From: Bacillus sp. ISL-45
GTDB taxonomy: Bacteria > Bacillota > Bacilli > Bacillales > Cytobacillaceae
Length of the DNA stretch: 64,000 nucleotides
Assembly: GCF_018613195.1 (NCBI RefSeq)
Contig: NZ_JAGGQQ010000001.1
Span: 108,911 to 172,910, forward strand
Direction of reading: 5' to 3'
The translations under genes and the position numbers were made by a program. Each line of letters opens with the position of its first letter. Position 1 is the first letter of the stretch. The notes beneath the pieces are model-generated. The model did not search any database. It saw only the letters and a list, made by a program, of their open reading frames with translations, and had not been told where the DNA came from. Below are positions 1-64,000 of the stretch, in pieces.

Positions 1-11
1 AACAACACTTC

Positions 12-159
12 TTAGACATTTCGAAGTGTCTTGGGCGTCAAAATGTCTATTAAGAGGAGCTTCTTAGACATTTCGGAGAGTAAAGCACTCAAAAATGTCT
101 ATTAAACAGGGCTTCTTAGACATTTTGAAGAAAACGAGCTTCAAAATTGTCTATTAAGC
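12..159. repeat. Three tandem hairpin repeat units (TTAGACATTT...AAATGTCTATTAA)
   Basis: Three successive units of about 45-55 bp each begin TTAGACATTT and end AAAATGTCTATTAA or a close variant, so each can fold into a stem of roughly 9-10 bp. The same unit type forms a longer array at about 24290-24685. No coding potential is visible. The array ends just before the brnQ promoter. Confidence 0.8.
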
Positions 160-214
160 AGGGCATTCCGAGGGTATCGGGCTTAAAATGAAAAACTTTC
201 CTTGGCTAATAGTA

Positions 215-243
215 TTGACATATCATTATCTGAATATTAATAT
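215..243 (+). promoter_or_regulatory. SigA-type promoter of the brnQ T-box transcript
   Basis: TTGACA at 215-220 and TAATAT at 238-243 are separated by 17 bp, a near-consensus SigA promoter. It lies directly upstream of the T-box leader. Confidence 0.75.
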
Positions 244-254
244 AGTTCTTGTTA

Positions 255-537
255 ATATATTTTACAATAATAAAATCGATGACGAGAACACGTCCTTTAT
301 GGAACCTGATCCCCAGAGAGCCGGTAATTTGCTGCAAGCCGGTGTTCAGATTATAGAGGAACATCATCTCTGAGATGCAAAGCTGAAACCAAGTTGCAGT
401 AAGCTTTGCCGGCTGGTCCGCCGTTAAACGGAACACGTATGATGGTACGTTGATGAGAGCCGCATGTTTGTGCGGAATCAGGGTGGTAACGCGAGCGCAA
501 CTCGTCCCTAGTATTAGGGTCGAGTTTTTTGTTTTTC
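255..537 (+). promoter_or_regulatory. T-box riboswitch leader of brnQ, probably tRNA-Ile responsive
   Basis: The leader contains the typical Stem I distal sequence (GAGAGCCGGT...GCTGCAAGCCGGT) and a specifier region GGAACATCATCTCTGAG. By alignment with the usual pattern the specifier is ATC (Ile) at 363-365. The T-box itself, AGGGTGGTAACGCG at 480-493, has one substitution from AGGGTGGNACCGCG. Its TGGT would pair with an ACCA tRNA end, which fits an A discriminator. A terminator hairpin (AACTCG...CGAGTT then T6) follows at 499-530. Uncharged tRNA is expected to favour the antiterminator and switch on brnQ. The specifier assignment is inference; the T-box class is clear. Confidence 0.9.
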
Positions 538-608
538 ATTGTATAACATTCCGTTCAGAAGTTCCTATACTCTCAGTGCCAGAACATTATATTAGGAGGA
601 GAAAAAGA

Positions 609-1940
609 ATGGGAAGCTTAAGGGGTAAAGAAACACTCACAATCGGTCTTATGTTATTTGCATTATTTTTTGGAGCAGGGAATCTGATTTTCCCGCCGTT
701 CCTGGGGCAGGAAGCAGGGGCGAATTTTTGGCCAGCCATGCTTGGTTTTGTTGTAACCGGAGTTGGACTGCCATTATTGACTGTTGTTGTCATTTCGATG
801 GCTAAGGATGGTATAAAAGAAATCGGCTCTAAGGTACACCCAGTTTTTGCAATCGTTTTCAGCGCTGCAGTGTATTTATCGATCGGACCTTTCTTCGGAA
901 TTCCAAGGAGTGCCAATGTCGCTTTTGAAATGTCCGTTAAGCCGTTCCTTGGGGAATCCGGACTGAATTCCACAGCACTTTGGCTGTTTACACTAGTCTT
1001 TTTCGCACTCGTTTACTGGGTTACGTTAAACCCTTCAAAAATGGTCGAACGGATTGGAAGCACCCTGACGCCTGTTTTGCTTGCGGCGATCGTCCTGCTC
1101 GTGATTGGCAGCTTTTTCAAGCTGGAAGGTTCGTTTGGACAGGTATCTGAAAAATATACATCAGCTCCATTTGCTACGGGATTCCTGGAAGGGTACCTGA
1201 CGATGGATACCATTGCTGCATTGGCCTTTGGTATCATTGTGGTTGGAGCTATCCAGCAGAAAAAAAAGCTGGAACGCAAGCAGGTTGTAAGGGAAACAAT
1301 GAAAGCTGGCGTAATCGCTGGCATCGGATTAGCTTTTGTATATGTAACAGTCGGCCTTCTTGGTGCAAAAATAGCCTCTGTTGGTGAATACGAAAATGGC
1401 GGTGCCATTTTAACAGAATCAGCAAAGCTGATGTTCGGGGCGCCAGGCATGCTGCTGCTCGGTTTGATCGTAACGCTTGCCTGCTTCACAACGGCAGTTG
1501 GCCTTGTAGCCGCGACAAGCCAATTTTTCGCCAAAATGATGCCAAAGGTTCCTTATAAGACTTTCACACTCGTTGTGACAGTGTTCAGCTTATTGATCGC
1601 GAATCTTGGCCTCAACCAGATCATTTCGATTTCGGTACCAGTGTTGATCGTCCTTTATCCGATCACGATCGTCCTTGTCATCCTCTCCTTCCTTGACCGT
1701 TTCTTCAAGGGGGCACGCGGAGTCTATGTGGGAGCAGTTTTTGCAACAGCACTAGTGAGTGTAGTTGACGGTTTGAAGACATTCGGTGTTGAGTCAGAGG
1801 CACTCGGATCACTTCTAAAATCATTGCCGCTATATGCGGAGGGACTGGGCTGGCTGCTGCCTGCACTTGTTGGCGCACTTGCCGGCTGGGCCTGTGACAG
1901 GCTTGTTCCATCTAAAGAGTTAAAGGCGGCCTCAGAATAA
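609..1940 (+). CDS. brnQ: Branched-chain amino acid transport system carrier protein BrnQ
   Basis: A 443-residue LIVCS-family secondary transporter that imports Ile, Leu and Val with Na+ or H+. It begins GSLRGKETLTIGLMLFALFFGAGN, the usual BrnQ amino end, and contains about 12 hydrophobic segments with charged loops (for example the KKKLERK loop near residue 220). The ATG at 609 is preceded by AGGAGGAG at suitable spacing; the reading frame is open further upstream, but that part lies inside the T-box. Length matches the family (about 440). Regulation by the upstream T-box fits a transporter induced by amino-acid starvation. A bidirectional terminator follows. Confidence 0.95.
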   Translation: MGSLRGKETLTIGLMLFALFFGAGNLIFPPFLGQEAGANFWPAMLGFVVTGVGLPLLTVVVISMAKDGIKEIGSKVHPVFAIVFSAAVYLSIGPFFGIPRSANVAFEMSVKPFLGESGLNSTALWLFTLVFFALVYWVTLNPSKMVERIGSTLTPVLLAAIVLLVIGSFFKLEGSFGQVSEKYTSAPFATGFLEGYLTMDTIAALAFGIIVVGAIQQKKKLERKQVVRETMKAGVIAGIGLAFVYVTVGLLGAKIASVGEYENGGAILTESAKLMFGAPGMLLLGLIVTLACFTTAVGLVAATSQFFAKMMPKVPYKTFTLVVTVFSLLIANLGLNQIISISVPVLIVLYPITIVLVILSFLDRFFKGARGVYVGAVFATALVSVVDGLKTFGVESEALGSLLKSLPLYAEGLGWLLPALVGALAGWACDRLVPSKELKAASE

Positions 1941-1949
1941 TAGGACTGA

Positions 1950-1989
1950 AATGGACCGGGCGTGAAGTATGCCCGGTCCATTATTTTTT
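1950..1989. terminator. Bidirectional terminator between brnQ and the GNAT gene
   Basis: ATGGACCGGGC and GCCCGGTCCAT form an 11-bp stem with a 9-nt loop, followed by TATTTTTTA. It serves brnQ on the plus strand and the convergent acetyltransferase gene. Confidence 0.85.
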
Positions 1990-2530
1990 ATATGGAGAGT
2001 TCTTCCCACTCCGGCCTTAGGATTCCCATATTGATTCGGTCGTAAATTTTGCCATCACGATGGACCCCTTGCCTCACCCTGCCTTCGATTTGAAAGCCAG
2101 CTTTCTGGTAGGCACGGATTCCCCGCTCATTATATTCAATGACATCCAGGCCGACACGGTTCAGGTTTAGTTCATGAAAGGCATAGCGAAGAATCAGCTG
2201 CAGCGCTTCGGAACCATACCCTTTACCACGGTCATTGGCGTTGCCGATGCCCATTGCGAGCATTCCAGCCCGATTATTCCATTCGATGCTGTGGATGACG
2301 ATAAATCCAATCAGCCTGTCATCCTCGATCGTCCGTAAGCGGAAGTAAAAGCTATTCGAACTCGGATCACCCTCACCTTCAAAATGTTCAACTGGGCGGG
2401 GAATCGCAATATCGGTGTCAACATTTCTCAAATACTCCGGGTCTTCATCCCAGGAAGCGATGATATCTATATCCCCTTCCCTTTTTGCTGTAAGCTTTAG
2501 CGTTTGGCCGCGAAAAAGATTCTTTGTCAT
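1988..2530 (-). CDS. GNAT-family N-acetyltransferase (RimJ/RimL-like)
   Basis: A 180-residue protein of the acetyltransferase_3 (RimJ/RimL) type. The acetyl-CoA binding stretch GNANDRGKGYGSEAL lies near residues 97-111 and the carboxyl-terminal YNERGIRAYQKAGFQIEGR strand-helix is typical. The target (ribosomal protein N-terminus, amino acid or antibiotic) cannot be told. The ATG has an AGGAGA ribosome site 7 nt upstream. It is a single gene convergent with brnQ. Confidence 0.85.
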   Translation of the reverse strand: MTKNLFRGQTLKLTAKREGDIDIIASWDEDPEYLRNVDTDIAIPRPVEHFEGEGDPSSNSFYFRLRTIEDDRLIGFIVIHSIEWNNRAGMLAMGIGNANDRGKGYGSEALQLILRYAFHELNLNRVGLDVIEYNERGIRAYQKAGFQIEGRVRQGVHRDGKIYDRINMGILRPEWEELSI

Positions 2531-2742
2531 TATTTTTTCTCCTATTTTAGTATTAATTTCACCTCTTCATCTGAAAAAACCAAGCTATATATACGCAATA
2601 TACTATCCCCTTTAAGTTTGATATTTCCATCTTATGGTTTCCGCGCGTTTTAGGCAATAAAAATTATTGTAAGTTTTATGTTCGATGTATAAAGGTATAA
2701 TCCAAACAAAATCTAAAGATAACAATTTTACAGGAGGCTGCT

Positions 2743-3375
2743 ATGACACTAAATATCAAAATCTACTCTGATTACGTTTGACCATTTTGCTTTTTGGCGG
2801 AGTTTCCGCTAATGGAAGCGATAAAGGGTAAGGATGTCCGACTTGAATGGATGCCTTTTGAATTGAGACCCTATCCGAACAAAACACTGAAGCCTGAAGA
2901 ACACTATCTGCAAAGCACCTGGAAGCAATCCGTCTACCCAATGGCTGAGCGGATGGGCATCGACATTGTCCTTCCGGATGTGTCTCCCCAGCCATATACG
3001 CATCTGGCATTCGAGGGCTATCAGTATGCGAAGGAGAAAGGAAAAGGAAATGAGTATAACGACCATATGCTCCGTGCTTTTTTCCAGAGAGGGCTGGATA
3101 TTGGGGATGTCGAGGTATTGACGATGCTTGCTGAAGAGATCGGCCTGGATAAAACGGAGTATCGTGAAGCACTGGAAACAAGGAAATATAAAGAGGCACA
3201 TCAGCAGGCTCTTCACCATGCATATAACGAGGTTGATATAACCGCTGTCCCCACCTTCATCATTGGTGACAGGGTCGTTCCGGGAATGAGGTCGAAAGAA
3301 GCGCTGGAACAAGTGATCCATTCAGAAATGGGAGACTCAGATGATGGTTTAGCATGCGGAGTGGATGGATGCTAA
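2743..3375 (+). CDS. DsbA/FrnE-family thiol oxidoreductase (YwbO-like) with an in-frame TGA at the active-site Cys: probable selenoprotein
   Basis: The ATG at 2743 follows a strong AGGAGG. The frame reads MTLNIKIYSDYV, then TGA (2779-2781), then PFCFLAEFPLMEAIKG and on to TGA at 3373-3375, 210 residues in all. The family has CPFC or CPWC here, so TGA replaces the first Cys of the CxxC redox motif. No other stop or frameshift occurs. The body keeps family features: the WMPFELRP segment, the YTHLAFEGYQ helix, and the cis-Pro TAVPTFIIGDRVVPG near residue 165. A 7-8-bp hairpin with a GUU loop lies 20 nt after the TGA, within the published bacterial SECIS pattern. Initiation at the in-frame TTG (2794) would omit the active site. 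Alternatives are a recent nonsense mutation or a base error. The carboxyl end carries two extra Cys residues. Confidence 0.75.
2794..2812 (+). promoter_or_regulatory. Candidate bacterial SECIS hairpin after the in-frame TGA
   Basis: TTGGCGGA pairs with TCCGCTAA (2794-2801 with 2805-2812, including one G-T pair) around a GTT loop at 2802-2804. The loop begins 20 nt after the TGA and starts with G. Both properties match the bacterial SECIS model (loop 16-37 nt after UGA, G in the first two loop positions). Confidence 0.55.
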
Positions 3376-3383
3376 TAGCAGAA

Positions 3384-3417
3384 AGAGGCAGCCACAAAGT
3401 GGTCTGCCTCTCTTTTA
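3384..3417 (+). terminator. Terminator of the DsbA-like gene
   Basis: AGAGGCAG-CCAC and GTGG-TCTGCCTCT form a long stem with an AAA loop, followed by CTTTT. Confidence 0.85.
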
Positions 3418-3444
3418 AAATCTAAAATGTATAAAATTCAACTT

Positions 3445-3697
3445 CGATAATTGTCCAGCTTCAGCGCCTAGCCACTCGAGTCGCTTGTCTAGTTTCGCCT
3501 CCTAGAAACTCCGAAACTTCAACTCCGCCGGCAGAAGCAAAAAGCGCTTCTTTGTGGAAGTCTCCAATTTCTCCGTTTCTGGGCAGTCGGCTATACATTT
3601 CGTTTTCGGTCTGCCCAATGAAGTCAAAGAGCGACTTCACTGGCCAGCCCTCCAGCACTTGTCAGGGCTGACCAAGGCGCTTACGCTTTTCTTACTA
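3445..3697 (-). repeat. Dispersed repeat family C, copy 1
   Basis: Read on the minus strand it runs from AAAAGCGTAAGCGCCTTGGTCAGCCC through GTGAAGTCGCTCTTTGACTTCATTGG to AGGCGCTGAAGCTGGACAAT and GAATTTTATA. The same order of motifs occurs at 53996-54315 and 57073-57253, with a fragment at 20348-20395. It fills the gap between the DsbA-like gene and the MMPL gene, and its end touches the MMPL stop codon. Confidence 0.8.
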
Positions 3698-6600
3698 TGC
3701 CCTTTTAAACGGCCACCAGTTTGCTTCGCCAAAGTTCTTTACCAGTACAGGGATGAACAACGGCAGCATGATGAATGCGTATAAGAACAATCCAACAAGA
3801 AGGATTGATGCGATTTGCAGCAGGGACATCATGCCTGATGGCATCATTGCCGCGAATGTTCCGCCGAGGATGACAGCAGCCGAAATGATGACTGTTCCCA
3901 TCTTCTTCATCGACAGCAGCATGGCTTCAGAGATTGATAGATTCTTATATTCATTGAAACGGTCCATCAAGAAGATGCTGTAGTCGACTCCAAGGGCAAC
4001 AAGGATGACAAAGGCGAAGAACGGTACTGCCCAGCTGATGCCTGAGTATCCAAGGATATCAACATAGATGACCTCGTTGACCGCCATCGCTGTATAATAG
4101 GTTAAAATCAGTGAGCCGATAATGTAGATTGGCATGATGATCGAGCGGAACAGGAACACCAGGATGATCCCGATCCCCAGCAGCATCAGGATGACCGTCC
4201 GCGAGTAATCCTGGCCGGACATCGTATCAAGGTCGGCGTTCGTGCTCGTGATGCCGCCAATTGCCAAATCTGCGTTCTCAAGCTTCGTCCCTTTCGTCGC
4301 TCGCTCAACTGCTTCCTCGATTTCAGCAACCTGAGCCATCGCTTCATTTGAATAAGGATTCGCTTCGAAAATAACGTCCATCGTCATGACTTTGCGGTCG
4401 TTTGACATATAAACATCGAATACCTGGGTGAATTCTTCACTCTCAAGTACATCAGCCGGCAAATAGAAGCCATTGGAATCCGATTCAGCCAGGCCATCCA
4501 GATACTCCTGTGCAGAGCCAAGGCCTTCAGATACCTGGTTCAACCCGTCCGTACTCTGGCTGAGACCATCTGTAAGTTGTTCAAGCTGGCCTCCCAGACC
4601 GCCAAATCCGGCAAGCAGCTGCTGCTGTCCGGCATTGATTCCGGTCAGGCCATTCGTCAGCCTAGGAAAGTTATCGACAATCTTTCCTTGCCCGTCAGCT
4701 AGCTGATTTAATCCTGACTGCTGCTCTTCGATTCCGTCGATGAGCTGCTGGAGGCCAGGACCGAAGTTTGCCTGCTGTGCCAGAGCTTCGGCAAAGGCTT
4801 GATTTGCTTTGGCCATCCCGCCGGTCAGCTGAGGCAATTGCTCATTAAGCTGCTCCAGGCCTGCTGAAGCTTTTGCCAGCTCACCTTCCAGATAGCCAAT
4901 CTGGTCTTTGATTTGCTGATAGTTTTCGTCTGCTTGTAACGTTTGGTCTCTCTGTTCCAAATAACCAAAAAGCTCGCCATTGGCCTGTGAGATCCCGCCT
5001 GAGAGTTGGGCAATCCCATCTCCAGCCTTTTTGTAGCCGGCTTCCAGCTTTGCCAGACCTGTCTGCATCTCAACATATTTTCCCTGAAGGTCCTTATACC
5101 CAGCAAGCAATGCCTCGGCTCCCGCTTTAGCTTCTGCTAAGCCGGCCTGAATCTGGTCAGAACCAGCAGACCCCTTGCGGATGCCGTTTTCGATTTTTTC
5201 CAGGTTGGTCTGGATTTCACCAAGACCTGACTTAATTTCGGTCGTTCCATTGATTAACTGGTTGATGCCATCAGCTGTACTATCCAGTTCCGGAGCTGAT
5301 TTGGACAGTTCAGATTCTGCTTCCTGAAGACCTTCGCTGATTTTATCCAGGCCTTCTTTGCCTTCTCCAAGTCCTGAACCGAGTGTTTCAGCCTGCTTGG
5401 ATACGAAGAAGTCTTCGATTGGTTCGCCGGTTGGTCTTGTCACCGAGCGAACGGTGTCAACGAGGTCGACCTTTTCCAATTCAGTGCTGATTCTCTCAGC
5501 CAGCTCGATGTATTCTGCCGAATCCATTCTTTCGTCATTTTTCAAAATGACCTGGGTTGGCATTGATTCACCAGGCCCGAAGCTGTCGGCGATTGCGTTG
5601 AAGGCCTTGATTGAGTTTACATCCCCGCTGATTTCATCCAGTGAGTTATAGCTCAACTCCCCATCGTAGGAAAACAGGAATGGTACGCATACTGCCGCCA
5701 CAATCAACAGGCTGAGGAATGGACGAGCCAGTGAGAAGCTGCCGACTGTTCCCCATAGCTTGCTTTCACCATGTTCAGCGCTTTGTTTTGAAGGCCAGAA
5801 AATCTTTTGTCCTAATACCGCCATAAAAAATGGGACAATAGTGAATAATCCGAGCAAGAGCATTGCGACACCAATCGCTACAGCTGCAGCGGACTGATAT
5901 AAAATAAATTCTGAGAATCCTATAGCAGCGAATCCGATCATAACCGCTACACCGCTGAAAAAGACGGTACGTCCCGCGTTCTTGTATGTTGCGACAATCG
6001 CAGCCGGCACGCTTTCATTATGTGTCATCTCTTCCTTAAAGCGGCTGAGCAGCAAAATACAGTAATCCGTTCCAATCCCGAACAAGACGGCAACAAGGAA
6101 AATCTGCGTATAGTTTGAAAGCGGGAAATTTAATTGATCAACAAGCATTGCTACGATTGATTGTGAAACAAGATAGGCCATCCCGACTGTCAATAATGGA
6201 ATGACAGGAGCGACGACAGACCTGAATACCAGCAAAAGCACTACGAGGATAAAGACGACTGTGATACCTTCAGTCTTTTTCAAACCTTCTTCAGAGCTTG
6301 TCATCAGGTCTTCATTGATGAGCCACTGACTTGTGTAATAGTGGTCGACTTCGATATCTTCAATCGTTTCATACAGAAGCTTGCTTACCTCCGCTGGTTC
6401 GCGGTCATTCCAATTGACCGTGACTGAGGTTAAGATCGATTTCCCATCGTCAGAAACAAGCTGTTCCTTAAGGCTTTCTTCATTGAAATGTGTCAGGATA
6501 TCGGTAATCCCGATTTCTTCCCTGTTATCTTCAAGTGCGCGGATTGCTTTCTCCGCTTCCTTGATCTCGTCCTGAGTCAATTTCTTTTCGCTATGGAAGA

Positions 6601-6814
6601 CGAGTGCGACCTGGGTATCATCCCCTCCGCCTTCCTGTTTCCTTACGTCGTCCATGATTTTGCCGGCCAATGTTGATGAGTACTCGTCAGGCACGGTAAT
6701 CTGGCCTTTTTCCCGGACAAGTTCAGCCATATTCGGCGCAGCCATGAACAGGCCTGCAGCCACAAGAATCCACACAATAATGACAAACCATTTCTGCTTA
6801 ATAATGAATTTCAC
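3695..6814 (-). CDS. MMPL/RND-family transporter (YdgH-like)
   Basis: A 1039-residue membrane exporter. It has one amino-terminal membrane segment, an extracytoplasmic domain, a block of five or six segments at about residues 190-375 (including GIGTDYCILLLSRFKEE), a second large external region (about 400-830), and a carboxyl-terminal block with the matching ALGVDYSIFLMDRFNEY. The two GxxxDYxxxLxxRF motifs mark the MMPL halves and their proton-relay Asp-Tyr pairs. The second external region is unusually long and rich in Gly-Leu-Gln repeats (GLxQLxxG). It starts 1 nt after the marR stop, so the two genes are one operon, resembling ydgG-ydgH of B. subtilis. The substrate (lipid or drug) is unknown. 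Confidence 0.9.
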   Translation of the reverse strand: MKFIIKQKWFVIIVWILVAAGLFMAAPNMAELVREKGQITVPDEYSSTLAGKIMDDVRKQEGGGDDTQVALVFHSEKKLTQDEIKEAEKAIRALEDNREEIGITDILTHFNEESLKEQLVSDDGKSILTSVTVNWNDREPAEVSKLLYETIEDIEVDHYYTSQWLINEDLMTSSEEGLKKTEGITVVFILVVLLLVFRSVVAPVIPLLTVGMAYLVSQSIVAMLVDQLNFPLSNYTQIFLVAVLFGIGTDYCILLLSRFKEEMTHNESVPAAIVATYKNAGRTVFFSGVAVMIGFAAIGFSEFILYQSAAAVAIGVAMLLLGLFTIVPFFMAVLGQKIFWPSKQSAEHGESKLWGTVGSFSLARPFLSLLIVAAVCVPFLFSYDGELSYNSLDEISGDVNSIKAFNAIADSFGPGESMPTQVILKNDERMDSAEYIELAERISTELEKVDLVDTVRSVTRPTGEPIEDFFVSKQAETLGSGLGEGKEGLDKISEGLQEAESELSKSAPELDSTADGINQLINGTTEIKSGLGEIQTNLEKIENGIRKGSAGSDQIQAGLAEAKAGAEALLAGYKDLQGKYVEMQTGLAKLEAGYKKAGDGIAQLSGGISQANGELFGYLEQRDQTLQADENYQQIKDQIGYLEGELAKASAGLEQLNEQLPQLTGGMAKANQAFAEALAQQANFGPGLQQLIDGIEEQQSGLNQLADGQGKIVDNFPRLTNGLTGINAGQQQLLAGFGGLGGQLEQLTDGLSQSTDGLNQVSEGLGSAQEYLDGLAESDSNGFYLPADVLESEEFTQVFDVYMSNDRKVMTMDVIFEANPYSNEAMAQVAEIEEAVERATKGTKLENADLAIGGITSTNADLDTMSGQDYSRTVILMLLGIGIILVFLFRSIIMPIYIIGSLILTYYTAMAVNEVIYVDILGYSGISWAVPFFAFVILVALGVDYSIFLMDRFNEYKNLSISEAMLLSMKKMGTVIISAAVILGGTFAAMMPSGMMSLLQIASILLVGLFLYAFIMLPLFIPVLVKNFGEANWWPFKRA

Positions 6815-6815
6815 G

Positions 6816-7271
6816 TTACTCCACCCTGCTCTTTCTTTCTGTTAAAATGTCATTCAGCTTGTCGTACGTCTTAAGGAACTGGACGATTTCATCCTGGTCG
6901 AATTTTTCAATAAAGGATCCTACTAGCGCCTGTATCCGCTCCTCCGTCTTCCGAAAAAGTTCATTTCCCTTGTCAGTCAAAGACAGGTATACCAGGCGCC
7001 TGTCATTTTCATCCCGTTCCCGCTGGATTAGCCCTTTTTCCCACAGCCGAGTAATGATCGCCGTGATCGCACTCTTTTTGACATCGAAAACTTCAGCCAG
7101 CTCGGAGGATGTGCAAGTGCCAACCTTATCGATATAACGCAAAGTATAATGCTGGTCATTCGTCAGGTCGGAACCTATTTCTTCCTTGATCAGTCCCTCG
7201 GCAATTTTGTTGACCGAAAAAGAAACATGGATATAATGGTCAACTAAATCCTTGATTGATTTATCACACAT
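6816..7271 (-). CDS. MarR-family transcriptional regulator of the MMPL exporter
   Basis: A 151-residue winged-helix protein. The recognition region SSELAEVFDVKKSAITAIITRLWEKGLIQRERDENDRRLVYLSLTDKG (residues about 55-104) is classic MarR, ending in the DRR wing. It lies immediately upstream of the MMPL gene and probably represses the pair. A direct/inverted GTTTAACTGTT pattern just upstream (7308-7337) is the likely operator. Confidence 0.9.
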   Translation of the reverse strand: MCDKSIKDLVDHYIHVSFSVNKIAEGLIKEEIGSDLTNDQHYTLRYIDKVGTCTSSELAEVFDVKKSAITAIITRLWEKGLIQRERDENDRRLVYLSLTDKGNELFRKTEERIQALVGSFIEKFDQDEIVQFLKTYDKLNDILTERKSRVE

Positions 7272-7307
7272 GTCTATATATTCACCCCGCTCTAAACTTA
7301 TTCCATC

Positions 7308-7337
7308 GTTTAACTGTTCAACTGTTTAACTATTAAC
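7308..7337 (-). promoter_or_regulatory. Candidate MarR operator
   Basis: The plus strand reads GTTTAACTGTTCAACTG then TTTAACTATTAAC. GTTCAAC is partly palindromic and AACTGTT is repeated directly. It lies about 40 nt upstream of the marR start, where an autoregulatory site would be expected. Binding is inferred from position and symmetry only. Confidence 0.45.
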
Positions 7338-7380
7338 CTTTTTAACTTTAATCCTAATCACTTCCTATGTCAATAAGAAA

Positions 7381-7564
7381 GGCTCTTTTCTCAAACTTTG
7401 TTACTATTGAATACAAGCTAGGATTGAAATGACCTATTTTTCTTCACAAAGTTGACTCTTTTGTGAGAAAAGAGCATGCAAACTTAATACCGACCAGCAA
7501 AATGGCCTTCTATCACGTTAAAATCGGCTTTAGGATTTTAACAACAATCTTTACGAAAACAGCC
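7381..7564 (+). mobile_element. MITE-like element A, copy 1
   Basis: A 184-bp non-coding element. The left end GGCTCTTTTCTCAAACTTTGTT and the inverse of the right end (GGCTGTTTTCGTAAAGATTGTTG) are imperfect terminal inverted repeats. The flanks ATAAGAAA and CTAAGAAA match at 7 of 8 positions, as expected of an 8-bp target duplication. Internal hairpins are GCTCTTTTCTCA/TGAGAAAAGAGC and GTTAAAAT/ATTTTAAC. It fills the marR-cwlJ gap. Confidence 0.85.
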
Positions 7565-7570
7565 CTAAGA

Positions 7571-7604
7571 AAACAAAAAGACTGCCCAGGTTTTCAGGCA
7601 GTCC
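7571..7604 (-). terminator. cwlJ terminator
   Basis: On the minus strand GACTGCC pairs with GGCAGTC around a 10-nt loop, followed by TTTTTG. Confidence 0.75.
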
Positions 7605-7610
7605 AGCTAT

Positions 7611-8039
7611 TTAAAATGTGTTATAAATATTTGCGCACTCTTCACCTGTTGGTTCATAAAAACAGTGAAGCTTAAACCGGCCGACATGCGGCTGATTGTA
7701 CCATGTCGGCGGACAATCTCCTGAAGGCCGGAAATACCATAGGCTATATTTGGACGGCCATAGCCTCTCCCCTTTCAGCACACGCCTTGCGAGTCTCTTT
7801 TCAGCTTCTCTTGCACGTTGATAAAAATAACCCTTTTGCGTTGCCTCAAAAGCATGTTCCTGATAAATCATCTGCGGAACGGTCCTTAACCCCTTAAAAT
7901 CAGAACAGTTCGCACGTATCCGGTTGATCCCTACATTTCCCACCATCAGCATTCCCTGCTGCCCTTCACCCTCAGCCTCTGCTCTTAACAATCGGGCCAA
8001 CAGATCGACATCAGCCTCCGTATGCTTCACTACTGCCAT
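7611..8039 (-). CDS. cwlJ: Spore cortex/cell-wall hydrolase CwlJ
   Basis: A 142-residue SleB/CwlJ-family hydrolase, the length of B. subtilis CwlJ. The family motif LLRAEAEGEGQQGMLMVGNV is near residues 16-36, where the Glu of RAEAEGE is the presumed catalytic residue, and the fold continues through WYFRPSGDCPPTWYNQP. CwlJ degrades spore cortex during germination and is triggered by Ca-dipicolinate. Its usual partner gerQ is not adjacent. The gene is monocistronic. Confidence 0.93.
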   Translation of the reverse strand: MAVVKHTEADVDLLARLLRAEAEGEGQQGMLMVGNVGINRIRANCSDFKGLRTVPQMIYQEHAFEATQKGYFYQRAREAEKRLARRVLKGERLWPSKYSLWYFRPSGDCPPTWYNQPHVGRFKLHCFYEPTGEECANIYNTF

Positions 8040-8519
8040 GGCATAACCCCCACCGTTTTTTTGCCTCTGTTTCCTGTAAAAATCTTAATAGTGCCATTAT
8101 TAAGCTTATTTGTTGATGGCTCGGGCTATAACGGATTTATTTATTTGTTTAAATCGGACTAGTCTTTGTCATATAAAAGAAAGCGGCAAAAATGTTAAGA
8201 CTCGGGCGCGAGGAATCCATATGGCAATGCGAGAAAGATGACCTAGTGGATATCGTTCTCATGAGTGTAAATCCTGACGCACATTCGCGGGTCCAAATTT
8301 ATCCCCTTTTTCGGACACCAGTACTTGTATGCACTAAGAAAGGGTTCTATTTACGATGGATAAGGTACCTATATAAGTCCCTATGAATATAATCTTTTGT
8401 AATTTAGGCAAATGTAAATGCATGGGTTTTTAAGATTCACTCTGCAGTGTCCATATAAAAATTCCAATCACTCAGATACCTGGAATTTAATCTAATAAAC
8501 TGCTAGGGGGAGAGAACAT
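8040..8519. other. Intergenic region without a supported gene
   Basis: This 480-bp stretch between the divergent cwlJ and comB genes carries their promoters. No gene is supported. An inverted repeat ATTCCA...TGGAAT (8461-8486) lies just before comB, and CATATAA followed by AGATACCT is a weak match to a sporulation SigE promoter. An AGGGGGAGAG ribosome site precedes comB. Confidence 0.5.
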
Positions 8520-9296
8520 ATGAGAGTAAATATCTACCAAGGCCATCAGCATAATCTGCCGTTTTCTGATGCAAATATTGTTATCGATGTCATCAGGGCC
8601 TTCACTGTTGCACACCATGCCTTTCTTGGAGGGGCAAAGGAAATCCTCCTCGTTAATTCGGTTTCGGAAGCTGTGGCTTTAAAGGAAAAATACCCAAATT
8701 ATTTTTTAGCCGGAGAAATCAAGGGACTGCCCATTGCTGGTTTCGACCTCGATAATTCTCCGAGACGAATCAGCGGTGAGGATGTCAGGGGAAGAACAAT
8801 AGTCCAGAAGACGACAAATGGAGTAAGAGCACTTCTGAATGCTTTGAACGCAGAGAAAGTCTATGCGACAGGTTTTTCAAATGCAAGGAAAACAGCGGGG
8901 CATATTCTGAAAACTTGCAGGCAGGATGCCTTAATTAATATTATCGCCTCCCATCCTGACGGGGATGATGACCTCGCCTGCGCTGAATACATCAAGTCGA
9001 TCATCGAGGATGATGCAACCCTCGCAGCAGAGGATGTTGTACAAAGGATAGTAAGCTGTGAGGCAGCCCGGAAATTTTTTGATCACGGACAGCCGGACTT
9101 TGACGCACGGGATCTCGATTATTGTACAAAAGAGCTTGATGAAGCCTTTGTAATGGTGGTGGATGATAAAAAGGGATTACCCAGAATTGTGAGGTTATAT
9201 GATGATGAAACATTTTGGTTTAAAGCTCCCGGCGCGGCAGGAAAAGCCAAGGACCAGGGGATTGACAATCTTAATAGACAACGGTCTTCCTTGTAA
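8520..9296 (+). CDS. 2-phosphosulfolactate phosphatase (ComB/YitC-like)
   Basis: A 258-residue ComB-family Mg-dependent phosphatase that makes sulfolactate from phosphosulfolactate. Recognisable are IVIDVIRAFTVAHHAFLGGA (residues 21-40), the GEIKGLPIAGFDLDNSP segment and TTNGVRALLNA. The family is normally about 230 residues. Here the frame runs about 30 codons further and overlaps the start of the next gene by 98 nt, so the carboxyl tail (from about residue 230) looks like read-through of the comA sequence in another frame. Sulfolactate is a known major solute of Bacillus spores. Confidence 0.85.
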   Translation: MRVNIYQGHQHNLPFSDANIVIDVIRAFTVAHHAFLGGAKEILLVNSVSEAVALKEKYPNYFLAGEIKGLPIAGFDLDNSPRRISGEDVRGRTIVQKTTNGVRALLNALNAEKVYATGFSNARKTAGHILKTCRQDALINIIASHPDGDDDLACAEYIKSIIEDDATLAAEDVVQRIVSCEAARKFFDHGQPDFDARDLDYCTKELDEAFVMVVDDKKGLPRIVRLYDDETFWFKAPGAAGKAKDQGIDNLNRQRSSL

Positions 9297-9981
9297 TTAT
9301 TTTAAAGACACGATTAAAGGGGCAGGCCATTATATTGACTTTGTAAAATTCGGCTGGGGCACCTCAATCGTTTCTTTGAACCTTGAAGAGAAAATGACGT
9401 GCTTAAAGGAAAACGATGTTGACTATTTTTTCGGCGGCACCTTATTTGAGAAATTCCTGAGCCAGAACAAACTGGATGACTTTTACCGCTACTGTAAGAT
9501 GTATGATTGTCGTTATATTGAGATTTCTAATGGGACGCTGCCGATCACCAATAGGGAAAAAGCTGGATATATTTCCGATTTCGCCGGAGAATTCAACATC
9601 TTCAGTGAAGTCGGGAGCAAAGACAGTATGATTTCAGGGAATTCCAGCTCACAGGAATGGATTGAATATATTCACGAAGACTTTGAAGCAGGGGCAGAGA
9701 AAGTGATCACGGAGGCGCGGGAAGGCGGAACGAGCGGCATATGCACCGGCAGCGGAGACATACGGTTCGATATCATCAAAGAGATCATTTCATCGGGACT
9801 GAACCTGGATCACCTTATTTTTGAAGCACCGAACAAGAAAATGCAAACATGCTTCCTCAGCTCGGCCGGTCCACAGGTCAATCTTGCAAATATCCCATTC
9901 GCGGATGCCATAGCTCTGGAAACACTGAGGCTGGGCTTGCGCTCAGACACTTTTCATAATTATCAGGAGGAACGGGTATGA
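9199..9981 (+). CDS. Phosphosulfolactate synthase (ComA/YitD-like)
   Basis: A 260-residue ComA-family TIM-barrel enzyme that adds sulfite to phosphoenolpyruvate to give phosphosulfolactate. Family motifs are ILIDNGLP, YIDFVKFGWGTS (residues about 47-58), the CRYIEISNGTLP strand, the EVGSKD motif near 139 and the terminal ANIPFADAIALETLRLGLRSDTF. Three successive ATG codons (9199, 9202, 9205) are possible starts. The gene overlaps comB by 98 nt and the next gene by 4 nt, so the three form one transcription unit for sulfolactate production, probably during sporulation. Confidence 0.9.
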   Translation: MMMKHFGLKLPARQEKPRTRGLTILIDNGLPCNYFKDTIKGAGHYIDFVKFGWGTSIVSLNLEEKMTCLKENDVDYFFGGTLFEKFLSQNKLDDFYRYCKMYDCRYIEISNGTLPITNREKAGYISDFAGEFNIFSEVGSKDSMISGNSSSQEWIEYIHEDFEAGAEKVITEAREGGTSGICTGSGDIRFDIIKEIISSGLNLDHLIFEAPNKKMQTCFLSSAGPQVNLANIPFADAIALETLRLGLRSDTFHNYQEERV

Positions 9982-10376
9982 GAGATACGGACAAAGTGTT
10001 TCATCTTGCTATCCCGTGCAAGGAGCTTGATGAAACAGTGGATTTTTACGAACGGCTTGGCTGTAAATTGGCAAGAAGATATCATGACAGGGTGACATTT
10101 GATTTTTTCGGTGACCAGGTTGTCTGTCATTTGAATCCGGAAAAAATAGACCCTGAGCCCCGAATGTATCCCCGCCATTTTGGCATTACCTTTATTAAAA
10201 AGCAGGAATTCGACCTTGCCCATGAATATGCAGTCGAAAATAAACTGACGTTTTTCCAGGAACTGATGGTCCGCTTTCCAGGAAAGAAAGAAGAGCATGT
10301 AACCTTCTTCCTGATAGACCCGGCTAATAATTTATTGGAATTCAAATATTACCATGATCCAGCGATGGTTTATTAA
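9978..10376 (+). CDS. VOC-family (glyoxalase-like) protein
   Basis: A 132-residue vicinal-oxygen-chelate protein with one to two beta-alpha-beta-beta-beta units. HLAIPCKELDETVDFYERLGCK (residues 9-30) is the first metal-ligand strand and FFLIDPANNLLEFKYYHD is the closing Glu strand. The ATG overlaps the comA stop by 4 nt and has an AGGAGGA site inside comA, so it is translationally coupled to the sulfolactate genes. The reaction is unknown. Its position raises the possibility of a role on a sulfolactate-pathway intermediate, but nothing in the sequence proves it. Confidence 0.85.
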   Translation: MRDTDKVFHLAIPCKELDETVDFYERLGCKLARRYHDRVTFDFFGDQVVCHLNPEKIDPEPRMYPRHFGITFIKKQEFDLAHEYAVENKLTFFQELMVRFPGKKEEHVTFFLIDPANNLLEFKYYHDPAMVY

Positions 10377-10383
10377 CAGATTC

Positions 10384-10409
10384 GGAGCCCTTTTCCGGGG
10401 CTCTTTTAT
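10384..10409 (+). terminator. Terminator of the comBA-VOC unit
   Basis: GAGCCC pairs with GGGGCTC around TTTTCC, followed by TTTTATTTGG. Confidence 0.75.
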
Positions 10410-10513
10410 TTGGTTGTTTTTTCTAAGAGCAGGGTTGATGTTTCTATATATACATAGCGGGTAAATCTATAGTACCTTTTCCAAGGTAAACTAAAGAAAA
10501 GTGAGGGATTATT

Positions 10514-10789
10514 ATGGCACGGGACAACAAAAACAACAATGATAATATGGAACAAGAAGAATATTTTAAAGACCGCGCAGGTACAGATGAAGCAAGATTC
10601 CATGCAGTTCCTCATGATGAAGAAGGATGGGCCGTCAAGAAAGAAGGCGAGGACGATCCACAATTTACGGCCGATTCAAAATCTGAGGCTGCAGATGAAG
10701 CAAAACGCCTGGCAGAAGAAGCGGGAACCATGGCTTACATCCATGATGAGGATGGGAAGATTGAGGAACAATTCAACTACAGCAACTAA
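10514..10789 (+). CDS. DUF2188 domain protein
   Basis: A 91-residue, very hydrophilic protein. The carboxyl half (RFHAVPHDEEGWAVKKEGEDDP, then TADSKSEAADEAKRLAEEAG and IHDEDGKIEEQFNY) matches the DUF2188 pattern: a W-V-K strand, an A-rich helix, then a G-x-I-Q/E strand. Function is unknown. A GAGGG site precedes the ATG. It is monocistronic with a hairpin downstream. Confidence 0.85.
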   Translation: MARDNKNNNDNMEQEEYFKDRAGTDEARFHAVPHDEEGWAVKKEGEDDPQFTADSKSEAADEAKRLAEEAGTMAYIHDEDGKIEEQFNYSN

Positions 10790-10801
10790 ACCAACATGAA
10801 G

Positions 10802-10835
10802 AAGCCTTGCAGCAAAAAGCGGCAAGGTTTCTTAC
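10802..10835. terminator. Hairpin between convergent DUF2188 and FAD-protein genes
   Basis: AAGCCTTGC pairs with GCAAGGTTT around AGCAAAAAGCG. The T-tail is weak on both strands. Confidence 0.55.
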
Positions 10836-10841
10836 TATCTA

Positions 10842-11405
10842 TTAAGCTTTCAATACATCATGATCTACATAACGCTCGCCGTTCAGCTCACTGATGACGT
10901 TGATGGCGACCTTTGCGCCGTCTCCAGCTGTGATGATAGTGTGCATGCTGACACCTGCGCATGTACCTGCAGCCCAAACGCCTTCAACATTAGTTTTTCC
11001 GGCAGCATCTACGTCAAAGATCGTCTTGATTCTTGGCTCTGTGCCATCCTTTGTTGCAAGACCTGATGCTTCAGCCACATCCGTCATCATCCCTGATGCG
11101 ATGATCACATGCTTGACTTCATACTCGCCGTTTTCAGTTACGACTTTAACGCCGCTGTCTGTTTTGCTGACAGAAGTCACTGTCGTTTCGACGAACTCAG
11201 CACCAAATTTCTTCGCTTGCTTGATGCCAGTTTCTACTAAATCAGGACCTGCAATTTCAGGAGCACCATAGTGGTTCTCCATCCAGGCACGCTTCGTTAC
11301 GCTTTTATTATTGTCCAGCACGATTGTTTTTTTGCCAGCCTTTGCCGCGAAAATCGCTGCGCTTCCGCCTGCAGGGCCTGCTCCAATAATTGCTATATCA
11401 TACAT
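10842..11405 (-). CDS. Short FAD-dependent oxidoreductase (thioredoxin-reductase-like, single nucleotide domain)
   Basis: A 187-residue flavoprotein that begins with the Rossmann motif [19 protein letters not shown] and ends with the FAD-binding GVWAAGTCAGVSMHTIITAGDGAKVAINV. It matches thioredoxin reductase at both ends but lacks the inserted NADPH domain and the CxxC of TrxB, so it is about half the size of that family. Similar short proteins are common in Bacillus; what it reduces is unknown. The ATG has an AGGAGG upstream. Confidence 0.85.
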   Translation of the reverse strand: MYDIAIIGAGPAGGSAAIFAAKAGKKTIVLDNNKSVTKRAWMENHYGAPEIAGPDLVETGIKQAKKFGAEFVETTVTSVSKTDSGVKVVTENGEYEVKHVIIASGMMTDVAEASGLATKDGTEPRIKTIFDVDAAGKTNVEGVWAAGTCAGVSMHTIITAGDGAKVAINVISELNGERYVDHDVLKA

Positions 11406-11528
11406 AGGAAAAATCCTCCTTTTCTCTATTTCATTATAATCATAACAGATTTCTTTCTGTAAGCGAAAGTTTTAGAACTAGGAGTTTTGGCATAAAAACA
11501 CAGCAGAAGATCAAAAAGCTTTTTCATA

Positions 11529-11561
11529 ACAAGGCAAAAAAACAGCCAAACACCTGGCTGA
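11529..11561 (-). terminator. Terminator downstream of the DUF2935 remnant
   Basis: On the minus strand CAGCCA and TGGCTG form a stem around GGTGTT, followed by TTTTTTTGCC. Confidence 0.8.
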
Positions 11562-11577
11562 TTCTTTGATTGCTTTT

Positions 11578-11863
11578 CTAAGTTGTCTGCTGGTACAAAA
11601 GCGCCTGGGCAATCCCGACAAAGTATTCTGATTCCCGGATCATGTGGTCCAGTACCACTTTGGCGGTTGGGTTACTTCTCACTGCTTCACTTGGCGGGTC
11701 TCCCCTAATACCTTTTCCCATTCTTTCAGTGCGCTCACATATTCCTGTTCCAAATCAGGGTCAACTCCCTGATCACTACAGTATGCTCATCCTCCTGATG
11801 CTTCCAAAACTCAGCTTCATTCAATATCCGCAAGGGCATCTGCTCGCCGTAATAAAACTGCAT
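11578..11863 (-). pseudogene. Degraded DUF2935-family gene
   Basis: Three fragments in shifting frames read as one protein. MQFYYGEQMPLRILNEAEFW and HTVVIREL come first, from the ATG at 11861-11863 with a GGAGGG site. VDPDLEQEYVSALKEWEKVLGETR follows in a second frame, then NPTAKVVLDHMIRESEYFVG and IAQALLYQQ in a third, ending at TAG 11578. The pieces fit the four-helix DUF2935 type (EAEFWKHQ and HMIRESEYF histidine/glutamate helices). At least two frameshifts and a central deletion make it non-functional. A terminator is still present downstream. Confidence 0.65.
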
Positions 11864-11997
11864 GATCCCACCCTCCTCAAAACGGTAATCGTATGAAATG
11901 TATGTTTTTCTAACCATATATACGCCAGTTGAGAATATGTTAAAGTAAGAGTGTAATATGGAAAAATTGAACTATTACACGATTGGAGGAGGGCTTT

Positions 11998-12729
11998 ATG
12001 AGGGAACTTTTTGAGCCAGGTACAGAAACTGTCTTTCAGCTATTTTCCAGTGTTCACCTGTATACACTTGCGGCTTTCCTGCTTATGGTCATCCTGCTCT
12101 TCTTGTTTCGTAAAACGCTGAGGGATCCTCGTGTCAACAGTACTGCACGGGTTGGATTATTTCTTGTGCTGATCATTTCTGAAATCAGCCTGCAGGCATG
12201 GCTTTGGTGGAGCGGCCATTGGAGTTACCAATACTCGCTGCCCCTTCATCTGAGCAGTATTTCTCTCATCCTCTCCGCCCTTTTACTTTTAACAAGAAGA
12301 TATGCACTATTTGAATTCACCTATTTTGTCGGTGTCGGCAGCGCGCTGCAGGCAATGATCACGCCGGACATCAGCCTGTACACCTTCCCACACTACCGCT
12401 ATGTCCATTTCTTCATTTCACATGGCGGAACGGTAATCGCCAATCTGTTCATGGTGTTTGTCGCAGGATACAGGCCGACCGGGAAGTCCATATGGAAAGC
12501 GTTTCTCTGGCTGAACGTCTATACTCTGATCGTATTCATCGTCAATTTCCTGATCGAAGGAAACTATATGTACATTTCTGAAAAACCCATCAATCCGTCG
12601 CTCATTGACTATCTCGGACCATGGCCTTGGTATATTCTTTCGCTGGAAGCCATTGCGCTTGTTACTTTTTTCATTTTGTATTTGCCGTTCTGGCTAGCTG
12701 GTCTTCTCAAAAAAACTGAACACCAATAA
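11998..12729 (+). CDS. YwaF/TIGR02206-family integral membrane protein
   Basis: A 243-residue protein with about six to seven membrane segments. It carries the family signatures SLPLHLSSISLILSALLL, FPHYRYVHFFISHG and FLIEGNYMYISEKP, matching TIGR02206 (B. subtilis YwaF). The ATG at 11998 is 7 nt after GGAGGAGGG; an upstream in-frame TTG at 11983 lacks a ribosome site. The function of this family is not known. The gene is monocistronic. Confidence 0.88.
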   Translation: MRELFEPGTETVFQLFSSVHLYTLAAFLLMVILLFLFRKTLRDPRVNSTARVGLFLVLIISEISLQAWLWWSGHWSYQYSLPLHLSSISLILSALLLLTRRYALFEFTYFVGVGSALQAMITPDISLYTFPHYRYVHFFISHGGTVIANLFMVFVAGYRPTGKSIWKAFLWLNVYTLIVFIVNFLIEGNYMYISEKPINPSLIDYLGPWPWYILSLEAIALVTFFILYLPFWLAGLLKKTEHQ

Positions 12730-12732
12730 AAT

Positions 12733-12766
12733 GAAAAGCACAACTTTGAAGTTGTGCTCTTCATTT
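12733..12766 (+). terminator. Terminator of the ywaF-like gene
   Basis: AAGCACAAC pairs with GTTGTGCTT around TTTGA, followed by CTTCATTTT. Confidence 0.8.
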
Positions 12767-12776
12767 TGGGCAGGCT

Positions 12777-13493
12777 TTAAATTGATAGGGTTGCCATCAC
12801 CGGCAGATGGTCTGAAGCGATTGGCTCTGTATCAATAACACGGGCATCATTTATTTTTAACTCTTCAGTTACAAAAATATAATCAAGCCTCAATCTTGGT
12901 TTTGTTGAAGGATAAGTAAGCCCAGGTTCTCCTCCGGCTTCTTTCCAAACATCCCGGTAATTCGCTGTTACTCTTCCCCACTTTCTGCTGTGTGGTTTCA
13001 TGTTCCAGTCGCCTAAAATTATCGCCGGGCTTTTTGCTTTTTCAAAAATAAACTGACTTTGTTTTTTATGAAGGCCGGGATTTAAGCTTAAGTGGGTTAC
13101 GTAGGTGCCAAGCAGTTTCTTGTTAACTTCAATAGTTGTTTCAAGTACTGACCTGCCCTCGATGAGTCCAGGAATAAAGTTAAGCAAATAATTTTTGCTC
13201 GAAAGGATCGGAAAGCGGGAAAGAAGTCCATTCCCGTATTGTCTGATGCCATCTGCCTTTTTTGATGTTAAAGATATAGATGGACTAAAAGCGTAATGCA
13301 GTTTCAATTCATCTCCAAGGAATTGTACTTGATCGATAAAATCACTCCGGCTTGAGTAATTTTTATCAACTTCATTCAGTCCGATTATATCTGCGCCACT
13401 TTTCGAAATAACGTCAGCAATTCTGTTTAAATCCACCTTTTTATCCATCCCTTTTCCATGATGGATATTGTATGTCATTACTTTAATTTTCAC
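12777..13493 (-). CDS. Endonuclease/exonuclease/phosphatase-family hydrolase
   Basis: A 238-residue EEP-fold protein. MTYNIHHGKG, ADIIGLNEVD (the metal-binding Glu), ILGDWNMKP (the DxN motif) and IASDHLPVMATL (the terminal SDH) are all intact, so it should be an active Mg-dependent phosphodiesterase. The GTG start (13491-13493) overlaps the stop of the upstream gene by 4 nt and has a GGAGG site. It is co-translated with the alkaline-phosphatase-fold protein. Whether the substrate is nucleic acid, phospholipid or inositol phosphate cannot be told. Confidence 0.87.
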   Translation of the reverse strand: MKIKVMTYNIHHGKGMDKKVDLNRIADVISKSGADIIGLNEVDKNYSSRSDFIDQVQFLGDELKLHYAFSPSISLTSKKADGIRQYGNGLLSRFPILSSKNYLLNFIPGLIEGRSVLETTIEVNKKLLGTYVTHLSLNPGLHKKQSQFIFEKAKSPAIILGDWNMKPHSRKWGRVTANYRDVWKEAGGEPGLTYPSTKPRLRLDYIFVTEELKINDARVIDTEPIASDHLPVMATLSI

Positions 13494-15103
13494 TTTGCGC
13501 CTCCGGATTTCTTTAATTCTGGACTTTCCAGAATCCTCATTACCCACTCTTTAAAATCCATTATTCGTTCGTGTTGAGGCTCTTGTTCTGTACCTGCCAC
13601 AATCACCGGGAAAAATGTATCCTGCTTATGGAGCGACCCGTGGGCGGCACCGCCAACATGTGTTGGAGACTCTTCGCCAACAAATTCATAACCAGGCTTA
13701 GCGTTAACAACCATATAAATGCCTGAATGAGAGTAAAAGGAGCTGTATAACCTTGCCAGACCATCTGGATAATCGTTGTATTCTATTTGGTTTTTCCCAT
13801 TTGCCTCAAGATCCAAAATGTCAAAGTTGCCTTCAATACACCAAGTCTTCCCGTATTGGTCAGCAAAGTCTCCGTTTGGTTTAAATAAGAGATACCCACT
13901 GTGATCTCCCGATATAACTTTTACACTCTCCCCTTGTTTCCAGGCAATCTGGTCAATCCGTCTGTCTTTACTGAGAATACTCGATAAATCATCTATTTTA
14001 ATGTTCTGGTCCAGAAGATAAATGAAGGTCATTCGCTCATTTAATCCCAGGACGATCTGGTCTTTTTCTTTAACCGGCCCGTCGATCTTATGGATACGGT
14101 ATTCTTTAAGCAGCACCCTTAAATCGATTAATGCTTGCTCCTTATCGTTCTTTAAATCGGTTTGCCCGCTGTCTCCCATGATGATCCAGGCCGTATCATT
14201 TAACGCCTCTTCCCATGCAGGATAGGTATTCAGGATCTCTTGCAGCTGCTTGTCCGCATCTTCGATTCCTTTCGTGACGGAGACGCCTTTCTTATGGACC
14301 TGTTTATCGTTATCCGAAAAATAAACCAGCGAATAGGATGGAAGCCGATTATGCTTGATCAAATACTTCAGTTCCTGTGCGGCAAATTGATCATTAAAGC
14401 CAAACCCTTGCCACAAATGTGTATGTGGATTTTTCGGGTCCAGCTTTGATAATAGACCATAGGAAAAATATTCAGGCCCTTTAATAGATGCGTCTTCTTC
14501 AACAAGACCAGGCCAGCTTAACCCTCTTGGCACAGATAAAGGCTTGCTGTGCCCTCCGCGGTATACAAGAGTATTTATGGAAGCTGACTGCCCTTTCAGT
14601 TCCTCATGGATTGTTTTAACGGCAGGGCTCAAATGGCGGTGGTTCAGCTGGAAAAGACTATTCTCTAAAACTTGTTTCACTCCAAGTTTCCTGATTTCCT
14701 TTTGGGCACTTCCATAACTGATGAAACGCTTCTCGTTTGAATCATACCAGACGAGAGCCGGAACTTTATGCTGATCTGCATAGGTTCCTGTCAATAAGGT
14801 GCTATCTATAACAACAGACATCGTTGGAAAGGCACTTACCATTTCGGGATAATATTTGCCATGATTGATTAAAAACCGTAAGGCAGACACCTTATCTTCC
14901 TCAAGACTCGACTGCAGAGGCTGGTCCATCAAGGAATCGACTACAATCATCACTACCCGTTTTGAAGGAGGGGGATTCTGCTGTTGCTGCTGAAGCTGGC
15001 TGGGAGGGTTATTAGGAGATTTTATTAACATAATATAGGCTATAACTGTAATGATGATCAATAAGAGTAAAGGAATTAAAAACTTCATCAATGATTTATT
15101 CAC
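13490..15103 (-). CDS. Secreted/membrane-anchored alkaline-phosphatase-superfamily phosphodiesterase
   Basis: A 537-residue protein with an amino-terminal membrane anchor (residues about 8-28) and a Gln/Pro linker. The phosphodiesterase fold starts at RVVMIVVDSLMDQPL (metal Asp), with FPTMSVVIDSTLLTG (nucleophile Thr/Ser region), TAWIIMGDSGQTD (metal Asp-Ser-Gly), VISGDHSGYLLF and GGAAHGSLHKQDTFFPVIVAG near the end. It resembles type I phosphodiesterase/nucleotide pyrophosphatase enzymes acting outside the membrane. It forms an operon with the EEP-family hydrolase, suggesting joint breakdown or processing of an extracellular phosphodiester. Confidence 0.85.
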   Translation of the reverse strand: MNKSLMKFLIPLLLLIIITVIAYIMLIKSPNNPPSQLQQQQQNPPPSKRVVMIVVDSLMDQPLQSSLEEDKVSALRFLINHGKYYPEMVSAFPTMSVVIDSTLLTGTYADQHKVPALVWYDSNEKRFISYGSAQKEIRKLGVKQVLENSLFQLNHRHLSPAVKTIHEELKGQSASINTLVYRGGHSKPLSVPRGLSWPGLVEEDASIKGPEYFSYGLLSKLDPKNPHTHLWQGFGFNDQFAAQELKYLIKHNRLPSYSLVYFSDNDKQVHKKGVSVTKGIEDADKQLQEILNTYPAWEEALNDTAWIIMGDSGQTDLKNDKEQALIDLRVLLKEYRIHKIDGPVKEKDQIVLGLNERMTFIYLLDQNIKIDDLSSILSKDRRIDQIAWKQGESVKVISGDHSGYLLFKPNGDFADQYGKTWCIEGNFDILDLEANGKNQIEYNDYPDGLARLYSSFYSHSGIYMVVNAKPGYEFVGEESPTHVGGAAHGSLHKQDTFFPVIVAGTEQEPQHERIMDFKEWVMRILESPELKKSGGAK

Positions 15104-15169
15104 CCCTGCTTAATACATTCAATGTAATTTAGAATGCCCATCGAAAGCCACTTTTATTGAAGGGCATTT

Positions 15170-15201
15170 AAAAAGCGTCTCCACTTAATTGGAAACGCAT
15201 T
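15170..15201 (-). terminator. Terminator of the epimerase operon
   Basis: On the minus strand GCGTTTCC pairs with GGAGACGC around AATTAAGT, followed by TTTTTAAA. A second stem (AATGCCC/GGGCATT) lies at 15132-15169. Confidence 0.75.
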
Positions 15202-15210
15202 GACCTTTGT

Positions 15211-16230
15211 TTATTCGTTTTTTTCTTTTAAATGATATTGTTTATACCAGTTAACAAACTTGCTTAACCCCGTCTCCAATGAGGTTTGAGGAGTGAAGCC
15301 GCTCACCTGGTGTAAGTCGTCAATACTTGCGTATGTCTCCTTGACATCTCCTGGCTGCATCGGCAGGAATTCCATTTTTGCTTTTTTGCCGATCAGCTTC
15401 TCCAATATTTGAATAAAGTCCGTTAACTTAACCGGGCGATTGTTGCCTATATTATAAATTTTATAGGGTGCATAGCTTGAGCCCGGTTCAGGATGCTCTG
15501 GATCCCATTCGGGATTCGGGGATGGAGGGCGATGAAGAAGACCAATGATCCCTTCCACTATATCATCAATATAAGTGAAGTCTCTTTTCATATCACCATG
15601 GTTAAATACTTTGATTTTGTTACCCTCTGTAATGTCTTTTGTAAAGCTGTAATATGCCATATCCGGACGTCCCCATGGGCCAAACACGGTAAAGAACCGA
15701 AGTCCGGTGGCTGGAACATTGAATAAGTGGCTATACGTATGTGCCATTAATTCATTCGCTTTTTTGGAGGCCGCATACATACTAACGGGATGGTCAACCG
15801 GGTCTGATGTGGAAAACGGAACCTTTCCATTCGCTCCATAAACAGAACTTGAAGAGGCAAATATTAGATGCTTTATATGATAATCCCTGCAAGCCTCTAA
15901 AATATTCAGGAACCCGCTGATATTAGAGTGGACATATGAATGCGGGTGGCTGATGCTATAGCGTACTCCTGCCTGTGCGGCTAAGTTTATCACTATACCA
16001 ATTTCGTGTTTCTCAAAAACAGCATTGACCGATTCGGAATCTGCTAAATCAATTTTATAAAACCGGAAACCCTGCATTTTTCGCAAAATTTCTAACCGGT
16101 CTTCCTTTAAGCGGACATCATAATAGTCATTTAGATTGTCTGCCCCAATCACCTCATAGCCTTCAGCTAATAACCGACAGGCAAGATGGAAGCCAATAAA
16201 CCCTGCAGCCCCGGTTACTAATATCTTCAT
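15211..16230 (-). CDS. NAD-dependent epimerase, UDP-glucuronate 4-epimerase type
   Basis: A 339-residue extended short-chain dehydrogenase. The amino end ILVTGAAGFIGFHLACRLL binds NAD, GADNLNDYYDVRLKEDRL is the hallmark of UDP-GlcA epimerases, SSSSVYG and YAASKKANE give the Ser-Tyr-Lys triad, and VFGPWGRPDMAYY follows. Its ATG overlaps the upstream kinase-like gene stop by 4 nt. It presumably supplies UDP-galacturonate for a surface glycan made with the glycosyltransferase two genes upstream. Confidence 0.92.
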   Translation of the reverse strand: MKILVTGAAGFIGFHLACRLLAEGYEVIGADNLNDYYDVRLKEDRLEILRKMQGFRFYKIDLADSESVNAVFEKHEIGIVINLAAQAGVRYSISHPHSYVHSNISGFLNILEACRDYHIKHLIFASSSSVYGANGKVPFSTSDPVDHPVSMYAASKKANELMAHTYSHLFNVPATGLRFFTVFGPWGRPDMAYYSFTKDITEGNKIKVFNHGDMKRDFTYIDDIVEGIIGLLHRPPSPNPEWDPEHPEPGSSYAPYKIYNIGNNRPVKLTDFIQILEKLIGKKAKMEFLPMQPGDVKETYASIDDLHQVSGFTPQTSLETGLSKFVNWYKQYHLKEKNE

Positions 16231-17429
16231 TTCCGCTGGCCCTTTTCTTTTTTACTAATCTTTTTAACCTCTTTCGCCGCCTCTTCTTTTGAAAGGGGTA
16301 TTGGCCTACTTGTCCATTCTGTATAGATTTGGGGGTTAATCACTTTGACTTGATCTAGAAAAGAATCGAGGAATTTCCGGTCATGCAGGTTTCTGAATAA
16401 TTCAAGCGGACGTTCTTGTTTTTTAGAAAATGAATATACATGGTCGATTAACTTGAACCCCTGGCCCGTGACAAATATATGTCTTAAAGGTGCATCGATT
16501 TTCTCAAAGCCTGAATTCCTCATGGATTCCAGTATCTCCAGGAGATTGACCGTGACTTCTTCCGGCAGTGTTGATTGCTTCTTTAAAAACGTATTTAAAT
16601 CCGGTCCCTGCAAGTATTCCATTAAAATATAATTAGGACCCGTTTCATAGACTTTAGGGATAAAAGAGAGGTGCTGGCTTGATAGTAAAACCTCCCTTTC
16701 TTTAAGAAAGTGGCTCTGTTTTGGATAAATTTTTACACATTTTTCTTCATCAACCCGATAGACTGCACCCTGACGCCCTTGGCCAATCAGATTATGTGTT
16801 AAATTTTCAAAATTCGCTTCAGCGTCAGCAGCAGACCTCTTATAATCCACCTGATTTTCCATTATAAACACCATCCATTTATTATATAGACCCGGGTCCA
16901 GATTTTTTACATGTTCCAAAAATGAATCCTGCAGTAAAATCCCCTTCAAGTCATTGAGTAAGGTAAGCGGAACAGGAGGATTTTCCTTGGTCGCTTTAAT
17001 AGGACTGATCCATTTTAACTTTTCATTCCCGAGGACAAAAATATGCTTCAGCGGGTCACTGCCCATCATTAATTTTGCTTTTTTCATGCCCTTTATGATT
17101 GCCAGAAGCTCTTTCGCAATGGTTTCAGGAAGATACGTACAGTTCCTCAGGTAATTCTTTAAGGTTGGTCCATCAAAAAATTCCCTGATGATATAATTCG
17201 TCCCGACCTTATATAACTTTGGTATAGAGGGTAGCTTTTGCGCTGCAGCAAGGCCGTCTGCCTCTAGCTTAAGCTGTTCCATGCTGGTACTGATTTTTAA
17301 ACATTGCTCATTGGATATTTTAAAAATGACACTTTCGGGACCCCTGCTAACAATTGGATAGTCCTTACTGGCCTCAATTTCAATACTTTCGGCACTTTGA
17401 TTTAAATTAATAGATTCAAAAAACTGCAT
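16227..17429 (-). CDS. Tandem protein-kinase-like protein (second domain intact-looking, first degenerate)
   Basis: A 400-residue protein made of two homologous halves, about 20-190 and 205-375. Both contain E-x-C-x-KI, the IPK-x-Y-x-x-G-x-NYI hinge strand, GP-x-L-x-x-(Y/F)L, a D-x-PL-(K/R)-HIFV catalytic-loop-like motif, and a closing LDPGLYNKW or INPQIYTEW. The second half has a Gly loop IGQGRQGAVYRV, the Lys in CVKIYP and an Asp in KLIDHV. The first half has SRGPESVIFKI and KLKWISP, so the DFG-type Asp is missing. No membrane segment is seen; the tail is Lys-rich. It sits between a glycosyltransferase and an epimerase, overlapping both. The substrate is unknown. Confidence 0.7.
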   Translation of the reverse strand: MQFFESINLNQSAESIEIEASKDYPIVSRGPESVIFKISNEQCLKISTSMEQLKLEADGLAAAQKLPSIPKLYKVGTNYIIREFFDGPTLKNYLRNCTYLPETIAKELLAIIKGMKKAKLMMGSDPLKHIFVLGNEKLKWISPIKATKENPPVPLTLLNDLKGILLQDSFLEHVKNLDPGLYNKWMVFIMENQVDYKRSAADAEANFENLTHNLIGQGRQGAVYRVDEEKCVKIYPKQSHFLKEREVLLSSQHLSFIPKVYETGPNYILMEYLQGPDLNTFLKKQSTLPEEVTVNLLEILESMRNSGFEKIDAPLRHIFVTGQGFKLIDHVYSFSKKQERPLELFRNLHDRKFLDSFLDQVKVINPQIYTEWTSRPIPLSKEEAAKEVKKISKKEKGQRK

Positions 17430-18496
17430 GCTCTTCCTCCTAACAGTTCATCATAATACTTTGCTTGTAAATGAAGCTGCTTCTTTTCATCAAAAAGCTG
17501 TTCAACTTTCTTTCTTGCGGCAATTGTATAATCCCGCAACAATGCCTTATGGCTTAACATAAATTCAAGTCCCGCCGCAAGCTCCTCAACATTGTTTTCT
17601 TCAACCAGATATCCTTCCTGTTTATGAGTGATCAATTCAGGAATGCCTGCATGATAAGTCGAGATGACAGGTACACCAAGGGCCATTGCTTCTTTTAGCG
17701 TGTTCGGTATGCCTTCGAGATCACCATTCGATGCTTCCAGACTGGCTGCACAAAACAAATCAGCATTCGCCATACGTTTCCGGACTTCATCTTTATGAAG
17801 ATGATTCAACAACCGGAATGAATCTCCCAAATTAAGTTGAGCCGCCAACGATTCAAGCTGGTCCTTCAGTTCCCCCCTGCCGATTATCGTCAAGGTGGCC
17901 TGAGGGAATCTATCCTTTATTTTCCGGAATGCTTTCATTAACACATCATGGCCCTTTTTTTCTACTAATCTTCCTACAGACAGAATATCCTGCGCCCCAT
18001 CCGCAGCTGGAGCCCTGTAATGGTATTTGGTTAAATCAACACCACCGTAAAGCACTTTGACTTTTTCAGGAGGACAGCCCCAGGAAATAATCCGGTCAGC
18101 CAAGTATTGGCACACAGGATAAAAATGGTCACCCTTGTCAAAGAGCAATTTCAGATTATCCAAATAACCAACAGGCTGTCCGCCTAACGTCGCATCCCTG
18201 CCACGGATGCTGGTCACCAAAGGAAGCTTTGTCTTCTCTTTGAACGGCAGCAATAAAGCTCCTAATTGCCCATGATGGGCATGCAGCAAGGAGACATTAT
18301 GTTTCTTTACAAACTCTTTTGGATCCAAAATTTCACTAAGGTAATAGACTCTATCATTCAACAATGACAAATCCGTCATATATTTGGGCTGGCGCACTAA
18401 ATGAATATAATCATATCCGGGGACATGACGTATCTGTGGGATATATTGCGTGGGATCAAGGCGTAAATTCAAATGCATAGCTGTCGGCAAATCCAT
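17402..18496 (-). CDS. Group 1 glycosyltransferase (GT4-like)
   Basis: A 364-residue GT-B enzyme. HAHHGQLGALLLPF (residues about 92-105) and TSIRGRDAT belong to the acceptor domain. ILSVGRLVEKKGHDVLMKAF (near 190), IIGRGEL and SNGDLEGIPNTLKEAMALGVPVI with the E-x7-E motif belong to the donor domain. The ATG follows AAAGGAGAAG. It is the first gene of a three-gene set (with the kinase-like protein and epimerase) and likely transfers a sugar onto an exopolysaccharide or other surface glycan. Confidence 0.9.
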   Translation of the reverse strand: MDLPTAMHLNLRLDPTQYIPQIRHVPGYDYIHLVRQPKYMTDLSLLNDRVYYLSEILDPKEFVKKHNVSLLHAHHGQLGALLLPFKEKTKLPLVTSIRGRDATLGGQPVGYLDNLKLLFDKGDHFYPVCQYLADRIISWGCPPEKVKVLYGGVDLTKYHYRAPAADGAQDILSVGRLVEKKGHDVLMKAFRKIKDRFPQATLTIIGRGELKDQLESLAAQLNLGDSFRLLNHLHKDEVRKRMANADLFCAASLEASNGDLEGIPNTLKEAMALGVPVISTYHAGIPELITHKQEGYLVEENNVEELAAGLEFMLSHKALLRDYTIAARKKVEQLFDEKKQLHLQAKYYDELLGGRACSFLNLLI

Positions 18497-18725
18497 CTTC
18501 TCCTTTCAACTGAATATGCATGTTAGTGTAAATTATGCAAAAATCGAAAAGAGGACATGGACAGACCGGCAAGAATTTATTTAGGGTTGGGGGATTTTGT
18601 TTATTTTTGGGTTAAAAGATCGAAACAGTAAAAAAGTCAGTATGAACAGTGATCATTAACGCAAAAGTGCATCATCATTTTCTGCTAGTTAAAGATTTAG
18701 CAGGCAGCTCGGTATAATTAGTTCT
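18497..18725. other. Upstream region of the glycan cluster
   Basis: About 230 bp that must hold the promoter of the glycosyltransferase operon. No clear promoter, RNA or gene can be supported. It is followed by element A copies. Confidence 0.4.
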
Positions 18726-18773
18726 CTAACAAAGGCTCTTTTCTCAAACTTTGTTGAAAATAGCTCTAACAAA
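18726..18773 (+). mobile_element. Collapsed 32-bp mini-copy of element A with its target duplication
   Basis: The left end GGCTCTTTTCTCAAACTTTGTTG is joined directly to AAAATAGCT, which matches the element right terminus AAAACAGCC. The mini-copy (18734-18765) is flanked on both sides by CTAACAAA (18726-18733 and 18766-18773). Confidence 0.7.
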
Positions 18774-18774
18774 A

Positions 18775-18959
18775 GGCTCTTTTCTCAAACTTTGTTGCTA
18801 TTGACTACAAAAAAGGATTGAATTGCCTATTTTTCTTCCCAAAGTTGACTCTTTTGTGAGAAAAGAGCAGGCAAACTTAATACCGACCAGCAAAATGACA
18901 TTCTTAATTACGTTAAAATCGGCTTTAGGATTTTAACAACAATCTTTACGAAAACAGCT
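18775..18959 (+). mobile_element. MITE-like element A, copy 2
   Basis: A full-length 185-bp copy with the same ends and internal hairpins as the copies at 7381, 34376 and 41112. CTAACAAAA lies on both sides (18766-18774 and 18960-18968), the same sequence that flanks the adjacent mini-copy. Confidence 0.85.
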
Positions 18960-18965
18960 CTAACA

Positions 18966-19004
18966 AAAAAGCATAAGCCTGCCATTTGGCAAACTTATGC
19001 TTTA
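18966..19004 (-). terminator. Second terminator downstream of ssrA
   Basis: On the minus strand AGCATAAGTTTGCC pairs with GGCAGGCTTATGCT around AAAT, followed by TTTTTTGTT. Confidence 0.8.
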
Positions 19005-19021
19005 GTAGTTTATTGCAAATA

Positions 19022-19050
19022 AAAATCCACCAACATATGTATTGGTGGAG
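19022..19050 (-). terminator. Terminator that uses the tmRNA 3' end as one stem arm
   Basis: On the minus strand TCCACCAA (the last bases of tmRNA) pairs with TTGGTGGA around TACATATG, followed directly by TTTTTATTTG. The processed 3' CCA lies inside this stem. Confidence 0.7.
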
Positions 19051-19059
19051 ACGGTGGGA

Positions 19060-19332
19060 CGTGCTATTCCATGCTTTCGCCATGGCACTGACTATATCTT
19101 GAACCTGTTTGACCAGGTCCTCCGGCGTATTATGCGAGATGTAGTTTTATCCGGACTCCCGGATAGATCACGCATCCTAGTACTGCCAGGCTGGCAGCCT
19201 ATAAGTCGATACATGGCTGTTGGATTGCTCCACATACCACTCGGCATTGCCCTATCGCTATTCGCGACTTAGGTTTCACCGATAAAGCCGGATTTTCACT
19301 CGCGTGTTGCCACGCAAGGCGACTAATGACTA
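19060..19332 (-). ncRNA. Group I intron in the tmRNA T-loop (273 nt, no ORF)
   Basis: The 5' exon ends in U and the intron ends in G (position 19060), as group I splicing requires. The exon CGAU plus intron UAG can pair with UUAGUCG just downstream, placing a U-G wobble exactly at the 5' splice site (P1). Other core features are a GCGTG-GCAA-CACGC hairpin (19302-19315, P2-like), a P8-like hairpin TATCCGG/CCGGATA near 19149-19166, the conserved P7-type sequence AAGATATAGTC (19090-19100), and a GAAA-capped hairpin at 19069-19085 followed by GTGC/GCAC closing the 3' end. There is no homing endonuclease. Subgroup is not assigned. Confidence 0.9.
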
Positions 19333-19550
19333 ATCGAACCCACGTCCAAAGATATTGGCACTTAAGCTTCTACGAGTGTAGTCGGCATATTGGCGATTCG
19401 CTGGTCCTTTTGCCTACCGACAGGCGGCCGGCCAGCTAGCCTGGTTGTTCTCTTCCTTCATCCTCAGGCGGTGGAATCCGGCGTAGCCCACTTAGAGTGA
19501 GTCCGCTACCCTACCACATGGGCGATGGAGGGGCGAACCGCTATGCAGTA

Positions 19551-19586
19551 TTAAGCTGCGAAAGCGAAGTTGTTGTTTTCTTTGCC
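19551..19586 (-). other. tmRNA tag reading frame
   Basis: From the GGC resume codon the frame reads G-K-E-N-N-N-F-A-F-A-A-stop. With the Ala from charged tmRNA the tag is AGKENNNFAFAA. It ends in Ala-Ala like other proteolysis tags but is shorter than the B. subtilis tag and ends AFAA instead of ALAA. Confidence 0.85.
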
Positions 19587-19767
19587 AGTTATAGGCGTTG
19601 ACGTTTTTACGAGGCCGATCCCCTCGACTCGCCACTTAAGCTCAAACTACCCCTGTCGAATCCGTAACGTCCCCATATAAAAGGCTGCTGTATCCATGAT
19701 ACAGACGTTAGGAGAACTCGGTTAAGCCGAGCATTAAGTTATGTTGTCACTCGTGGTGACAGTTATT

Positions 19768-19795
19768 ATTATAACACACTGAGTACTTTTTTCAA
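19768..19795 (-). promoter_or_regulatory. ssrA promoter
   Basis: On the minus strand TTGAAA (19795-19790) and TATAAT (19773-19768) are 16 bp apart. The start would lie about 85 nt before the mature tmRNA 5' end, giving a leader with three small hairpins (GTCAC/GTGAC, CTCGG/CCGAG, GTATC/GATAC) to be removed by processing. Confidence 0.7.
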
Positions 19796-19823
19796 CTGGT
19801 ACACTCTTCCTCAGCCAACAAGC

Positions 19824-20291
19824 TTACATTTTCTGACGTTCGCGGAATGCACGCTCGATATCACGGCCTGCTTCCTTCTTCTTCAGCGTCTCACGCTTGT
19901 CATAGTTCTTTTTACCCTTACCAAGACCGATTAAAACCTTTGCATACCCATTCTTCAGGTAAATCTTCAATGGCACAAGCGCATATCCTGCTTCCTTCGT
20001 TTCACCGATCAACTGGGCGATTTGGCGTTTGTGAAGCAAAAGCTTCCTTGTGCGCAGCGGATCATGGTTGTAACGGTTTCCCTGTTCGTAAGGGCTGATG
20101 TGCAGATTATATAAGAACAGCTCACCATTATGGACCTTTGCGTATGAATCCTTCAGCTGGACGCGCCCGTTACGGATTGATTTAATCTCTGTTCCCTGGA
20201 GGACGACTCCGGCTTCATACGTTTCTTCAATGAAATAGTCGTGGTTTGCTTTTTTATTCTGCGCGACGACCTTTCCCTCTCCTTTTGGCAT
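19824..20291 (-). CDS. smpB: SsrA-binding protein SmpB
   Basis: A 155-residue OB-fold protein that carries tmRNA to stalled ribosomes. Motifs are [37 protein letters not shown] (residues 14-50), [21 protein letters not shown] and the basic tail [17 protein letters not shown], which enters the ribosomal A-site. Length is normal. It lies directly upstream of ssrA and downstream of rnr, the standard Bacillus trans-translation cluster. Confidence 0.97.
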
Positions 20292-20347
20292 AAAAACTTC
20301 CCCCTTCTATTGTTTATCATTTTAGCAAATAACGAACGCCGCCACAA

Positions 20348-20395
20348 TGAAAAGCGCAAGCGCCTTGGTCAGCCCCGACAAGAGCTGCCGGCAAT
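20348..20395 (+). repeat. Dispersed repeat family C, short fragment
   Basis: AAAGCGCAAGCGCCTTGGTC followed by AGCCCCGACAAG matches the left end of the repeat at 57075. The rest of the repeat is absent. It lies between smpB and rnr, followed by a GAGAGC/GAGCTCTC hairpin with a T-run on the plus strand. Confidence 0.7.
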
Positions 20396-20443
20396 AGAGG
20401 ACAACAGAGAGCCCCTTCAGCAGGAGCTCTCTTTTTCAGTTGC

Positions 20444-22834
20444 CTATTTTCTCTTTTTAGATTTACGCTTCGCGGCTGGTGCGTTCTCAAAGAACTTTTT
20501 CTTCTTGCTCTTTGGTTTTGAACCGGAGCCTGAACCGGTACCGGAGCCATTTCTGCCCCCTCCTGATCCTTTTCCACCGCCTGAACCTCTGCCGCCTTGC
20601 TTGCCTTCTTCTTCTTTACCGCGGCGCGGCTTTTTCTCGCTGCTGCCCGTCTTGAAGATCTTTGGCTGTGCCGGCCGCTCACGTCTTGGCGTGCCCTTCA
20701 TGCCGACGATTTCAAAATCAATTGAGCGCTCATCCTTGTTTACCTTGATGACTCGGACAGTAATTTCATCTCCGATTCGGAAGACATTTCCTGTTCGCTC
20801 GCCAATCATCGCCAGGTGGCGTTCATCATAACGGTAATAATCATCCGTCATGTAGCTGACATGTACAAGGCCTTCGATTGTGTTAGGAAGCTCGACGAAC
20901 ATCCCGAAGTTCGTGACAGAGCTGATGATGCCATCGTATTCCGTCCCAATCTTGTCTTCCATGTATTCCGCTTTCTTAAGCTCATCTGTTTCACGTTCGG
21001 CTTCAACTGCGCGGCGTTCCATGTTGGATGAATGCTCGGCAATATCAGGCAGTATCGCATTCCATTTTTCCTTCGTTGCCTGGTCGAGCTTGCCCTCGAT
21101 CAAGTACGTCCTGATCAAACGGTGGACAATCAAGTCAGGATAACGACGAATTGGTGATGTGAAGTGCGTGTAGAACTCTGTTGAAAGACCAAAGTGTCCG
21201 AGGCTTTCAGGATAGTATTTCGCCTGCTGCATCGAACGGAGCATGACAGTTGAAACGACCATTTCCTCCGGTTTTCCCTGGACTTCCTCGATGATTTCCT
21301 GCAGGGCTCTTGGGTGTACTCCATTTGCGGATCCTCTGACAAGGTATCCGAAGTTTGTAATGAAATCAAAGAATTTTCTAAGCTTATCCTCTTTTGGATC
21401 TTCGTGAATTCGATAGATGAATGGCACATCGAGCCAGTGGAAATGCTCTGCAACCGTTTCGTTCGCTGCCAGCATGAATTCTTCAATCAGCTTTTCAGCG
21501 ACAGAACGCTCTCGCATAACGACATCCGTTGGGTGGCCTTCTTCATCAACCAATACCTTTGATTCTTTAAAATCAAAATCGATGGCTCCTCTTTCCATCC
21601 TTTTTTTACGAAGGATAGCAGCAAGCTCCTCCATCATCTCGAACATTGGCACAAGAGATTCGTAACGTGAGCGCGTTTCTTCGTCTTGATCGACGAGAAT
21701 CCTGTTCACATCGAAATACGTCATCCGCTCCGTCGTCTTGATGACACTCTGATAGATTTCATGATCTACCACTTGTCCATCTGGAGTGATCTCCATATTA
21801 CAAGACAGCGTCAGTCGGTCGACCTTCGGATTCAGCGAGCAAATACCGTTCGATAAGCGGTGCGGAATCATTGGGATGACCCGGTCAACCAAATACACAC
21901 TCGTGGCACGGTCTTCTGCTTCACGGTCAATCGGTGAGTCCTCGGTTACATAGTACGTAACATCGGCGATATGGACACCAAGTTTATAATTGCCGTTTTC
22001 AAGCCTTGTGACCTGAACTGCATCATCAAGGTCCTTTGCATCAGCGCCGTCAATTGTGACGATGACTTCTTCACGCAGGTCGCGGCGGTTCGCAATCTCA
22101 CTTTCATTGATCTGGTCCGGCGCTTCATTCGCCTGCTGGAGTACCTCATCTGGAAACTCCATTGGCAGTCCATGCTTGTGGATGACGGAAAGGATATCGA
22201 CGCCAGGGTCATTTTTATGGCCGAGAATCGCGGTAACCTCACCCTCTGCACTTTTGCGTCCCTCAGGATAGCTCGTCAGTTTTACGACGACCTTATGCCC
22301 TTCGACTGCACCCATCCCTGACTCTTTTGGAATGAAGATGTCACTCGTGAACTTTTTATCATCAGGAATCACAAACCCAAAGTGCTTGCTTTCGGTATAG
22401 GTACCAACGATTTGCGAGACACCTCTCTCAATGATGCGTACAACAGTGCCTTCACGGCGCTGCCCAGAGCTGTCTGATGACACTCGTACAAGGACTGTAT
22501 CCCCATTCATTGCATTGCTTGTTTCATTAGGCGGGATGAAGACGTCATCCATTCCCTGCTCTTCAGTGATGACAAAAGCAAATCCCTTGGCATGGGCACT
22601 GAAACGGCCGCGAACGAGGTTCATTTTTTCAGGCAGACCATATCGGTCACTTCTAGTCCTCACGACCAGCCCCTTTTCCTCCATGACCACTAGCGCTTTA
22701 ACAAATTCCTTGAATGTTGAGGAGTCCTCGATCCCAAAGGCGCTTTCCAGTTCCTGAACCGTAAGAGGTTTGTAAGCTTCATCCTTCATATAATGCATTA
22801 GCCTGTCTATATGGCCTTTAATATTCTCATCCAT
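20444..22834 (-). CDS. rnr: Ribonuclease R
   Basis: A 796-residue 3'-5' exoribonuclease. In order it has an amino-terminal winged helix (1-75), two cold-shock domains (about 80-230), the RNB catalytic domain (about 255-590) with the [14 protein letters not shown] metal-binding Asp cluster and the [17 protein letters not shown] motif, an S1 domain (about 635-715), and a Lys/Arg/Gly-rich tail (about 730-796) with a GSGGG-type low-complexity stretch. It degrades structured RNA, including transcripts released by trans-translation, which fits the adjacent smpB and ssrA. Confidence 0.97.
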
Positions 22835-22919
22835 TAATAAATCCCTCCTTTATTGGGCTATTTTCGTAATTTTGTCGCTCATGGTGTGAAAAACAACTCA
22901 ATAAATTTTTTATATGTTT

Positions 22920-23666
22920 TTATTCTTTCCAATTTAATGACTCGAGAAACTCGTAAACATCTTCGTGCAGCTGATCCCGTTCTTTATCAAGAGTGATGAC
23001 ATGCCCTGATTCCTCATACCACTTTAACTTTTTATGTTCAGACTCGATGTTGTCATGGATGATATTGGCGCTGTCTGGGTCGATAATAATGTCATGGCGA
23101 GCCTGGACGACAAAAGTCGGTGTATAAATCAGGTCGATGCTTCCACGGACTTCCTTGATCAGTTCCTGGAGGTCTTTTAAAGTGGCCATCGATTTCTGTT
23201 CGAGTTCCTTTACCTCTGCCTCGATTTGATCCTCAGGCTTGCCTTCCATCCTCTTATATTCGCGCGCATACTCAAGCACACCGCGGTACATCAATTCTTC
23301 CGTCTTAAGATGCATTGGTGCGCACATCGGCACGATTCCCTTTAACGGCTTGGTATATCCGAGTTTCAGTGAAAGGACACCGCCCAGTGACAAACCGGCT
23401 ACAGCAATCTCTTCATAGCCTTCATTCTTAAGGAATTCATAGCCATCAAGCGCATCCTGCCACCAATCCTCAGGACCAGTATGTATCAGTTCTTCAGGCG
23501 GTACACCATGTCCTTTAAACACAGGCGCATGGCATGTATATCCTTTTCCTTCTAAAAATCTGCCCATCATCCTGACGTCTGCAGAATTGCCGGTAAATCC
23601 ATGCAGCAGCAATACCGCTCTTTTTCCAGCTTTAAATGTAAAAGGTCTTGGCACTAACTTTCTCAT
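22920..23666 (-). CDS. est: Carboxylesterase Est (YvaK-like)
   Basis: A 248-residue alpha/beta hydrolase close to the thermophilic esterase Est30. [15 protein letters not shown] is the oxyanion region, [11 protein letters not shown] holds the nucleophile Ser, and [15 protein letters not shown] and [19 protein letters not shown] give the acid and His. The ATG at 23666 ([17 protein letters not shown] start) has a GGGAGTAGG site and matches the family amino end; an upstream in-frame ATG would add 19 residues unlike the family. It lies between secG and rnr as in B. subtilis. Confidence 0.93.
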
Positions 23667-23798
23667 TTTCCTACTCCCTCTATCAGATATCTTCCTTAGT
23701 TTTAACAAACATGCTTGTAACATTCAATTAAAAGCCTTTATATATGTAAATACCCATATTCAAAAGAAATATGTGAGAGTTTTGCTTATGTAAACACA

Positions 23799-23829
23799 AT
23801 AAAACCCGGCCTCTATTGAAGCCGGGTCA
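23799..23829 (-). terminator. secG terminator
   Basis: On the minus strand ACCCGGC pairs with GCCGGGT around TTCAATAGAG, followed by TTTATTG. Confidence 0.8.
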
Positions 23830-23838
23830 ATGTGTGTA

Positions 23839-24072
23839 TTATAGTTCGAAATAAGTAACGGCAATAGTCAAAACAAAGAATAAAACAGACAACACGATCG
23901 TAACACGGTGCAAGACAAGGTCAAGGCCTCTTGCCTTCTGCTTACCGAACAATTGCTCAGCGCCGCCGGAAATCGCACCGGACAGACCAGCACTCTTGCC
24001 TGATTGAAGAAGAACAACTCCAATAAGAGCAATGCTGACGATCACTAAAAGAACAACTAACAATGTATGCAT
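23839..24072 (-). CDS. secG: Preprotein translocase subunit SecG
   Basis: A 77-residue membrane protein with two hydrophobic helices (residues 3-22 and 53-74) joined by a loop [28 protein letters not shown], the SecG signature. It assists SecYE/SecA in protein export. It stands at the head of the secG-est-rnr-smpB block. Confidence 0.97.
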
Positions 24073-24289
24073 GACGTACCTCCCGATAAAACTGCTAACA
24101 GTATTTTAAATTTATCACATTTTCAGGAATGAAACAATACTTGTCTGAATTGTTGAGGATTAAATGAGTTAAAAACAAAGCTTATAGGGAGTTTGCGCTC
24201 GATTCCTTTAATCAAATTTTTGCATACTAGAAATTTTGATAGGGTTACCTGCTCTAAATATCATACAAACTTCTCTTTTTAGAAATTGA

Positions 24290-24685
24290 AAGGCTTCCTT
24301 GTTCGAAATGTCTATTAAAACTCTTTTATTAGACATTTTGGAAGACTCCATTGCTCAAAATGTCCATTAAACCCCTTTTATTAGACATTTTGAAAGGCTT
24401 CCTTACTCGAAATGTCTATTAAACCTCTTTTATTAGACGTTTTGAAAGACTCCATCGCTCTAAATGTCCATTAAACCCCTTTTTTTAGACATTTTGAAAG
24501 GCTTCCTTACTCAAAATGTCCATTAAACCTCTTTTATTAGACATTTTGAAAGACTCCTTCGCTCTAAATGTCCATTAAACCCCTTTTTTTAGACATTTTG
24601 AAAGGCCTCCTTACTCAAAATGTCCATTAAACCCCTTTTTTTAGACATTTTGGAAGACTCCTTCGCTCAAAATGTCCATTAAACT
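24290..24685. repeat. Array of about seven tandem 58-bp hairpin units
   Basis: Successive units read TTAGACATTTTGAAAGGCTT then CCTTACTCAAAATGTCCATTAAACCCCTTTT with small variations. In each, GACATTTTG pairs with CAAAATGTC around about 15 nt. Two sub-versions (GGCTTCCTTACTC and GACTCCTTCGCTC loops) alternate. The three units at 12-159 belong to the same family. No ORF and no CRISPR-like unique spacers are present. The remaining sequence 24073-24290 shows nothing recognisable. Confidence 0.85.
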
Positions 24686-24731
24686 TGATGTCTCATATAC
24701 CTATAAATGTGCCCACTTGCTCTTGATGGAA

Positions 24732-24769
24732 CAAAAAAACACCGGCAGCATCGTCATGCCGCCGGTGTC
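24732..24769 (-). terminator. eno operon terminator
   Basis: On the minus strand ACACCGGC pairs with GCCGGTGT around GGCATGACGATGCT, followed by TTTTTTTG. Confidence 0.85.
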
Positions 24770-24818
24770 CTGGTATTACAGGGTTTAATCGCACCAATGG
24801 CGACTTTACCTCGTAAAA

Positions 24819-28449
<3,631 letters not shown>

Positions 28450-28515
28450 TTAATACAGCGTTGTAATGCTTTTTAAAAAAACCTCTGGATGTTGGGCTTA
28501 TCACTTATAATTGCA

Positions 28516-28763
28516 GGCTCTGTTAATATAGGCTGTTGATTTCCGTTCCAGGCGCTTCGCTTTCCGCGGGTGGCTCAGGGAGCCTCCTCGTCGTTTCACT
28601 CCTGCGGGGTCTCCCCTAACCCATGCTCCCGCAGGACATTGAATAAGCTTCCTCGAATATGCCCACGCACGATGGAAATGCATTAGCATTTTCGGAGGAG
28701 TCTTCGCGCCTTCCACTACAATCAACAGGATGCTAAAGGTCATTATTGGGCTTTAACAGAGCC
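28516..28763 (-). mobile_element. 248-bp element B with perfect 11-bp terminal inverted repeats, inside the glycolytic operon
   Basis: The ends are GGCTCTGTTAA and TTAACAGAGCC. Internal GC-rich parts include GGCGCTTCGCTTTCCGCGGG and GCAGGA..TCCTGC-type palindromes around CTCCTGCGGGGTCTCC. It encodes no plausible protein and shows no clear target duplication. Such GC-rich Bacillaceae intergenic repeats are, to my recollection, widespread. It lies between pgk and tpiA. Confidence 0.75.
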
Positions 28764-28849
28764 ATCTTTTCAATAGAGCTAAACGTTGACAATGGTCAGG
28801 ATCCGCACCCTTACATTGCTGCCATCATAGCTCCTGCTAAACTCAAATC

Positions 28850-30034
28850 TTACTTATCGTTCAATGCCACGACGCCTGGCAGCTGCTTGCCTTCCATGAA
28901 TTCAAGGGATGCTCCGCCGCCTGTGGAGATGTGGCTCATTTTTTCTGCTAGGCCGAATTTTTCTACTGCTGCTGCAGAGTCGCCTCCGCCGATGACCGAA
29001 TATGTATCGTTAGCATCGGCTAAAGCTTGTGCAACAGCTTTTGTTCCTTGTGCGAACTTATCGATTTCAAAAACTCCCATTGGTCCATTCCAGATGACCA
29101 ATTTAGACTTTTTAATGACATCGCTGTAGGTTTCAGCTGTCTTAGGCCCGATATCGAGAGCTTCCCAGTCTGCAGGAATTTCTTCAATCGCTACGACCTT
29201 TGTATTCGCATCAGCAGAAAAATCATCGGCAACGATCGCATCTACAGGCATGTAGAAGTTAACGCCTTTTGCCTTTGCTTTTTCCATGAAGCTTTTAGCC
29301 AATTCGATTTTATCTTCTTCTAAAAGAGATTTTCCGATTTCGTGGCCCTGTGCTTTTACGAATGTATAAGCTAGTCCGCCGCCGATGATCAGGTTATCTA
29401 CTTTTTCCAATAGGTTGTCGATTACGCCGATCTTATCTTTAACCTTCGCGCCGCCGATAATGGCTGTGAATGGGCGCTCAGGATTTGATAATGCTTTTCC
29501 AAGCACATCAAGTTCTTTTTGCATCAAGAAGCCTGATACAGCAGGAATGTATTTGGCGATGCCTTCTGTTGAAGCATGCGCGCGGTGTGCAGCTCCGAAT
29601 GCATCGTTTACATATACATCTGCAAGCTCTGCAAATGCCTTTGCAAGTTCAGGATCATTTTTCTCTTCGCCTGGATAGAAACGGACATTCTCAAGAAGCA
29701 GGACGTCGCCTTCGTTCATGCTGTCGATTTCGGATTTTACAGATTCGCCGTATGCTTCATCTGTTTTCTTAACATCCTTGCCAAGCAGCTCAGACAAACG
29801 CTTTGCTACCGGAGTCAAACGCAATTCTTCAACAGCCTGCCCTTTTGGACGGCCAAGGTGGCTTGCAAGAAGGACTTTAGCTCCCTGGTCAACCAGGTAC
29901 TGGATCGTTGGAAGCGCTGCACGGATTCTTGTTTCATCCGTTACCTGCCCATCCTTCATCGGCACGTTGAAATCAACGCGGCAAAAAACTCGTTTTCCTT
30001 TTACATCCACATCTTTTACTGTCTTTTTGTTCAA
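28850..30034 (-). CDS. pgk: Phosphoglycerate kinase
   Basis: A 394-residue kinase transferring phosphate between 1,3-bisphosphoglycerate and [66 protein letters not shown] and the carboxyl [13 protein letters not shown] with [13 protein letters not shown] are all standard. It follows gapA by 128 nt. The downstream 427-bp gap to tpiA holds element B. Confidence 0.98.
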
Positions 30035-30162
30035 GGCTAGAGACCTCCTTTAGAATAGCGCAAATGCGCGATTAAGCAGGAAAAGAGGAGAGGGAATTAC
30101 CCCGCTCCCCTTTTCATCCCACTACATTATAGTCAATATTGGATGGTTTATCCAATCTAAGC

Positions 30163-31170
30163 TTACAGACCTTTTTTAGCGATGAAATCAACAAGGTCAA
30201 CTACGCGGTTAGAGTAACCAGACTCGTTGTCGTACCAAGAGATTACTTTTACCATGCTGCCTTCCATAACCATTGTTGAAAGTGCATCGATTGTAGAAGA
30301 GTATGCGTTGCCGTTGTAGTCGCTTGATACAAGCGGCTCTTCGCTGTAGCCAAGGATTCCTTTAAGGTCGCCTTCAGAAGCTTTCTTGAATGCAGCGTTG
30401 ATTTCTTCAACTGTTACGTCTTTGTCAAGCTCTGCAACAAGGTCAACCAATGATACGTTAGGAGTTGGAACACGCATAGCTCCACCGTTCAATTTGCCTT
30501 TAAGCTCAGGCAATACTAGAGAAACTGCTTTTGCAGCACCAGTTGTTGTAGGAATGATGTTTTCCGCAGCTGCACGAGCACGACGGTAGTCTTTGTGCGG
30601 AAGGTCAAGAATTTGCTGGTCATTTGTGTAAGAGTGAACAGTTGTCATCATACCGCGCTTGATGCCGAAGTTGTCGTTCAATACTTTTGCAAATGGAGCC
30701 AGGCAGTTTGTTGTACAAGATGCATTCGAGATTACATGGTGGTTAGCTGCATCGTACTTGTCGTCGTTAACACCCATAACGATTGTGATATCTTCGTCAG
30801 ATGCTGGAGCAGAAATGATAACTTTCTTTGCTCCTGCTTCAAGGTGTTTCGCAGCGTCAGCACGCTTAGTGAAACGTCCAGTTGATTCTACTACTACTTC
30901 TACGCCAAGGTCGCCCCAGCCAAGTTGTGCAGGATCTCTTTCAGCTAAAACTTTAACGCGTTGTCCTGCAACTACAAGGTAGTCACCATCAACTTTTACG
31001 TCTTCGTTCAAAGTTCCGTGAACTGTGTCATATTTTAAAAGGTGAGCAAGCATGTTTGCATCAGTTAAATCGTTAACTGCTACTACTTCTACGTTAGGGT
31101 TGTTCAATGCTGCGCGGAAAACTACGCGTCCAATTCTTCCAAATCCGTTAATACCAACTTTTACTGCCAT
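30163..31170 (-). CDS. gapA: Glyceraldehyde-3-phosphate dehydrogenase (glycolytic, NAD-type)
   Basis: A 335-residue [23 protein letters not shown] binds [20 protein letters not shown] carries the catalytic Cys, [29 protein letters not shown] the S-loop, and [17 protein letters not shown] the carboxyl end. Position directly after cggR identifies it as the glycolytic GapA and not gluconeogenic GapB. It is controlled by CggR. Confidence 0.98.
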
Positions 31171-31219
31171 GTGTATTTCCTCCTTTGATTCCTATAAAGA
31201 TGTTGTTTATATTAAGGTG

Positions 31220-32245
31220 TTACCCTTGTAACAATGTTTTAGCGGCGCCCTCATCCGTGATCAGGATCGTTGAGGAAGGTGCCTGCTTCATATAGGCTCT
31301 GATCGCCTTTGCCTTTGATTCTCCGCCGGCAACAGCAATGACATCCCCTATATTTTTGAGATCGTCCATTTGGAGACCGATCGTCAGCACTTTGTGGACG
31401 ATTTCCCCGGCTTCGTTGAAATAGTAGCCGAAAGCCTCGCCAACTGCATTTCCATCGAGAATCTTATGTAGATCCTCCGGGCTGGTATTGCGACGTTCCG
31501 CCATTGTAATAGCGTCTCCAATACCATGTAAAACCATGCTTGCTGATTTAACTAAATTCCAAACCTCATAAATCAGCGGTTCTTTAATGAAGGACTTATA
31601 TACCTCAGTGCTGACCTGGTCGGGTACGTAGAATACCCGGTGCCGCGAATTCGTGTTATCGGCCATGATTGCGCAAATCGTGTTTGCCTGATTCTTGACG
31701 TCTTCACCAATACCGCCTCTTGCCGGCACAAACAGTAGGTCCTTCTCGCCGAAGTCGGGCGGCAGCATATCCGCAACAGCCGCCATTGTCGATCCCCCGG
31801 TCACAGCAATTATATTTTTGCTTTGGAGAAGATCTTTCATGCAATCGGCTGTGGCCCGCCCCAGCTCACTTTTCACCCATGGCGACCGGTCGCTGTCCCC
31901 CGGGACAACAATCACTCTCCGGATGTCCATGCGCTCCTGAAGCTGGCGCTCTAATGTGTTTATACCCATAATGTCCCGCATTACTCTTTCAAGACTTTCC
32001 AGTATATCTTTTCCCTCTTGTGTCAGTGTCATTCCTTGTCCTGACATCGAGATCAGATTCTGGTCCTTCAAAAACTCCACCTCAGAACGCAAAACCCGTT
32101 CGGTCAGATTAAGACTGACTGAAAGGTTTCTCCTGCCAACTGGCTGCATCACGTTTATGTACTGCAGGATGAGGTATCGTTTTTGCATAACTTGCAATAA
32201 ATCGGGCAATATTCTTTTTTGAATATCAATGAGAGAAAAGTCCAT
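31220..32245 (-). CDS. cggR: Central glycolytic genes repressor CggR
   Basis: A 341-residue SorC/DeoR-type repressor. The amino-terminal winged helix includes YINVMQPVGRRNLSVSLNLTERVLRSEVEFLKDQ (residues about 29-62). The sugar-phosphate binding domain contains VVPGDSDRSPWVKSELGRA, AVTGGSTMAAVADMLP and VPARGGIGEDV. It represses its own operon and is released by fructose-1,6-bisphosphate. Its operator is visible upstream. Confidence 0.95.
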   Translation of the reverse strand: MDFSLIDIQKRILPDLLQVMQKRYLILQYINVMQPVGRRNLSVSLNLTERVLRSEVEFLKDQNLISMSGQGMTLTQEGKDILESLERVMRDIMGINTLERQLQERMDIRRVIVVPGDSDRSPWVKSELGRATADCMKDLLQSKNIIAVTGGSTMAAVADMLPPDFGEKDLLFVPARGGIGEDVKNQANTICAIMADNTNSRHRVFYVPDQVSTEVYKSFIKEPLIYEVWNLVKSASMVLHGIGDAITMAERRNTSPEDLHKILDGNAVGEAFGYYFNEAGEIVHKVLTIGLQMDDLKNIGDVIAVAGGESKAKAIRAYMKQAPSSTILITDEGAAKTLLQG

Positions 32246-32270
32246 GTTGATATTCTCCTTTTCCGGCGTT

Positions 32271-32308
32271 GGACTTAAAATGTCCCGCTAAGACATATTA
32301 TGTCCCAC
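32271..32308 (-). promoter_or_regulatory. CggR operator
   Basis: On the minus strand GTGGGACATAATATGTC and GCGGGACATTTTAAGTCC are two adjacent direct repeats with the C/GGGACAT...TGTCC form of the B. subtilis CggR operator. It lies about 25 nt before cggR. Confidence 0.85.
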
Positions 32309-32314
32309 TCGCGG

Positions 32315-32358
32315 TAAAAAAAATCACCCCTGCTACAAAATTCATTCTAACAGGAGTG
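32315..32358 (-). terminator. Terminator of the rpoN-glutaredoxin unit
   Basis: On the minus strand CACTCCTGTTA pairs with TAGCAGGGGTG around a 12-nt loop, followed by ATTTTTTTTA. It insulates cggR from the upstream genes. Confidence 0.8.
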
Positions 32359-32368
32359 AAAACCTTAA

Positions 32369-32629
32369 TCAACTTTTAAATTCAAGGTTTTTTCGTGAAA
32401 ACGCTTCACTTATGAACATTTTGTTAATGATGCCGTATTGGAGCTCTTCACCGTCCAATTCGATCACCGGAATCATGATTCCATACTTCTCAACAAGCTC
32501 GTCATCAAGGTCTATATTGATTTCTTCTATTGTAAAATTCCATTGCTGTTGTAAGTCTGCGAGAATCTCCCTGGCGTTCTCGCACAGATGGCAGCGCGGT
32601 CGGGAGTATAGTTTGACTGTTTTTTGCAT
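32369..32629 (-). CDS. Glutaredoxin-family protein
   Basis: An 86-residue thioredoxin-fold protein. KLYSRPRCHLCENAREIL (residues 6-23) has the CxxC active site CHLC, and MIPVIELDGEEL holds the cis-Pro. The start at 32629 has an AAAGGAG site 7 nt upstream. It lies between sigL and cggR, as the related small gene does in other Bacillaceae. Its partner is unknown. Confidence 0.85.
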   Translation of the reverse strand: MQKTVKLYSRPRCHLCENAREILADLQQQWNFTIEEINIDLDDELVEKYGIMIPVIELDGEELQYGIINKMFISEAFSRKNLEFKS

Positions 32630-32660
32630 GTTTGTCTCCTTTTCTAACTGATCAGACCTC

Positions 32661-34004
32661 TTAATCAAACCGCTTCCGTTTCGACGACGAAGGTATGCCC
32701 AGCTGGTCCCTGTATTTAGCGACGGTTCTTCTTGAGACGACCATGCCCTCAGTCTCTTCCAGCATTTCAACTAGTTTTTGATCTGAAATGGGCTTCTTTT
32801 TATCTTCCTCTTTAATATACTGCTCGATGGCCGCTTTTACTTTTTGCGAGGAAGCCTGGTCGTTCTCTGTGGTAGCGATCGCGCTTGTAAAAAATGATTT
32901 CAATTCGAATGTGCCGGCTGGTGTCTGCATGTATTTTTCGCGGACAGTGCGGCTTACCGTTGATTCATGGATTTCGAGCTCATCGGCCACTTCCCTCATT
33001 GTCATTGGCTTCATATGTGCAGGGCCTTTTAAAAAGAAGTCGGGCTGTTTTTCAATGATTTTCATCGAGACCTTCAACAGCGTTTCCTTCCGCTGTTCCA
33101 GGCTGCGCCTGATCCACTGGTAATCCCCCTGCTTTTCCTGGAGGAATTTATTGACTTCAGGGTCCCCGTGCGCAGACAGCTGCCGAAAATATCCATCGTT
33201 AAAAGAAACCTTTGGAATCAATTTATCAAACACGCTTACAGAGAGTTCGCCGCCTTCATGCTTGACCACTACATCCGGAACGATATAGGCAAGTCTTTCA
33301 CGTTGGAAGGCAGCTCCTGGTCTCGGATTGAGCTTTTGTATCTCGTCATGGACTCTCTGGATATCCTTTGGTTCGACCCCCAGCATCTTCGCCAGCGCTT
33401 TCCATTTTTTCTCCGCAAAAAGAAAGAAGTGGTCACGGATGATCGTCAGTGCCAGCTCGTTTTCCGGTGTCCGTTTTTGCCTCATTATTTGCAGCAACAG
33501 ACACTCCTGCAGATCCTTAGCTGCAATTCCAGCAGGATCCAGTGACTGAAGCTTGAAAAAAGCAGAATCAATAATCTCTTCCTCCACGCTGAACCTTTTA
33601 ACAAGGTTTTCTTTTTCGAGAGTCAAGTAACCGTTTTCATCTATGTTCTCAATCAATTCATGTAAAATCAGTTTTTCCTCAGGACTGGCTTTTAACAAGT
33701 TTAATTGTGATAGCAGATAGTCTTCGAGCGTATCTGTTGCTCCGCCGCCGATCTGCTCAATTAAATTTTTCTGGTCCCGTTCGAATGTTTTTCTTCTCGT
33801 TTTTCGAGTGCTGTCCATACTGGCATCAAAATTTGAGATGTTTTTAAAGTCTACTTGCATCAGGGGATTTTCCATTGATTTAGCTTCAAGAAAGGCCGCA
33901 AGCTCCTGTGCTGAGTATTGCAAGAGCGCGATTGCCTGGGTCAGCTCCTGAGTCATCGCCAATTTTAAGGTCTGCTTTTGCCATAAACCAGCTTTCATAT
34001 CCAT
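32661..34004 (-). CDS. rpoN: RNA polymerase sigma-54 factor (SigL)
   Basis: A 447-residue sigma-54. The Gln/Leu-rich region I (KLAMTQELTQAIALLQYSAQELAAFLEAK) binds activator. The core-binding region spans about 95-300, the HTH MTMREVADELEIHESTVSRTVREKYMQTP is near 345-375, and the RpoN box ARRTVAKYR-type motif VSRRTVAKYRDQLGIPSS is near the end. The ATG at 34004 (MDMKAGLW) has AGGGGTG upstream; a second ATG two codons later is also possible. It directs activator-dependent promoters. Confidence 0.95.
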   Translation of the reverse strand: MDMKAGLWQKQTLKLAMTQELTQAIALLQYSAQELAAFLEAKSMENPLMQVDFKNISNFDASMDSTRKTRRKTFERDQKNLIEQIGGGATDTLEDYLLSQLNLLKASPEEKLILHELIENIDENGYLTLEKENLVKRFSVEEEIIDSAFFKLQSLDPAGIAAKDLQECLLLQIMRQKRTPENELALTIIRDHFFLFAEKKWKALAKMLGVEPKDIQRVHDEIQKLNPRPGAAFQRERLAYIVPDVVVKHEGGELSVSVFDKLIPKVSFNDGYFRQLSAHGDPEVNKFLQEKQGDYQWIRRSLEQRKETLLKVSMKIIEKQPDFFLKGPAHMKPMTMREVADELEIHESTVSRTVREKYMQTPAGTFELKSFFTSAIATTENDQASSQKVKAAIEQYIKEEDKKKPISDQKLVEMLEETEGMVVSRRTVAKYRDQLGIPSSSKRKRFD

Positions 34005-34110
34005 CCAAATCACCCCTGCACTCATTTTACATGATAAACAGGCTTTGGTGTATGGAAAGAATTTGGCATTGGCCGGGAAAAGACATAGAGAAATCTGAAA
34101 AAAGATGACT

Positions 34111-34233
34111 GGAAAAATTATTCTCTTAATGGAACACGTTAATTACCTGAACACCGGGCGTATTCTCCCAATCAAACGGAATAATCTCCCGAAAATGGAA
34201 CGGATTCTCCCGAACAGCAGCAATAATCATGCC
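34111..34233 (+). repeat. Repeat E, copy 1
   Basis: From GGAAAAATTATTCTCTTAAT to CAGCAATAATCATGCC this matches the minus strand of 43067-43189 with scattered substitutions. It contains three short TCTCCC-headed units (ATTCTCCCAATC, AATCTCCCGAAAA, ATTCTCCCGAACA) spaced about 21-22 bp. Confidence 0.75.
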
Positions 34234-34375
34234 GTCATCCAAATATTAGGAAAAACCCAGGGGGATTATTGTAAATAAATAGTGATTTCGATTTTTGATA
34301 AAGGTATTAAGCTTGCCAAAAAGCTCAGTAAAGCGCCTTCTACTTTACAGAGCAGCCTCCCAGGTAAAAAAGAAT

Positions 34376-34557
34376 GGCTCTTTTCTCAAACTTTGTTGTT
34401 ATTGACTACAAAATAGGATTGAATGACCTATTTTTAATCGAAAAGTTTACTCTTTTGTGAGAAAAGAGCATGCAAACTTAATAACGACCTGCAAAATAGC
34501 TTACATTACGTTAAAATCGGCTTTAGGATTTTAACAACAACCTTTACGAAAACAGCC
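34376..34557 (+). mobile_element. MITE-like element A, copy 3
   Basis: A 182-bp copy flanked by perfect 8-bp direct repeats AAAAGAAT (34368-34375 and 34558-34565). Ends and hairpins are as in the other copies. It lies between rpoN and the tRNA gene. Confidence 0.9.
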
Positions 34558-34567
34558 AAAAGAATAT

Positions 34568-34632
34568 AAAAAAGGCTTTCGAAGAGATCGGACAAAACTT
34601 GGACAGTTTTATCTGAGTACTCTCAAAAGCCA
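34568..34632 (-). terminator. Terminator of tRNA-Arg
   Basis: On the minus strand GGCTTTTGAGAG and CTCTTCGAAAGCC can form an imperfect stem with a long loop, followed by TTTTTTATA. Confidence 0.55.
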
Positions 34633-34650
34633 TTTGAATTAAGTATTTTA

Positions 34651-34722
34651 CGCCCTCGGCAGGAATCGAACCCACATCTCAAGAACCGGAATCTTACGTG
34701 CTATCCGTTGCACCACGAGGGC
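34651..34722 (-). tRNA. tRNA-Arg (anticodon CCG)
   Basis: The acceptor stem GCCCTCG/CGAGGGC is perfect. The D-arm is GTGC...GCAC, the anticodon stem TAAGA/TCTTG encloses TTCCGGT with anticodon CCG, and the T-arm loop is TTCGATT. The 3' CCA is not encoded. It stands alone upstream of rpoN and is divergent from clpP. Confidence 0.93.
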
Positions 34723-34910
34723 ATGGTTGAAGTTGGCGTTACGCTTACCTATTATAGGGTAAGTTTACCCGCTTTGCAAGGAAGTTTTTTTTGGAAACTC
34801 GGCCATTGCTCTTGTTTAAAAAATACAATCTTGGGTAAGATGGATACGGTACAGTAAATTGGAATATACATTAATGTCGAACAGTTTTTGCTGCTATTGC
34901 AAGCGATTCG

Positions 34911-34940
34911 TTTGACCTTTATTGACCATGCGTGTATCAT
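34911..34940 (+). promoter_or_regulatory. clpP promoter overlapped by a CtsR operator
   Basis: TTTGACCTTTATTGACC (34911-34927) is, on the other strand, GGTCAATAAAGGTCAAA, one mismatch from the CtsR heptad pair (A/G)GTCAAA-NAN-(A/G)GTCAAA. The SigA elements TTGACC (34912-34917) and TATCAT (34935-34940) with a 17-bp spacer overlap it, so CtsR would block polymerase until heat stress. ctsR itself is outside the window. Confidence 0.85.
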
Positions 34941-34989
34941 GAAACTACATAAGTGCTCTGGCAAACAAACCAGTTTATGCCAGCCTGCA

Positions 34990-35052
34990 AGCTGCCTTTT
35001 AAGGGCAGTTAACTGTATTTTTAAAGATGTGTAATGCCTTTAAAAATACAGT
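34990..35052 (+). promoter_or_regulatory. Two hairpins in the clpP 5' leader
   Basis: A perfect 15-bp stem ACTGTATTTTTAAAG/CTTTAAAAATACAGT with an 11-nt loop (35012-35052) follows a smaller CTGCC/GGCAG stem (34993-35008). Both lie in the roughly 140-nt leader; no T-run follows, so they are not terminators. Confidence 0.6.
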
Positions 35053-35084
35053 CAATGATCTTACGTTAAAGGAGGAAAACAAAC

Positions 35085-35690
35085 ATGAACTTGATTCCTA
35101 CAGTTATTGAACAAACGAATCGGGGCGAAAGGGCATATGACATTTATTCCCGCCTTTTAAAGGATCGCATCATTATGCTTGGAAGCGGGATTGACGACAA
35201 TGTTGCCAATTCAATCGTAGCCCAGCTGCTTTTCCTGGAAGCTGAAAATCCGGAAAAGGACATCTCCATCTACATCAATAGCCCGGGCGGCAGCATCACT
35301 GCCGGCATGGCAATCTACGATACTATGCAGTTCATCAAGCCGGATGTACAAACAATCTGTATCGGTATGGCTGCTTCAATGGGTGCATTCCTTCTCGCTG
35401 CTGGCACAAAAGGCAAGCGTTACGCACTTCCAAATGCAGAAGTCATGATTCACCAGCCACTGGGCGGTGCTCAGGGACAGGCGACAGAAATCGAAATCGC
35501 CGCTAAGCGTATCCTCTTCCTTCGTGACAAGCTGAATAATATCTTGTCAGAGCGTACGGGCCAGTCTCTAGATGTAATCGCAAGGGATACAGAACGCGAT
35601 AACTTCATGACAGCTGAGCGCGCGAAGGAATACGGTCTTGTTGACCAGATCATCACTCGCAACGTTCTTGAAGAAAAGAAAGATAAATAA
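35085..35690 (+). CDS. clpP: ATP-dependent Clp protease proteolytic subunit ClpP
   Basis: A 201-residue serine protease forming the double heptamer that works with ClpX/ClpC. Motifs are [47 protein letters not shown], the nucleophile Ser in [16 protein letters not shown] (near residue 98), the His in VMIHQPLGG (near 123) and the downstream Asp. The ATG follows AAAGGAGGAAAACAAAC. Expression is likely controlled by CtsR. tmRNA-tagged proteins are among the substrates of Clp proteases. Confidence 0.98.
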
Positions 35691-35697
35691 GATGTAT

Positions 35698-35736
35698 AAA
35701 AAACTCGCTCCTGTCAGTCAGGAGCGAGTTTTTTGT
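35698..35736. terminator. Bidirectional terminator between clpP and crh
   Basis: AACTCGCTCCTG pairs with CAGGAGCGAGTT around TCAGT, with A and T runs on either side. Confidence 0.9.
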
Positions 35737-35739
35737 TTA

Positions 35740-35997
35740 TCAGTTTTCTTTCTGGATATATTCAGCCAGCTTTTCCACTGCTTCTTCTTCATCATTGCCT
35801 TCGGCGATCAGGTTTACGGATGCGCCTGCGCTTACAGCAAGACTCATCAATCCCATGATGCTCTTCGCATTCACCTTTTTGCCGTCCTTCTCTAAAAATA
35901 TATCAGATGAGAACCTGTTAGCTTCCTGCACGAATAATGCTGCAGGGCGAGCCTGTAAACCAGTTTTCAATTTTACTTCTACCTGTTTTTCCACCAT
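35740..35997 (-). CDS. crh: Catabolite repression HPr-like protein Crh
   Basis: An 85-residue HPr paralogue. TGLQARPAALFVQEAN has Gln at position 15 where HPr has the phosphoryl-accepting His, so it cannot act in sugar phosphotransfer. The regulatory Ser (NAKSIMGLMSL, position 46) is present and would be phosphorylated by HprK, encoded at 54489-55424. Phospho-Crh assists CcpA. It is the last gene of the yvcI-rapZ-yvcK-whiA-crh set. Confidence 0.96.
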   Translation of the reverse strand: MVEKQVEVKLKTGLQARPAALFVQEANRFSSDIFLEKDGKKVNAKSIMGLMSLAVSAGASVNLIAEGNDEEEAVEKLAEYIQKEN

Positions 35998-36020
35998 TGC
36001 TTTTTTCCTCCTCTAGCCCT

Positions 36021-36968
36021 CTATTTATTTATTATTTGCCCGGCGCGCAGTTTATCCGCTATTTCATCGATCTTTCTCAGCCGGTGATTGATTCCTGATT
36101 TGCTGATTGTCCCTCCGCTTACCATCTCGCCCAGCTCTTTAAGGGTGACATCCTGGTAGTCGACTCGGAGCTGTGCGATTTCCCTCAGTTTATCCGGCAA
36201 AATTTGCAGGCCGACGGTATCCCGTATGTAGCGGATATTCTCTACCTGTCTTAGTGCGGCACCAATGGTTTTATTCAAGTTAGCTGTTTCACAATTCACA
36301 AGACGATTAACCGAGTTTCTCATGTCGCGGACAATCCGGATATCCTCGAACCGCAGCAGCGCATTATGGGCGCCAACGATGTTCAGAAACTCCGTGATTT
36401 TTTCCGCTTCCTTCAAATAAGTGATGAAGCCTTTTTTCCGCTCAAGCGTTTTGCTGTTAAGCCCGAACGTATTCATCAGTTCACATAATGATTCATTATG
36501 CTCCTGGTACATCGAGGCAATCTCCAAATGATAGGAGGATGTCTCCGGATTGTTTACAGAACCTCCCGCGAGAAAAGCGCCTCTTAAATAAGAACGCTTA
36601 CAACATTTCTTTTTCACGAGAGCAGGCGAAATATCATGGATTATTTCAAATCCTTCTCCTATAATCTTTAAATCCTCCAGAATTTCCCTGGCTGATTCCT
36701 TAAGGCGGACAATATAAACATTATTCTTTTTCAGCCGCATCTTTTTTCGCACCAGAAGCTCTACCTGAACCTGATAACTTTTCTTGATCAAGGTATAGAT
36801 ACGCCTGGCAATCGCGGCATTTTCCGTCTGTATGTCTACGATGAGTTTGCGATTTGAGAAGGAAAGGGAACCATTCATCCGGATTAAAGCCGACAATTCC
36901 GCGTCAGCGCAGCAGCCCTTTACGTCAATATTCGTAAGTTCCTTTTTTGTTTCCGAAGCGAACGACAC
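36021..36968 (-). CDS. whiA: DNA-binding protein WhiA
   Basis: A 315-residue protein with a LAGLIDADG-like amino-terminal fold ([15 protein letters not shown], then [21 protein letters not shown]-type repeats) and a carboxyl HTH ([14 protein letters not shown]...[44 protein letters not shown]). It affects cell division and chromosome organisation in Bacillus. It lies downstream of yvcK. Confidence 0.95.
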
Positions 36969-37092
36969 CTTCTCACCCCCTGGCTACACAGTGCTGACAG
37001 AAGCAGCAGCTGATTTGTATTTTTAGCTGAGGCGCCCAATAATACCCTGAGCACCCATTCCCAAAAGAGAGACAAACGCTTGCACCCTATAT

Positions 37093-38076
37093 TTACGCGT
37101 TATATCTCTTTTTGGTTTCATCTATTATCATAGAATATAAAATTTCTGAAACTTTTTTTGTATCATGCCTGATGACATTGCCATCGAGCTCTGCGATTTC
37201 ATCCTGTACGACTTCAATTCCCAGAGACGTTAGCCGGTCAAGGTCAAAATGGACAGGCTGGGCAAGCTCTTCCTTATAGCGGAGCTCGACATCCGGCGGG
37301 ATTGTCTCACTGTTCACAAGGATCGTATCAATAAACGCACAATCCATGTGGTCATAGATAGCCTTTATATGGTCACTGGCAGCAAAGTCATGCGTCTCTC
37401 CCGCCTGGGTCATCAGGTTGCAAATATACACCTTCCGCGCCTTCGCTTTGCACACTTCCTTGCCAAGTCTCTTAACGAGCAAGTTAGGCAGGATGCTTGT
37501 ATACAAACTCCCAGGCCCGATCACAATTAAATCTGCTTCCCTTATGGCCTGGAGAGTTTCTGGCAAGGGCTTTACGCCTTCCGGATTCAAAAAGACTCTT
37601 TTAATCCGTTTTCCTGAGTAAGGAATCTTGGACTCTCCCCTGACAATACTGTCATCCTCCATGACAGCATTGAGCATGACACTCCTGTTTGCTGCCGGCA
37701 GTACTTTCCCGCGAACATTCAGGACCTTGCTCATTTCCTGGATTGCGTGGACAAAATTGCCGGTGATCGACGTCATCGCAGCCAGGATCAAATTACCGAG
37801 TGAATGGCCGGACAATTCATTGGCTGTATTGAACCGGTGCTGAAACATCTCTTCAATCAATGGTTCCACATCAGATAGCGCCGCAAGGACATTCCGGATA
37901 TCACCGGGCGGAGGTATATGCATATCCTCCCGCAATCGGCCGGAGCTGCCGCCATCATCAGCAACCGTGACAATCGCAGTAATGTCGACAGGATGCTTTT
38001 TCAAGCCCCTCAGCAGGACTGGGAGTCCGGTTCCACCCCCGATGATGACGATTCTTGGCAGTCCCTCATTCATCAT
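37093..38076 (-). CDS. yvcK: YvcK-family gluconeogenesis factor (GlmR-like)
   Basis: A 327-residue UPF0052/CofD-like Rossmann protein. [71 protein letters not shown] and [18 protein letters not shown] are the UDP-sugar binding motifs. In Bacillus it binds UDP-GlcNAc and adjusts GlmS and cell-wall precursor flow. It overlaps rapZ by 4 nt. Confidence 0.95.
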
Positions 38077-38966
38077 TTTGGAAGTCCCTGCCTTTTATCG
38101 ATATCACGGTGGGTTACACGTGTATGATAGTCCTTCTCGAAAAACTTGGCGATATGTTCAGCCAAGGCCACGGAACGATGCTGGCCGCCTGTGCAGCCAA
38201 TGGCAATGATGAGCTGCGCCTTTCCTTCCCGCTTATAGTGCGGGAGCATGAAACCAAGCAAATCCGTCACCTTTTCCAGGAACTTGGAAGTCTCATTCCA
38301 TTTTAAAACATATGTCGACACGTCTTCATCAAGACCAGTTTTCGGTCGCATGTGCTCGATGTAATGCGGATTCGGCAAAAAGCGGACGTCAAAAACAAGG
38401 TCTGCATCAATCGGTATCCCATGCTTGAATCCAAAGGACATGACGTTCACGGTGAAAATGGTCTTCTTGTTGACCGAGAACTCCTCAAGGATTTTTTCGC
38501 GGAGGTCCTTCGGTTTCATGCCCGTTGTTTTATAAATAAGCTGCGCCCTGCCCTTCAGCTCCTCCAAAAGCTCGCGTTCAAGCTGGATGCCTTCGAGCGG
38601 CAGTCCTGACGGAGCAAGCGGGTGCGAACGTCTCGTTTCCTTATAGCGGCGCACAAGAGTGGAATCATCCGCGTCAAGGAACAATACCTGCGGTGTCACC
38701 CATGAAGTTTCAGCCAGTTCATCCAGGGCTTTGAATAAAGAATCAAAAAATTCGCGACCTCGTAAATCCATGACGAGTGCCACTTTGTTCATTTTTGTGC
38801 CAGATTCCTTCATTAACTCCAGGAATTTCGGCAGCAATGTCGGCGGCAGGTTATCAACGCAGAAAAAACCTAGGTCTTCGAAGCTCTGAATGGCAACAGT
38901 CTTACCTGCGCCGGACATACCTGTTATGATCACGAGCTGGGTATCAGTGCTTGAACCGGTACTCAT
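38073..38966 (-). CDS. rapZ: RapZ/YvcJ-family nucleotide-binding protein
   Basis: A 297-residue P-loop protein. [16 protein letters not shown] is the Walker A, then [15 protein letters not shown] and [24 protein letters not shown]. The carboxyl domain [20 protein letters not shown] contains the CTGGxHRS phosphate-binding motif. The ATG at 38966 follows AGGGGGAAAGAG; an upstream in-frame ATG is less likely. In E. coli the homologue controls a GlmS-regulating small RNA; in Bacillus YvcJ hydrolyses nucleotides and influences competence. Confidence 0.94.
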
Positions 38967-38997
38967 TTCTCTTTCCCCCTGCAAATTATTTATGTTA

Positions 38998-39456
38998 TCA
39001 ATTTGGATCGAGCCTGTAGTTGATCAGCTCAAATTCCGGTGTATAAGTAAAAGTGCCATAGATAATTCCTTGTCCATGGACCATGTATTCCAGGATGTGA
39101 TAATCTCCCGCAGCCATTGGCAGGTCTTTGATACTGTCAAGCTCATGCCAGGAAATCGTGCCTTCCTCCGATTCATCAAGATTGATGCCATCTGCCTCAG
39201 TCGCGTAAAACGTGAACATCATCCATTCCGAGACGACTTGATCATCTTCCTTGATGACAAATGTAAAAATCCCTTTAATTTGCGGATTGCGGAGATAAAT
39301 TCCTGTTTCTTCACGGAATTCCCGGACACATGAATCCTTCACGGTTTCTCCTGGTTCCATTTTTCCGCCTGGAGCCACCCACCAATTTCGGCGCGGCTTT
39401 TGCAGCAGTAAAATTTTATCATCTTTTACTAAAACACAATTCGTCACTCGCTGCAT
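38998..39456 (-). CDS. yvcI: NUDIX hydrolase YvcI
   Basis: A 152-residue Nudix protein. The Nudix box [24 protein letters not shown] spans residues about 30-53, with all catalytic Glu residues. The start at 39456 ([20 protein letters not shown]) follows AAAGAGGTGG; the frame is open further upstream but without a good ribosome site. Substrate unknown, probably a (deoxy)nucleoside diphosphate derivative. First gene of the yvcI-crh operon. Confidence 0.93.
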
Positions 39457-39942
39457 CAAATCCACCTCTTTATATGTGCTTGCGCAAGAGCAAGTTAGAC
39501 ACTTTAAAAGTATTCCTGATCTATGCTGTTTTTTCACACTGTTTTTTAAGTCTAATCAGTATCCTAAAGCTGCCTATGAAAAAAAACAGTCCTGTTAATT
39601 AGCCGAACTTTTATTCTTTCCATTATACTATTTTTAGTTTTTCGCCACAATGAATACAAAGATGATATTTTTGTTAAGGATTAAGCGGGAACAGCCAATT
39701 GAAATTTCAACTTTTTTTATGGTGTTATAATCCTTTATAAAAGGCTGTTTCACTTTTATGCAAAAAAAAGAGCACAGGATAACCTGTGCTGTCAAAGGAT
39801 TATATTTTTAAAAGGGGGTCAATTTCTATTCCTATAATACCCCATGATTGTTTCACTACTGTTACAGTAGAATTAATAAATAATTACGTTTTGTTAATTT
39901 ATGCCGAGACATGATGTTTTTACCATCGGATTGGAAAAAGCC
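39457..39942. other. Intergenic region between yvcI and trxB
   Basis: About 490 bp with no supported protein gene. It must hold the yvcI promoter. A strong minus-strand terminator at 39762-39790 stands well below the trxB terminator, leaving about 150 bp (39791-39942) that could be a short minus-strand transcript. Confidence 0.5.
39762..39790 (-). terminator. Orphan minus-strand terminator
   Basis: On the minus strand AGCACAGG pairs with CCTGTGCT around TTAT, followed by CTTTTTTTTG. The nearest upstream minus-strand gene, trxB, already has its own terminator. Confidence 0.75.
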
Positions 39943-39945
39943 CTT

Positions 39946-39977
39946 TAAAAAACCGCTGAATCGAATCCAGCGGGTCT
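39946..39977 (-). terminator. trxB terminator
   Basis: On the minus strand ACCCGCTG pairs with CAGCGGT around GATTCGATT, followed by TTTTTAAAGG. Confidence 0.8.
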
Positions 39978-39987
39978 GGCATTTATT

Positions 39988-40959
<972 letters not shown>

Positions 40960-41111
40960 TCATAATCCGTTAATTTTCGATATCATACCATAATTAGTAT
41001 TTCCTGCCTAAACATATCCTATAAAACAAGTGGCGCATAGTCCAAAAATATGCTTAAGTTCACGGAATTGACATATAGTTTCACAATACTCTCTTCTGTA
41101 TATTTTAAAAA

Positions 41112-41294
41112 GGCTCTTTTCTCAAACTTTGTTGCTTTTGACTACAAAATAAAATCAAATGACCCATTTTTCTCCGCAAAATTGACTCCTTTGTGAGAAA
41201 AAAGCATGCAAACTTAATACCGACCTGCAAAATGGCCTTATAATACGTTAAAATCGGCTTTAGGATTTTAACAACAACCTTTACGAAAACAGCC
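41112..41294 (+). mobile_element. MITE-like element A, copy 4
   Basis: A 183-bp copy flanked by perfect 8-bp direct repeats TTTAAAAA (41104-41111 and 41295-41302). It lies between trxB and the TPR gene. The sequence 40939-41103 shows only the presumed trxB promoter region. Confidence 0.9.
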
Positions 41295-41303
41295 TTTAAA
41301 AAC

Positions 41304-41350
41304 GAGAAAAGGGTAAACCTCGTCTCGATTGCTCGGACTTAGTTTACCCT
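41304..41350 (-). terminator. Terminator of the TPR gene
   Basis: On the minus strand GGGTAAACT pairs with GGTTTACCC around a long imperfectly paired loop (GTCCGAGCAATCGAGACGA), followed by TTTTCTCG. Confidence 0.75.
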
Positions 41351-41351
41351 C

Positions 41352-42860
41352 TTAAATGCTGTCTTCTTCATGTAGAAACTCGTTTGCCAAATTTATATAT
41401 TTGGACAGAGTCGATACGGACAATCCGTATTTTTTCGCTACTGTCGCTTTTGAAGTCTTGATATTTCTCAGCTTATCCCAGAGATAATCAACTGCTGCGG
41501 CCCATGCTTTTTTGTTCTTGAAGTCATAGCCAGCTTCTGATGCCTGCTCGAATACCGAGAACCACATGATGTATACCCCAGCTTCATTTTTCCCGATCGG
41601 CTGGTGGTGGTCATAAAGGAGCTTTGCCGTTTCATGCGCGCCCTTTACTTCATCTTCCTTGCTGCTCAATTTGCCTGATGCCACATACGCAAGGTATGAC
41701 TTTTCCATTTCGGTCATTTTATCCGTTGACGTCTCCGCTGCGAGAATTTCCTTCTTTTTAGCGGATAGAGATGTAAGGAATAGCGCAAAAAGGCGCTCCT
41801 CTGGATAATCGCTGTTCAGCTGGTTCAGAATCGCCGAAACCTGCGTTTCGAACTTTACTCCCGGTTTGTCAGCCCAAGGCTCCATTCCCTCTTTTTCAGG
41901 ACTGAACTCGAGCACCTTTTTCCATGCAGACACTGCTGTATTTTCCCTGCCGGTAAAATAGGAAGCATGCGCCAGCCAGTAATAGAAAGCACCATCGCCT
42001 TCAAAACCAGTTTTTTGCAGCTTTTTCAGCCAGCGGTATGCCAGGTCGTACTCGCCGACCAGCGCAAATGTGGCGCCAAGCTTGAACTGGTGTTCAACGT
42101 GGATCGGATGTATTTTTTCCAGGGAGTCCTTTAGATCCTGGCCTTCCTTCTCCTGTCCCTGGTAATGCGCAAACACAAGAGCATTGCATAAAGCATGCAG
42201 ATTGCCAGGGTTCCGCTCAAGCACATCATTCAGGATGTCACGCGCCTTGATGGTCTCGCCAAGGTAAAAATACGCCAGCGCCAGATTATTGTAAGCTGAC
42301 CAGTATTCAGGATACTCCTCGATGACCTCCTGGAAGATCTCGATTGCCTTTGGAAACTCGCCGGATTCCAGATGGTTGCGGGCTTCCTCCTGCTTGACGA
42401 TCAGGTCATCCTCTTCATAATAATCTTCATCCATCTCTTCCGCTTCCATCGTGAGAAGCTCAAGCAGATCATTCGTATCTTCTGCAAACTCGCCGTCTTC
42501 ATTCATTTCCAAATATAGATTAGCATGCCTGAACGCATCCCGGAACAAACCCATATGAGCGTAGTTATTCGCTAAGAAATAATGGCACTCGGCCATGTTT
42601 TCATCAAGTTCTTCGAGGACCAAGCGCAATAGGCGGTTAGACTGCTGGTATTCACCAAGCTCCGACTGTACGATTGCCAGCTGGCAAACGATCATCGGCT
42701 CGCCAGGCTCGAGATGCATCGCACGCTGGAAATACTTCTCAGCCTTTTTAAGGTCCCGCCTGTGGAAAGCCTTGACCCCTTTGGTGAAATAATACTCACC
42801 AGTAGGAACGAATGACAGCAATTGGCCTTTTTGCTTCATTGCTTTAGAGTCTTTTCCCAT
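41352..42860 (-). CDS. yvcD: Tetratricopeptide-repeat protein (YvcD-like)
   Basis: A 502-residue soluble protein with several TPR units, for example GVKAFHRRDLKKAEKYFQRAMHLEPGEP (near residue 28), AIEIFQEVIEEYPEYWSAYNNLALAYFYLGETIKARDILNDVLERNPGN (about 175-225) and SYFTGRENTAVSAWKKVLEFSPE. The carboxyl end TSKATVAKKYGLSVSTLSKYINLANEFL resembles an HTH. The ATG at 42860 follows GGAGGATCAC. The name rests on position and TPR content. Function unknown. Confidence 0.85.
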   Translation of the reverse strand: MGKDSKAMKQKGQLLSFVPTGEYYFTKGVKAFHRRDLKKAEKYFQRAMHLEPGEPMIVCQLAIVQSELGEYQQSNRLLRLVLEELDENMAECHYFLANNYAHMGLFRDAFRHANLYLEMNEDGEFAEDTNDLLELLTMEAEEMDEDYYEEDDLIVKQEEARNHLESGEFPKAIEIFQEVIEEYPEYWSAYNNLALAYFYLGETIKARDILNDVLERNPGNLHALCNALVFAHYQGQEKEGQDLKDSLEKIHPIHVEHQFKLGATFALVGEYDLAYRWLKKLQKTGFEGDGAFYYWLAHASYFTGRENTAVSAWKKVLEFSPEKEGMEPWADKPGVKFETQVSAILNQLNSDYPEERLFALFLTSLSAKKKEILAAETSTDKMTEMEKSYLAYVASGKLSSKEDEVKGAHETAKLLYDHHQPIGKNEAGVYIMWFSVFEQASEAGYDFKNKKAWAAAVDYLWDKLRNIKTSKATVAKKYGLSVSTLSKYINLANEFLHEEDSI

Positions 42861-43066
42861 GTGATCCTCCATTTGTATTTTAGTAAAACTATATCCTTTT
42901 GAACCTTTGAATTGTATAAGAATACACAAACAGTGTTATATCGAAGCAACTTTAACTAATGTAGTATAACATACGGACAGAGTGTTCGAGAAGGTGTGGA
43001 TTTTAAAATGTGGTGCGGGCTTTGTATATGATTTAGCACTGTTCGGTTTTCCATAATATGGTCAAA
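42861..43066. other. Upstream region of yvcD
   Basis: About 200 bp without a supported gene. It leads into repeat E copy 2. Confidence 0.4.
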
Positions 43067-43189
43067 GGCACGATTATTGCTGTTGTTCGGGAGATTCCGC
43101 CCGTTTTTCGGGAGATTATTACGGTTGATTAGGAGATAATGGCCCATGATCGGGCAATTAAAGGGTTCTATTAAGAGAATAATTTTTCC
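43067..43189 (-). repeat. Repeat E, copy 2
   Basis: The minus strand matches 34111-34233 along about 123 bp, including the three TCTCC-headed units in the same order. The two copies are inverted with about 8.8 kb between them. Confidence 0.75.
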
Positions 43190-43321
43190 AATTACCTTTT
43201 CACTCTATATATGGCCTTTAATCGTTCTCAAAAGTGCAGTACTTTTGAAATTTTCCACCTTGAATGCTTAATTAATGTGAAAAATTACATTTTTCCTGCT
43301 GAAAATCAGGCTCCGGAGCAA

Positions 43322-43358
43322 AAATAAACCCAGCGCAATCTATTCTTCTGCGCTGGGC
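43322..43358 (-). terminator. his operon terminator
   Basis: On the minus strand CCCAGCGCA pairs with TGCGCTGGG around GAAGAATAGAT, followed by TTTATTTTTG. The stem includes the last codons of hisIE. Confidence 0.85.
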
Positions 43359-44032
43359 TTCTTCCTTTTATTCAATACTGCCAATACTTCTTTCAGCGGC
43401 AGTTTCTGTTCCTGCAGCAAGACCATCAGGTGGTAGAGCAGGTCGGCGGCTTCCCACTTCAACTCTTCGGGATCGCGATTTTTTGCGGCGATGATGACTT
43501 CCGCGGCTTCTTCACCGACTTTTTTCAGAATCTTGTCGACGCCTTTTTCAAATAGATAGGTGGTATAGGCGCCTTCCGGCATGTCCTGTTCACGCTTGCG
43601 GATTGTTTTTTCCAGCTCGAGCATGACGGCGAAATCGCCCAGTGAAGCGAGCTGATCTGCGGAACGCTTCAGGGTGCTTTCTGTAAACTCCAGTGAATCA
43701 CGTGCATCGGGACGCTCCAGAAGATTCTCTGAAAAACAGCTGACAGCACCAGTATGGCATGCCGGCCCGGCTGGTTCGACGAGCACCACAAGGGCGTCAC
43801 CATCACAATCATATTTGATTTCGACGATTTTTTGGGTATTTCCGCTTGTTGCGCCTTTATGCCAGAGCTCCTGGCGGGAACGGCTGTAAAACCAGGTTTC
43901 TCGTGTCTCAATCGACTTGGCGAGGGATTCTTCATTCATATATGCAACCGTCAGGACTTCAAGTGTCGCTGCATCCTGGACGACTGCGGGAATCAAGCCA
44001 TTGGCATCGAATTTTATTTTTTCGAGTTTCAT
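43340..44032 (-). CDS. hisIE: Phosphoribosyl-AMP cyclohydrolase / phosphoribosyl-ATP pyrophosphatase
   Basis: A 230-residue fusion for histidine steps 2 and 3. The amino HisI part (about 1-115) has [22 protein letters not shown], the Zn-site [11 protein letters not shown] and [12 protein letters not shown]. The carboxyl HisE part (about 120-230) has [30 protein letters not shown] and [15 protein letters not shown]. Its ATG overlaps the hisF stop by 4 nt. It is the last gene of the operon. Confidence 0.97.
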
Positions 44033-44787
44033 CTTACAATCACTCCTTTTTCACGGAGATGGGATTTTACTTCTTTTACAGAGGTTTCACGGTAGTGGAA
44101 GATCGATGCAGCCAGTGCGGCATCAGCTTTTCCTTCGGTAAAAGCGTCGGCAAAATGGTCGGCGTTTCCGGCACCGCCTGAGGCAATCACGGGGACAGTC
44201 ACCGCTTCACTGACGGCACGGGTCAATGCCAGGTCAAAGCCTTTCTTTTCACCATCACTGTCCATGCTTGTCAGCAGGATTTCGCCTGCCCCAAGGCGGA
44301 CAGCCTCTTTCGCCCATTGAATCACTTCCCACTCGGTCGGCTTACGGCCGCCATGGGTGTATACCCGCCACGATTCGAGCTCAGGGTCGTACTTTGCATC
44401 GATGGCGACGACAATGCACTGGGCACCAAAGAAATCAGAGCCTTCTGCGATTAGTTTTGGATTGTTGACAGCTGCGGTGTTCAAGGATACTTTATCAGCA
44501 CCTGAACGAAGCATCCTCTTCATATCCTCAAGTGTGTTGATGCCGCCGCCGACTGTGAACGGGATGGCCAGCTCTGACGCTACTTCCCTGACCACCTCGA
44601 CCATTGTCTTCCTTCCTTCAACGGAAGCCGATATATCAAGGAAAACGAGCTCATCGGCTCCTTGCTCATCGTAAAAACGCGCAAGCTCGACAGGATCGCC
44701 GGCATCGCGGAGCTGGACAAATTGCACTCCTTTTACGACGCGTCCCTCTTTTACATCTAGACAGGGAATGATCCGTTTACTTAACAT
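44029..44787 (-). CDS. hisF: Imidazole glycerol phosphate synthase, cyclase subunit
   Basis: A 252-residue (beta/alpha)8 barrel. [20 protein letters not shown] holds the catalytic Asp near residue 11, [32 protein letters not shown] and [18 protein letters not shown] (second Asp near 130) follow, then [17 protein letters not shown]. It takes ammonia from HisH to form IGP and AICAR. It shares its start A with the hisA stop (TAATG). Confidence 0.98.
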
Positions 44788-45518
44788 CAGGCATTCCCCG
44801 CTTCCAGCGCAGATTTTACCGAAAAACGACCTTCATAAATGGCTTTTCCGACAATCGCGCCGCTGACGCCATCTTCGCTAAGCTGCCGGAGAGCAGCTAA
44901 ATCGTCAAGCGAGCTGACGCCGCCGGAAGCGATGACGCTTTTGCCCGTTTCCTGGGCAAGCTTGCGGGTTGCTTCGACGTTCGGTCCTGCAAGCGTGCCA
45001 TCTGTAGCGATATCGGTAAAAATGAATGTCTCTGCTCCGGCGTAGGCGAATCTTTTGCCAAGCTCGACAGCACTTACCTCTGAAGTATTCAGCCAGCCAT
45101 GTGTCGCGACGAACCCGTCTTTCGCATCTAGGCCGATAGCAATTTTCGCGCCATATTTCCTGACCATTTCCTCAGCGAACTCTGGATTGGAAACGGCAAT
45201 GCTGCCGATGATGACACGGGTGACTCCATTTTCAAGATAGTGATTAATGTCTGCTTCACTGCGGATGCCGCCGCCGATCTGGATGTTCACACCAAGCTCC
45301 TGCGCAGCCTGGATGACAGATTTGTCATTGACCCGCTTGCCGTCCCTTGCGCCATCGAGGTCAACCATATGAATCCACTCTGCCCCTTCATCAGCGAATT
45401 TCTTCGCCATTTCAAAAGGGGAATCTCCATAAACAGTTTCCTTGTCATAATCACCTTGCAGCAGCCGGACACATTTTCCGCCGCGCATGTCGATCGCCGG
45501 GTAGATTGTGAAATTCAT
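44787..45518 (-). CDS. hisA: Phosphoribosylformimino-5-aminoimidazole carboxamide ribotide isomerase
   Basis: A 243-residue barrel enzyme, paralogous to His[28 protein letters not shown] carries the catalytic Asp, then [49 protein letters not shown] and [16 protein letters not shown]. Start and stop each overlap the neighbours (TAATG at both ends), indicating tight coupling. Confidence 0.98.
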
Positions 45519-46156
45519 TATTCAGACTTCCTTTCTGTTGCAAGGTTGGCAAAATTGCGGAGCAGCGCCATGCCCATATCGCTGCTTTTTTCCGGATGGA
45601 ATTGCATCCCGAAGATATTGTTCCTGCCAACGATGGCCGGCACTTCTACATCATAATAGTCGCCGACTGCTACCAGGACTTCTGGGTCGTTTGTTTTTAC
45701 ATAATAGGAATGGACAAAGTACACATAATCTTCACTAACTGATGCCACCAAAGGCGACTCTCCGGTAAAACGAAGCTTGTTCCAGCCCATATGCGGAACT
45801 TTATAGCTTTCCCCTGCTGCCGTCTGGCCGGTAAAACGCTCCACTTTTCCTGGCAGCAGGTTCAAGCCCTTCGTCAGGCCATTTTCCGTGCTTTCTTCGA
45901 ACAACAGCTGCATGCCCAGGCAGATTCCGAGCACTGGCTTGCCGGTAGCGGCGAAAGCCTGGATCATTTCCGTCAAACCGGTACGGTTCAATACTTCCAT
46001 TGCATCACGGAATGAACCGACACCTGGGACAAGCAGTGCATCTGCTTCCATCAAATTGCCCTTATATTGTGAGATAAAGTATGGCGCTTCCAACCGTTCG
46101 AGCGCTTTGCTGACGCTGAACAGATTCCCCATGCCGTAATCGACGATGCCAATCAT
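45518..46156 (-). CDS. hisH: Imidazole glycerol phosphate synthase, glutaminase subunit
   Basis: A 212-residue class I glutamine amidotransferase. [16 protein letters not shown] opens it, [13 protein letters not shown] and [16 protein letters not shown] (nucleophile Cys near residue 80) follow, and the His-Glu pair is in [14 protein letters not shown]. It works as a complex with HisF. It is preceded by a 98-nt gap after hisB in which nothing is seen. Confidence 0.98.
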
Positions 46157-46254
46157 GAGCTAACTTCCTTCCTTTACAGATTGCGTGTTATATCCTCGCT
46201 TCAAGATCAAAGATTTCCTTTGCATGCTGCAGACCAGATAATCGGTCTAATTCC

Positions 46255-46842
46255 TTACAGCATCCCCTTCGATGAAGGAACGCCTTTTACCCGCGGATCG
46301 ATGGTCGTCGCTTCATCAAGCGCACGGCCAAGGGCTTTGAATACTGCTTCAATCATGTGGTGAGTATTTTTTCCATAATGGACGATGACATGCAGGTTCA
46401 TCCTTGCCTCAAGCGCCAGTTTCCACAGGAACTCGTGGACCAGCTCCACATCGAAAGTGCCAACCTGCTGAGCAGGAAATTCTGCGCGCATTTCTAGGTG
46501 CGGGCGGTTGCTGAGATCGATGACTACCTGCGCCAGTGCCTCATCCATTGGGACAAAAGCATTTCCATAGCGTTTGATTCCTTTTTTATCGCCAAGTGCT
46601 TCGCGAAGCGCCTGTCCGATGCAGATGCCGATATCTTCGGTGGTATGGTGTCCATCCACCTCAACATCCCCCTTCGCATCCACTTTCAAATCGAACTGGC
46701 CATGCTTGGCGAATAAATCGAGCATATGGGAAAGAAAAGGCACACCGGTCTCCAGTTCCGTTTTACCCTCGCCATCGATGCTAAAATCAAGATCTATCTT
46801 TGTTTCATTCGTATATCGATTCACCGTTGCGGCGCGTTCCAT
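46255..46842 (-). CDS. hisB: Imidazoleglycerol-phosphate dehydratase
   Basis: A 195-residue Mn-dependent dehydratase. TGVPFLSHMLDLFAKHGQFDL, DGHHTTEDIGICIGQALREALGD, HLVHEFLWKLALEARMNLHV-type and GKNTHHMIEAVFKALGRAL supply the two HHxxE metal sites. The ATG at 46842 (ERAATVNRYTNETK) has GGAGGG 9 nt upstream; the earlier in-frame ATGs lack spacing. Monofunctional, as usual in Bacillus. Confidence 0.97.
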   Translation of the reverse strand: MERAATVNRYTNETKIDLDFSIDGEGKTELETGVPFLSHMLDLFAKHGQFDLKVDAKGDVEVDGHHTTEDIGICIGQALREALGDKKGIKRYGNAFVPMDEALAQVVIDLSNRPHLEMRAEFPAQQVGTFDVELVHEFLWKLALEARMNLHVIVHYGKNTHHMIEAVFKALGRALDEATTIDPRVKGVPSSKGML

Positions 46843-46862
46843 GAGCATTCCCTCCATCTTAA

Positions 46863-48128
46863 CTATTTTAGTCTTGCCTCCACAGCCCGGGCGTGGGCTT
46901 CCAAGCCTTCAAGCCTTGCGAACTCGGCAATCTTTGCACCATTGTCATTCATCGCTTTCTCACTGTAAAGGATGATGCTGGACTTCTTTTGGAAATCCTC
47001 GACACTCAACGGGCTTGAAAAGCGCGCTGTCCCATTGGTAGGCAGGACATGGTTCGGTCCGGCAAAGTAATCACCTACAGGCTCTGAGCTGTATCTCCCA
47101 AGGAAAATCGCGCCAGCGTGCTTTATTTTTCCCAGAAGCTCCATCGGATTGTCCGTGACGATTTCCAAATGCTCCGGTGCAAGCTGGTTGATGGCGCTGA
47201 CTGCTTCTTCCATATCAGCTGCCACATAAATTGCCCCGAAGTTTTCGATTGCCTGTGTAGCAATCTCTTTTCTAGGCAGTTGCGAAAGCTGCTTATATAC
47301 TTCATTTTGTACGTCTTCAGCAAGCGTACGTGATATGGTCACTAATACCGCACATGCCCGAGGATCATGCTCGGCCTGAGAAAGCAGATCGGCCGCAATT
47401 TCATTGGCCCGTGCTGTTTCGTCAGCCAGGATGCCAATTTCGCTTGGTCCGGCGATCATGTCAATCGCGACGTCTCCGAAAACCTCACGCTTGGCGAGGG
47501 CGACATAAATGTTTCCCGGACCAGTGATTTTATCGACCGGATTGATCGTTTCAGTCCCGTATGCCAGGGCGGCAATTGCCTGTGCTCCACCGACTTTATA
47601 AATTTCTTTTACCCCGGCAATATCTGCGGCAACGAGCACGCCTGCCGGAAGCTTTCCGTCCCGTCCAGGCGGTGATACCATCACAATCCGTTCGACACCT
47701 GCTGTTTTTGCCGGAATGACATTCATTAAGACTGATGAAGGATAAGCGGCTGTCCCGCCAGGCACATACACACCGACAGAATCGAGCGGTGTCACCTTCT
47801 GGCCAAGCATAGTGCCATTTTCCTCAGTCGTCATCCAAGAAGGGCGCAGCTGTTTTTCGTGGTATTTACGTATATTGTCAGCTGCCTCAGCGATGATGTC
47901 CACAAGCTGGCTGCTGACCGTTTTATATGCATCCGAGATTTCCTCATCTGTCACCAGAAAATCATCGAGCGCCACTGCATCGAATTTTTCAGTAAAATTC
48001 CTGATTGCCAGGTCACCTGAAGCCCGGACTTCCGCGATTATATTCTGTACGGCTTTTCGCTGCTCTTCCGTACCGCCATCGACGGTCCGTTTGAGTGACA
48101 GACTTCCATCTATCTGTAAAATCTCCAT
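46863..48128 (-). CDS. hisD: Histidinol dehydrogenase
   Basis: A 421-residue Zn-dependent NAD oxidoreductase for the last two steps. [38 protein letters not shown]-type [32 protein letters not shown] (Zn and His-Glu site) and [11 protein letters not shown] are present. The ATG at 48128 ([13 protein letters not shown]) follows AAAGGA; a GTG nine codons upstream (48155) also has an open frame and cannot be ruled out. Confidence 0.97.
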
Positions 48129-48158
48129 GGGAGAATCAAATCCTTTCAGATTCACAAT

Positions 48159-48782
48159 CTATATGACTCCATCCAGACGTTTGATCAGTTCACTGATCCG
48201 CTCATCCTTGATCCGGTAGCTGACGGGATTGACAATCAGCCTCGATGTCACGCTTGTAATCGTTTCGTACTCTACCAGGCCATTTTCCTTCAATGTCCTA
48301 CCGGTTGAAACGATATCGACGATCCTGTCGGCGAGCCCGATCAATGGCGCAAGCTCAATTGATCCATTCAGTTTGATGATTTCGACTTGCTCGCCCTGTT
48401 CACGGAAATAGGCTGCAGCGATGTTCGGGTATTTCGTCGCGATTTTCGGGGCGACATCATTCATTTTTGTATCTGGAAGCCCTGCGACGGCAAGATAACA
48501 GCCGCTTATTTTTAAATCGAGCAGCTCGTACACGTCCCGTTCTTCCTCAAGCAGGACGTCCTTGCCGGCAATCCCGAGATCGGCGACTCCATGTTCGACG
48601 TATGTAGCCACATCCATTGGCTTCGCTAAGATGAAGCGGAAGTTTTCTTCTTCAACGTCAATGATCAGCTTGCGGGAATCATCGAATTCAGGAGGCAACT
48701 CAAAGCCAGCGTTCCGCAGCAGTTCAGCCGCTTCGGTAAAAATCCTGCCCTTTGGCATTGCGATGGTCAGCTGTTCATTCAT
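48159..48782 (-). CDS. hisG: ATP phosphoribosyltransferase, short form
   Basis: A 207-residue HisG lacking the regulatory carboxyl domain, as in HisZ-containing bacteria. [22 protein letters not shown] opens it, [23 protein letters not shown] follows, and [14 protein letters not shown] is the PRPP-binding loop. It needs HisZ, whose gene overlaps it by 4 nt. Confidence 0.97.
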
Positions 48783-49954
48783 TGCACTCCCTCCTTCCCA
48801 ACAAGATAAACGACATCAGCATAAGCGGCGGAACATGCATCAAGATTGCGTACGGCGCTGATGTCCTGGAGAATAATCCGTTCCCCGTCTTCCCTGCGCT
48901 GTGCCGCCAGCTGGTATGCTTCCTTTCTCCGTTCCTGACTGAAAAGAATGCAAGTGACCGGCTCAGGCGCACCCAGATCGCCAAGGCTTTCAAGCAGACG
49001 GTCGAGCCTGATCGCGAACCCTGTGGCTCCGGTTGTTTTCCCGAATTTCTCGAGCAGCTTATCATAGCGGCCTCCATTGCCGATTGGAAAACCGACCATT
49101 CCTGCATAAACCTCGAATAAAATGCCTGTATAATAGCTCATATGGCTGACAATGGTTAAGTCAAATTTGATTCGGCTGCTTTCACCGAAATCTTCGATGA
49201 TTTCACAAAGAAGCTTCAATTCATCCAGTGCCACCCTGCCTTTTCCGTTCTCAATGAGCTCGGAGGCCTTGTCAATCACTTCCGCCCCCCCGCGCAAATC
49301 AAGGAAAGCCAGAAGCCTTTGTGAATCGATTGATGACAGCGGCAGTGCTTTGACATGTTCTTGATAACCGACATAATTCTTTTCATATAAAAATTTCGTC
49401 AGCTCCCTTGCTCGATCCTCTGTGCCAAGTATCTGGACGAACAACTCGTTGACGAAGCCAACATGACCAACAGAAAGCTGAAACTGTTCCAGCCCAGCTT
49501 TTTTCAGCGAAGAAATCGCAAGTGAGATCATTTCGCCATCCGCGCTGACCGAACCGTCACCTATACACTCGACGCCAATTTGCTCAAATTCCGCCGGCCT
49601 GCCGCCTTCCCGCTGCTGAGCACGGTAGACATTTGCAGAATAGGCCAATCTTAATGGAACCTGGTCCTTAAACAATTTGGAAGCCGCAACCCTGGCAATC
49701 GGCGCAGTCATATCCGGCCGCAGAACGAGTGTATGCCCCTGCTGGTCCAATAGCTTGAACAGCTGCTGATCCAGGATCGCTGAAGCCGTCCCCACCGTTT
49801 CGTAATATTCAAGCGCCGGCGTTTCGATGAATTGGAAACCCCATTGCTTCATTTCTTTTTCAATAGTGCCTCGGACTCTTTCCTTCGCTTCATGCAATTC
49901 CGGCAATGTATCCCGCATGCCAAGCGGCTTTTCAAACATGAATAATCTGCTCAT
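48779..49954 (-). CDS. hisZ: ATP phosphoribosyltransferase regulatory subunit
   Basis: A 391-residue histidyl-tRNA-synthetase paralogue. [23 protein letters not shown], the motif-2-like [32 protein letters not shown], and [29 protein letters not shown] near 290 are the synthetase-like parts. The tRNA-binding domain is absent. First gene of the his operon. No T-box or other leader element is visible in 49955-50200. Confidence 0.96.
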
Positions 49955-50219
49955 TGTTTTTCACCCTCTTCGTTGCTGGTGTTTTATCTCTCTACCCAAT
50001 TATGTTGTATCTTAATTATCTAAATCCTTTAGTTCGCTAATATGGTAACAAGATGAAGTTATATGTAGTTTATCGTTCATTTTATTATCCGTCAACCATA
50101 AGCTGTTCATGTTTGCTTTTTAAAATAGAGTTGGTAGAATGGTGGCAACCAGAAATGCGGAAGCGTTTGGTGGTAGGCGCTGAAACTGGATAACACTTTT
50201 ATAAAGGAGGCTTGGTGAT

Positions 50220-50771
50220 GTGAAAATCCTCTGGGACCTGGATGGGACAATCCTTGATACCTGGCCGACACTTGTCGAGGCATTTACGGCCATTGCGAAA
50301 AAAGACCTGCCATATGAAGAAGTCCTGCCGCGTCTGAAATACGGAACAGCCTATGACTTTTACGGTGTAGATAAAAATAAGGTGAATGAATTCCGCGAGA
50401 TTGAACGCACTTTGCCAAATGATAGGAAACCACTTTTTCCATATGTTAAAAATGTACTTGCAAACGCAGATGCAAATGTCCTCGTAACTCATCGCAACCG
50501 GCGCTCAACGGAAGAGCTGCTGGAACACTGGAATTTGGAGCAATTTTTCGAAGAAGTCATTTGTCCTGCCGATGACGGCTATTCGTTAAAGCCGGATATT
50601 CATGCCTATAAATACCTGCATGACAGATATGGGCTGGACGTGGCAGTCGGTGACCAGAGCACTGATCTAATTCCCGCCAGAAAAATCGGTATTAACACCT
50701 GCTCCTTCCGGGAAGCAAACGAGTTTGCAGACAAAACCATCTATTGTTATTCAGAGTTTCCATATAAATAG
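50220..50771 (+). CDS. HAD-superfamily hydrolase
   Basis: A 183-residue HAD subfamily IA protein. ILWDLDGTILDTWPTLVEAF contains the nucleophile Asp, NVLVTHRNRRSTEELLEHW motif II (Thr), and LKPDIHAYKYLHDRYGLDVAVGDQSTDLIPARKIGINTC motifs III and IV. The GTG start (50220) is 9 nt after AAAGGAGG. It stands alone, divergent from the his operon. Substrate unknown. Confidence 0.88.
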   Translation: MKILWDLDGTILDTWPTLVEAFTAIAKKDLPYEEVLPRLKYGTAYDFYGVDKNKVNEFREIERTLPNDRKPLFPYVKNVLANADANVLVTHRNRRSTEELLEHWNLEQFFEEVICPADDGYSLKPDIHAYKYLHDRYGLDVAVGDQSTDLIPARKIGINTCSFREANEFADKTIYCYSEFPYK

Positions 50772-50941
50772 GTGCGCATTGGGACATTCATATAAGAATG
50801 ATTGTTGCCGGCAGCCTTTTTCAGCTAAAAAATAAATTTATTGGCGAAAATTGATTTTTATTGGCGACTTGGAAATTTTCGCGGAATTTTTCCAATAACA
50901 GACCTAATTTTTCATGAACACTTTTAAAATTAATAGATACG

Positions 50942-50979
50942 AAAAAAGCGAAGCGAGCAGTGCCCGTTTCGCTTTTTTA
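50942..50979. terminator. Bidirectional terminator between the HAD gene and yvoF
   Basis: AAAAAAGCGAA pairs with TTTCGCTTTTTT around a 14-nt loop. Confidence 0.8.
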
Positions 50980-51507
50980 ACTATTCCCATAAATCTCATC
51001 ATCTGCCCAGCGTTCTGCAAGTTCTTCTTTTGTGTAAATCACGCGCATTGGATTGCCGCCGACAAAGGCGCCGGCCGGGACGTCTTTGTGGACGAGTGTT
51101 CCGGCGGAGACGATTGCACCGTCACCAATCCTGATGCCTGGCATGATGGTGGAGTTGGCGCCGATCATGACTTCGCTGCCAATCTCGACGTCTCCAAGGC
51201 GGTATTCCTTGATCAGGTATTCATGTGCCAGGATGGTCGTGTTATAGCCAATGACCGTATTGCGGCCAACGGAGATTTTTTCCGGGAACATAACGTCAAG
51301 CATAACCATCAGCGCAAAGGATGTCTGGTCGCCGACCTTCATTCGCAAAAAATTCCGATACAGCCAGTTTTTCATGCCGAGAAACGGCGTATATCGCGCC
51401 ACCTGGATGACAGCGAAGTTTTTGACGACCTTCCAGAACGGGACGGTTTTATAAACATGCCAGAGTGAATTTGCTCCTTCTACTCGATAACGAGTCGTCC
51501 TTCTCAT
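50977..51507 (-). CDS. yvoF: Hexapeptide-repeat acyltransferase (YvoF-like)
   Basis: A 176-residue left-handed beta-helix protein. Repeats run from ISVGRNTVIGYNTTILAHEYLIKEY through VEIGSEVMIGANSTIMPGIRIGDGAIVSAGTLVHKDVPAGAFVGGNP, the acetyl-CoA-binding coil. It begins 1 nt after ppaX and belongs to the hprK-lgt-yvoD-ppaX-yvoF operon. Its acceptor is unknown. Confidence 0.9.
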   Translation of the reverse strand: MRRTTRYRVEGANSLWHVYKTVPFWKVVKNFAVIQVARYTPFLGMKNWLYRNFLRMKVGDQTSFALMVMLDVMFPEKISVGRNTVIGYNTTILAHEYLIKEYRLGDVEIGSEVMIGANSTIMPGIRIGDGAIVSAGTLVHKDVPAGAFVGGNPMRVIYTKEELAERWADDEIYGNS

Positions 51508-51508
51508 T

Positions 51509-52153
51509 TTACACCCCGAGGATTGGCAGGATATCAGCCATATTTTCCAGAATGTAGTCTGGCTTGTATTCCTCTAGATGCTCTCTCCCCTTTATGGACC
51601 AGGCAACTCCTGCCGTTTTAGTACCGGCATTTTTGCCGCCTAGGATGTCATGGTGATTATCTCCAACCATGATTGCGCGATCCGGCGAGGATCCAAGCAT
51701 GTCCAATGCTTTTAAAAGCGGCTCCGGATCCGGCTTCGCTTTTTCAACGTGGTCAAGTGCGACGACAACCTCGAAAAACTCATCCAATCCGGTCAGCTTC
51801 AAGCCCATTTGAACTACATCAGACCGCTTAGTGGTGACGATTCCCAAATGGAAGCCGCTTTCCTTCAGCGTCCTGACTGTTTCATACACTCCCTCGAAAC
51901 CTTTTACCAACAGGTCGTGGTTTGCCAGGTTGTAAGTACGGTAGGTGGTGATCATATCCTCGTAGCCTTCAGGATCCAGCTTCTCGAATGATTCTTTTAA
52001 AGACGGCCCGAGAAACGGAAGGACATCCTCCCTTTCGTACTGGCCGGGATAATAGGTTTCCATTGTATGGAGAAAAGATGAAATAATCAGTTCGTTCGTA
52101 TCAATTAAAGTCCCGTCAAGATCGAACAGGACTGTATCTATTTTATTGCTCAT
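51509..52153 (-). CDS. ppaX: Pyrophosphatase PpaX
   Basis: A 214-residue HAD phosphatase that hydrolyses pyrophosphate, including that released by HprK when it dephosphorylates P-Ser-HPr. [20 protein letters not shown] is motif [16 protein letters not shown] motif II, and [39 protein letters not shown] motifs III and IV. It overlaps yvoD by 11 nt. Confidence 0.95.
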
Positions 52154-53087
52154 ATACTGCTTCCTTTCTTTTTGCGATGTCCGCGCGGTTCCAGATGATT
52201 GCGACTGTTATCGTCAATAATATTGCCACACCAAGGCGGATCAATAACAGCGGCAGCACTGGAATTCCAAGCGGAATAAAAATTAAAGTATCTTCAACGA
52301 CCGCATGGCAGGCAACAAGGAAAATGAACGCAAGCGTAACATCCTTTTTGCTGACTCCATCCTCCTGGACTGCCTGGATCATCACGCCCGCGCCATATGC
52401 AAGCCCGATCAGCAGGCCGGCCGCCATCGTCGTCGAGGTGTTCTCCTTCATGCCGAGCGCTCTTGTCATCGGTGCCATCCATCTTGAAAAAACGGCAAGC
52501 CACTGCTTATCCTTCATGATCTGCACAACCACCATCAGCGGGATGACGATGATGGCCAGCTGGAAAATGCCAAGTCCTGCCTTTGTTATGCCTTCAAGCA
52601 GGATCGCTCCCCATCCCGAAACCTCTTCGCTTTTAGCAGGGACCATTCCATATTGTGCGAGTTCAGACCCGCCGTTCCAGACAAGATTGATGACCACTGC
52701 GGATAAAAATGCAAGTCCGAGACGAACCAGGACGATAGCCCACAGCTTGACGCCTACCTTGACGGCTACACTCGATTCTACCAGCATATTATGCGAAAAG
52801 CTCAGCATCACCGCGATGATGAAGACTTCTTTTACCGTCAAATCAAGCGTCAGGATGGCTCCAATGGCCGCGTATAAATTAAGGAAGTTCCCGATGACAA
52901 GCGGAATCGCCGCATCTCCTGACAGCCCGAGCAGCGACATTAATGGCGTGATCAGTTTGATTACCCACGGCAGGACAGGAGTGTATTGAAGGACCGACAC
53001 AATCAAGGTGACGGGAAAGATGACCTTCCCGAGCGCCCATGTTGTGTTCAAGCCAACCATCAACCCTCTTTTTAATGTAGAACCCAT
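52143..53087 (-). CDS. yvoD: Nucleoside-recognition-domain membrane protein (YvoD-like)
   Basis: A 314-residue integral membrane protein with eight or more hydrophobic segments. It carries two Gate (nucleoside recognition) domains with matching [16 protein letters not shown] and [20 protein letters not shown] segments; [23 protein letters not shown] is the second-half hallmark. Transport function is likely but unproven. It lies between lgt and ppaX. Confidence 0.9.
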
Positions 53088-53162
53088 CGAAGCATCTCTC
53101 CCATGTTTTTATGCCTTGATTCATTTTATTTGCCGGTTTCCACTTTTAGTAATTCGAAAATT

Positions 53163-53975
53163 CTAGTTCTCTAAATAGCGTACTTTTGAATAACCTTTGA
53201 CTCTTCTGAAAATCCATAAGCCGATCGCCAGTAAAATCAATGCAATCGAGATAGTCTGGGCAATCCGCAATGATTCTGTCAGCATCAGGCTGTCCGTGCG
53301 CATTCCCTCAACAAAGAAACGGCCGATTGAATACCAGATGACATAGCTGAGGAAAATTTCTCCGCGGCCAAGGTTGACCCTGCGCAATGACATCAGCAGG
53401 ATGAAACCAAGCAGATTCCAGATTGATTCATACAAGAATGTTGGATGATAATATGTTCCATTGATATACATCTGGTTGATGATGAACTCGGGCAGGTACA
53501 GATTCTCCAAAAATGCCCTTGTTACTTCCCCGCCATGAGCTTCCTGGTTCATGAAGTTGCCCCACCGCCCAATTGCCTGTCCAAGGATGATGCTCGGCGC
53601 TGCGATGTCCGCAAGCTTCCAAAACGAAACATCCCGTGACTTCGTAAAGAAATAAGCAGTGACAACAGATCCGATCAACGCACCGTGAATCGCGATGCCG
53701 CCATTCCAGACCTTGAAAATCTCGCCTGGATACTGTGCGTAATAATCCCATTGAAAGATTACATAGTAAAGTCTCGCTGATAAGATCGCAATCGGTATGG
53801 CCCAGAGCATCAGATCCGCAAAAATATCTTTTGGCAGACCGCGGCGTTCACCTTCCCGCATGGCAATCCACAATGAAAGCGCAATTCCAAGTCCGATGAT
53901 GACGCCATACCAGTGCACCTGGATCGGCCCGAGCGAAAAGGCAATCGGGTCGATTGGCTGAATATTTTTTTCCAT
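53163..53975 (-). CDS. lgt: Prolipoprotein diacylglyceryl transferase
   Basis: A 270-residue membrane enzyme with about seven helices that attaches diacylglycerol to lipoprotein Cys. [19 protein letters not shown] (YGxxxxxG), the core HGGEVTRAF with the preceding [17 protein letters not shown] signature (about 140-155), [12 protein letters not shown] and [13 protein letters not shown] are present. It lies downstream of hprK, although repeat C copy 3 and 500 bp now separate the two. Confidence 0.97.
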
Positions 53976-53995
53976 TTGATTTCCCCTTTTTCACA

Positions 53996-54315
53996 AGAAA
54001 AGCGCATGCGCCTTATCCAGCCCTGACAAGCGCTGTCCGCCTAAAACCGCCACGTCCTGTGGCTGGCGGATCAGCACATCGTGTGCCGCAGAGGGCCGAC
54101 CGGTGAAGTCGTTCTTTGACTTCAATGGGCGGACCGAACTTGAAAAGCGTAGGCGACTGCCCAACTCCGACAAGCGCTGGAGGGCCTGACAGTGAAGTCG
54201 TTCTTTGACTTCATTGGCAGGACCGAAGCGTCTCGAGGAGTTAGGAGCCTCAGCTAGACAAGCGACTCGAGGAGCTAGGCGCTGAAGCTGGACAATTCTC
54301 GAAGTGAATTTTATA
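53996..54315 (+). repeat. Dispersed repeat family C, copy 2 (longest)
   Basis: From AAAAGCGCATGCGCCTTATCCAGCCC to GCTGGACAATTCTCGAAGTGAATTTTATAT. It contains GTGAAGTCGTTCTTTGACTT twice, so part of the unit is duplicated internally. It separates hprK from lgt. Confidence 0.8.
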
Positions 54316-54370
54316 TATATATTAAAATTTAATAATTAGAAAGTCACTCTTACCAACACTTTGGCTGTTT

Positions 54371-54390
54371 TTAATCAAACGTTTGATTAA
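54371..54390. promoter_or_regulatory. Perfect 20-bp palindrome
   Basis: TTAATCAAACGTTTGATTAA is perfectly self-complementary, with a form typical of TetR/AcrR-type operators. It lies about 100 bp beyond the hprK stop and has no neighbouring gene start, so its role is unclear. Confidence 0.5.
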
Positions 54391-54488
54391 GGCTTCATTC
54401 TTAAACCTGATTGCTTTAACTTACGAGTGCCTCTTGAAAAAGGCCCCACTTCATTCATGCAATTACTTAGAACAGCTTTGATTACTTC

Positions 54489-55424
54489 TTAATGTTCATC
54501 ATGGTCGCCGTCTTCAATGACATCGGACAGCCTGTTGGTGAATTGCTCTGCTGCATTGACGCCCATGCGCTTCAGCCTGAAGTTCATCGCTGCTACCTCG
54601 ATAATGACAGCAAGGTTTCGGCCTGGACGTACAGGAATCGTCAGCTTGGTTATATCAGTGTCGAGAATTTTCATCTTCTCTTCATCAAGGCCCAGTCTGT
54701 CATAGGATTTTTTCTGATCCCAGATTTCGAGATCAATGATAAGTGAAATCCGTTTATGGGAACGTACGGCACCTGCACCGAACAGCGTCATCACATTGAT
54801 GATTCCTACCCCGCGGATTTCCAGAAGATGCTCAATCAAATCCGGCGAATTTCCGACCAGAGTCCCGATATCCTCCTGGCGGATTTCAACACAATCATCC
54901 GCTACGAGGCGATGTCCCCTTTTTACCAGTTCGAGCGCTGTTTCACTTTTACCAACACCGCTTTTACCGGTGATCAGGACGCCAATTCCATATAAATCGA
55001 CCAATACCCCGTGAACAGCAGTCGTAGGGGCCAGCTTGCTTTCTAGATAGTTTGTCAGGTGACTTGAAAGCCTCGTGGTTTTTTGCTTTGAGCGCAAGAG
55101 TGGCACCGATTCTCGTTCAGCTGCCTCGACCAGTTCAACAGGTACCTCCATGTCTCTTGTGACAATGATACCTGGAGTAATATCAGTACATAGCTTTTGC
55201 ATCCGCTCAGCCCTGTCGCGAGGAGCCAATTTCTCAAAGAAGGTCAGCTCTGTCTTTCCGAGAAGCTGCAGGCGCTCCGCAGGGTAATACTCAAAATAAC
55301 CAGCGATTTCGAGCCCTGGTCTTGAAATATCAGTAGTCGTAATCGGACGATTGATTCCTTCCTCTCCGCTTACCAATTCCATGTCGAATTTCTTGATGAG
55401 GTCTTTAGTACGGACTTTTGGCAA
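54489..55424 (-). CDS. hprK: HPr kinase/phosphorylase
   Basis: A 311-residue bifunctional enzyme that phosphorylates HPr and Crh at Ser46 and reverses it with phosphate. [19 protein letters not shown] opens it, then the Walker [31 protein letters not shown] (near residue 155) and the signature [21 protein letters not shown]. The start is a TTG at 55424 with AAAGGAGGAAC upstream, giving the family length (about 310); an upstream in-frame ATG at 55460 would add 12 unlike residues. crh, its partner, is at 35740. Confidence 0.96.
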
Positions 55425-55552
55425 AGAAGTTCCTCCTTTATTTAGCACGTTAATTTCCATATGGTCACAATACCTTTTATTTTAGCACTTTTTCATGAAG
55501 AACCAAATACAAGAAGATAAAAAACAGCTTTGGCTCGTTACAATCATCCTAA

Positions 55553-55624
55553 ATTGGTATTATCCACTTCACTCCTGGTAATACCAAAGCTATATTTTTT
55601 CAAAAAGGTATAGACAACTATACA
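55553..55624 (+). promoter_or_regulatory. murP promoter region with GntR/NagR-type operator sites
   Basis: GGTATAGACAACT (55607-55619) contains the GGTATAGACA core also found before nagA. ATTGGTATTATCCACT (55553-55568) is a partial match, and TGGTAATACCA (55576-55586) is a palindrome that pairs with TTGGTATTA. The TATACA at 55619-55624 can be the -10. The known NagR sites of B. subtilis have a similar ATTGGTATAGA-type sequence. Confidence 0.6.
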
Positions 55625-55699
55625 GTAGGCTTGTTATCATCTGAATGTAAGCGAATTCATTTAGTTTTTGATTATTTTACACTAAGAGGGGGAAACACC

Positions 55700-57073
55700 A
55701 TGCGTAATGAAGAACGCCTGGCAAGGGAGATACTTGAGCAGCTTGGCGGCGCGGACAATATTGCAGATGTTGCTTCGTGCATGACACGGCTTCGCGTAAA
55801 GCCGGCAGACTACAGTAAAGTCGATCTCGCTGCCATCAAGAAAATTGATGGCGTACTCGGTGTCGTTGAAGAAGAGACATTACAGATTATTCTGGGACCC
55901 GGGATTGTCACCAAAGTGGCGAATGAAGTTTCTGAAATAACCGGCAAGACATCAAGATTAGTAGATGAAGAAGACCCAAATCCATTCGAGGGACTTGCGG
56001 GCCGCACAAAGAATGACTTGAACAAGAAAAACGCGACTCCGTTCAAGCTATTCCTGCGCAGGATCGCCAGCATCTTCATTCCGCTGATTCCGGCGATTGT
56101 CGCTTCCGGTTTGATTGCGGGAATAACGAATGTAATTGTCCGTTCTGGTGCTGACCCTGAATCTTCACTGATCCAGATTCTGAACCTGATCGGCTGGGGT
56201 ATCTTTGGTTATCTTGGAGTATTTGTCGGTATCAATACGGCTCGGGAATTCGGCGGCTCACCTGCCCTTGGCGGCGCTGCAGGAATCCTGATTATCAATC
56301 CTGGACTTGCCAATATCACCTTGTTTGGCGAAGCGCTGGTACCTGGCCGCGGCGGTCTGATTGGCGTCATGCTTGCTGCAGTTTTTATTGCAATGCTTGA
56401 AAAACGGATTCGTAAAATCGTTCCGTCTTCATTGGATATTATCTTTACTCCTACTCTATCATTGTTGATTACTGGTGTTGCTACACTGTTCATCCTGCAG
56501 CCTGTCGGCGGCTGGATTTCCGACCTCATCACAAAAGGCTTGCTTGGCCTTCTGGATGTCGGCGGAATCCTGGCAGGACTGGTTCTTGCCGGAACATTCC
56601 TTCCTCTTGTAGTTACAGGTTTGCACCAGGGCTTGACTCCTGTGCATATGGAATTAATCAACACGATTGGCGATGACCCGCTGCTGCCAATCCTGGCAAT
56701 GGGCGGTGCTGGCCAGGTAGGCGCGGCATTCGCGATTTATTTTAAAACAAAGAATGAGAGACTTAAAAAGGTCATTAAGGGCGGACTGCCAGTAGGTATG
56801 CTTGGCATCGGCGAACCGCTTATCTTCGGGGTTACCCTGCCGCTGGGCCGTCCTTTCATCACGGCATGCCTTGGCGCAGCAGTTGGAGGAGCCTTCCAGG
56901 CATTTTTCAAAATCGCAACAATTGCCATTGGTGTTTCTGGTATCCCGCTTGCATTCCTGGTTCATACAAATCAAATCATTCTCTACCTGATCGGCTTGTT
57001 GATTGCCTATGCCTTCGGATTTATTTTCACATGGCTGTTCGGCTTCAAGGAAGAAATGGCTAAAGATATTTAG
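55700..57073 (+). CDS. murP: PTS EIIBC transporter, probably N-acetylmuramic acid-specific (MurP)
   Basis: A 457-residue EIIBC. The IIB domain (about 1-85) has the phosphoryl Cys in VASCMTRLRVKPADYSKVD (near residue 28). The IIC domain (about 105-450) has ten or so helices, RIASIFIPLIPAIVASGLIAGI and MLGIGEPLIFGVTLPLGRPFI with the substrate-contact GEP. There is no IIA domain, as in MurP, which borrows EIIA-Glc. Specificity is inferred from mupG and murQ downstream; a trehalose- or sucrose-type EII would lack those neighbours. The ATG at 55700 follows GAGGGGG. Confidence 0.85.
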   Translation: MRNEERLAREILEQLGGADNIADVASCMTRLRVKPADYSKVDLAAIKKIDGVLGVVEEETLQIILGPGIVTKVANEVSEITGKTSRLVDEEDPNPFEGLAGRTKNDLNKKNATPFKLFLRRIASIFIPLIPAIVASGLIAGITNVIVRSGADPESSLIQILNLIGWGIFGYLGVFVGINTAREFGGSPALGGAAGILIINPGLANITLFGEALVPGRGGLIGVMLAAVFIAMLEKRIRKIVPSSLDIIFTPTLSLLITGVATLFILQPVGGWISDLITKGLLGLLDVGGILAGLVLAGTFLPLVVTGLHQGLTPVHMELINTIGDDPLLPILAMGGAGQVGAAFAIYFKTKNERLKKVIKGGLPVGMLGIGEPLIFGVTLPLGRPFITACLGAAVGGAFQAFFKIATIAIGVSGIPLAFLVHTNQIILYLIGLLIAYAFGFIFTWLFGFKEEMAKDI

Positions 57074-57253
57074 AAAAGCGCAAGCGCCTTGATCAGCCCC
57101 GACAAGCGTTGGAGGGGCTAACAGTGAAGTCGTTCTTTGACTTTATTGGCAGGATCGAAACGACTCGAGCTGCTCAAAGCTGACGCTTCTCGCAAGATAC
57201 TCGAGGAGCAAATTCGAGGATGAAAACTGGCTAGGCGCTGGAGCTGGACACTA
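57073..57253 (+). repeat. Dispersed repeat family C, copy 3
   Basis: Runs from GAAAAGCGCAAGCGCCTTGATCAGCCCC to GGCGCTGGAGCTGGACAC. It begins at the murP stop codon and splits murP from mupG. Confidence 0.8.
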
Positions 57254-57300
57254 ATCTTGGTGCAAAGGTTTGCACTAATATAGTAAAAAACAAATAGAGA

Positions 57301-57326
57301 AAAGGAGGAAAATTTTTTCCTCCTTT
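57301..57326 (+). terminator. Perfect 12-bp hairpin between murP and mupG
   Basis: AAAGGAGGAAAA pairs with TTTTCCTCCTTT around TT. The following tail is C/T-rich, so termination may be partial. It could also be an RNA-processing site. Confidence 0.45.
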
Positions 57327-57365
57327 CTTCTTGTCTATTAAATTGTCTTGATTGGAGGGATTGCC

Positions 57366-58451
57366 ATGCTTGGCATTTCCGTATATTTGAACAAGGAGCG
57401 GATGGAGAAGAATGCTGCCTGGATTGAAAAAGCAGCTGTATACGGCCTTAACTCAATTTTCACCTCCTTGCATATTCCAGAAGATAACCCCGCTGACTAC
57501 AAAGAGCTCTTGCAAAAGCTCGGTTCCCTGGCGAAAAAGCACAACATGGAGCTGATGGCCGATGTATCTCCCCGCTCATTGGATTATCTCGGGCTGGACT
57601 GGGATCATTATGACGAACTGCTTCATTGGGGACTATCAGGAATTAGGGCTGATTATGGATTTACAACCATGCAGATTGTGGAGCTCTCGCATAAAATGAA
57701 GATAGGGATCAACGCCAGCACCGTAACAAAGGAAGAACTTCTGGCATGGATTGATGCTGGTTTAAATACCGGAAACGTCGAAGCGTGGCACAATTTTTAT
57801 CCAAGGCCCGAAACAGGATTGGACAAGGAGTTCCTGATTGAAAGAAATAAAATGCTCCGTTCTGTTGGCATTTCGACAATGGCTTTCGTTCCAGGGGACA
57901 ATGATTTTCGCGGGCCGCTGTTTTCTGGCCTCCCAACGCTGGAAAAGCACCGCGGCCAGATGCCGCTCATAGCTGCAGCAGAGCTGATGGTTTCTTGTTT
58001 TACAGATAAAATCTTGATTGGGGACCACTCTGTAACAGATGAACAGCTGGAGTTACTAGCTTTTCTTGGTGAAAAAGTCATTCCGCTTCGGATTGAGGCC
58101 GAAAGCTGGGAGCACTCCGAACTAATTAACAGGCCGCTGACCAACCGCATGGATCCTGCCCGCGATGTGATAAGAGCCGTTGAATCACGTTCCTTTGCCT
58201 CAATAGGAGAAAAACTGATTCCACCTTATAATCAACAGGAAAGGCAACGCGGGACTATCACTTTTGACAACGAGCTGTACGGGCGGTATGCAGGCGAGCT
58301 GCAAATTGCCGTCAATGACCTGCCCCGGGATGAAAAAGTGAATTGCATCGGAAAAGTAGTTCAAGAAGACTTGCCTTTGCTTTCAGAGATCAAAGCAGGG
58401 CAAAAATTTCAATTTATTGTGAGGGATGGACATGGAGATTGCGAAGCTTAA
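57366..58451 (+). CDS. mupG: 6-phospho-N-acetylmuramidase MupG (DUF871)
   Basis: A 361-residue TIM-barrel plus cyclophilin-like protein of the DUF871 family, shown in Staphylococcus to cut MurNAc-6P-GlcNAc. Conserved parts are LGISVYLNKERMEKN, FTSLHIPEDN, LMADVSPRSLDYLGL, RADYGFTTMQIVELS, NASTVTKEELLAW, WHNFYPRPETGLDKEFL and FVPGDNDFRGPLFSGLPTLEKHR. The ATG at 57366 follows TTGGAGGGA. It overlaps murQ by 20 nt. It releases MurNAc-6P for MurQ and GlcNAc. Confidence 0.92.
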   Translation: MLGISVYLNKERMEKNAAWIEKAAVYGLNSIFTSLHIPEDNPADYKELLQKLGSLAKKHNMELMADVSPRSLDYLGLDWDHYDELLHWGLSGIRADYGFTTMQIVELSHKMKIGINASTVTKEELLAWIDAGLNTGNVEAWHNFYPRPETGLDKEFLIERNKMLRSVGISTMAFVPGDNDFRGPLFSGLPTLEKHRGQMPLIAAAELMVSCFTDKILIGDHSVTDEQLELLAFLGEKVIPLRIEAESWEHSELINRPLTNRMDPARDVIRAVESRSFASIGEKLIPPYNQQERQRGTITFDNELYGRYAGELQIAVNDLPRDEKVNCIGKVVQEDLPLLSEIKAGQKFQFIVRDGHGDCEA

Positions 58452-59346
58452 CACAGAACAGCAAAACCCGAAAACAATGAATATCGACTTGATGTCGACA
58501 GAGGAAATCATCACCATCATTAACCAGGAGGACACCCTTGTTCCTAACGTGCTCGCAAGGCAGGTTCCGAACATTTCGGAGGTTGTCGATAGGATTGTAG
58601 CTGCCTTCAAAAAAGGTGGCCGTCTGATTTATATTGGTGCCGGGACTTCCGGACGACTCGGAATCATCGATGTTTCCGAATGCCCTCCGACGTTCGGAAC
58701 CGACCCAGGGCTTGTCATCGGAATCATAGCCGGCGGCAAGGAAGCAATGACCGAAGCAATCGAAGGTGTCGAGGATGACAAACAGCAGGGTGAGGCCGAC
58801 CTGCAAAACATCAATCTTACAGATGAAGATATTGTTGTCGGAATCGCTGCCAGCGGACGCACACCCTATACAATCGGCGCGCTGGAATATGCCAAGAAAA
58901 TCGGTGCCCTTACCGTATCTGTCGTTTGCAGCAAGGATTCCGAAATGGAGAAAATCTCCGACCACACAATCGCCGCAGTCACAGGGCCGGAAGTCATCAC
59001 CGGTTCAACAAGGATGAAAGCAGGTACTGCCCAGAAACTGATTCTGAACATGCTCTCTACCGCAGCGATGATCAAATTGGGCAAAGTGTATGGCAACCTG
59101 ATGGTTGATGTCCAGATGACGAACGAAAAACTACATAACCGCGCCGTTAATATTGTCAAGATGGCAACCGGCGCTTCTGATGAAGAAGCAAGAGCAGCGA
59201 TCAAGGAGCAAAACTATCATACAAAAGCTGCCATCCTCCAAATCACTACAGGACTTAGGGGAACTGAGGCAAAAGAATTATTGGAAAAGCATGACGGCTA
59301 CCTGAGGGACGCCATCAGCGATTTTTACAAAGGCAGCACAAAATAG
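58432..59346 (+). CDS. murQ: N-acetylmuramic acid 6-phosphate etherase MurQ
   Basis: A 304-residue SIS-domain lyase converting MurNAc-6P into GlcNAc-6P and lactate. LNTEQQNPKTMNIDLMST opens it, then YIGAGTSGRLGIIDVSECPPTFGTDP (phosphosugar-binding SIS motif), GGKEAMTEAIEGVEDD, GIAASGRTPYTIGAL and TRMKAGTAQKLILNMLST. The ATG at 58432 has GAGGG upstream; an ATG two codons earlier is less well spaced. GlcNAc-6P is handed to NagA next door. Confidence 0.97.
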   Translation: MEIAKLNTEQQNPKTMNIDLMSTEEIITIINQEDTLVPNVLARQVPNISEVVDRIVAAFKKGGRLIYIGAGTSGRLGIIDVSECPPTFGTDPGLVIGIIAGGKEAMTEAIEGVEDDKQQGEADLQNINLTDEDIVVGIAASGRTPYTIGALEYAKKIGALTVSVVCSKDSEMEKISDHTIAAVTGPEVITGSTRMKAGTAQKLILNMLSTAAMIKLGKVYGNLMVDVQMTNEKLHNRAVNIVKMATGASDEEARAAIKEQNYHTKAAILQITTGLRGTEAKELLEKHDGYLRDAISDFYKGSTK

Positions 59347-59350
59347 GCCT

Positions 59351-59422
59351 GTCTATACCTTGTCGGATTCAGAACATATCATTTACGCTGGTATAGACAA
59401 CCCCGGCAGGTATTTGTATAAT
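59351..59422 (+). promoter_or_regulatory. nagA promoter with inverted NagR-type operators
   Basis: TAGACA (59394-59399) and TATAAT (59417-59422) with a 17-bp spacer form the promoter. GGTATAGAC (59390-59398) overlaps the -35, and the inverse GTCTATACC lies at 59351-59359. The same core occurs before murP. NagR, encoded downstream, is the likely binder, released by GlcN-6P or GlcNAc-6P. Confidence 0.8.
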
Positions 59423-59479
59423 GAGAGTGACAGAAGATAAGAAAAGAAGACCAAGGACACAACTTTCAGGTGATATAGA

Positions 59480-60652
59480 ATGAAGGATTTAATGCTCATC
59501 AATGCCAGCGTTTTAACACAAGAGGGCATTATTGAAAAAGGATTCATTTATATTAAGGATGGGAAAATTGCCGAAACAGGGCTTGCCTCCTCCCTCCCCC
59601 AACATCCGGCCGATGTCATCGAGCTTCCTGAGGACAGCACCATTGTACCAGGATTTATCGATGTGCATATCCACGGTGCTGGCGGGGCGGACACGATGGA
59701 TGCGACCATTGACGCATTGACGACGATGGCATCAACCCTGTCTGCTGAAGGAACCACAAGTTTCCTGGCAACGACAATCACCCAGGATCAAAAAGCAATA
59801 CTGAAAGCATTGGATAATGCTGCCGATTATATCAGCTATCATAATAAGCCTGGTAAAGCAGAGGTGCTCGGGATTCATTTGGAAGGGCCTTTCATCAACG
59901 AGTCACGCAAAGGAGCACAGCCTGCCGAACACATCATCACACCTGATATCGAGCTGTTCGCGAAGATGCAGGAGGCTTCCAGAAATAATATCAGGCTCGT
60001 GACACTCGCTCCGGAAAAAGAAAATGGCAATAAGCTGATTGCATACCTGGCCGAAAATGGTGTCATTGCCTCGGTTGGCCATTCAGATGCCACTTATGGA
60101 CAGATGGCTGAAGCAGTGAAGGCTGGGGCTACGCATGTGACGCATTTATTCAATGGCATGCGCGGGATGCATCATCGAGACCCAGGCGTTGCGGGTGCCG
60201 CGCTGTTATTTGACGAATTAAAAATTGAGATGATTGCTGATGGAATCCATGTCGTTCCCGAAATGCTCGACTTATCGATCCGCGCCAAAGGAACGGATGG
60301 AGTCATTTTAATTACTGACTCAATGAGGGCGAAGTGCCTTAAAAATGGCACCTATGACCTTGGAGGACAAGAAGTTAGTGTCGCGGACGGAAAAGCTCTT
60401 CTAGCTGACGGCACACTGGCTGGCAGTATTTTAAAAATGAAAGACTCTTTAAAAAATATGATGGAATTCACTGGCATCAGCCTAACAGAAGCAGTGAAAC
60501 TCGCCAGCGAGAATCCCGCCAGGCAGCTGAAGGTTTTTGACCGGAAAGGAAGTATTGCTTCAGGTAAGGACGCTGACCTTGTCGTACTGGACCGTAACCA
60601 TGAGGTTGCCATGGCGTTTTGCCGGGGAGTTGCAAGCTATACCCGTTATTAG
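59480..60652 (+). CDS. nagA: N-acetylglucosamine-6-phosphate deacetylase
   Basis: A 390-residue amidohydrolase. PGFIDVHIHGAGGADTMD is the first metal/structural motif, HLEGPFINESRKGAQP the metal Glu, GHSDATYGQMAEAVKAGATHVTHLFNGMRG the metal His residues, and LITDSMRAK the catalytic Asp. It converts GlcNAc-6P from MurQ or a GlcNAc PTS into GlcN-6P. It is the first gene of nagA-nagB-nagR. Confidence 0.96.
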   Translation: MKDLMLINASVLTQEGIIEKGFIYIKDGKIAETGLASSLPQHPADVIELPEDSTIVPGFIDVHIHGAGGADTMDATIDALTTMASTLSAEGTTSFLATTITQDQKAILKALDNAADYISYHNKPGKAEVLGIHLEGPFINESRKGAQPAEHIITPDIELFAKMQEASRNNIRLVTLAPEKENGNKLIAYLAENGVIASVGHSDATYGQMAEAVKAGATHVTHLFNGMRGMHHRDPGVAGAALLFDELKIEMIADGIHVVPEMLDLSIRAKGTDGVILITDSMRAKCLKNGTYDLGGQEVSVADGKALLADGTLAGSILKMKDSLKNMMEFTGISLTEAVKLASENPARQLKVFDRKGSIASGKDADLVVLDRNHEVAMAFCRGVASYTRY

Positions 60653-60676
60653 TAGCATTAAAAAGAGGTGACTTGT

Positions 60677-61402
60677 TTGAAATTGATTGTAACATCAAAT
60701 TACGAAACGCTTAGCCAGCAAGCTGCAGAGGAAATCATTTCGCGAATCAGGAAAAACCCATCACTCAACCTTGGACTTGCTACCGGGAGTACGCCAACCG
60801 GACTCTATAAGGAGCTCATCAGAGACCATAAGCAGAATAAGACCTCCTACAAGAAAATTAATACCTTCAATCTGGATGAGTACATTGGCATCCCGAAAAA
60901 AGACCGTAACAGCTATCACCATTTTATGTGTGAAAATTTATTTGAACACATTGACATACCGCTTGACCAGACACATATTCCAGATGGAACAGCTAAGGAT
61001 CTGGACGAGGAATGCGCACGCTATGAACAGTTCATTAACGAGCATGGCGGCATCGATCTGCAAATACTCGGAATTGGACAGAACGGCCATATTGGCTTTA
61101 ACGAACCAGGAACACACTTTGATAGCAAAACGCACATCATCGACCTTGCTGAAAGTACGCGCAAGGCAAACTCAAGATTTTTTAAATCATTAGAAAATGT
61201 TCCAACCCAGGCAATCACGATGGGAATTGCCTCGATCATGGAAAGCAAGGAAATCTTCCTGCTAGTTTCCGGTGCTTCCAAGTCAAAAGCACTATCTCGT
61301 TTAATCAACGGCGAAGTCAGCGAGCAATTCCCTGCCTCAGTCCTCAAAAACCATGAAAAAGTAACGATTTTCGCCGATGAAGAAGCAACAGCATTGCTTT
61401 AA
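60677..61402 (+). CDS. nagB: Glucosamine-6-phosphate deaminase
   Basis: A 241-residue isomerase-deaminase giving fructose-6P and ammonia. LGLATGSTPTGLYKELI binds phosphate, NTFNLDEYIGIPKKDRNSYHHFM holds the catalytic Asp, and LGIGQNGHIGFNEPGTHFDSKTHII the His/Glu site. The start is a TTG at 60677 (KLIVTSNYE), 6 nt after AGAGGTG; the upstream GTG is part of that ribosome site. It is the short Bacillus form without the allosteric extension. Confidence 0.96.
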   Translation: MKLIVTSNYETLSQQAAEEIISRIRKNPSLNLGLATGSTPTGLYKELIRDHKQNKTSYKKINTFNLDEYIGIPKKDRNSYHHFMCENLFEHIDIPLDQTHIPDGTAKDLDEECARYEQFINEHGGIDLQILGIGQNGHIGFNEPGTHFDSKTHIIDLAESTRKANSRFFKSLENVPTQAITMGIASIMESKEIFLLVSGASKSKALSRLINGEVSEQFPASVLKNHEKVTIFADEEATALL

Positions 61403-61496
61403 GCATCCTAGTAAGTAAAGCAAAAGCACCAGTTCGAAAAGCAACAATCAATTAGAAACAACCTCGGAAAAATGGCAAGCAGTCAGGAGAATGACT

Positions 61497-62222
61497 ATGA
61501 TTGATAAAAATTCACCAATACCTATTTACCACCAGCTCGAGGAGTATATCAAAGCCCAAATCGACAGCGGCGACCTCCAGCCAGATGAAGCAATTCCCTC
61601 TGAACGCGTATATGCAGATATGTTTCAGATCAGCCGAATGACCATCAGGCAGGCACTGACCAACCTTGTAAATGACGGATATTTGTACCGTCAAAAAGGC
61701 AAAGGCACGTTCGTCAACAAAAAGAAGGTCGAGCAGCGCCTTCAGGGATTGACAAGTTTCACAGAAGATATGAAAGAGCGCGGCTTCACGCCGGGAAGCA
61801 GACTGGTTTCGTTTGAAATCATCCCATCCGGACGGGAGATAGCCGAGCGCCTCAAGCTAAGTGAAAATACACCAGTATATGAAATCAAACGTGTCAGGCT
61901 TGCAGACAGCGTACCGATGGCCCTTGAAACTACTTATCTGCCGGCCAATCTGGTCAAGGGATTGACAGAAGAAATCATCAACAAGTCACTTTACCAATAT
62001 ATCGAAGATAAATTATCGCTGACCATCCACGAAGCCACCCAGCAAATCGAAGCGTCTATTGCTAAGGAACAGGAACTGCGACTCCTGGAAATTGAAAAAG
62101 GTTCCCCTGTCCTCCTGATTCTCAGAACTTCGCATTTAAAGGATGGCACTCCATTCGAATTCGTCAAATCAGCCTATCGCGCAGACCGATACAAATTCGT
62201 GCACACCATGCAGCGGAGCTGA
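61497..62222 (+). CDS. nagR: GntR/HutC-family regulator NagR (YvoA)
   Basis: A 241-residue repressor. The amino winged helix PIYHQLEEYIKAQIDSGDL, then IPSERVYADMFQISRMTIRQALTNLVNDGYLYRQKGKGTFV (residues about 34-75), is GntR-type. The carboxyl UTRA domain runs from GLTSFTEDMKERGFTPGS to the end. The ATG at 61497 has AGGAG 8 nt upstream. It closes the nag operon and probably controls both nag and mur genes. Confidence 0.94.
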   Translation: MIDKNSPIPIYHQLEEYIKAQIDSGDLQPDEAIPSERVYADMFQISRMTIRQALTNLVNDGYLYRQKGKGTFVNKKKVEQRLQGLTSFTEDMKERGFTPGSRLVSFEIIPSGREIAERLKLSENTPVYEIKRVRLADSVPMALETTYLPANLVKGLTEEIINKSLYQYIEDKLSLTIHEATQQIEASIAKEQELRLLEIEKGSPVLLILRTSHLKDGTPFEFVKSAYRADRYKFVHTMQRS

Positions 62223-62229
62223 TTATCTG

Positions 62230-62257
62230 AAGAGATCCAATCCGGATCTCTTTTTTT
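62230..62257 (+). terminator. nag operon terminator
   Basis: GAGATCC pairs with GGATCTC around AATCC, followed by TTTTTTT. Confidence 0.9.
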
Positions 62258-62417
62258 GAATTCATGAATAGATAAGTATCTGCTAGGTTTCATGAAATGT
62301 CGAAAGCAAAATAAAACATTGCTTATTTCCACGGAAATAATCGAACCTGCCTGTCGAAATATTTGTCTTGCTCGCTTAAAATGAGGGTAATACAAAAAAA
62401 CAAAAGGGGTAGATGTC

Positions 62418-62645
62418 ATGCTGAAGAATTTCAAGATCGATGATCACACAAAGAACCAAATGACGGATGAAATAAAGAGATATTTCCTTGAAGAACGCGG
62501 AGAGGAGCTGGGAGACCTGGCTGCATTGCTGATCCTTGAGTTTGTTGCCGATAAGCTCGCTCCCCATTTCTATAACATCGGAATCCAGGATGCCCACGAG
62601 TTTATGACACAGCGGGTTGAGGATATTTTTGAACTGAATAAATAA
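62418..62645 (+). CDS. DUF2164 domain protein
   Basis: A 75-residue protein. LKNFKIDDHTKNQMTDEIKRYFLEERGEELGDLAALLILEFVADKLAPHFYNIGIQDAHEF matches the small helical DUF2164 family (I-x-R-Y-F-x-E-E-R-x-E-x-L-G-x-L-x-A pattern, FYN-G motif). Function unknown. An AAGGGGTAG site precedes the ATG. Monocistronic. Confidence 0.88.
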   Translation: MLKNFKIDDHTKNQMTDEIKRYFLEERGEELGDLAALLILEFVADKLAPHFYNIGIQDAHEFMTQRVEDIFELNK

Positions 62646-62815
62646 TGGGGTTTCGGAGGATAAGTCTCCACATTCTTTAAAAGATGTTGAAGGATGATTA
62701 ATGGACGCGATATTCAATTTAAAAACTGGATTTATCTGATGTCACTATGTCCTTTTTCCTCCATTGGTCATATATATACTGATGAGGAAATCTTTTATCG
62801 GAAGGTGTGATAATC

Positions 62816-63550
62816 TTGAAGATCATGCTTGATGCTGGGCATGGCTACAACACCCCGGGTAAGCGAAGTCCTGATGGTATGAGAGAATATGAGTTTAACA
62901 GGGCTGTGGCGAATTACGCCAGACAGCTGCTGGCAAACTATAAAAATGTTACAGTGTATTTTTCTCATTCCGATCAGCGGGATGTATCATTGAAGGCTAG
63001 GACAGATAAGGCAAACAGCCTGAATGTAGATATATTTGTTTCGATTCATGCCAATGCTTTTGGCAGCGGCGGCTGGAGCAATGTCGGCGGTATTGAAACA
63101 TTTGTCTACCCAACAAGGCCGCCTGTGGCTTATCAGTTAGCACAAAAGATTCAACGCACCCTTGTCATCTCAACAGGCCTAGAAAACCGTGGTGTAAAAA
63201 CAGCCGATTTCCATGTCCTGAGGGAAACAGAAATGGACGCCGTGCTAGTGGAGTGCGGCTTCATGACCAACCGGAATGAAATTAAATTGCTCCGTTCTGA
63301 AACATATCGCCGAACGATTGCAGAAGGAATTGTGAAAGCAATAGCACAGCAGTTCAGGCTGCAGCGCAAGGCTAATGCTGCACCGACACCAACACCAGCG
63401 CCAACTCCATCCGCCAAACCTACTGCGCCAGCCAACAAAGAAGGGCTTTATAAGGTCCAGGCAGGTGCGTTCGAAAATGAGGAAAATGCCAAGGAGCTTG
63501 CCGAGCGATTAAGGAAAGCAGGCTTTGAGGTCTATATAGACAAAGAATAG
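62816..63550 (+). CDS. N-acetylmuramoyl-L-alanine amidase with SPOR domain
   Basis: A 244-residue Zn amidase. The Amidase_3 domain (1-180) has IMLDAGHGYNTPGKRSPDG, EYEFNRAVANYA, IFVSIHANAFG and VLVECGFMTNRNE, giving the His-Glu-His zinc ligands and catalytic Glu. An Ala/Pro/Thr linker (about 185-207) leads to a SPOR domain YKVQAGAFENEENAKELAERLRKAGFEVYI that binds denuded glycan. The start is a TTG (62816) 8 nt after GGAAGGTG. No signal peptide is seen, as in CwlC/XlyA-like enzymes released by mother-cell lysis. It could feed the recycling locus upstream, but no shared operator is visible. Confidence 0.9.
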   Translation: MKIMLDAGHGYNTPGKRSPDGMREYEFNRAVANYARQLLANYKNVTVYFSHSDQRDVSLKARTDKANSLNVDIFVSIHANAFGSGGWSNVGGIETFVYPTRPPVAYQLAQKIQRTLVISTGLENRGVKTADFHVLRETEMDAVLVECGFMTNRNEIKLLRSETYRRTIAEGIVKAIAQQFRLQRKANAAPTPTPAPTPSAKPTAPANKEGLYKVQAGAFENEENAKELAERLRKAGFEVYIDKE

Positions 63551-63551
63551 A

Positions 63552-63583
63552 TAAAGGCCGACACTAATGTGCCGGCCCTTTGT
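63552..63583. terminator. Bidirectional terminator between amidase and yvlD
   Basis: AAAGGCCGACAC pairs with GTGCCGGCCCTTT around TAAT, with one internal mismatch. Confidence 0.75.
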
Positions 63584-63940
63584 CTATTCTTTTGATTCGC
63601 GCAAGAACGTATTCTGGATGACCAGATTTGCGATTGACATGATGATTGCCGTAAGTATTGCCATTCCAAAACTGGAGATCTCGAAAGAACTTCCCATCAA
63701 ACTATCTGTCAGCATCAGCGTGATGGCATTGATGACAAACAAGAATAGTCCAAGGCTGAGCACAGTTACAGGAAGTGTAAGCAAAATCAAGATTGGCTTA
63801 ACGAGAACATTCAATATGGAGAGAATGAAACTTGCTCCCAAAGCGGCACCAAAGCCAGAAAGATAAATATCATTCTCAAAATAGCCGGCAAGAGCCATGA
63901 AAAGAACAGCATTAATGACAATCCCTAACAGCCACCTCAT
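63584..63940 (-). CDS. yvlD: Phage-holin-family IV membrane protein (YvlD-like)
   Basis: A 118-residue protein with four hydrophobic helices. LSGFGAALGASFILSILNVLVKPILILLTLPVTVLSLGLFLFVINAITLMLTDSL is the pfam04020 core. The start at 63940 (RWLLGIVINAV) fits the family; the frame is open further upstream. In Bacillus yvlA-D genes respond to envelope stress. A PspC-like gene end lies 5 nt upstream. Confidence 0.9.
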   Translation of the reverse strand: MRWLLGIVINAVLFMALAGYFENDIYLSGFGAALGASFILSILNVLVKPILILLTLPVTVLSLGLFLFVINAITLMLTDSLMGSSFEISSFGMAILTAIIMSIANLVIQNTFLRESKE

Positions 63941-63945
63941 CTTTT

Positions 63946-64000
63946 TAATACCCTTCCCTGTTTGGCAGTACGAACACAAGCACAAGGTAGACCATAGCCA
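63946..64000 (-). CDS. Carboxyl end of a PspC-domain protein (YvlC-like), cut by the window edge
   Basis: The minus strand reads AMVYLVLVFVLPNREGY then TAA at 63946-63948. The hydrophobic YLxLxxxLP ending is typical of PspC domains, and the position before yvlD is where yvlC lies in B. subtilis. Only about 17 residues are visible. Confidence 0.5.

Follow-up and report, generated by a model that had tools for sequence, protein, structure and literature searches.

A small group I intron in the T-loop of the sole tmRNA gene found in Bacillus sp. ISL-45 and its scattered presence among close relatives

The only tmRNA (ssrA) gene found in the genome of Bacillus sp. ISL-45 is interrupted, and the interruption is very probably a small, endonuclease-free group I intron that would excise itself to restore the T-arm. 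The structure of the gene, compensatory change across homologous introns and the distribution of the insertion among relatives are described below, together with the histories that could have produced its scatter within the genus.

Results

A 273-nt Insert Interrupts the tmRNA T-Loop

The gene lies in a 64,000-nucleotide stretch of the genome (the window, to which positions refer). The pre-tmRNA occupies 632 nt of the minus strand, from the mature 5' G at 19674 to the CCA end at 19043. Its 273-nt insert (19332-19060) sits after nucleotide 59 of the T-loop (GTGGG TTCGAT) and is followed by TCCCAC and the acceptor strand (Table 1). The tmRNA model RF00023 matches 19666-19331 on the minus strand with 162.4 bits (cut-off 47), and the match ends at the insert. 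ARAGORN made no tmRNA call in the 64-kb window or in the unspliced gene; given the insert-free sequence, it called a 359-nt tmRNA with the tag GKENNNFAFAA. Excision in silico, joining 19333 to 19059, generates this RNA with the T-arm GTGGG-TTCGATT-CCCAC, and the spliced form, as read from the sequence, has a full T-stem and an acceptor stem of seven pairs, one of them G.U. The gene limits (19043..19674), the 273-nt intron and the 359-nt product given in the initial annotation were exact to the base, as judged from the sequence and from ARAGORN on the spliced form. A permuted, two-piece tmRNA was also considered and rejected: the RF04321 match scored 42.8 bits (cut-off 47) and overlaps the standard-order match, and the gene order is standard.

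Table 1. Features of the interrupted tmRNA locus, in window coordinates
Feature	Position	Strand	Evidence or remark
tmRNA (ssrA) 5' exon, 342 nt, to U59 of the T-loop	19333..19674	-	RF00023, 162.4 bits; ARAGORN on spliced form
Group I intron, 273 nt, after T-loop nucleotide 59	19060..19332	-	RF00028 E=5.5e-7, sub-threshold; covariation over 93 introns; same borders in 41/101 genomes
tmRNA 3' exon, 17 nt: last T-loop base, 3' half of T-stem, acceptor strand, CCA	19043..19059	-	sequence; ARAGORN on spliced form
Tag reading frame GKENNNFAFAA-stop	19551..19586	-	ARAGORN on spliced form
P1: exon CGAU + intron UA (19336-19331) with UAGUCG (19325-19320)	19320..19336	-	100% of cells paired in 93 introns; letters partly fixed by search pattern
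P2 hairpin, GCAA loop	19300..19317	-	two-sided changes in 7/7 pairs; 100% paired
P3 (19292-19287 with 19126-19121), pseudoknot with P7	19121..19292	-	two-sided changes in 4/6 pairs; 100% paired
P7 (19207-19204 with 19093-19090), guanosine-site helix, 3' strand in AAGATATAGTC	19090..19207	-	invariant in 93 introns; 3' strand within search pattern
Promoter-like TTGAAA-16-TATAAT, TG ahead of second hexamer	19768..19795	-	consensus scan, 11/12; no proof of function
Intrinsic-terminator-like hairpin, 5' arm includes tmRNA CCACCA end	19026..19049	-	consensus scan
smpB, protein partner of tmRNA, directly upstream, intact	19824..20291	-	NF003843 and TIGR00086 above cut-off (NCBIfam equivalogs)
rnr	20444-22834	-	minus-strand neighbour of smpB

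The 5' arm of the terminator-like hairpin is the CCACCA end of the tmRNA itself, so termination and the mature 3' end overlap. Variable hairpins of the AAAGCATAAGTTTGCC...GGCAGGCTTATGCTTT type were seen by eye at 19003-18968 and downstream of the tmRNA in several related loci (L042-L062); they vary among close relatives and, again by eye, resemble small interspersed repeats. Elsewhere in the window, a T-box leader (270-512; 123.7 bits) lies ahead of a frame at 450-1940 that looks by eye like a branched-chain amino acid transporter, and a Bacillaceae-1 RNA match at 54025-54087 is barely over its cut-off (38.7 versus 35 bits).

A Single tmRNA Gene Was Found in the Genome

The initial annotation had named a second intact ssrA elsewhere as a finding that would count against it. 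A search of the whole ISL-45 genome (G000; 4.6 Mb in 27 contigs, 99.84% complete) gave one tmRNA above cut-off and no second, in a draft whose gaps could hold another copy. The 20 weaker matches to the tmRNA model score at most 28.3 bits, span ~75-121 nt or 18 nt and are tRNA-like in appearance. Because the sole tmRNA found carries the intron, ribosome rescue by tmRNA in this organism should depend on intron removal, barring a copy in a gap.

Three of the 101 genomes sampled (see below) have a second tmRNA match far over the cut-off: G037 (locus L094), G048 (L097) and G049 (L098). The other tmRNA copy of G037 and G049 is introned, and these two hosts might escape dependence on splicing.

Two further group I introns were noticed in the ISL-45 genome. 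One (L324, G000:C27:408500-412500; match at ~1802-2167) scores 95.4 bits, more than the tmRNA intron, and lies inside a flagellin gene, where it cuts into the C-terminal domain. The third match (L325, G000:C24:350000-354000; ~1781-2109) scores 81.4 bits, lies in the gene for the large subunit of ribonucleotide reductase and overlaps an open reading frame (1080-1862, 260 aa) with an HNH endonuclease domain.

The Insert Has the Anatomy of a Group I Intron

The Rfam model RF00028 (Intron_gpI) matches 19342-19069 on the minus strand with 34.7 bits (E=5.5e-7 in a 901-base search). A group I match of the kind that the initial annotation proposed to look for is therefore present, as is the tmRNA match, and the group I score lies below the curated gathering score of 50, which is a search cut-off and not a biological feature. 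At the curated score, none of 20 introned relatives scanned reached 50 bits. A lenient scan (E up to 0.01) of eight further introned loci returned sub-threshold matches of 34.5-45.1 bits in five and no match in three. To judge from these sequences, the RF00028 cut-off seems to miss the tmRNA-intron class in general.

Covariation was measured on a manually drawn fold of the window intron, comprising P1, P2, the P3/P7 pseudoknot, P4, P5, P6, P6a, P7.1, P7.2, P8 and P9, named after the usual group I scheme. The alignment (A1) contains 93 introns, all distinct: 37 of the 41 present in sampled genomes and 56 of the 80 at named loci; those outside it are identical copies, longer introns or introns missed by the extraction pattern. 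The 93 were extracted with patterns that fix the exon TTCGAT and the terminal CAYG, and part of the gathering used a pattern containing the 3' strand of P7. Some of the conservation seen at the splice-site and P7 letters is thus a product of the selection; the covariation found for P2, P3, P5, P6, P7.2 and P8 is independent of it. Across the alignment, 94.2% of cells are paired versus 89.1% after shuffling, two-sided changes occur at 42 of 82 pairs versus 24.9, and 456 cells carry two-sided changes versus 137.4. None of 500 shuffles matched the observed value on a single one of the five measures, and pairing fell to 29-42% when partners were displaced by 1-3 columns.

The individual helices differ in how they bear on this result. 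P8 shows two-sided changes in five of its six pairs, and the two helices between the P7 5' strand and the P3 3' strand (helices 9 and 10) are 97.3% and 98.0% paired. P7 is unvarying in the 93 introns and consequently has no independent covariation support. Helix 11, which forms the top of P7.2 in the fold drawn from the window, is not conserved, pairing in 54.2% of cells, and a P5 pair (columns 73/128) forms in just 21 of the 93 introns. P1 consists of 6 bp (CGAU|UA with UAGUCG) and places a U.G at the 5' splice site; the last base of the intron is G. Five of its six pairs do not vary, and the loop-side pair is C-G in place of A-U in one intron. The initial annotation had described a 7-bp P1; its U.G and terminal G stand, and its length does not, the seventh pair being a G.U that was not counted. 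GNRA loops, which it also described, were read from the sequence as GCAA on P2 and P6a and GAAA on P9.

The intron alone folds more stably than its shuffles (z=-3.49). The hallmarks of a group I intron are present, namely the U.G in P1 and the terminal G, and core helices P3-P9 with a P3/P7 pseudoknot backed by covariation. Together with the RF00028 match, the covariation over 93 introns bears out the initial identification of a group I intron in the tmRNA T-loop. The extra stem-loops P7.1 and P7.2, presumably the defining feature of what we take to be subgroup IA, are present in the predicted structure, and the intron would fit that subgroup. A homing endonuclease of the usual size does not fit inside 273 nt, and none was found in the intron. 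Among 40 introns measured, lengths range from 268 to 285 nt and the longest open stretch is 94 codons.

The Intron Recurs at One Site in Many Relatives

The sample comprised 101 genomes, ISL-45 and 100 relatives. The intron was extracted from 41 of them, ISL-45 included, with the same borders. In all 41 the base at -1 (nucleotide 59) is U, read without fixing that base; the terminal G was fixed by the extraction pattern. ARAGORN called none of 40 introned genes unspliced and all 40 once spliced (the contig of G009, the omitted genome, starts within the gene). The 61 intact gene copies, from 59 genomes plus the second copies of G037 and G048, carry C59 in 50 cases and U59 in 11. G049 and G014 were counted as introned; G075, whose gene meets a contig end, and the second match of G049 (L098) were left out of these counts.

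Scans of 193 family genomes with exact patterns detected an intact T-arm with C59 in 65 genomes and one with U59 in 23; the 105 genomes with neither pattern are an upper bound for introned genes. A pattern for counting introned genes directly was abandoned after it also caught tRNA-like sequences (GGGTTCGATTCCC...AGTCGCC), and the intact-T-arm patterns were used instead. By hand count, the intact T-arms found in genus g24 (61 genomes) are 4 with C59 and 13 with U59. Intact genes there are mostly U59, so the coupling of intron absence with C59 is not general.

That the insert is dead or misassembled and the tmRNA a pseudogene could be argued from the sub-threshold RF00028 score. This reading is so improbable that it was rejected: 41 of the 101 genomes carry the insertion at the identical base, including several single-contig listings (G008, G010, G015 and G016), and the intron alignment shows strong compensatory change. 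The mature RNA also looks maintained in a way that speaks against a pseudogene, with only 10 variable columns in the 341 nt from the 5' end to A58 across 19 members of the genus.

A mobile carrier was sought in three collections. Five records of a phage collection matched, all through parts of the 5' exon only; no plasmid with the intron was found, and viral_contigs, scanned with one exact pattern, gave none. BLAST with the ISL-45 intron, which recovered 41 of 41 positive controls, found no remnant close to any of the 63 loci from which no intron had been extracted, a result that does not separate histories of loss from histories of gain.

Presence of the Intron Is Scattered Within the Genus

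Among 21 genomes of the genus, 13 have the intron and 8 lack it, the latter with C59 in seven cases and U59 in one. On a host tree built from rpoB and gyrA (19 genomes, 11 with and 8 without the intron; G003 and G009, both introned, had no usable gyrA), its presence requires six changes, a number also forced by the starred branches. Shuffled labels required 6.3 changes on average and 262 of 500 shuffles were as low, so the scatter is as if random. A tree of the neighbouring rnr and smpB genes (20 genomes) requires seven changes, four of them forced by starred branches, and 414 of 500 shuffles were as low. G004 and G005 are sisters on the rpoB+gyrA tree (100/100) and differ in the intron; on the rnr+smpB tree, G004 groups with ISL-45, G017 and G019 (93/99), apart from G005. 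The discordant placement of this pair indicates that the tmRNA neighbourhood has probably recombined.

U59 accompanies the intron in six of six independent pairs (sign test p=0.031, the minimum possible with six pairs), a coupling to be expected in part, given the requirement of the intron for U at -1. Gain or loss of the intron has occurred repeatedly in the genus, accompanied by a change of base 59 with one exception (G002).

This pattern bears on the suggestion in the initial annotation that splicing is a control point. As a regulatory switch, the intron would answer GTP, Mg2+ or temperature and set the supply of tmRNA; all mature tmRNA would pass through splicing if the gene is the sole copy, and the general need of group I chemistry for guanosine and Mg2+ offers a means. 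The idea nevertheless gained no ground and is very improbable. No extra conserved domain was seen by eye in the intron alignment, close relatives manage without the intron, and its presence in the genus is as scattered as random labels, unlike that of a retained control device.

Intron and Host Divergence Somewhat Favor an Old Intron

Divergence of the intron follows that of the host (Mantel r=0.85, p=0.0002, 11 genomes; r=0.67, p=0.0008 with four dropped, 7 genomes). The tree of the intron alone has no starred branch, its best being 89/94, and the 200 bases upstream track host groups more than intron state, as judged by eye. We lean towards a history in which the intron is old in the genus, was inherited vertically and was lost many times, with C59 genes arising by allele replacement or a later U-to-C change. 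This account is somewhat favored by the correspondence of intron and host divergence, by G002, which lacks the intron yet keeps U59 as a clean loss would, and by the excess of U59 among intact genes of g24 (13 to 4). It sits less easily with C59 in seven of the eight intron-free genus members, which clean loss would not leave, and with the lack of a starred branch in the intron tree.

Repeated gain, in which C59 genes received the intron from a donor that was always a close relative and the exon base was co-converted to U, is a less probable history, if a credible one. C59 predominates among intact genes (50 of 61 in the 101 genomes; 65 versus 23 of the 193 family genomes), and the probable recombination of the neighbourhood, seen in the placement of G004, would suit such transfers. 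The intron has no endonuclease, however, its distances follow the host tree, and the one pattern scan of viral_contigs gave no phage carrier. Repeated loss of an old intron is the slightly preferred history.

A further and rather doubtful proposal is that position 59 acts as a lock in the genus, C59 alleles being immune to the intron because a C-G pair would replace the splice-site U.G, and U59 alleles being open to it; the intron and the C59 allele would have replaced each other at least six times, nearly in step. If true, it would make this tmRNA a natural model of intron spread limited by one host base.

An unusual arrangement was seen in Paucisalibacillus globulus (L228). An intact U59 tmRNA lies at ~6071-6431, and ~200 bases further on (region to ~6700) stands a vestige that combines the closing part of a tmRNA intron with a duplicate 3' exon and a further terminator-like hairpin. 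No integrase-like gene was noticed by eye among seven open frames. Possible explanations are loss caught in the act, replacement of an introned gene, or an element that has come and gone.

Discussion

Intron-form tmRNA was reportedly described by Williams in 2002. A recent survey, which cites Williams 2002 for the earlier-known site, lists 883 unique intron-form tmRNAs, all interrupted in the T-loop and most at position 7 (Nawrocki, Petrov and Williams 2025; PMC11915505). According to the same text, position-7 cases are mainly from Bacillota and are spread over 21 phyla, endonuclease genes occur in 36 of 883 (95.9% are without), and the 843 founding introns average 293 bp. As read from the published numbering, insertion after nucleotide 59 is the published position 7. 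The ISL-45 gene shares with these cases the host gene, the T-loop site, the -1 U paired with G in P1, the terminal G, the lack of a homing endonuclease, a similar length and a class membership mainly within Bacillota; against the published description, no anatomical difference was found. By site and boundary rules read from its sequence, the gene is an ordinary member of the published class. The initial annotation had called the class possibly known but rare, reported in a few bacteria. Known it is; its rarity is contradicted by the 883 published examples, those at the main site in 21 phyla, and by the 41 introned genomes among the 101 sampled here.

Some group I introns are known in general to require proteins, and the anatomy of the ISL-45 intron is neutral on whether its splicing, if real, needs a host protein. 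We consider such a requirement improbable, since PMC2729099 states that the tmRNA intron of Clostridium botulinum had been shown to be self-splicing. That group I intron is 287 nt long, between exons of 338 and 24 nt; it has tmRNA exons and a similar length in common with the ISL-45 intron and differs in species, a likeness drawn from its description only (PMC2729099). Self-excision remains the preferred reading of the ISL-45 insert. A more distant parallel may be drawn, again by description only, with other bacterial introns. Group I introns of the Anabaena type sit in the anticodon loops of bacterial tRNA-Leu; like the tmRNA intron they interrupt a tRNA-like structural RNA, and they differ from it in site and host RNA. 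Among the matches listed in the literature searched, as far as their available text goes, no report of genus-level turnover of tmRNA introns or of the C59/U59 coupling was found. What seems new here is the local pattern, the scatter within the genus and the coupling with base 59; the class itself is well known.

Group I splicing chemistry requires guanosine and Mg2+. In the mechanism we propose, transcription would start at the gene's own promoter, run to the terminator-like hairpin and yield the whole 632-nt precursor, as the consensus matches suggest. The intron would fold into the structure backed by covariation and bind guanosine at P7. By analogy with its class, a two-step, guanosine-initiated reaction would then cleave after the U of the P1 U.G and join the exons. 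Splicing would rebuild the T-arm, and established tmRNA biology predicts that tRNA-type end processing, alanylation and SmpB-dependent ribosome rescue would follow.

Standard annotation may miss the gene in this form, given that ARAGORN called none of 40 unspliced genes and that 20 of 20 relatives fell short of the RF00028 cut-off. The mix of introned and intron-free species offers a natural set for studying the cost of an intron, gain and loss without an endonuclease, and a single exon base as a bar to insertion. For many Bacillaceae, the findings support a picture in which the sole RNA found for ribosome rescue becomes functional only after a ribozyme step.
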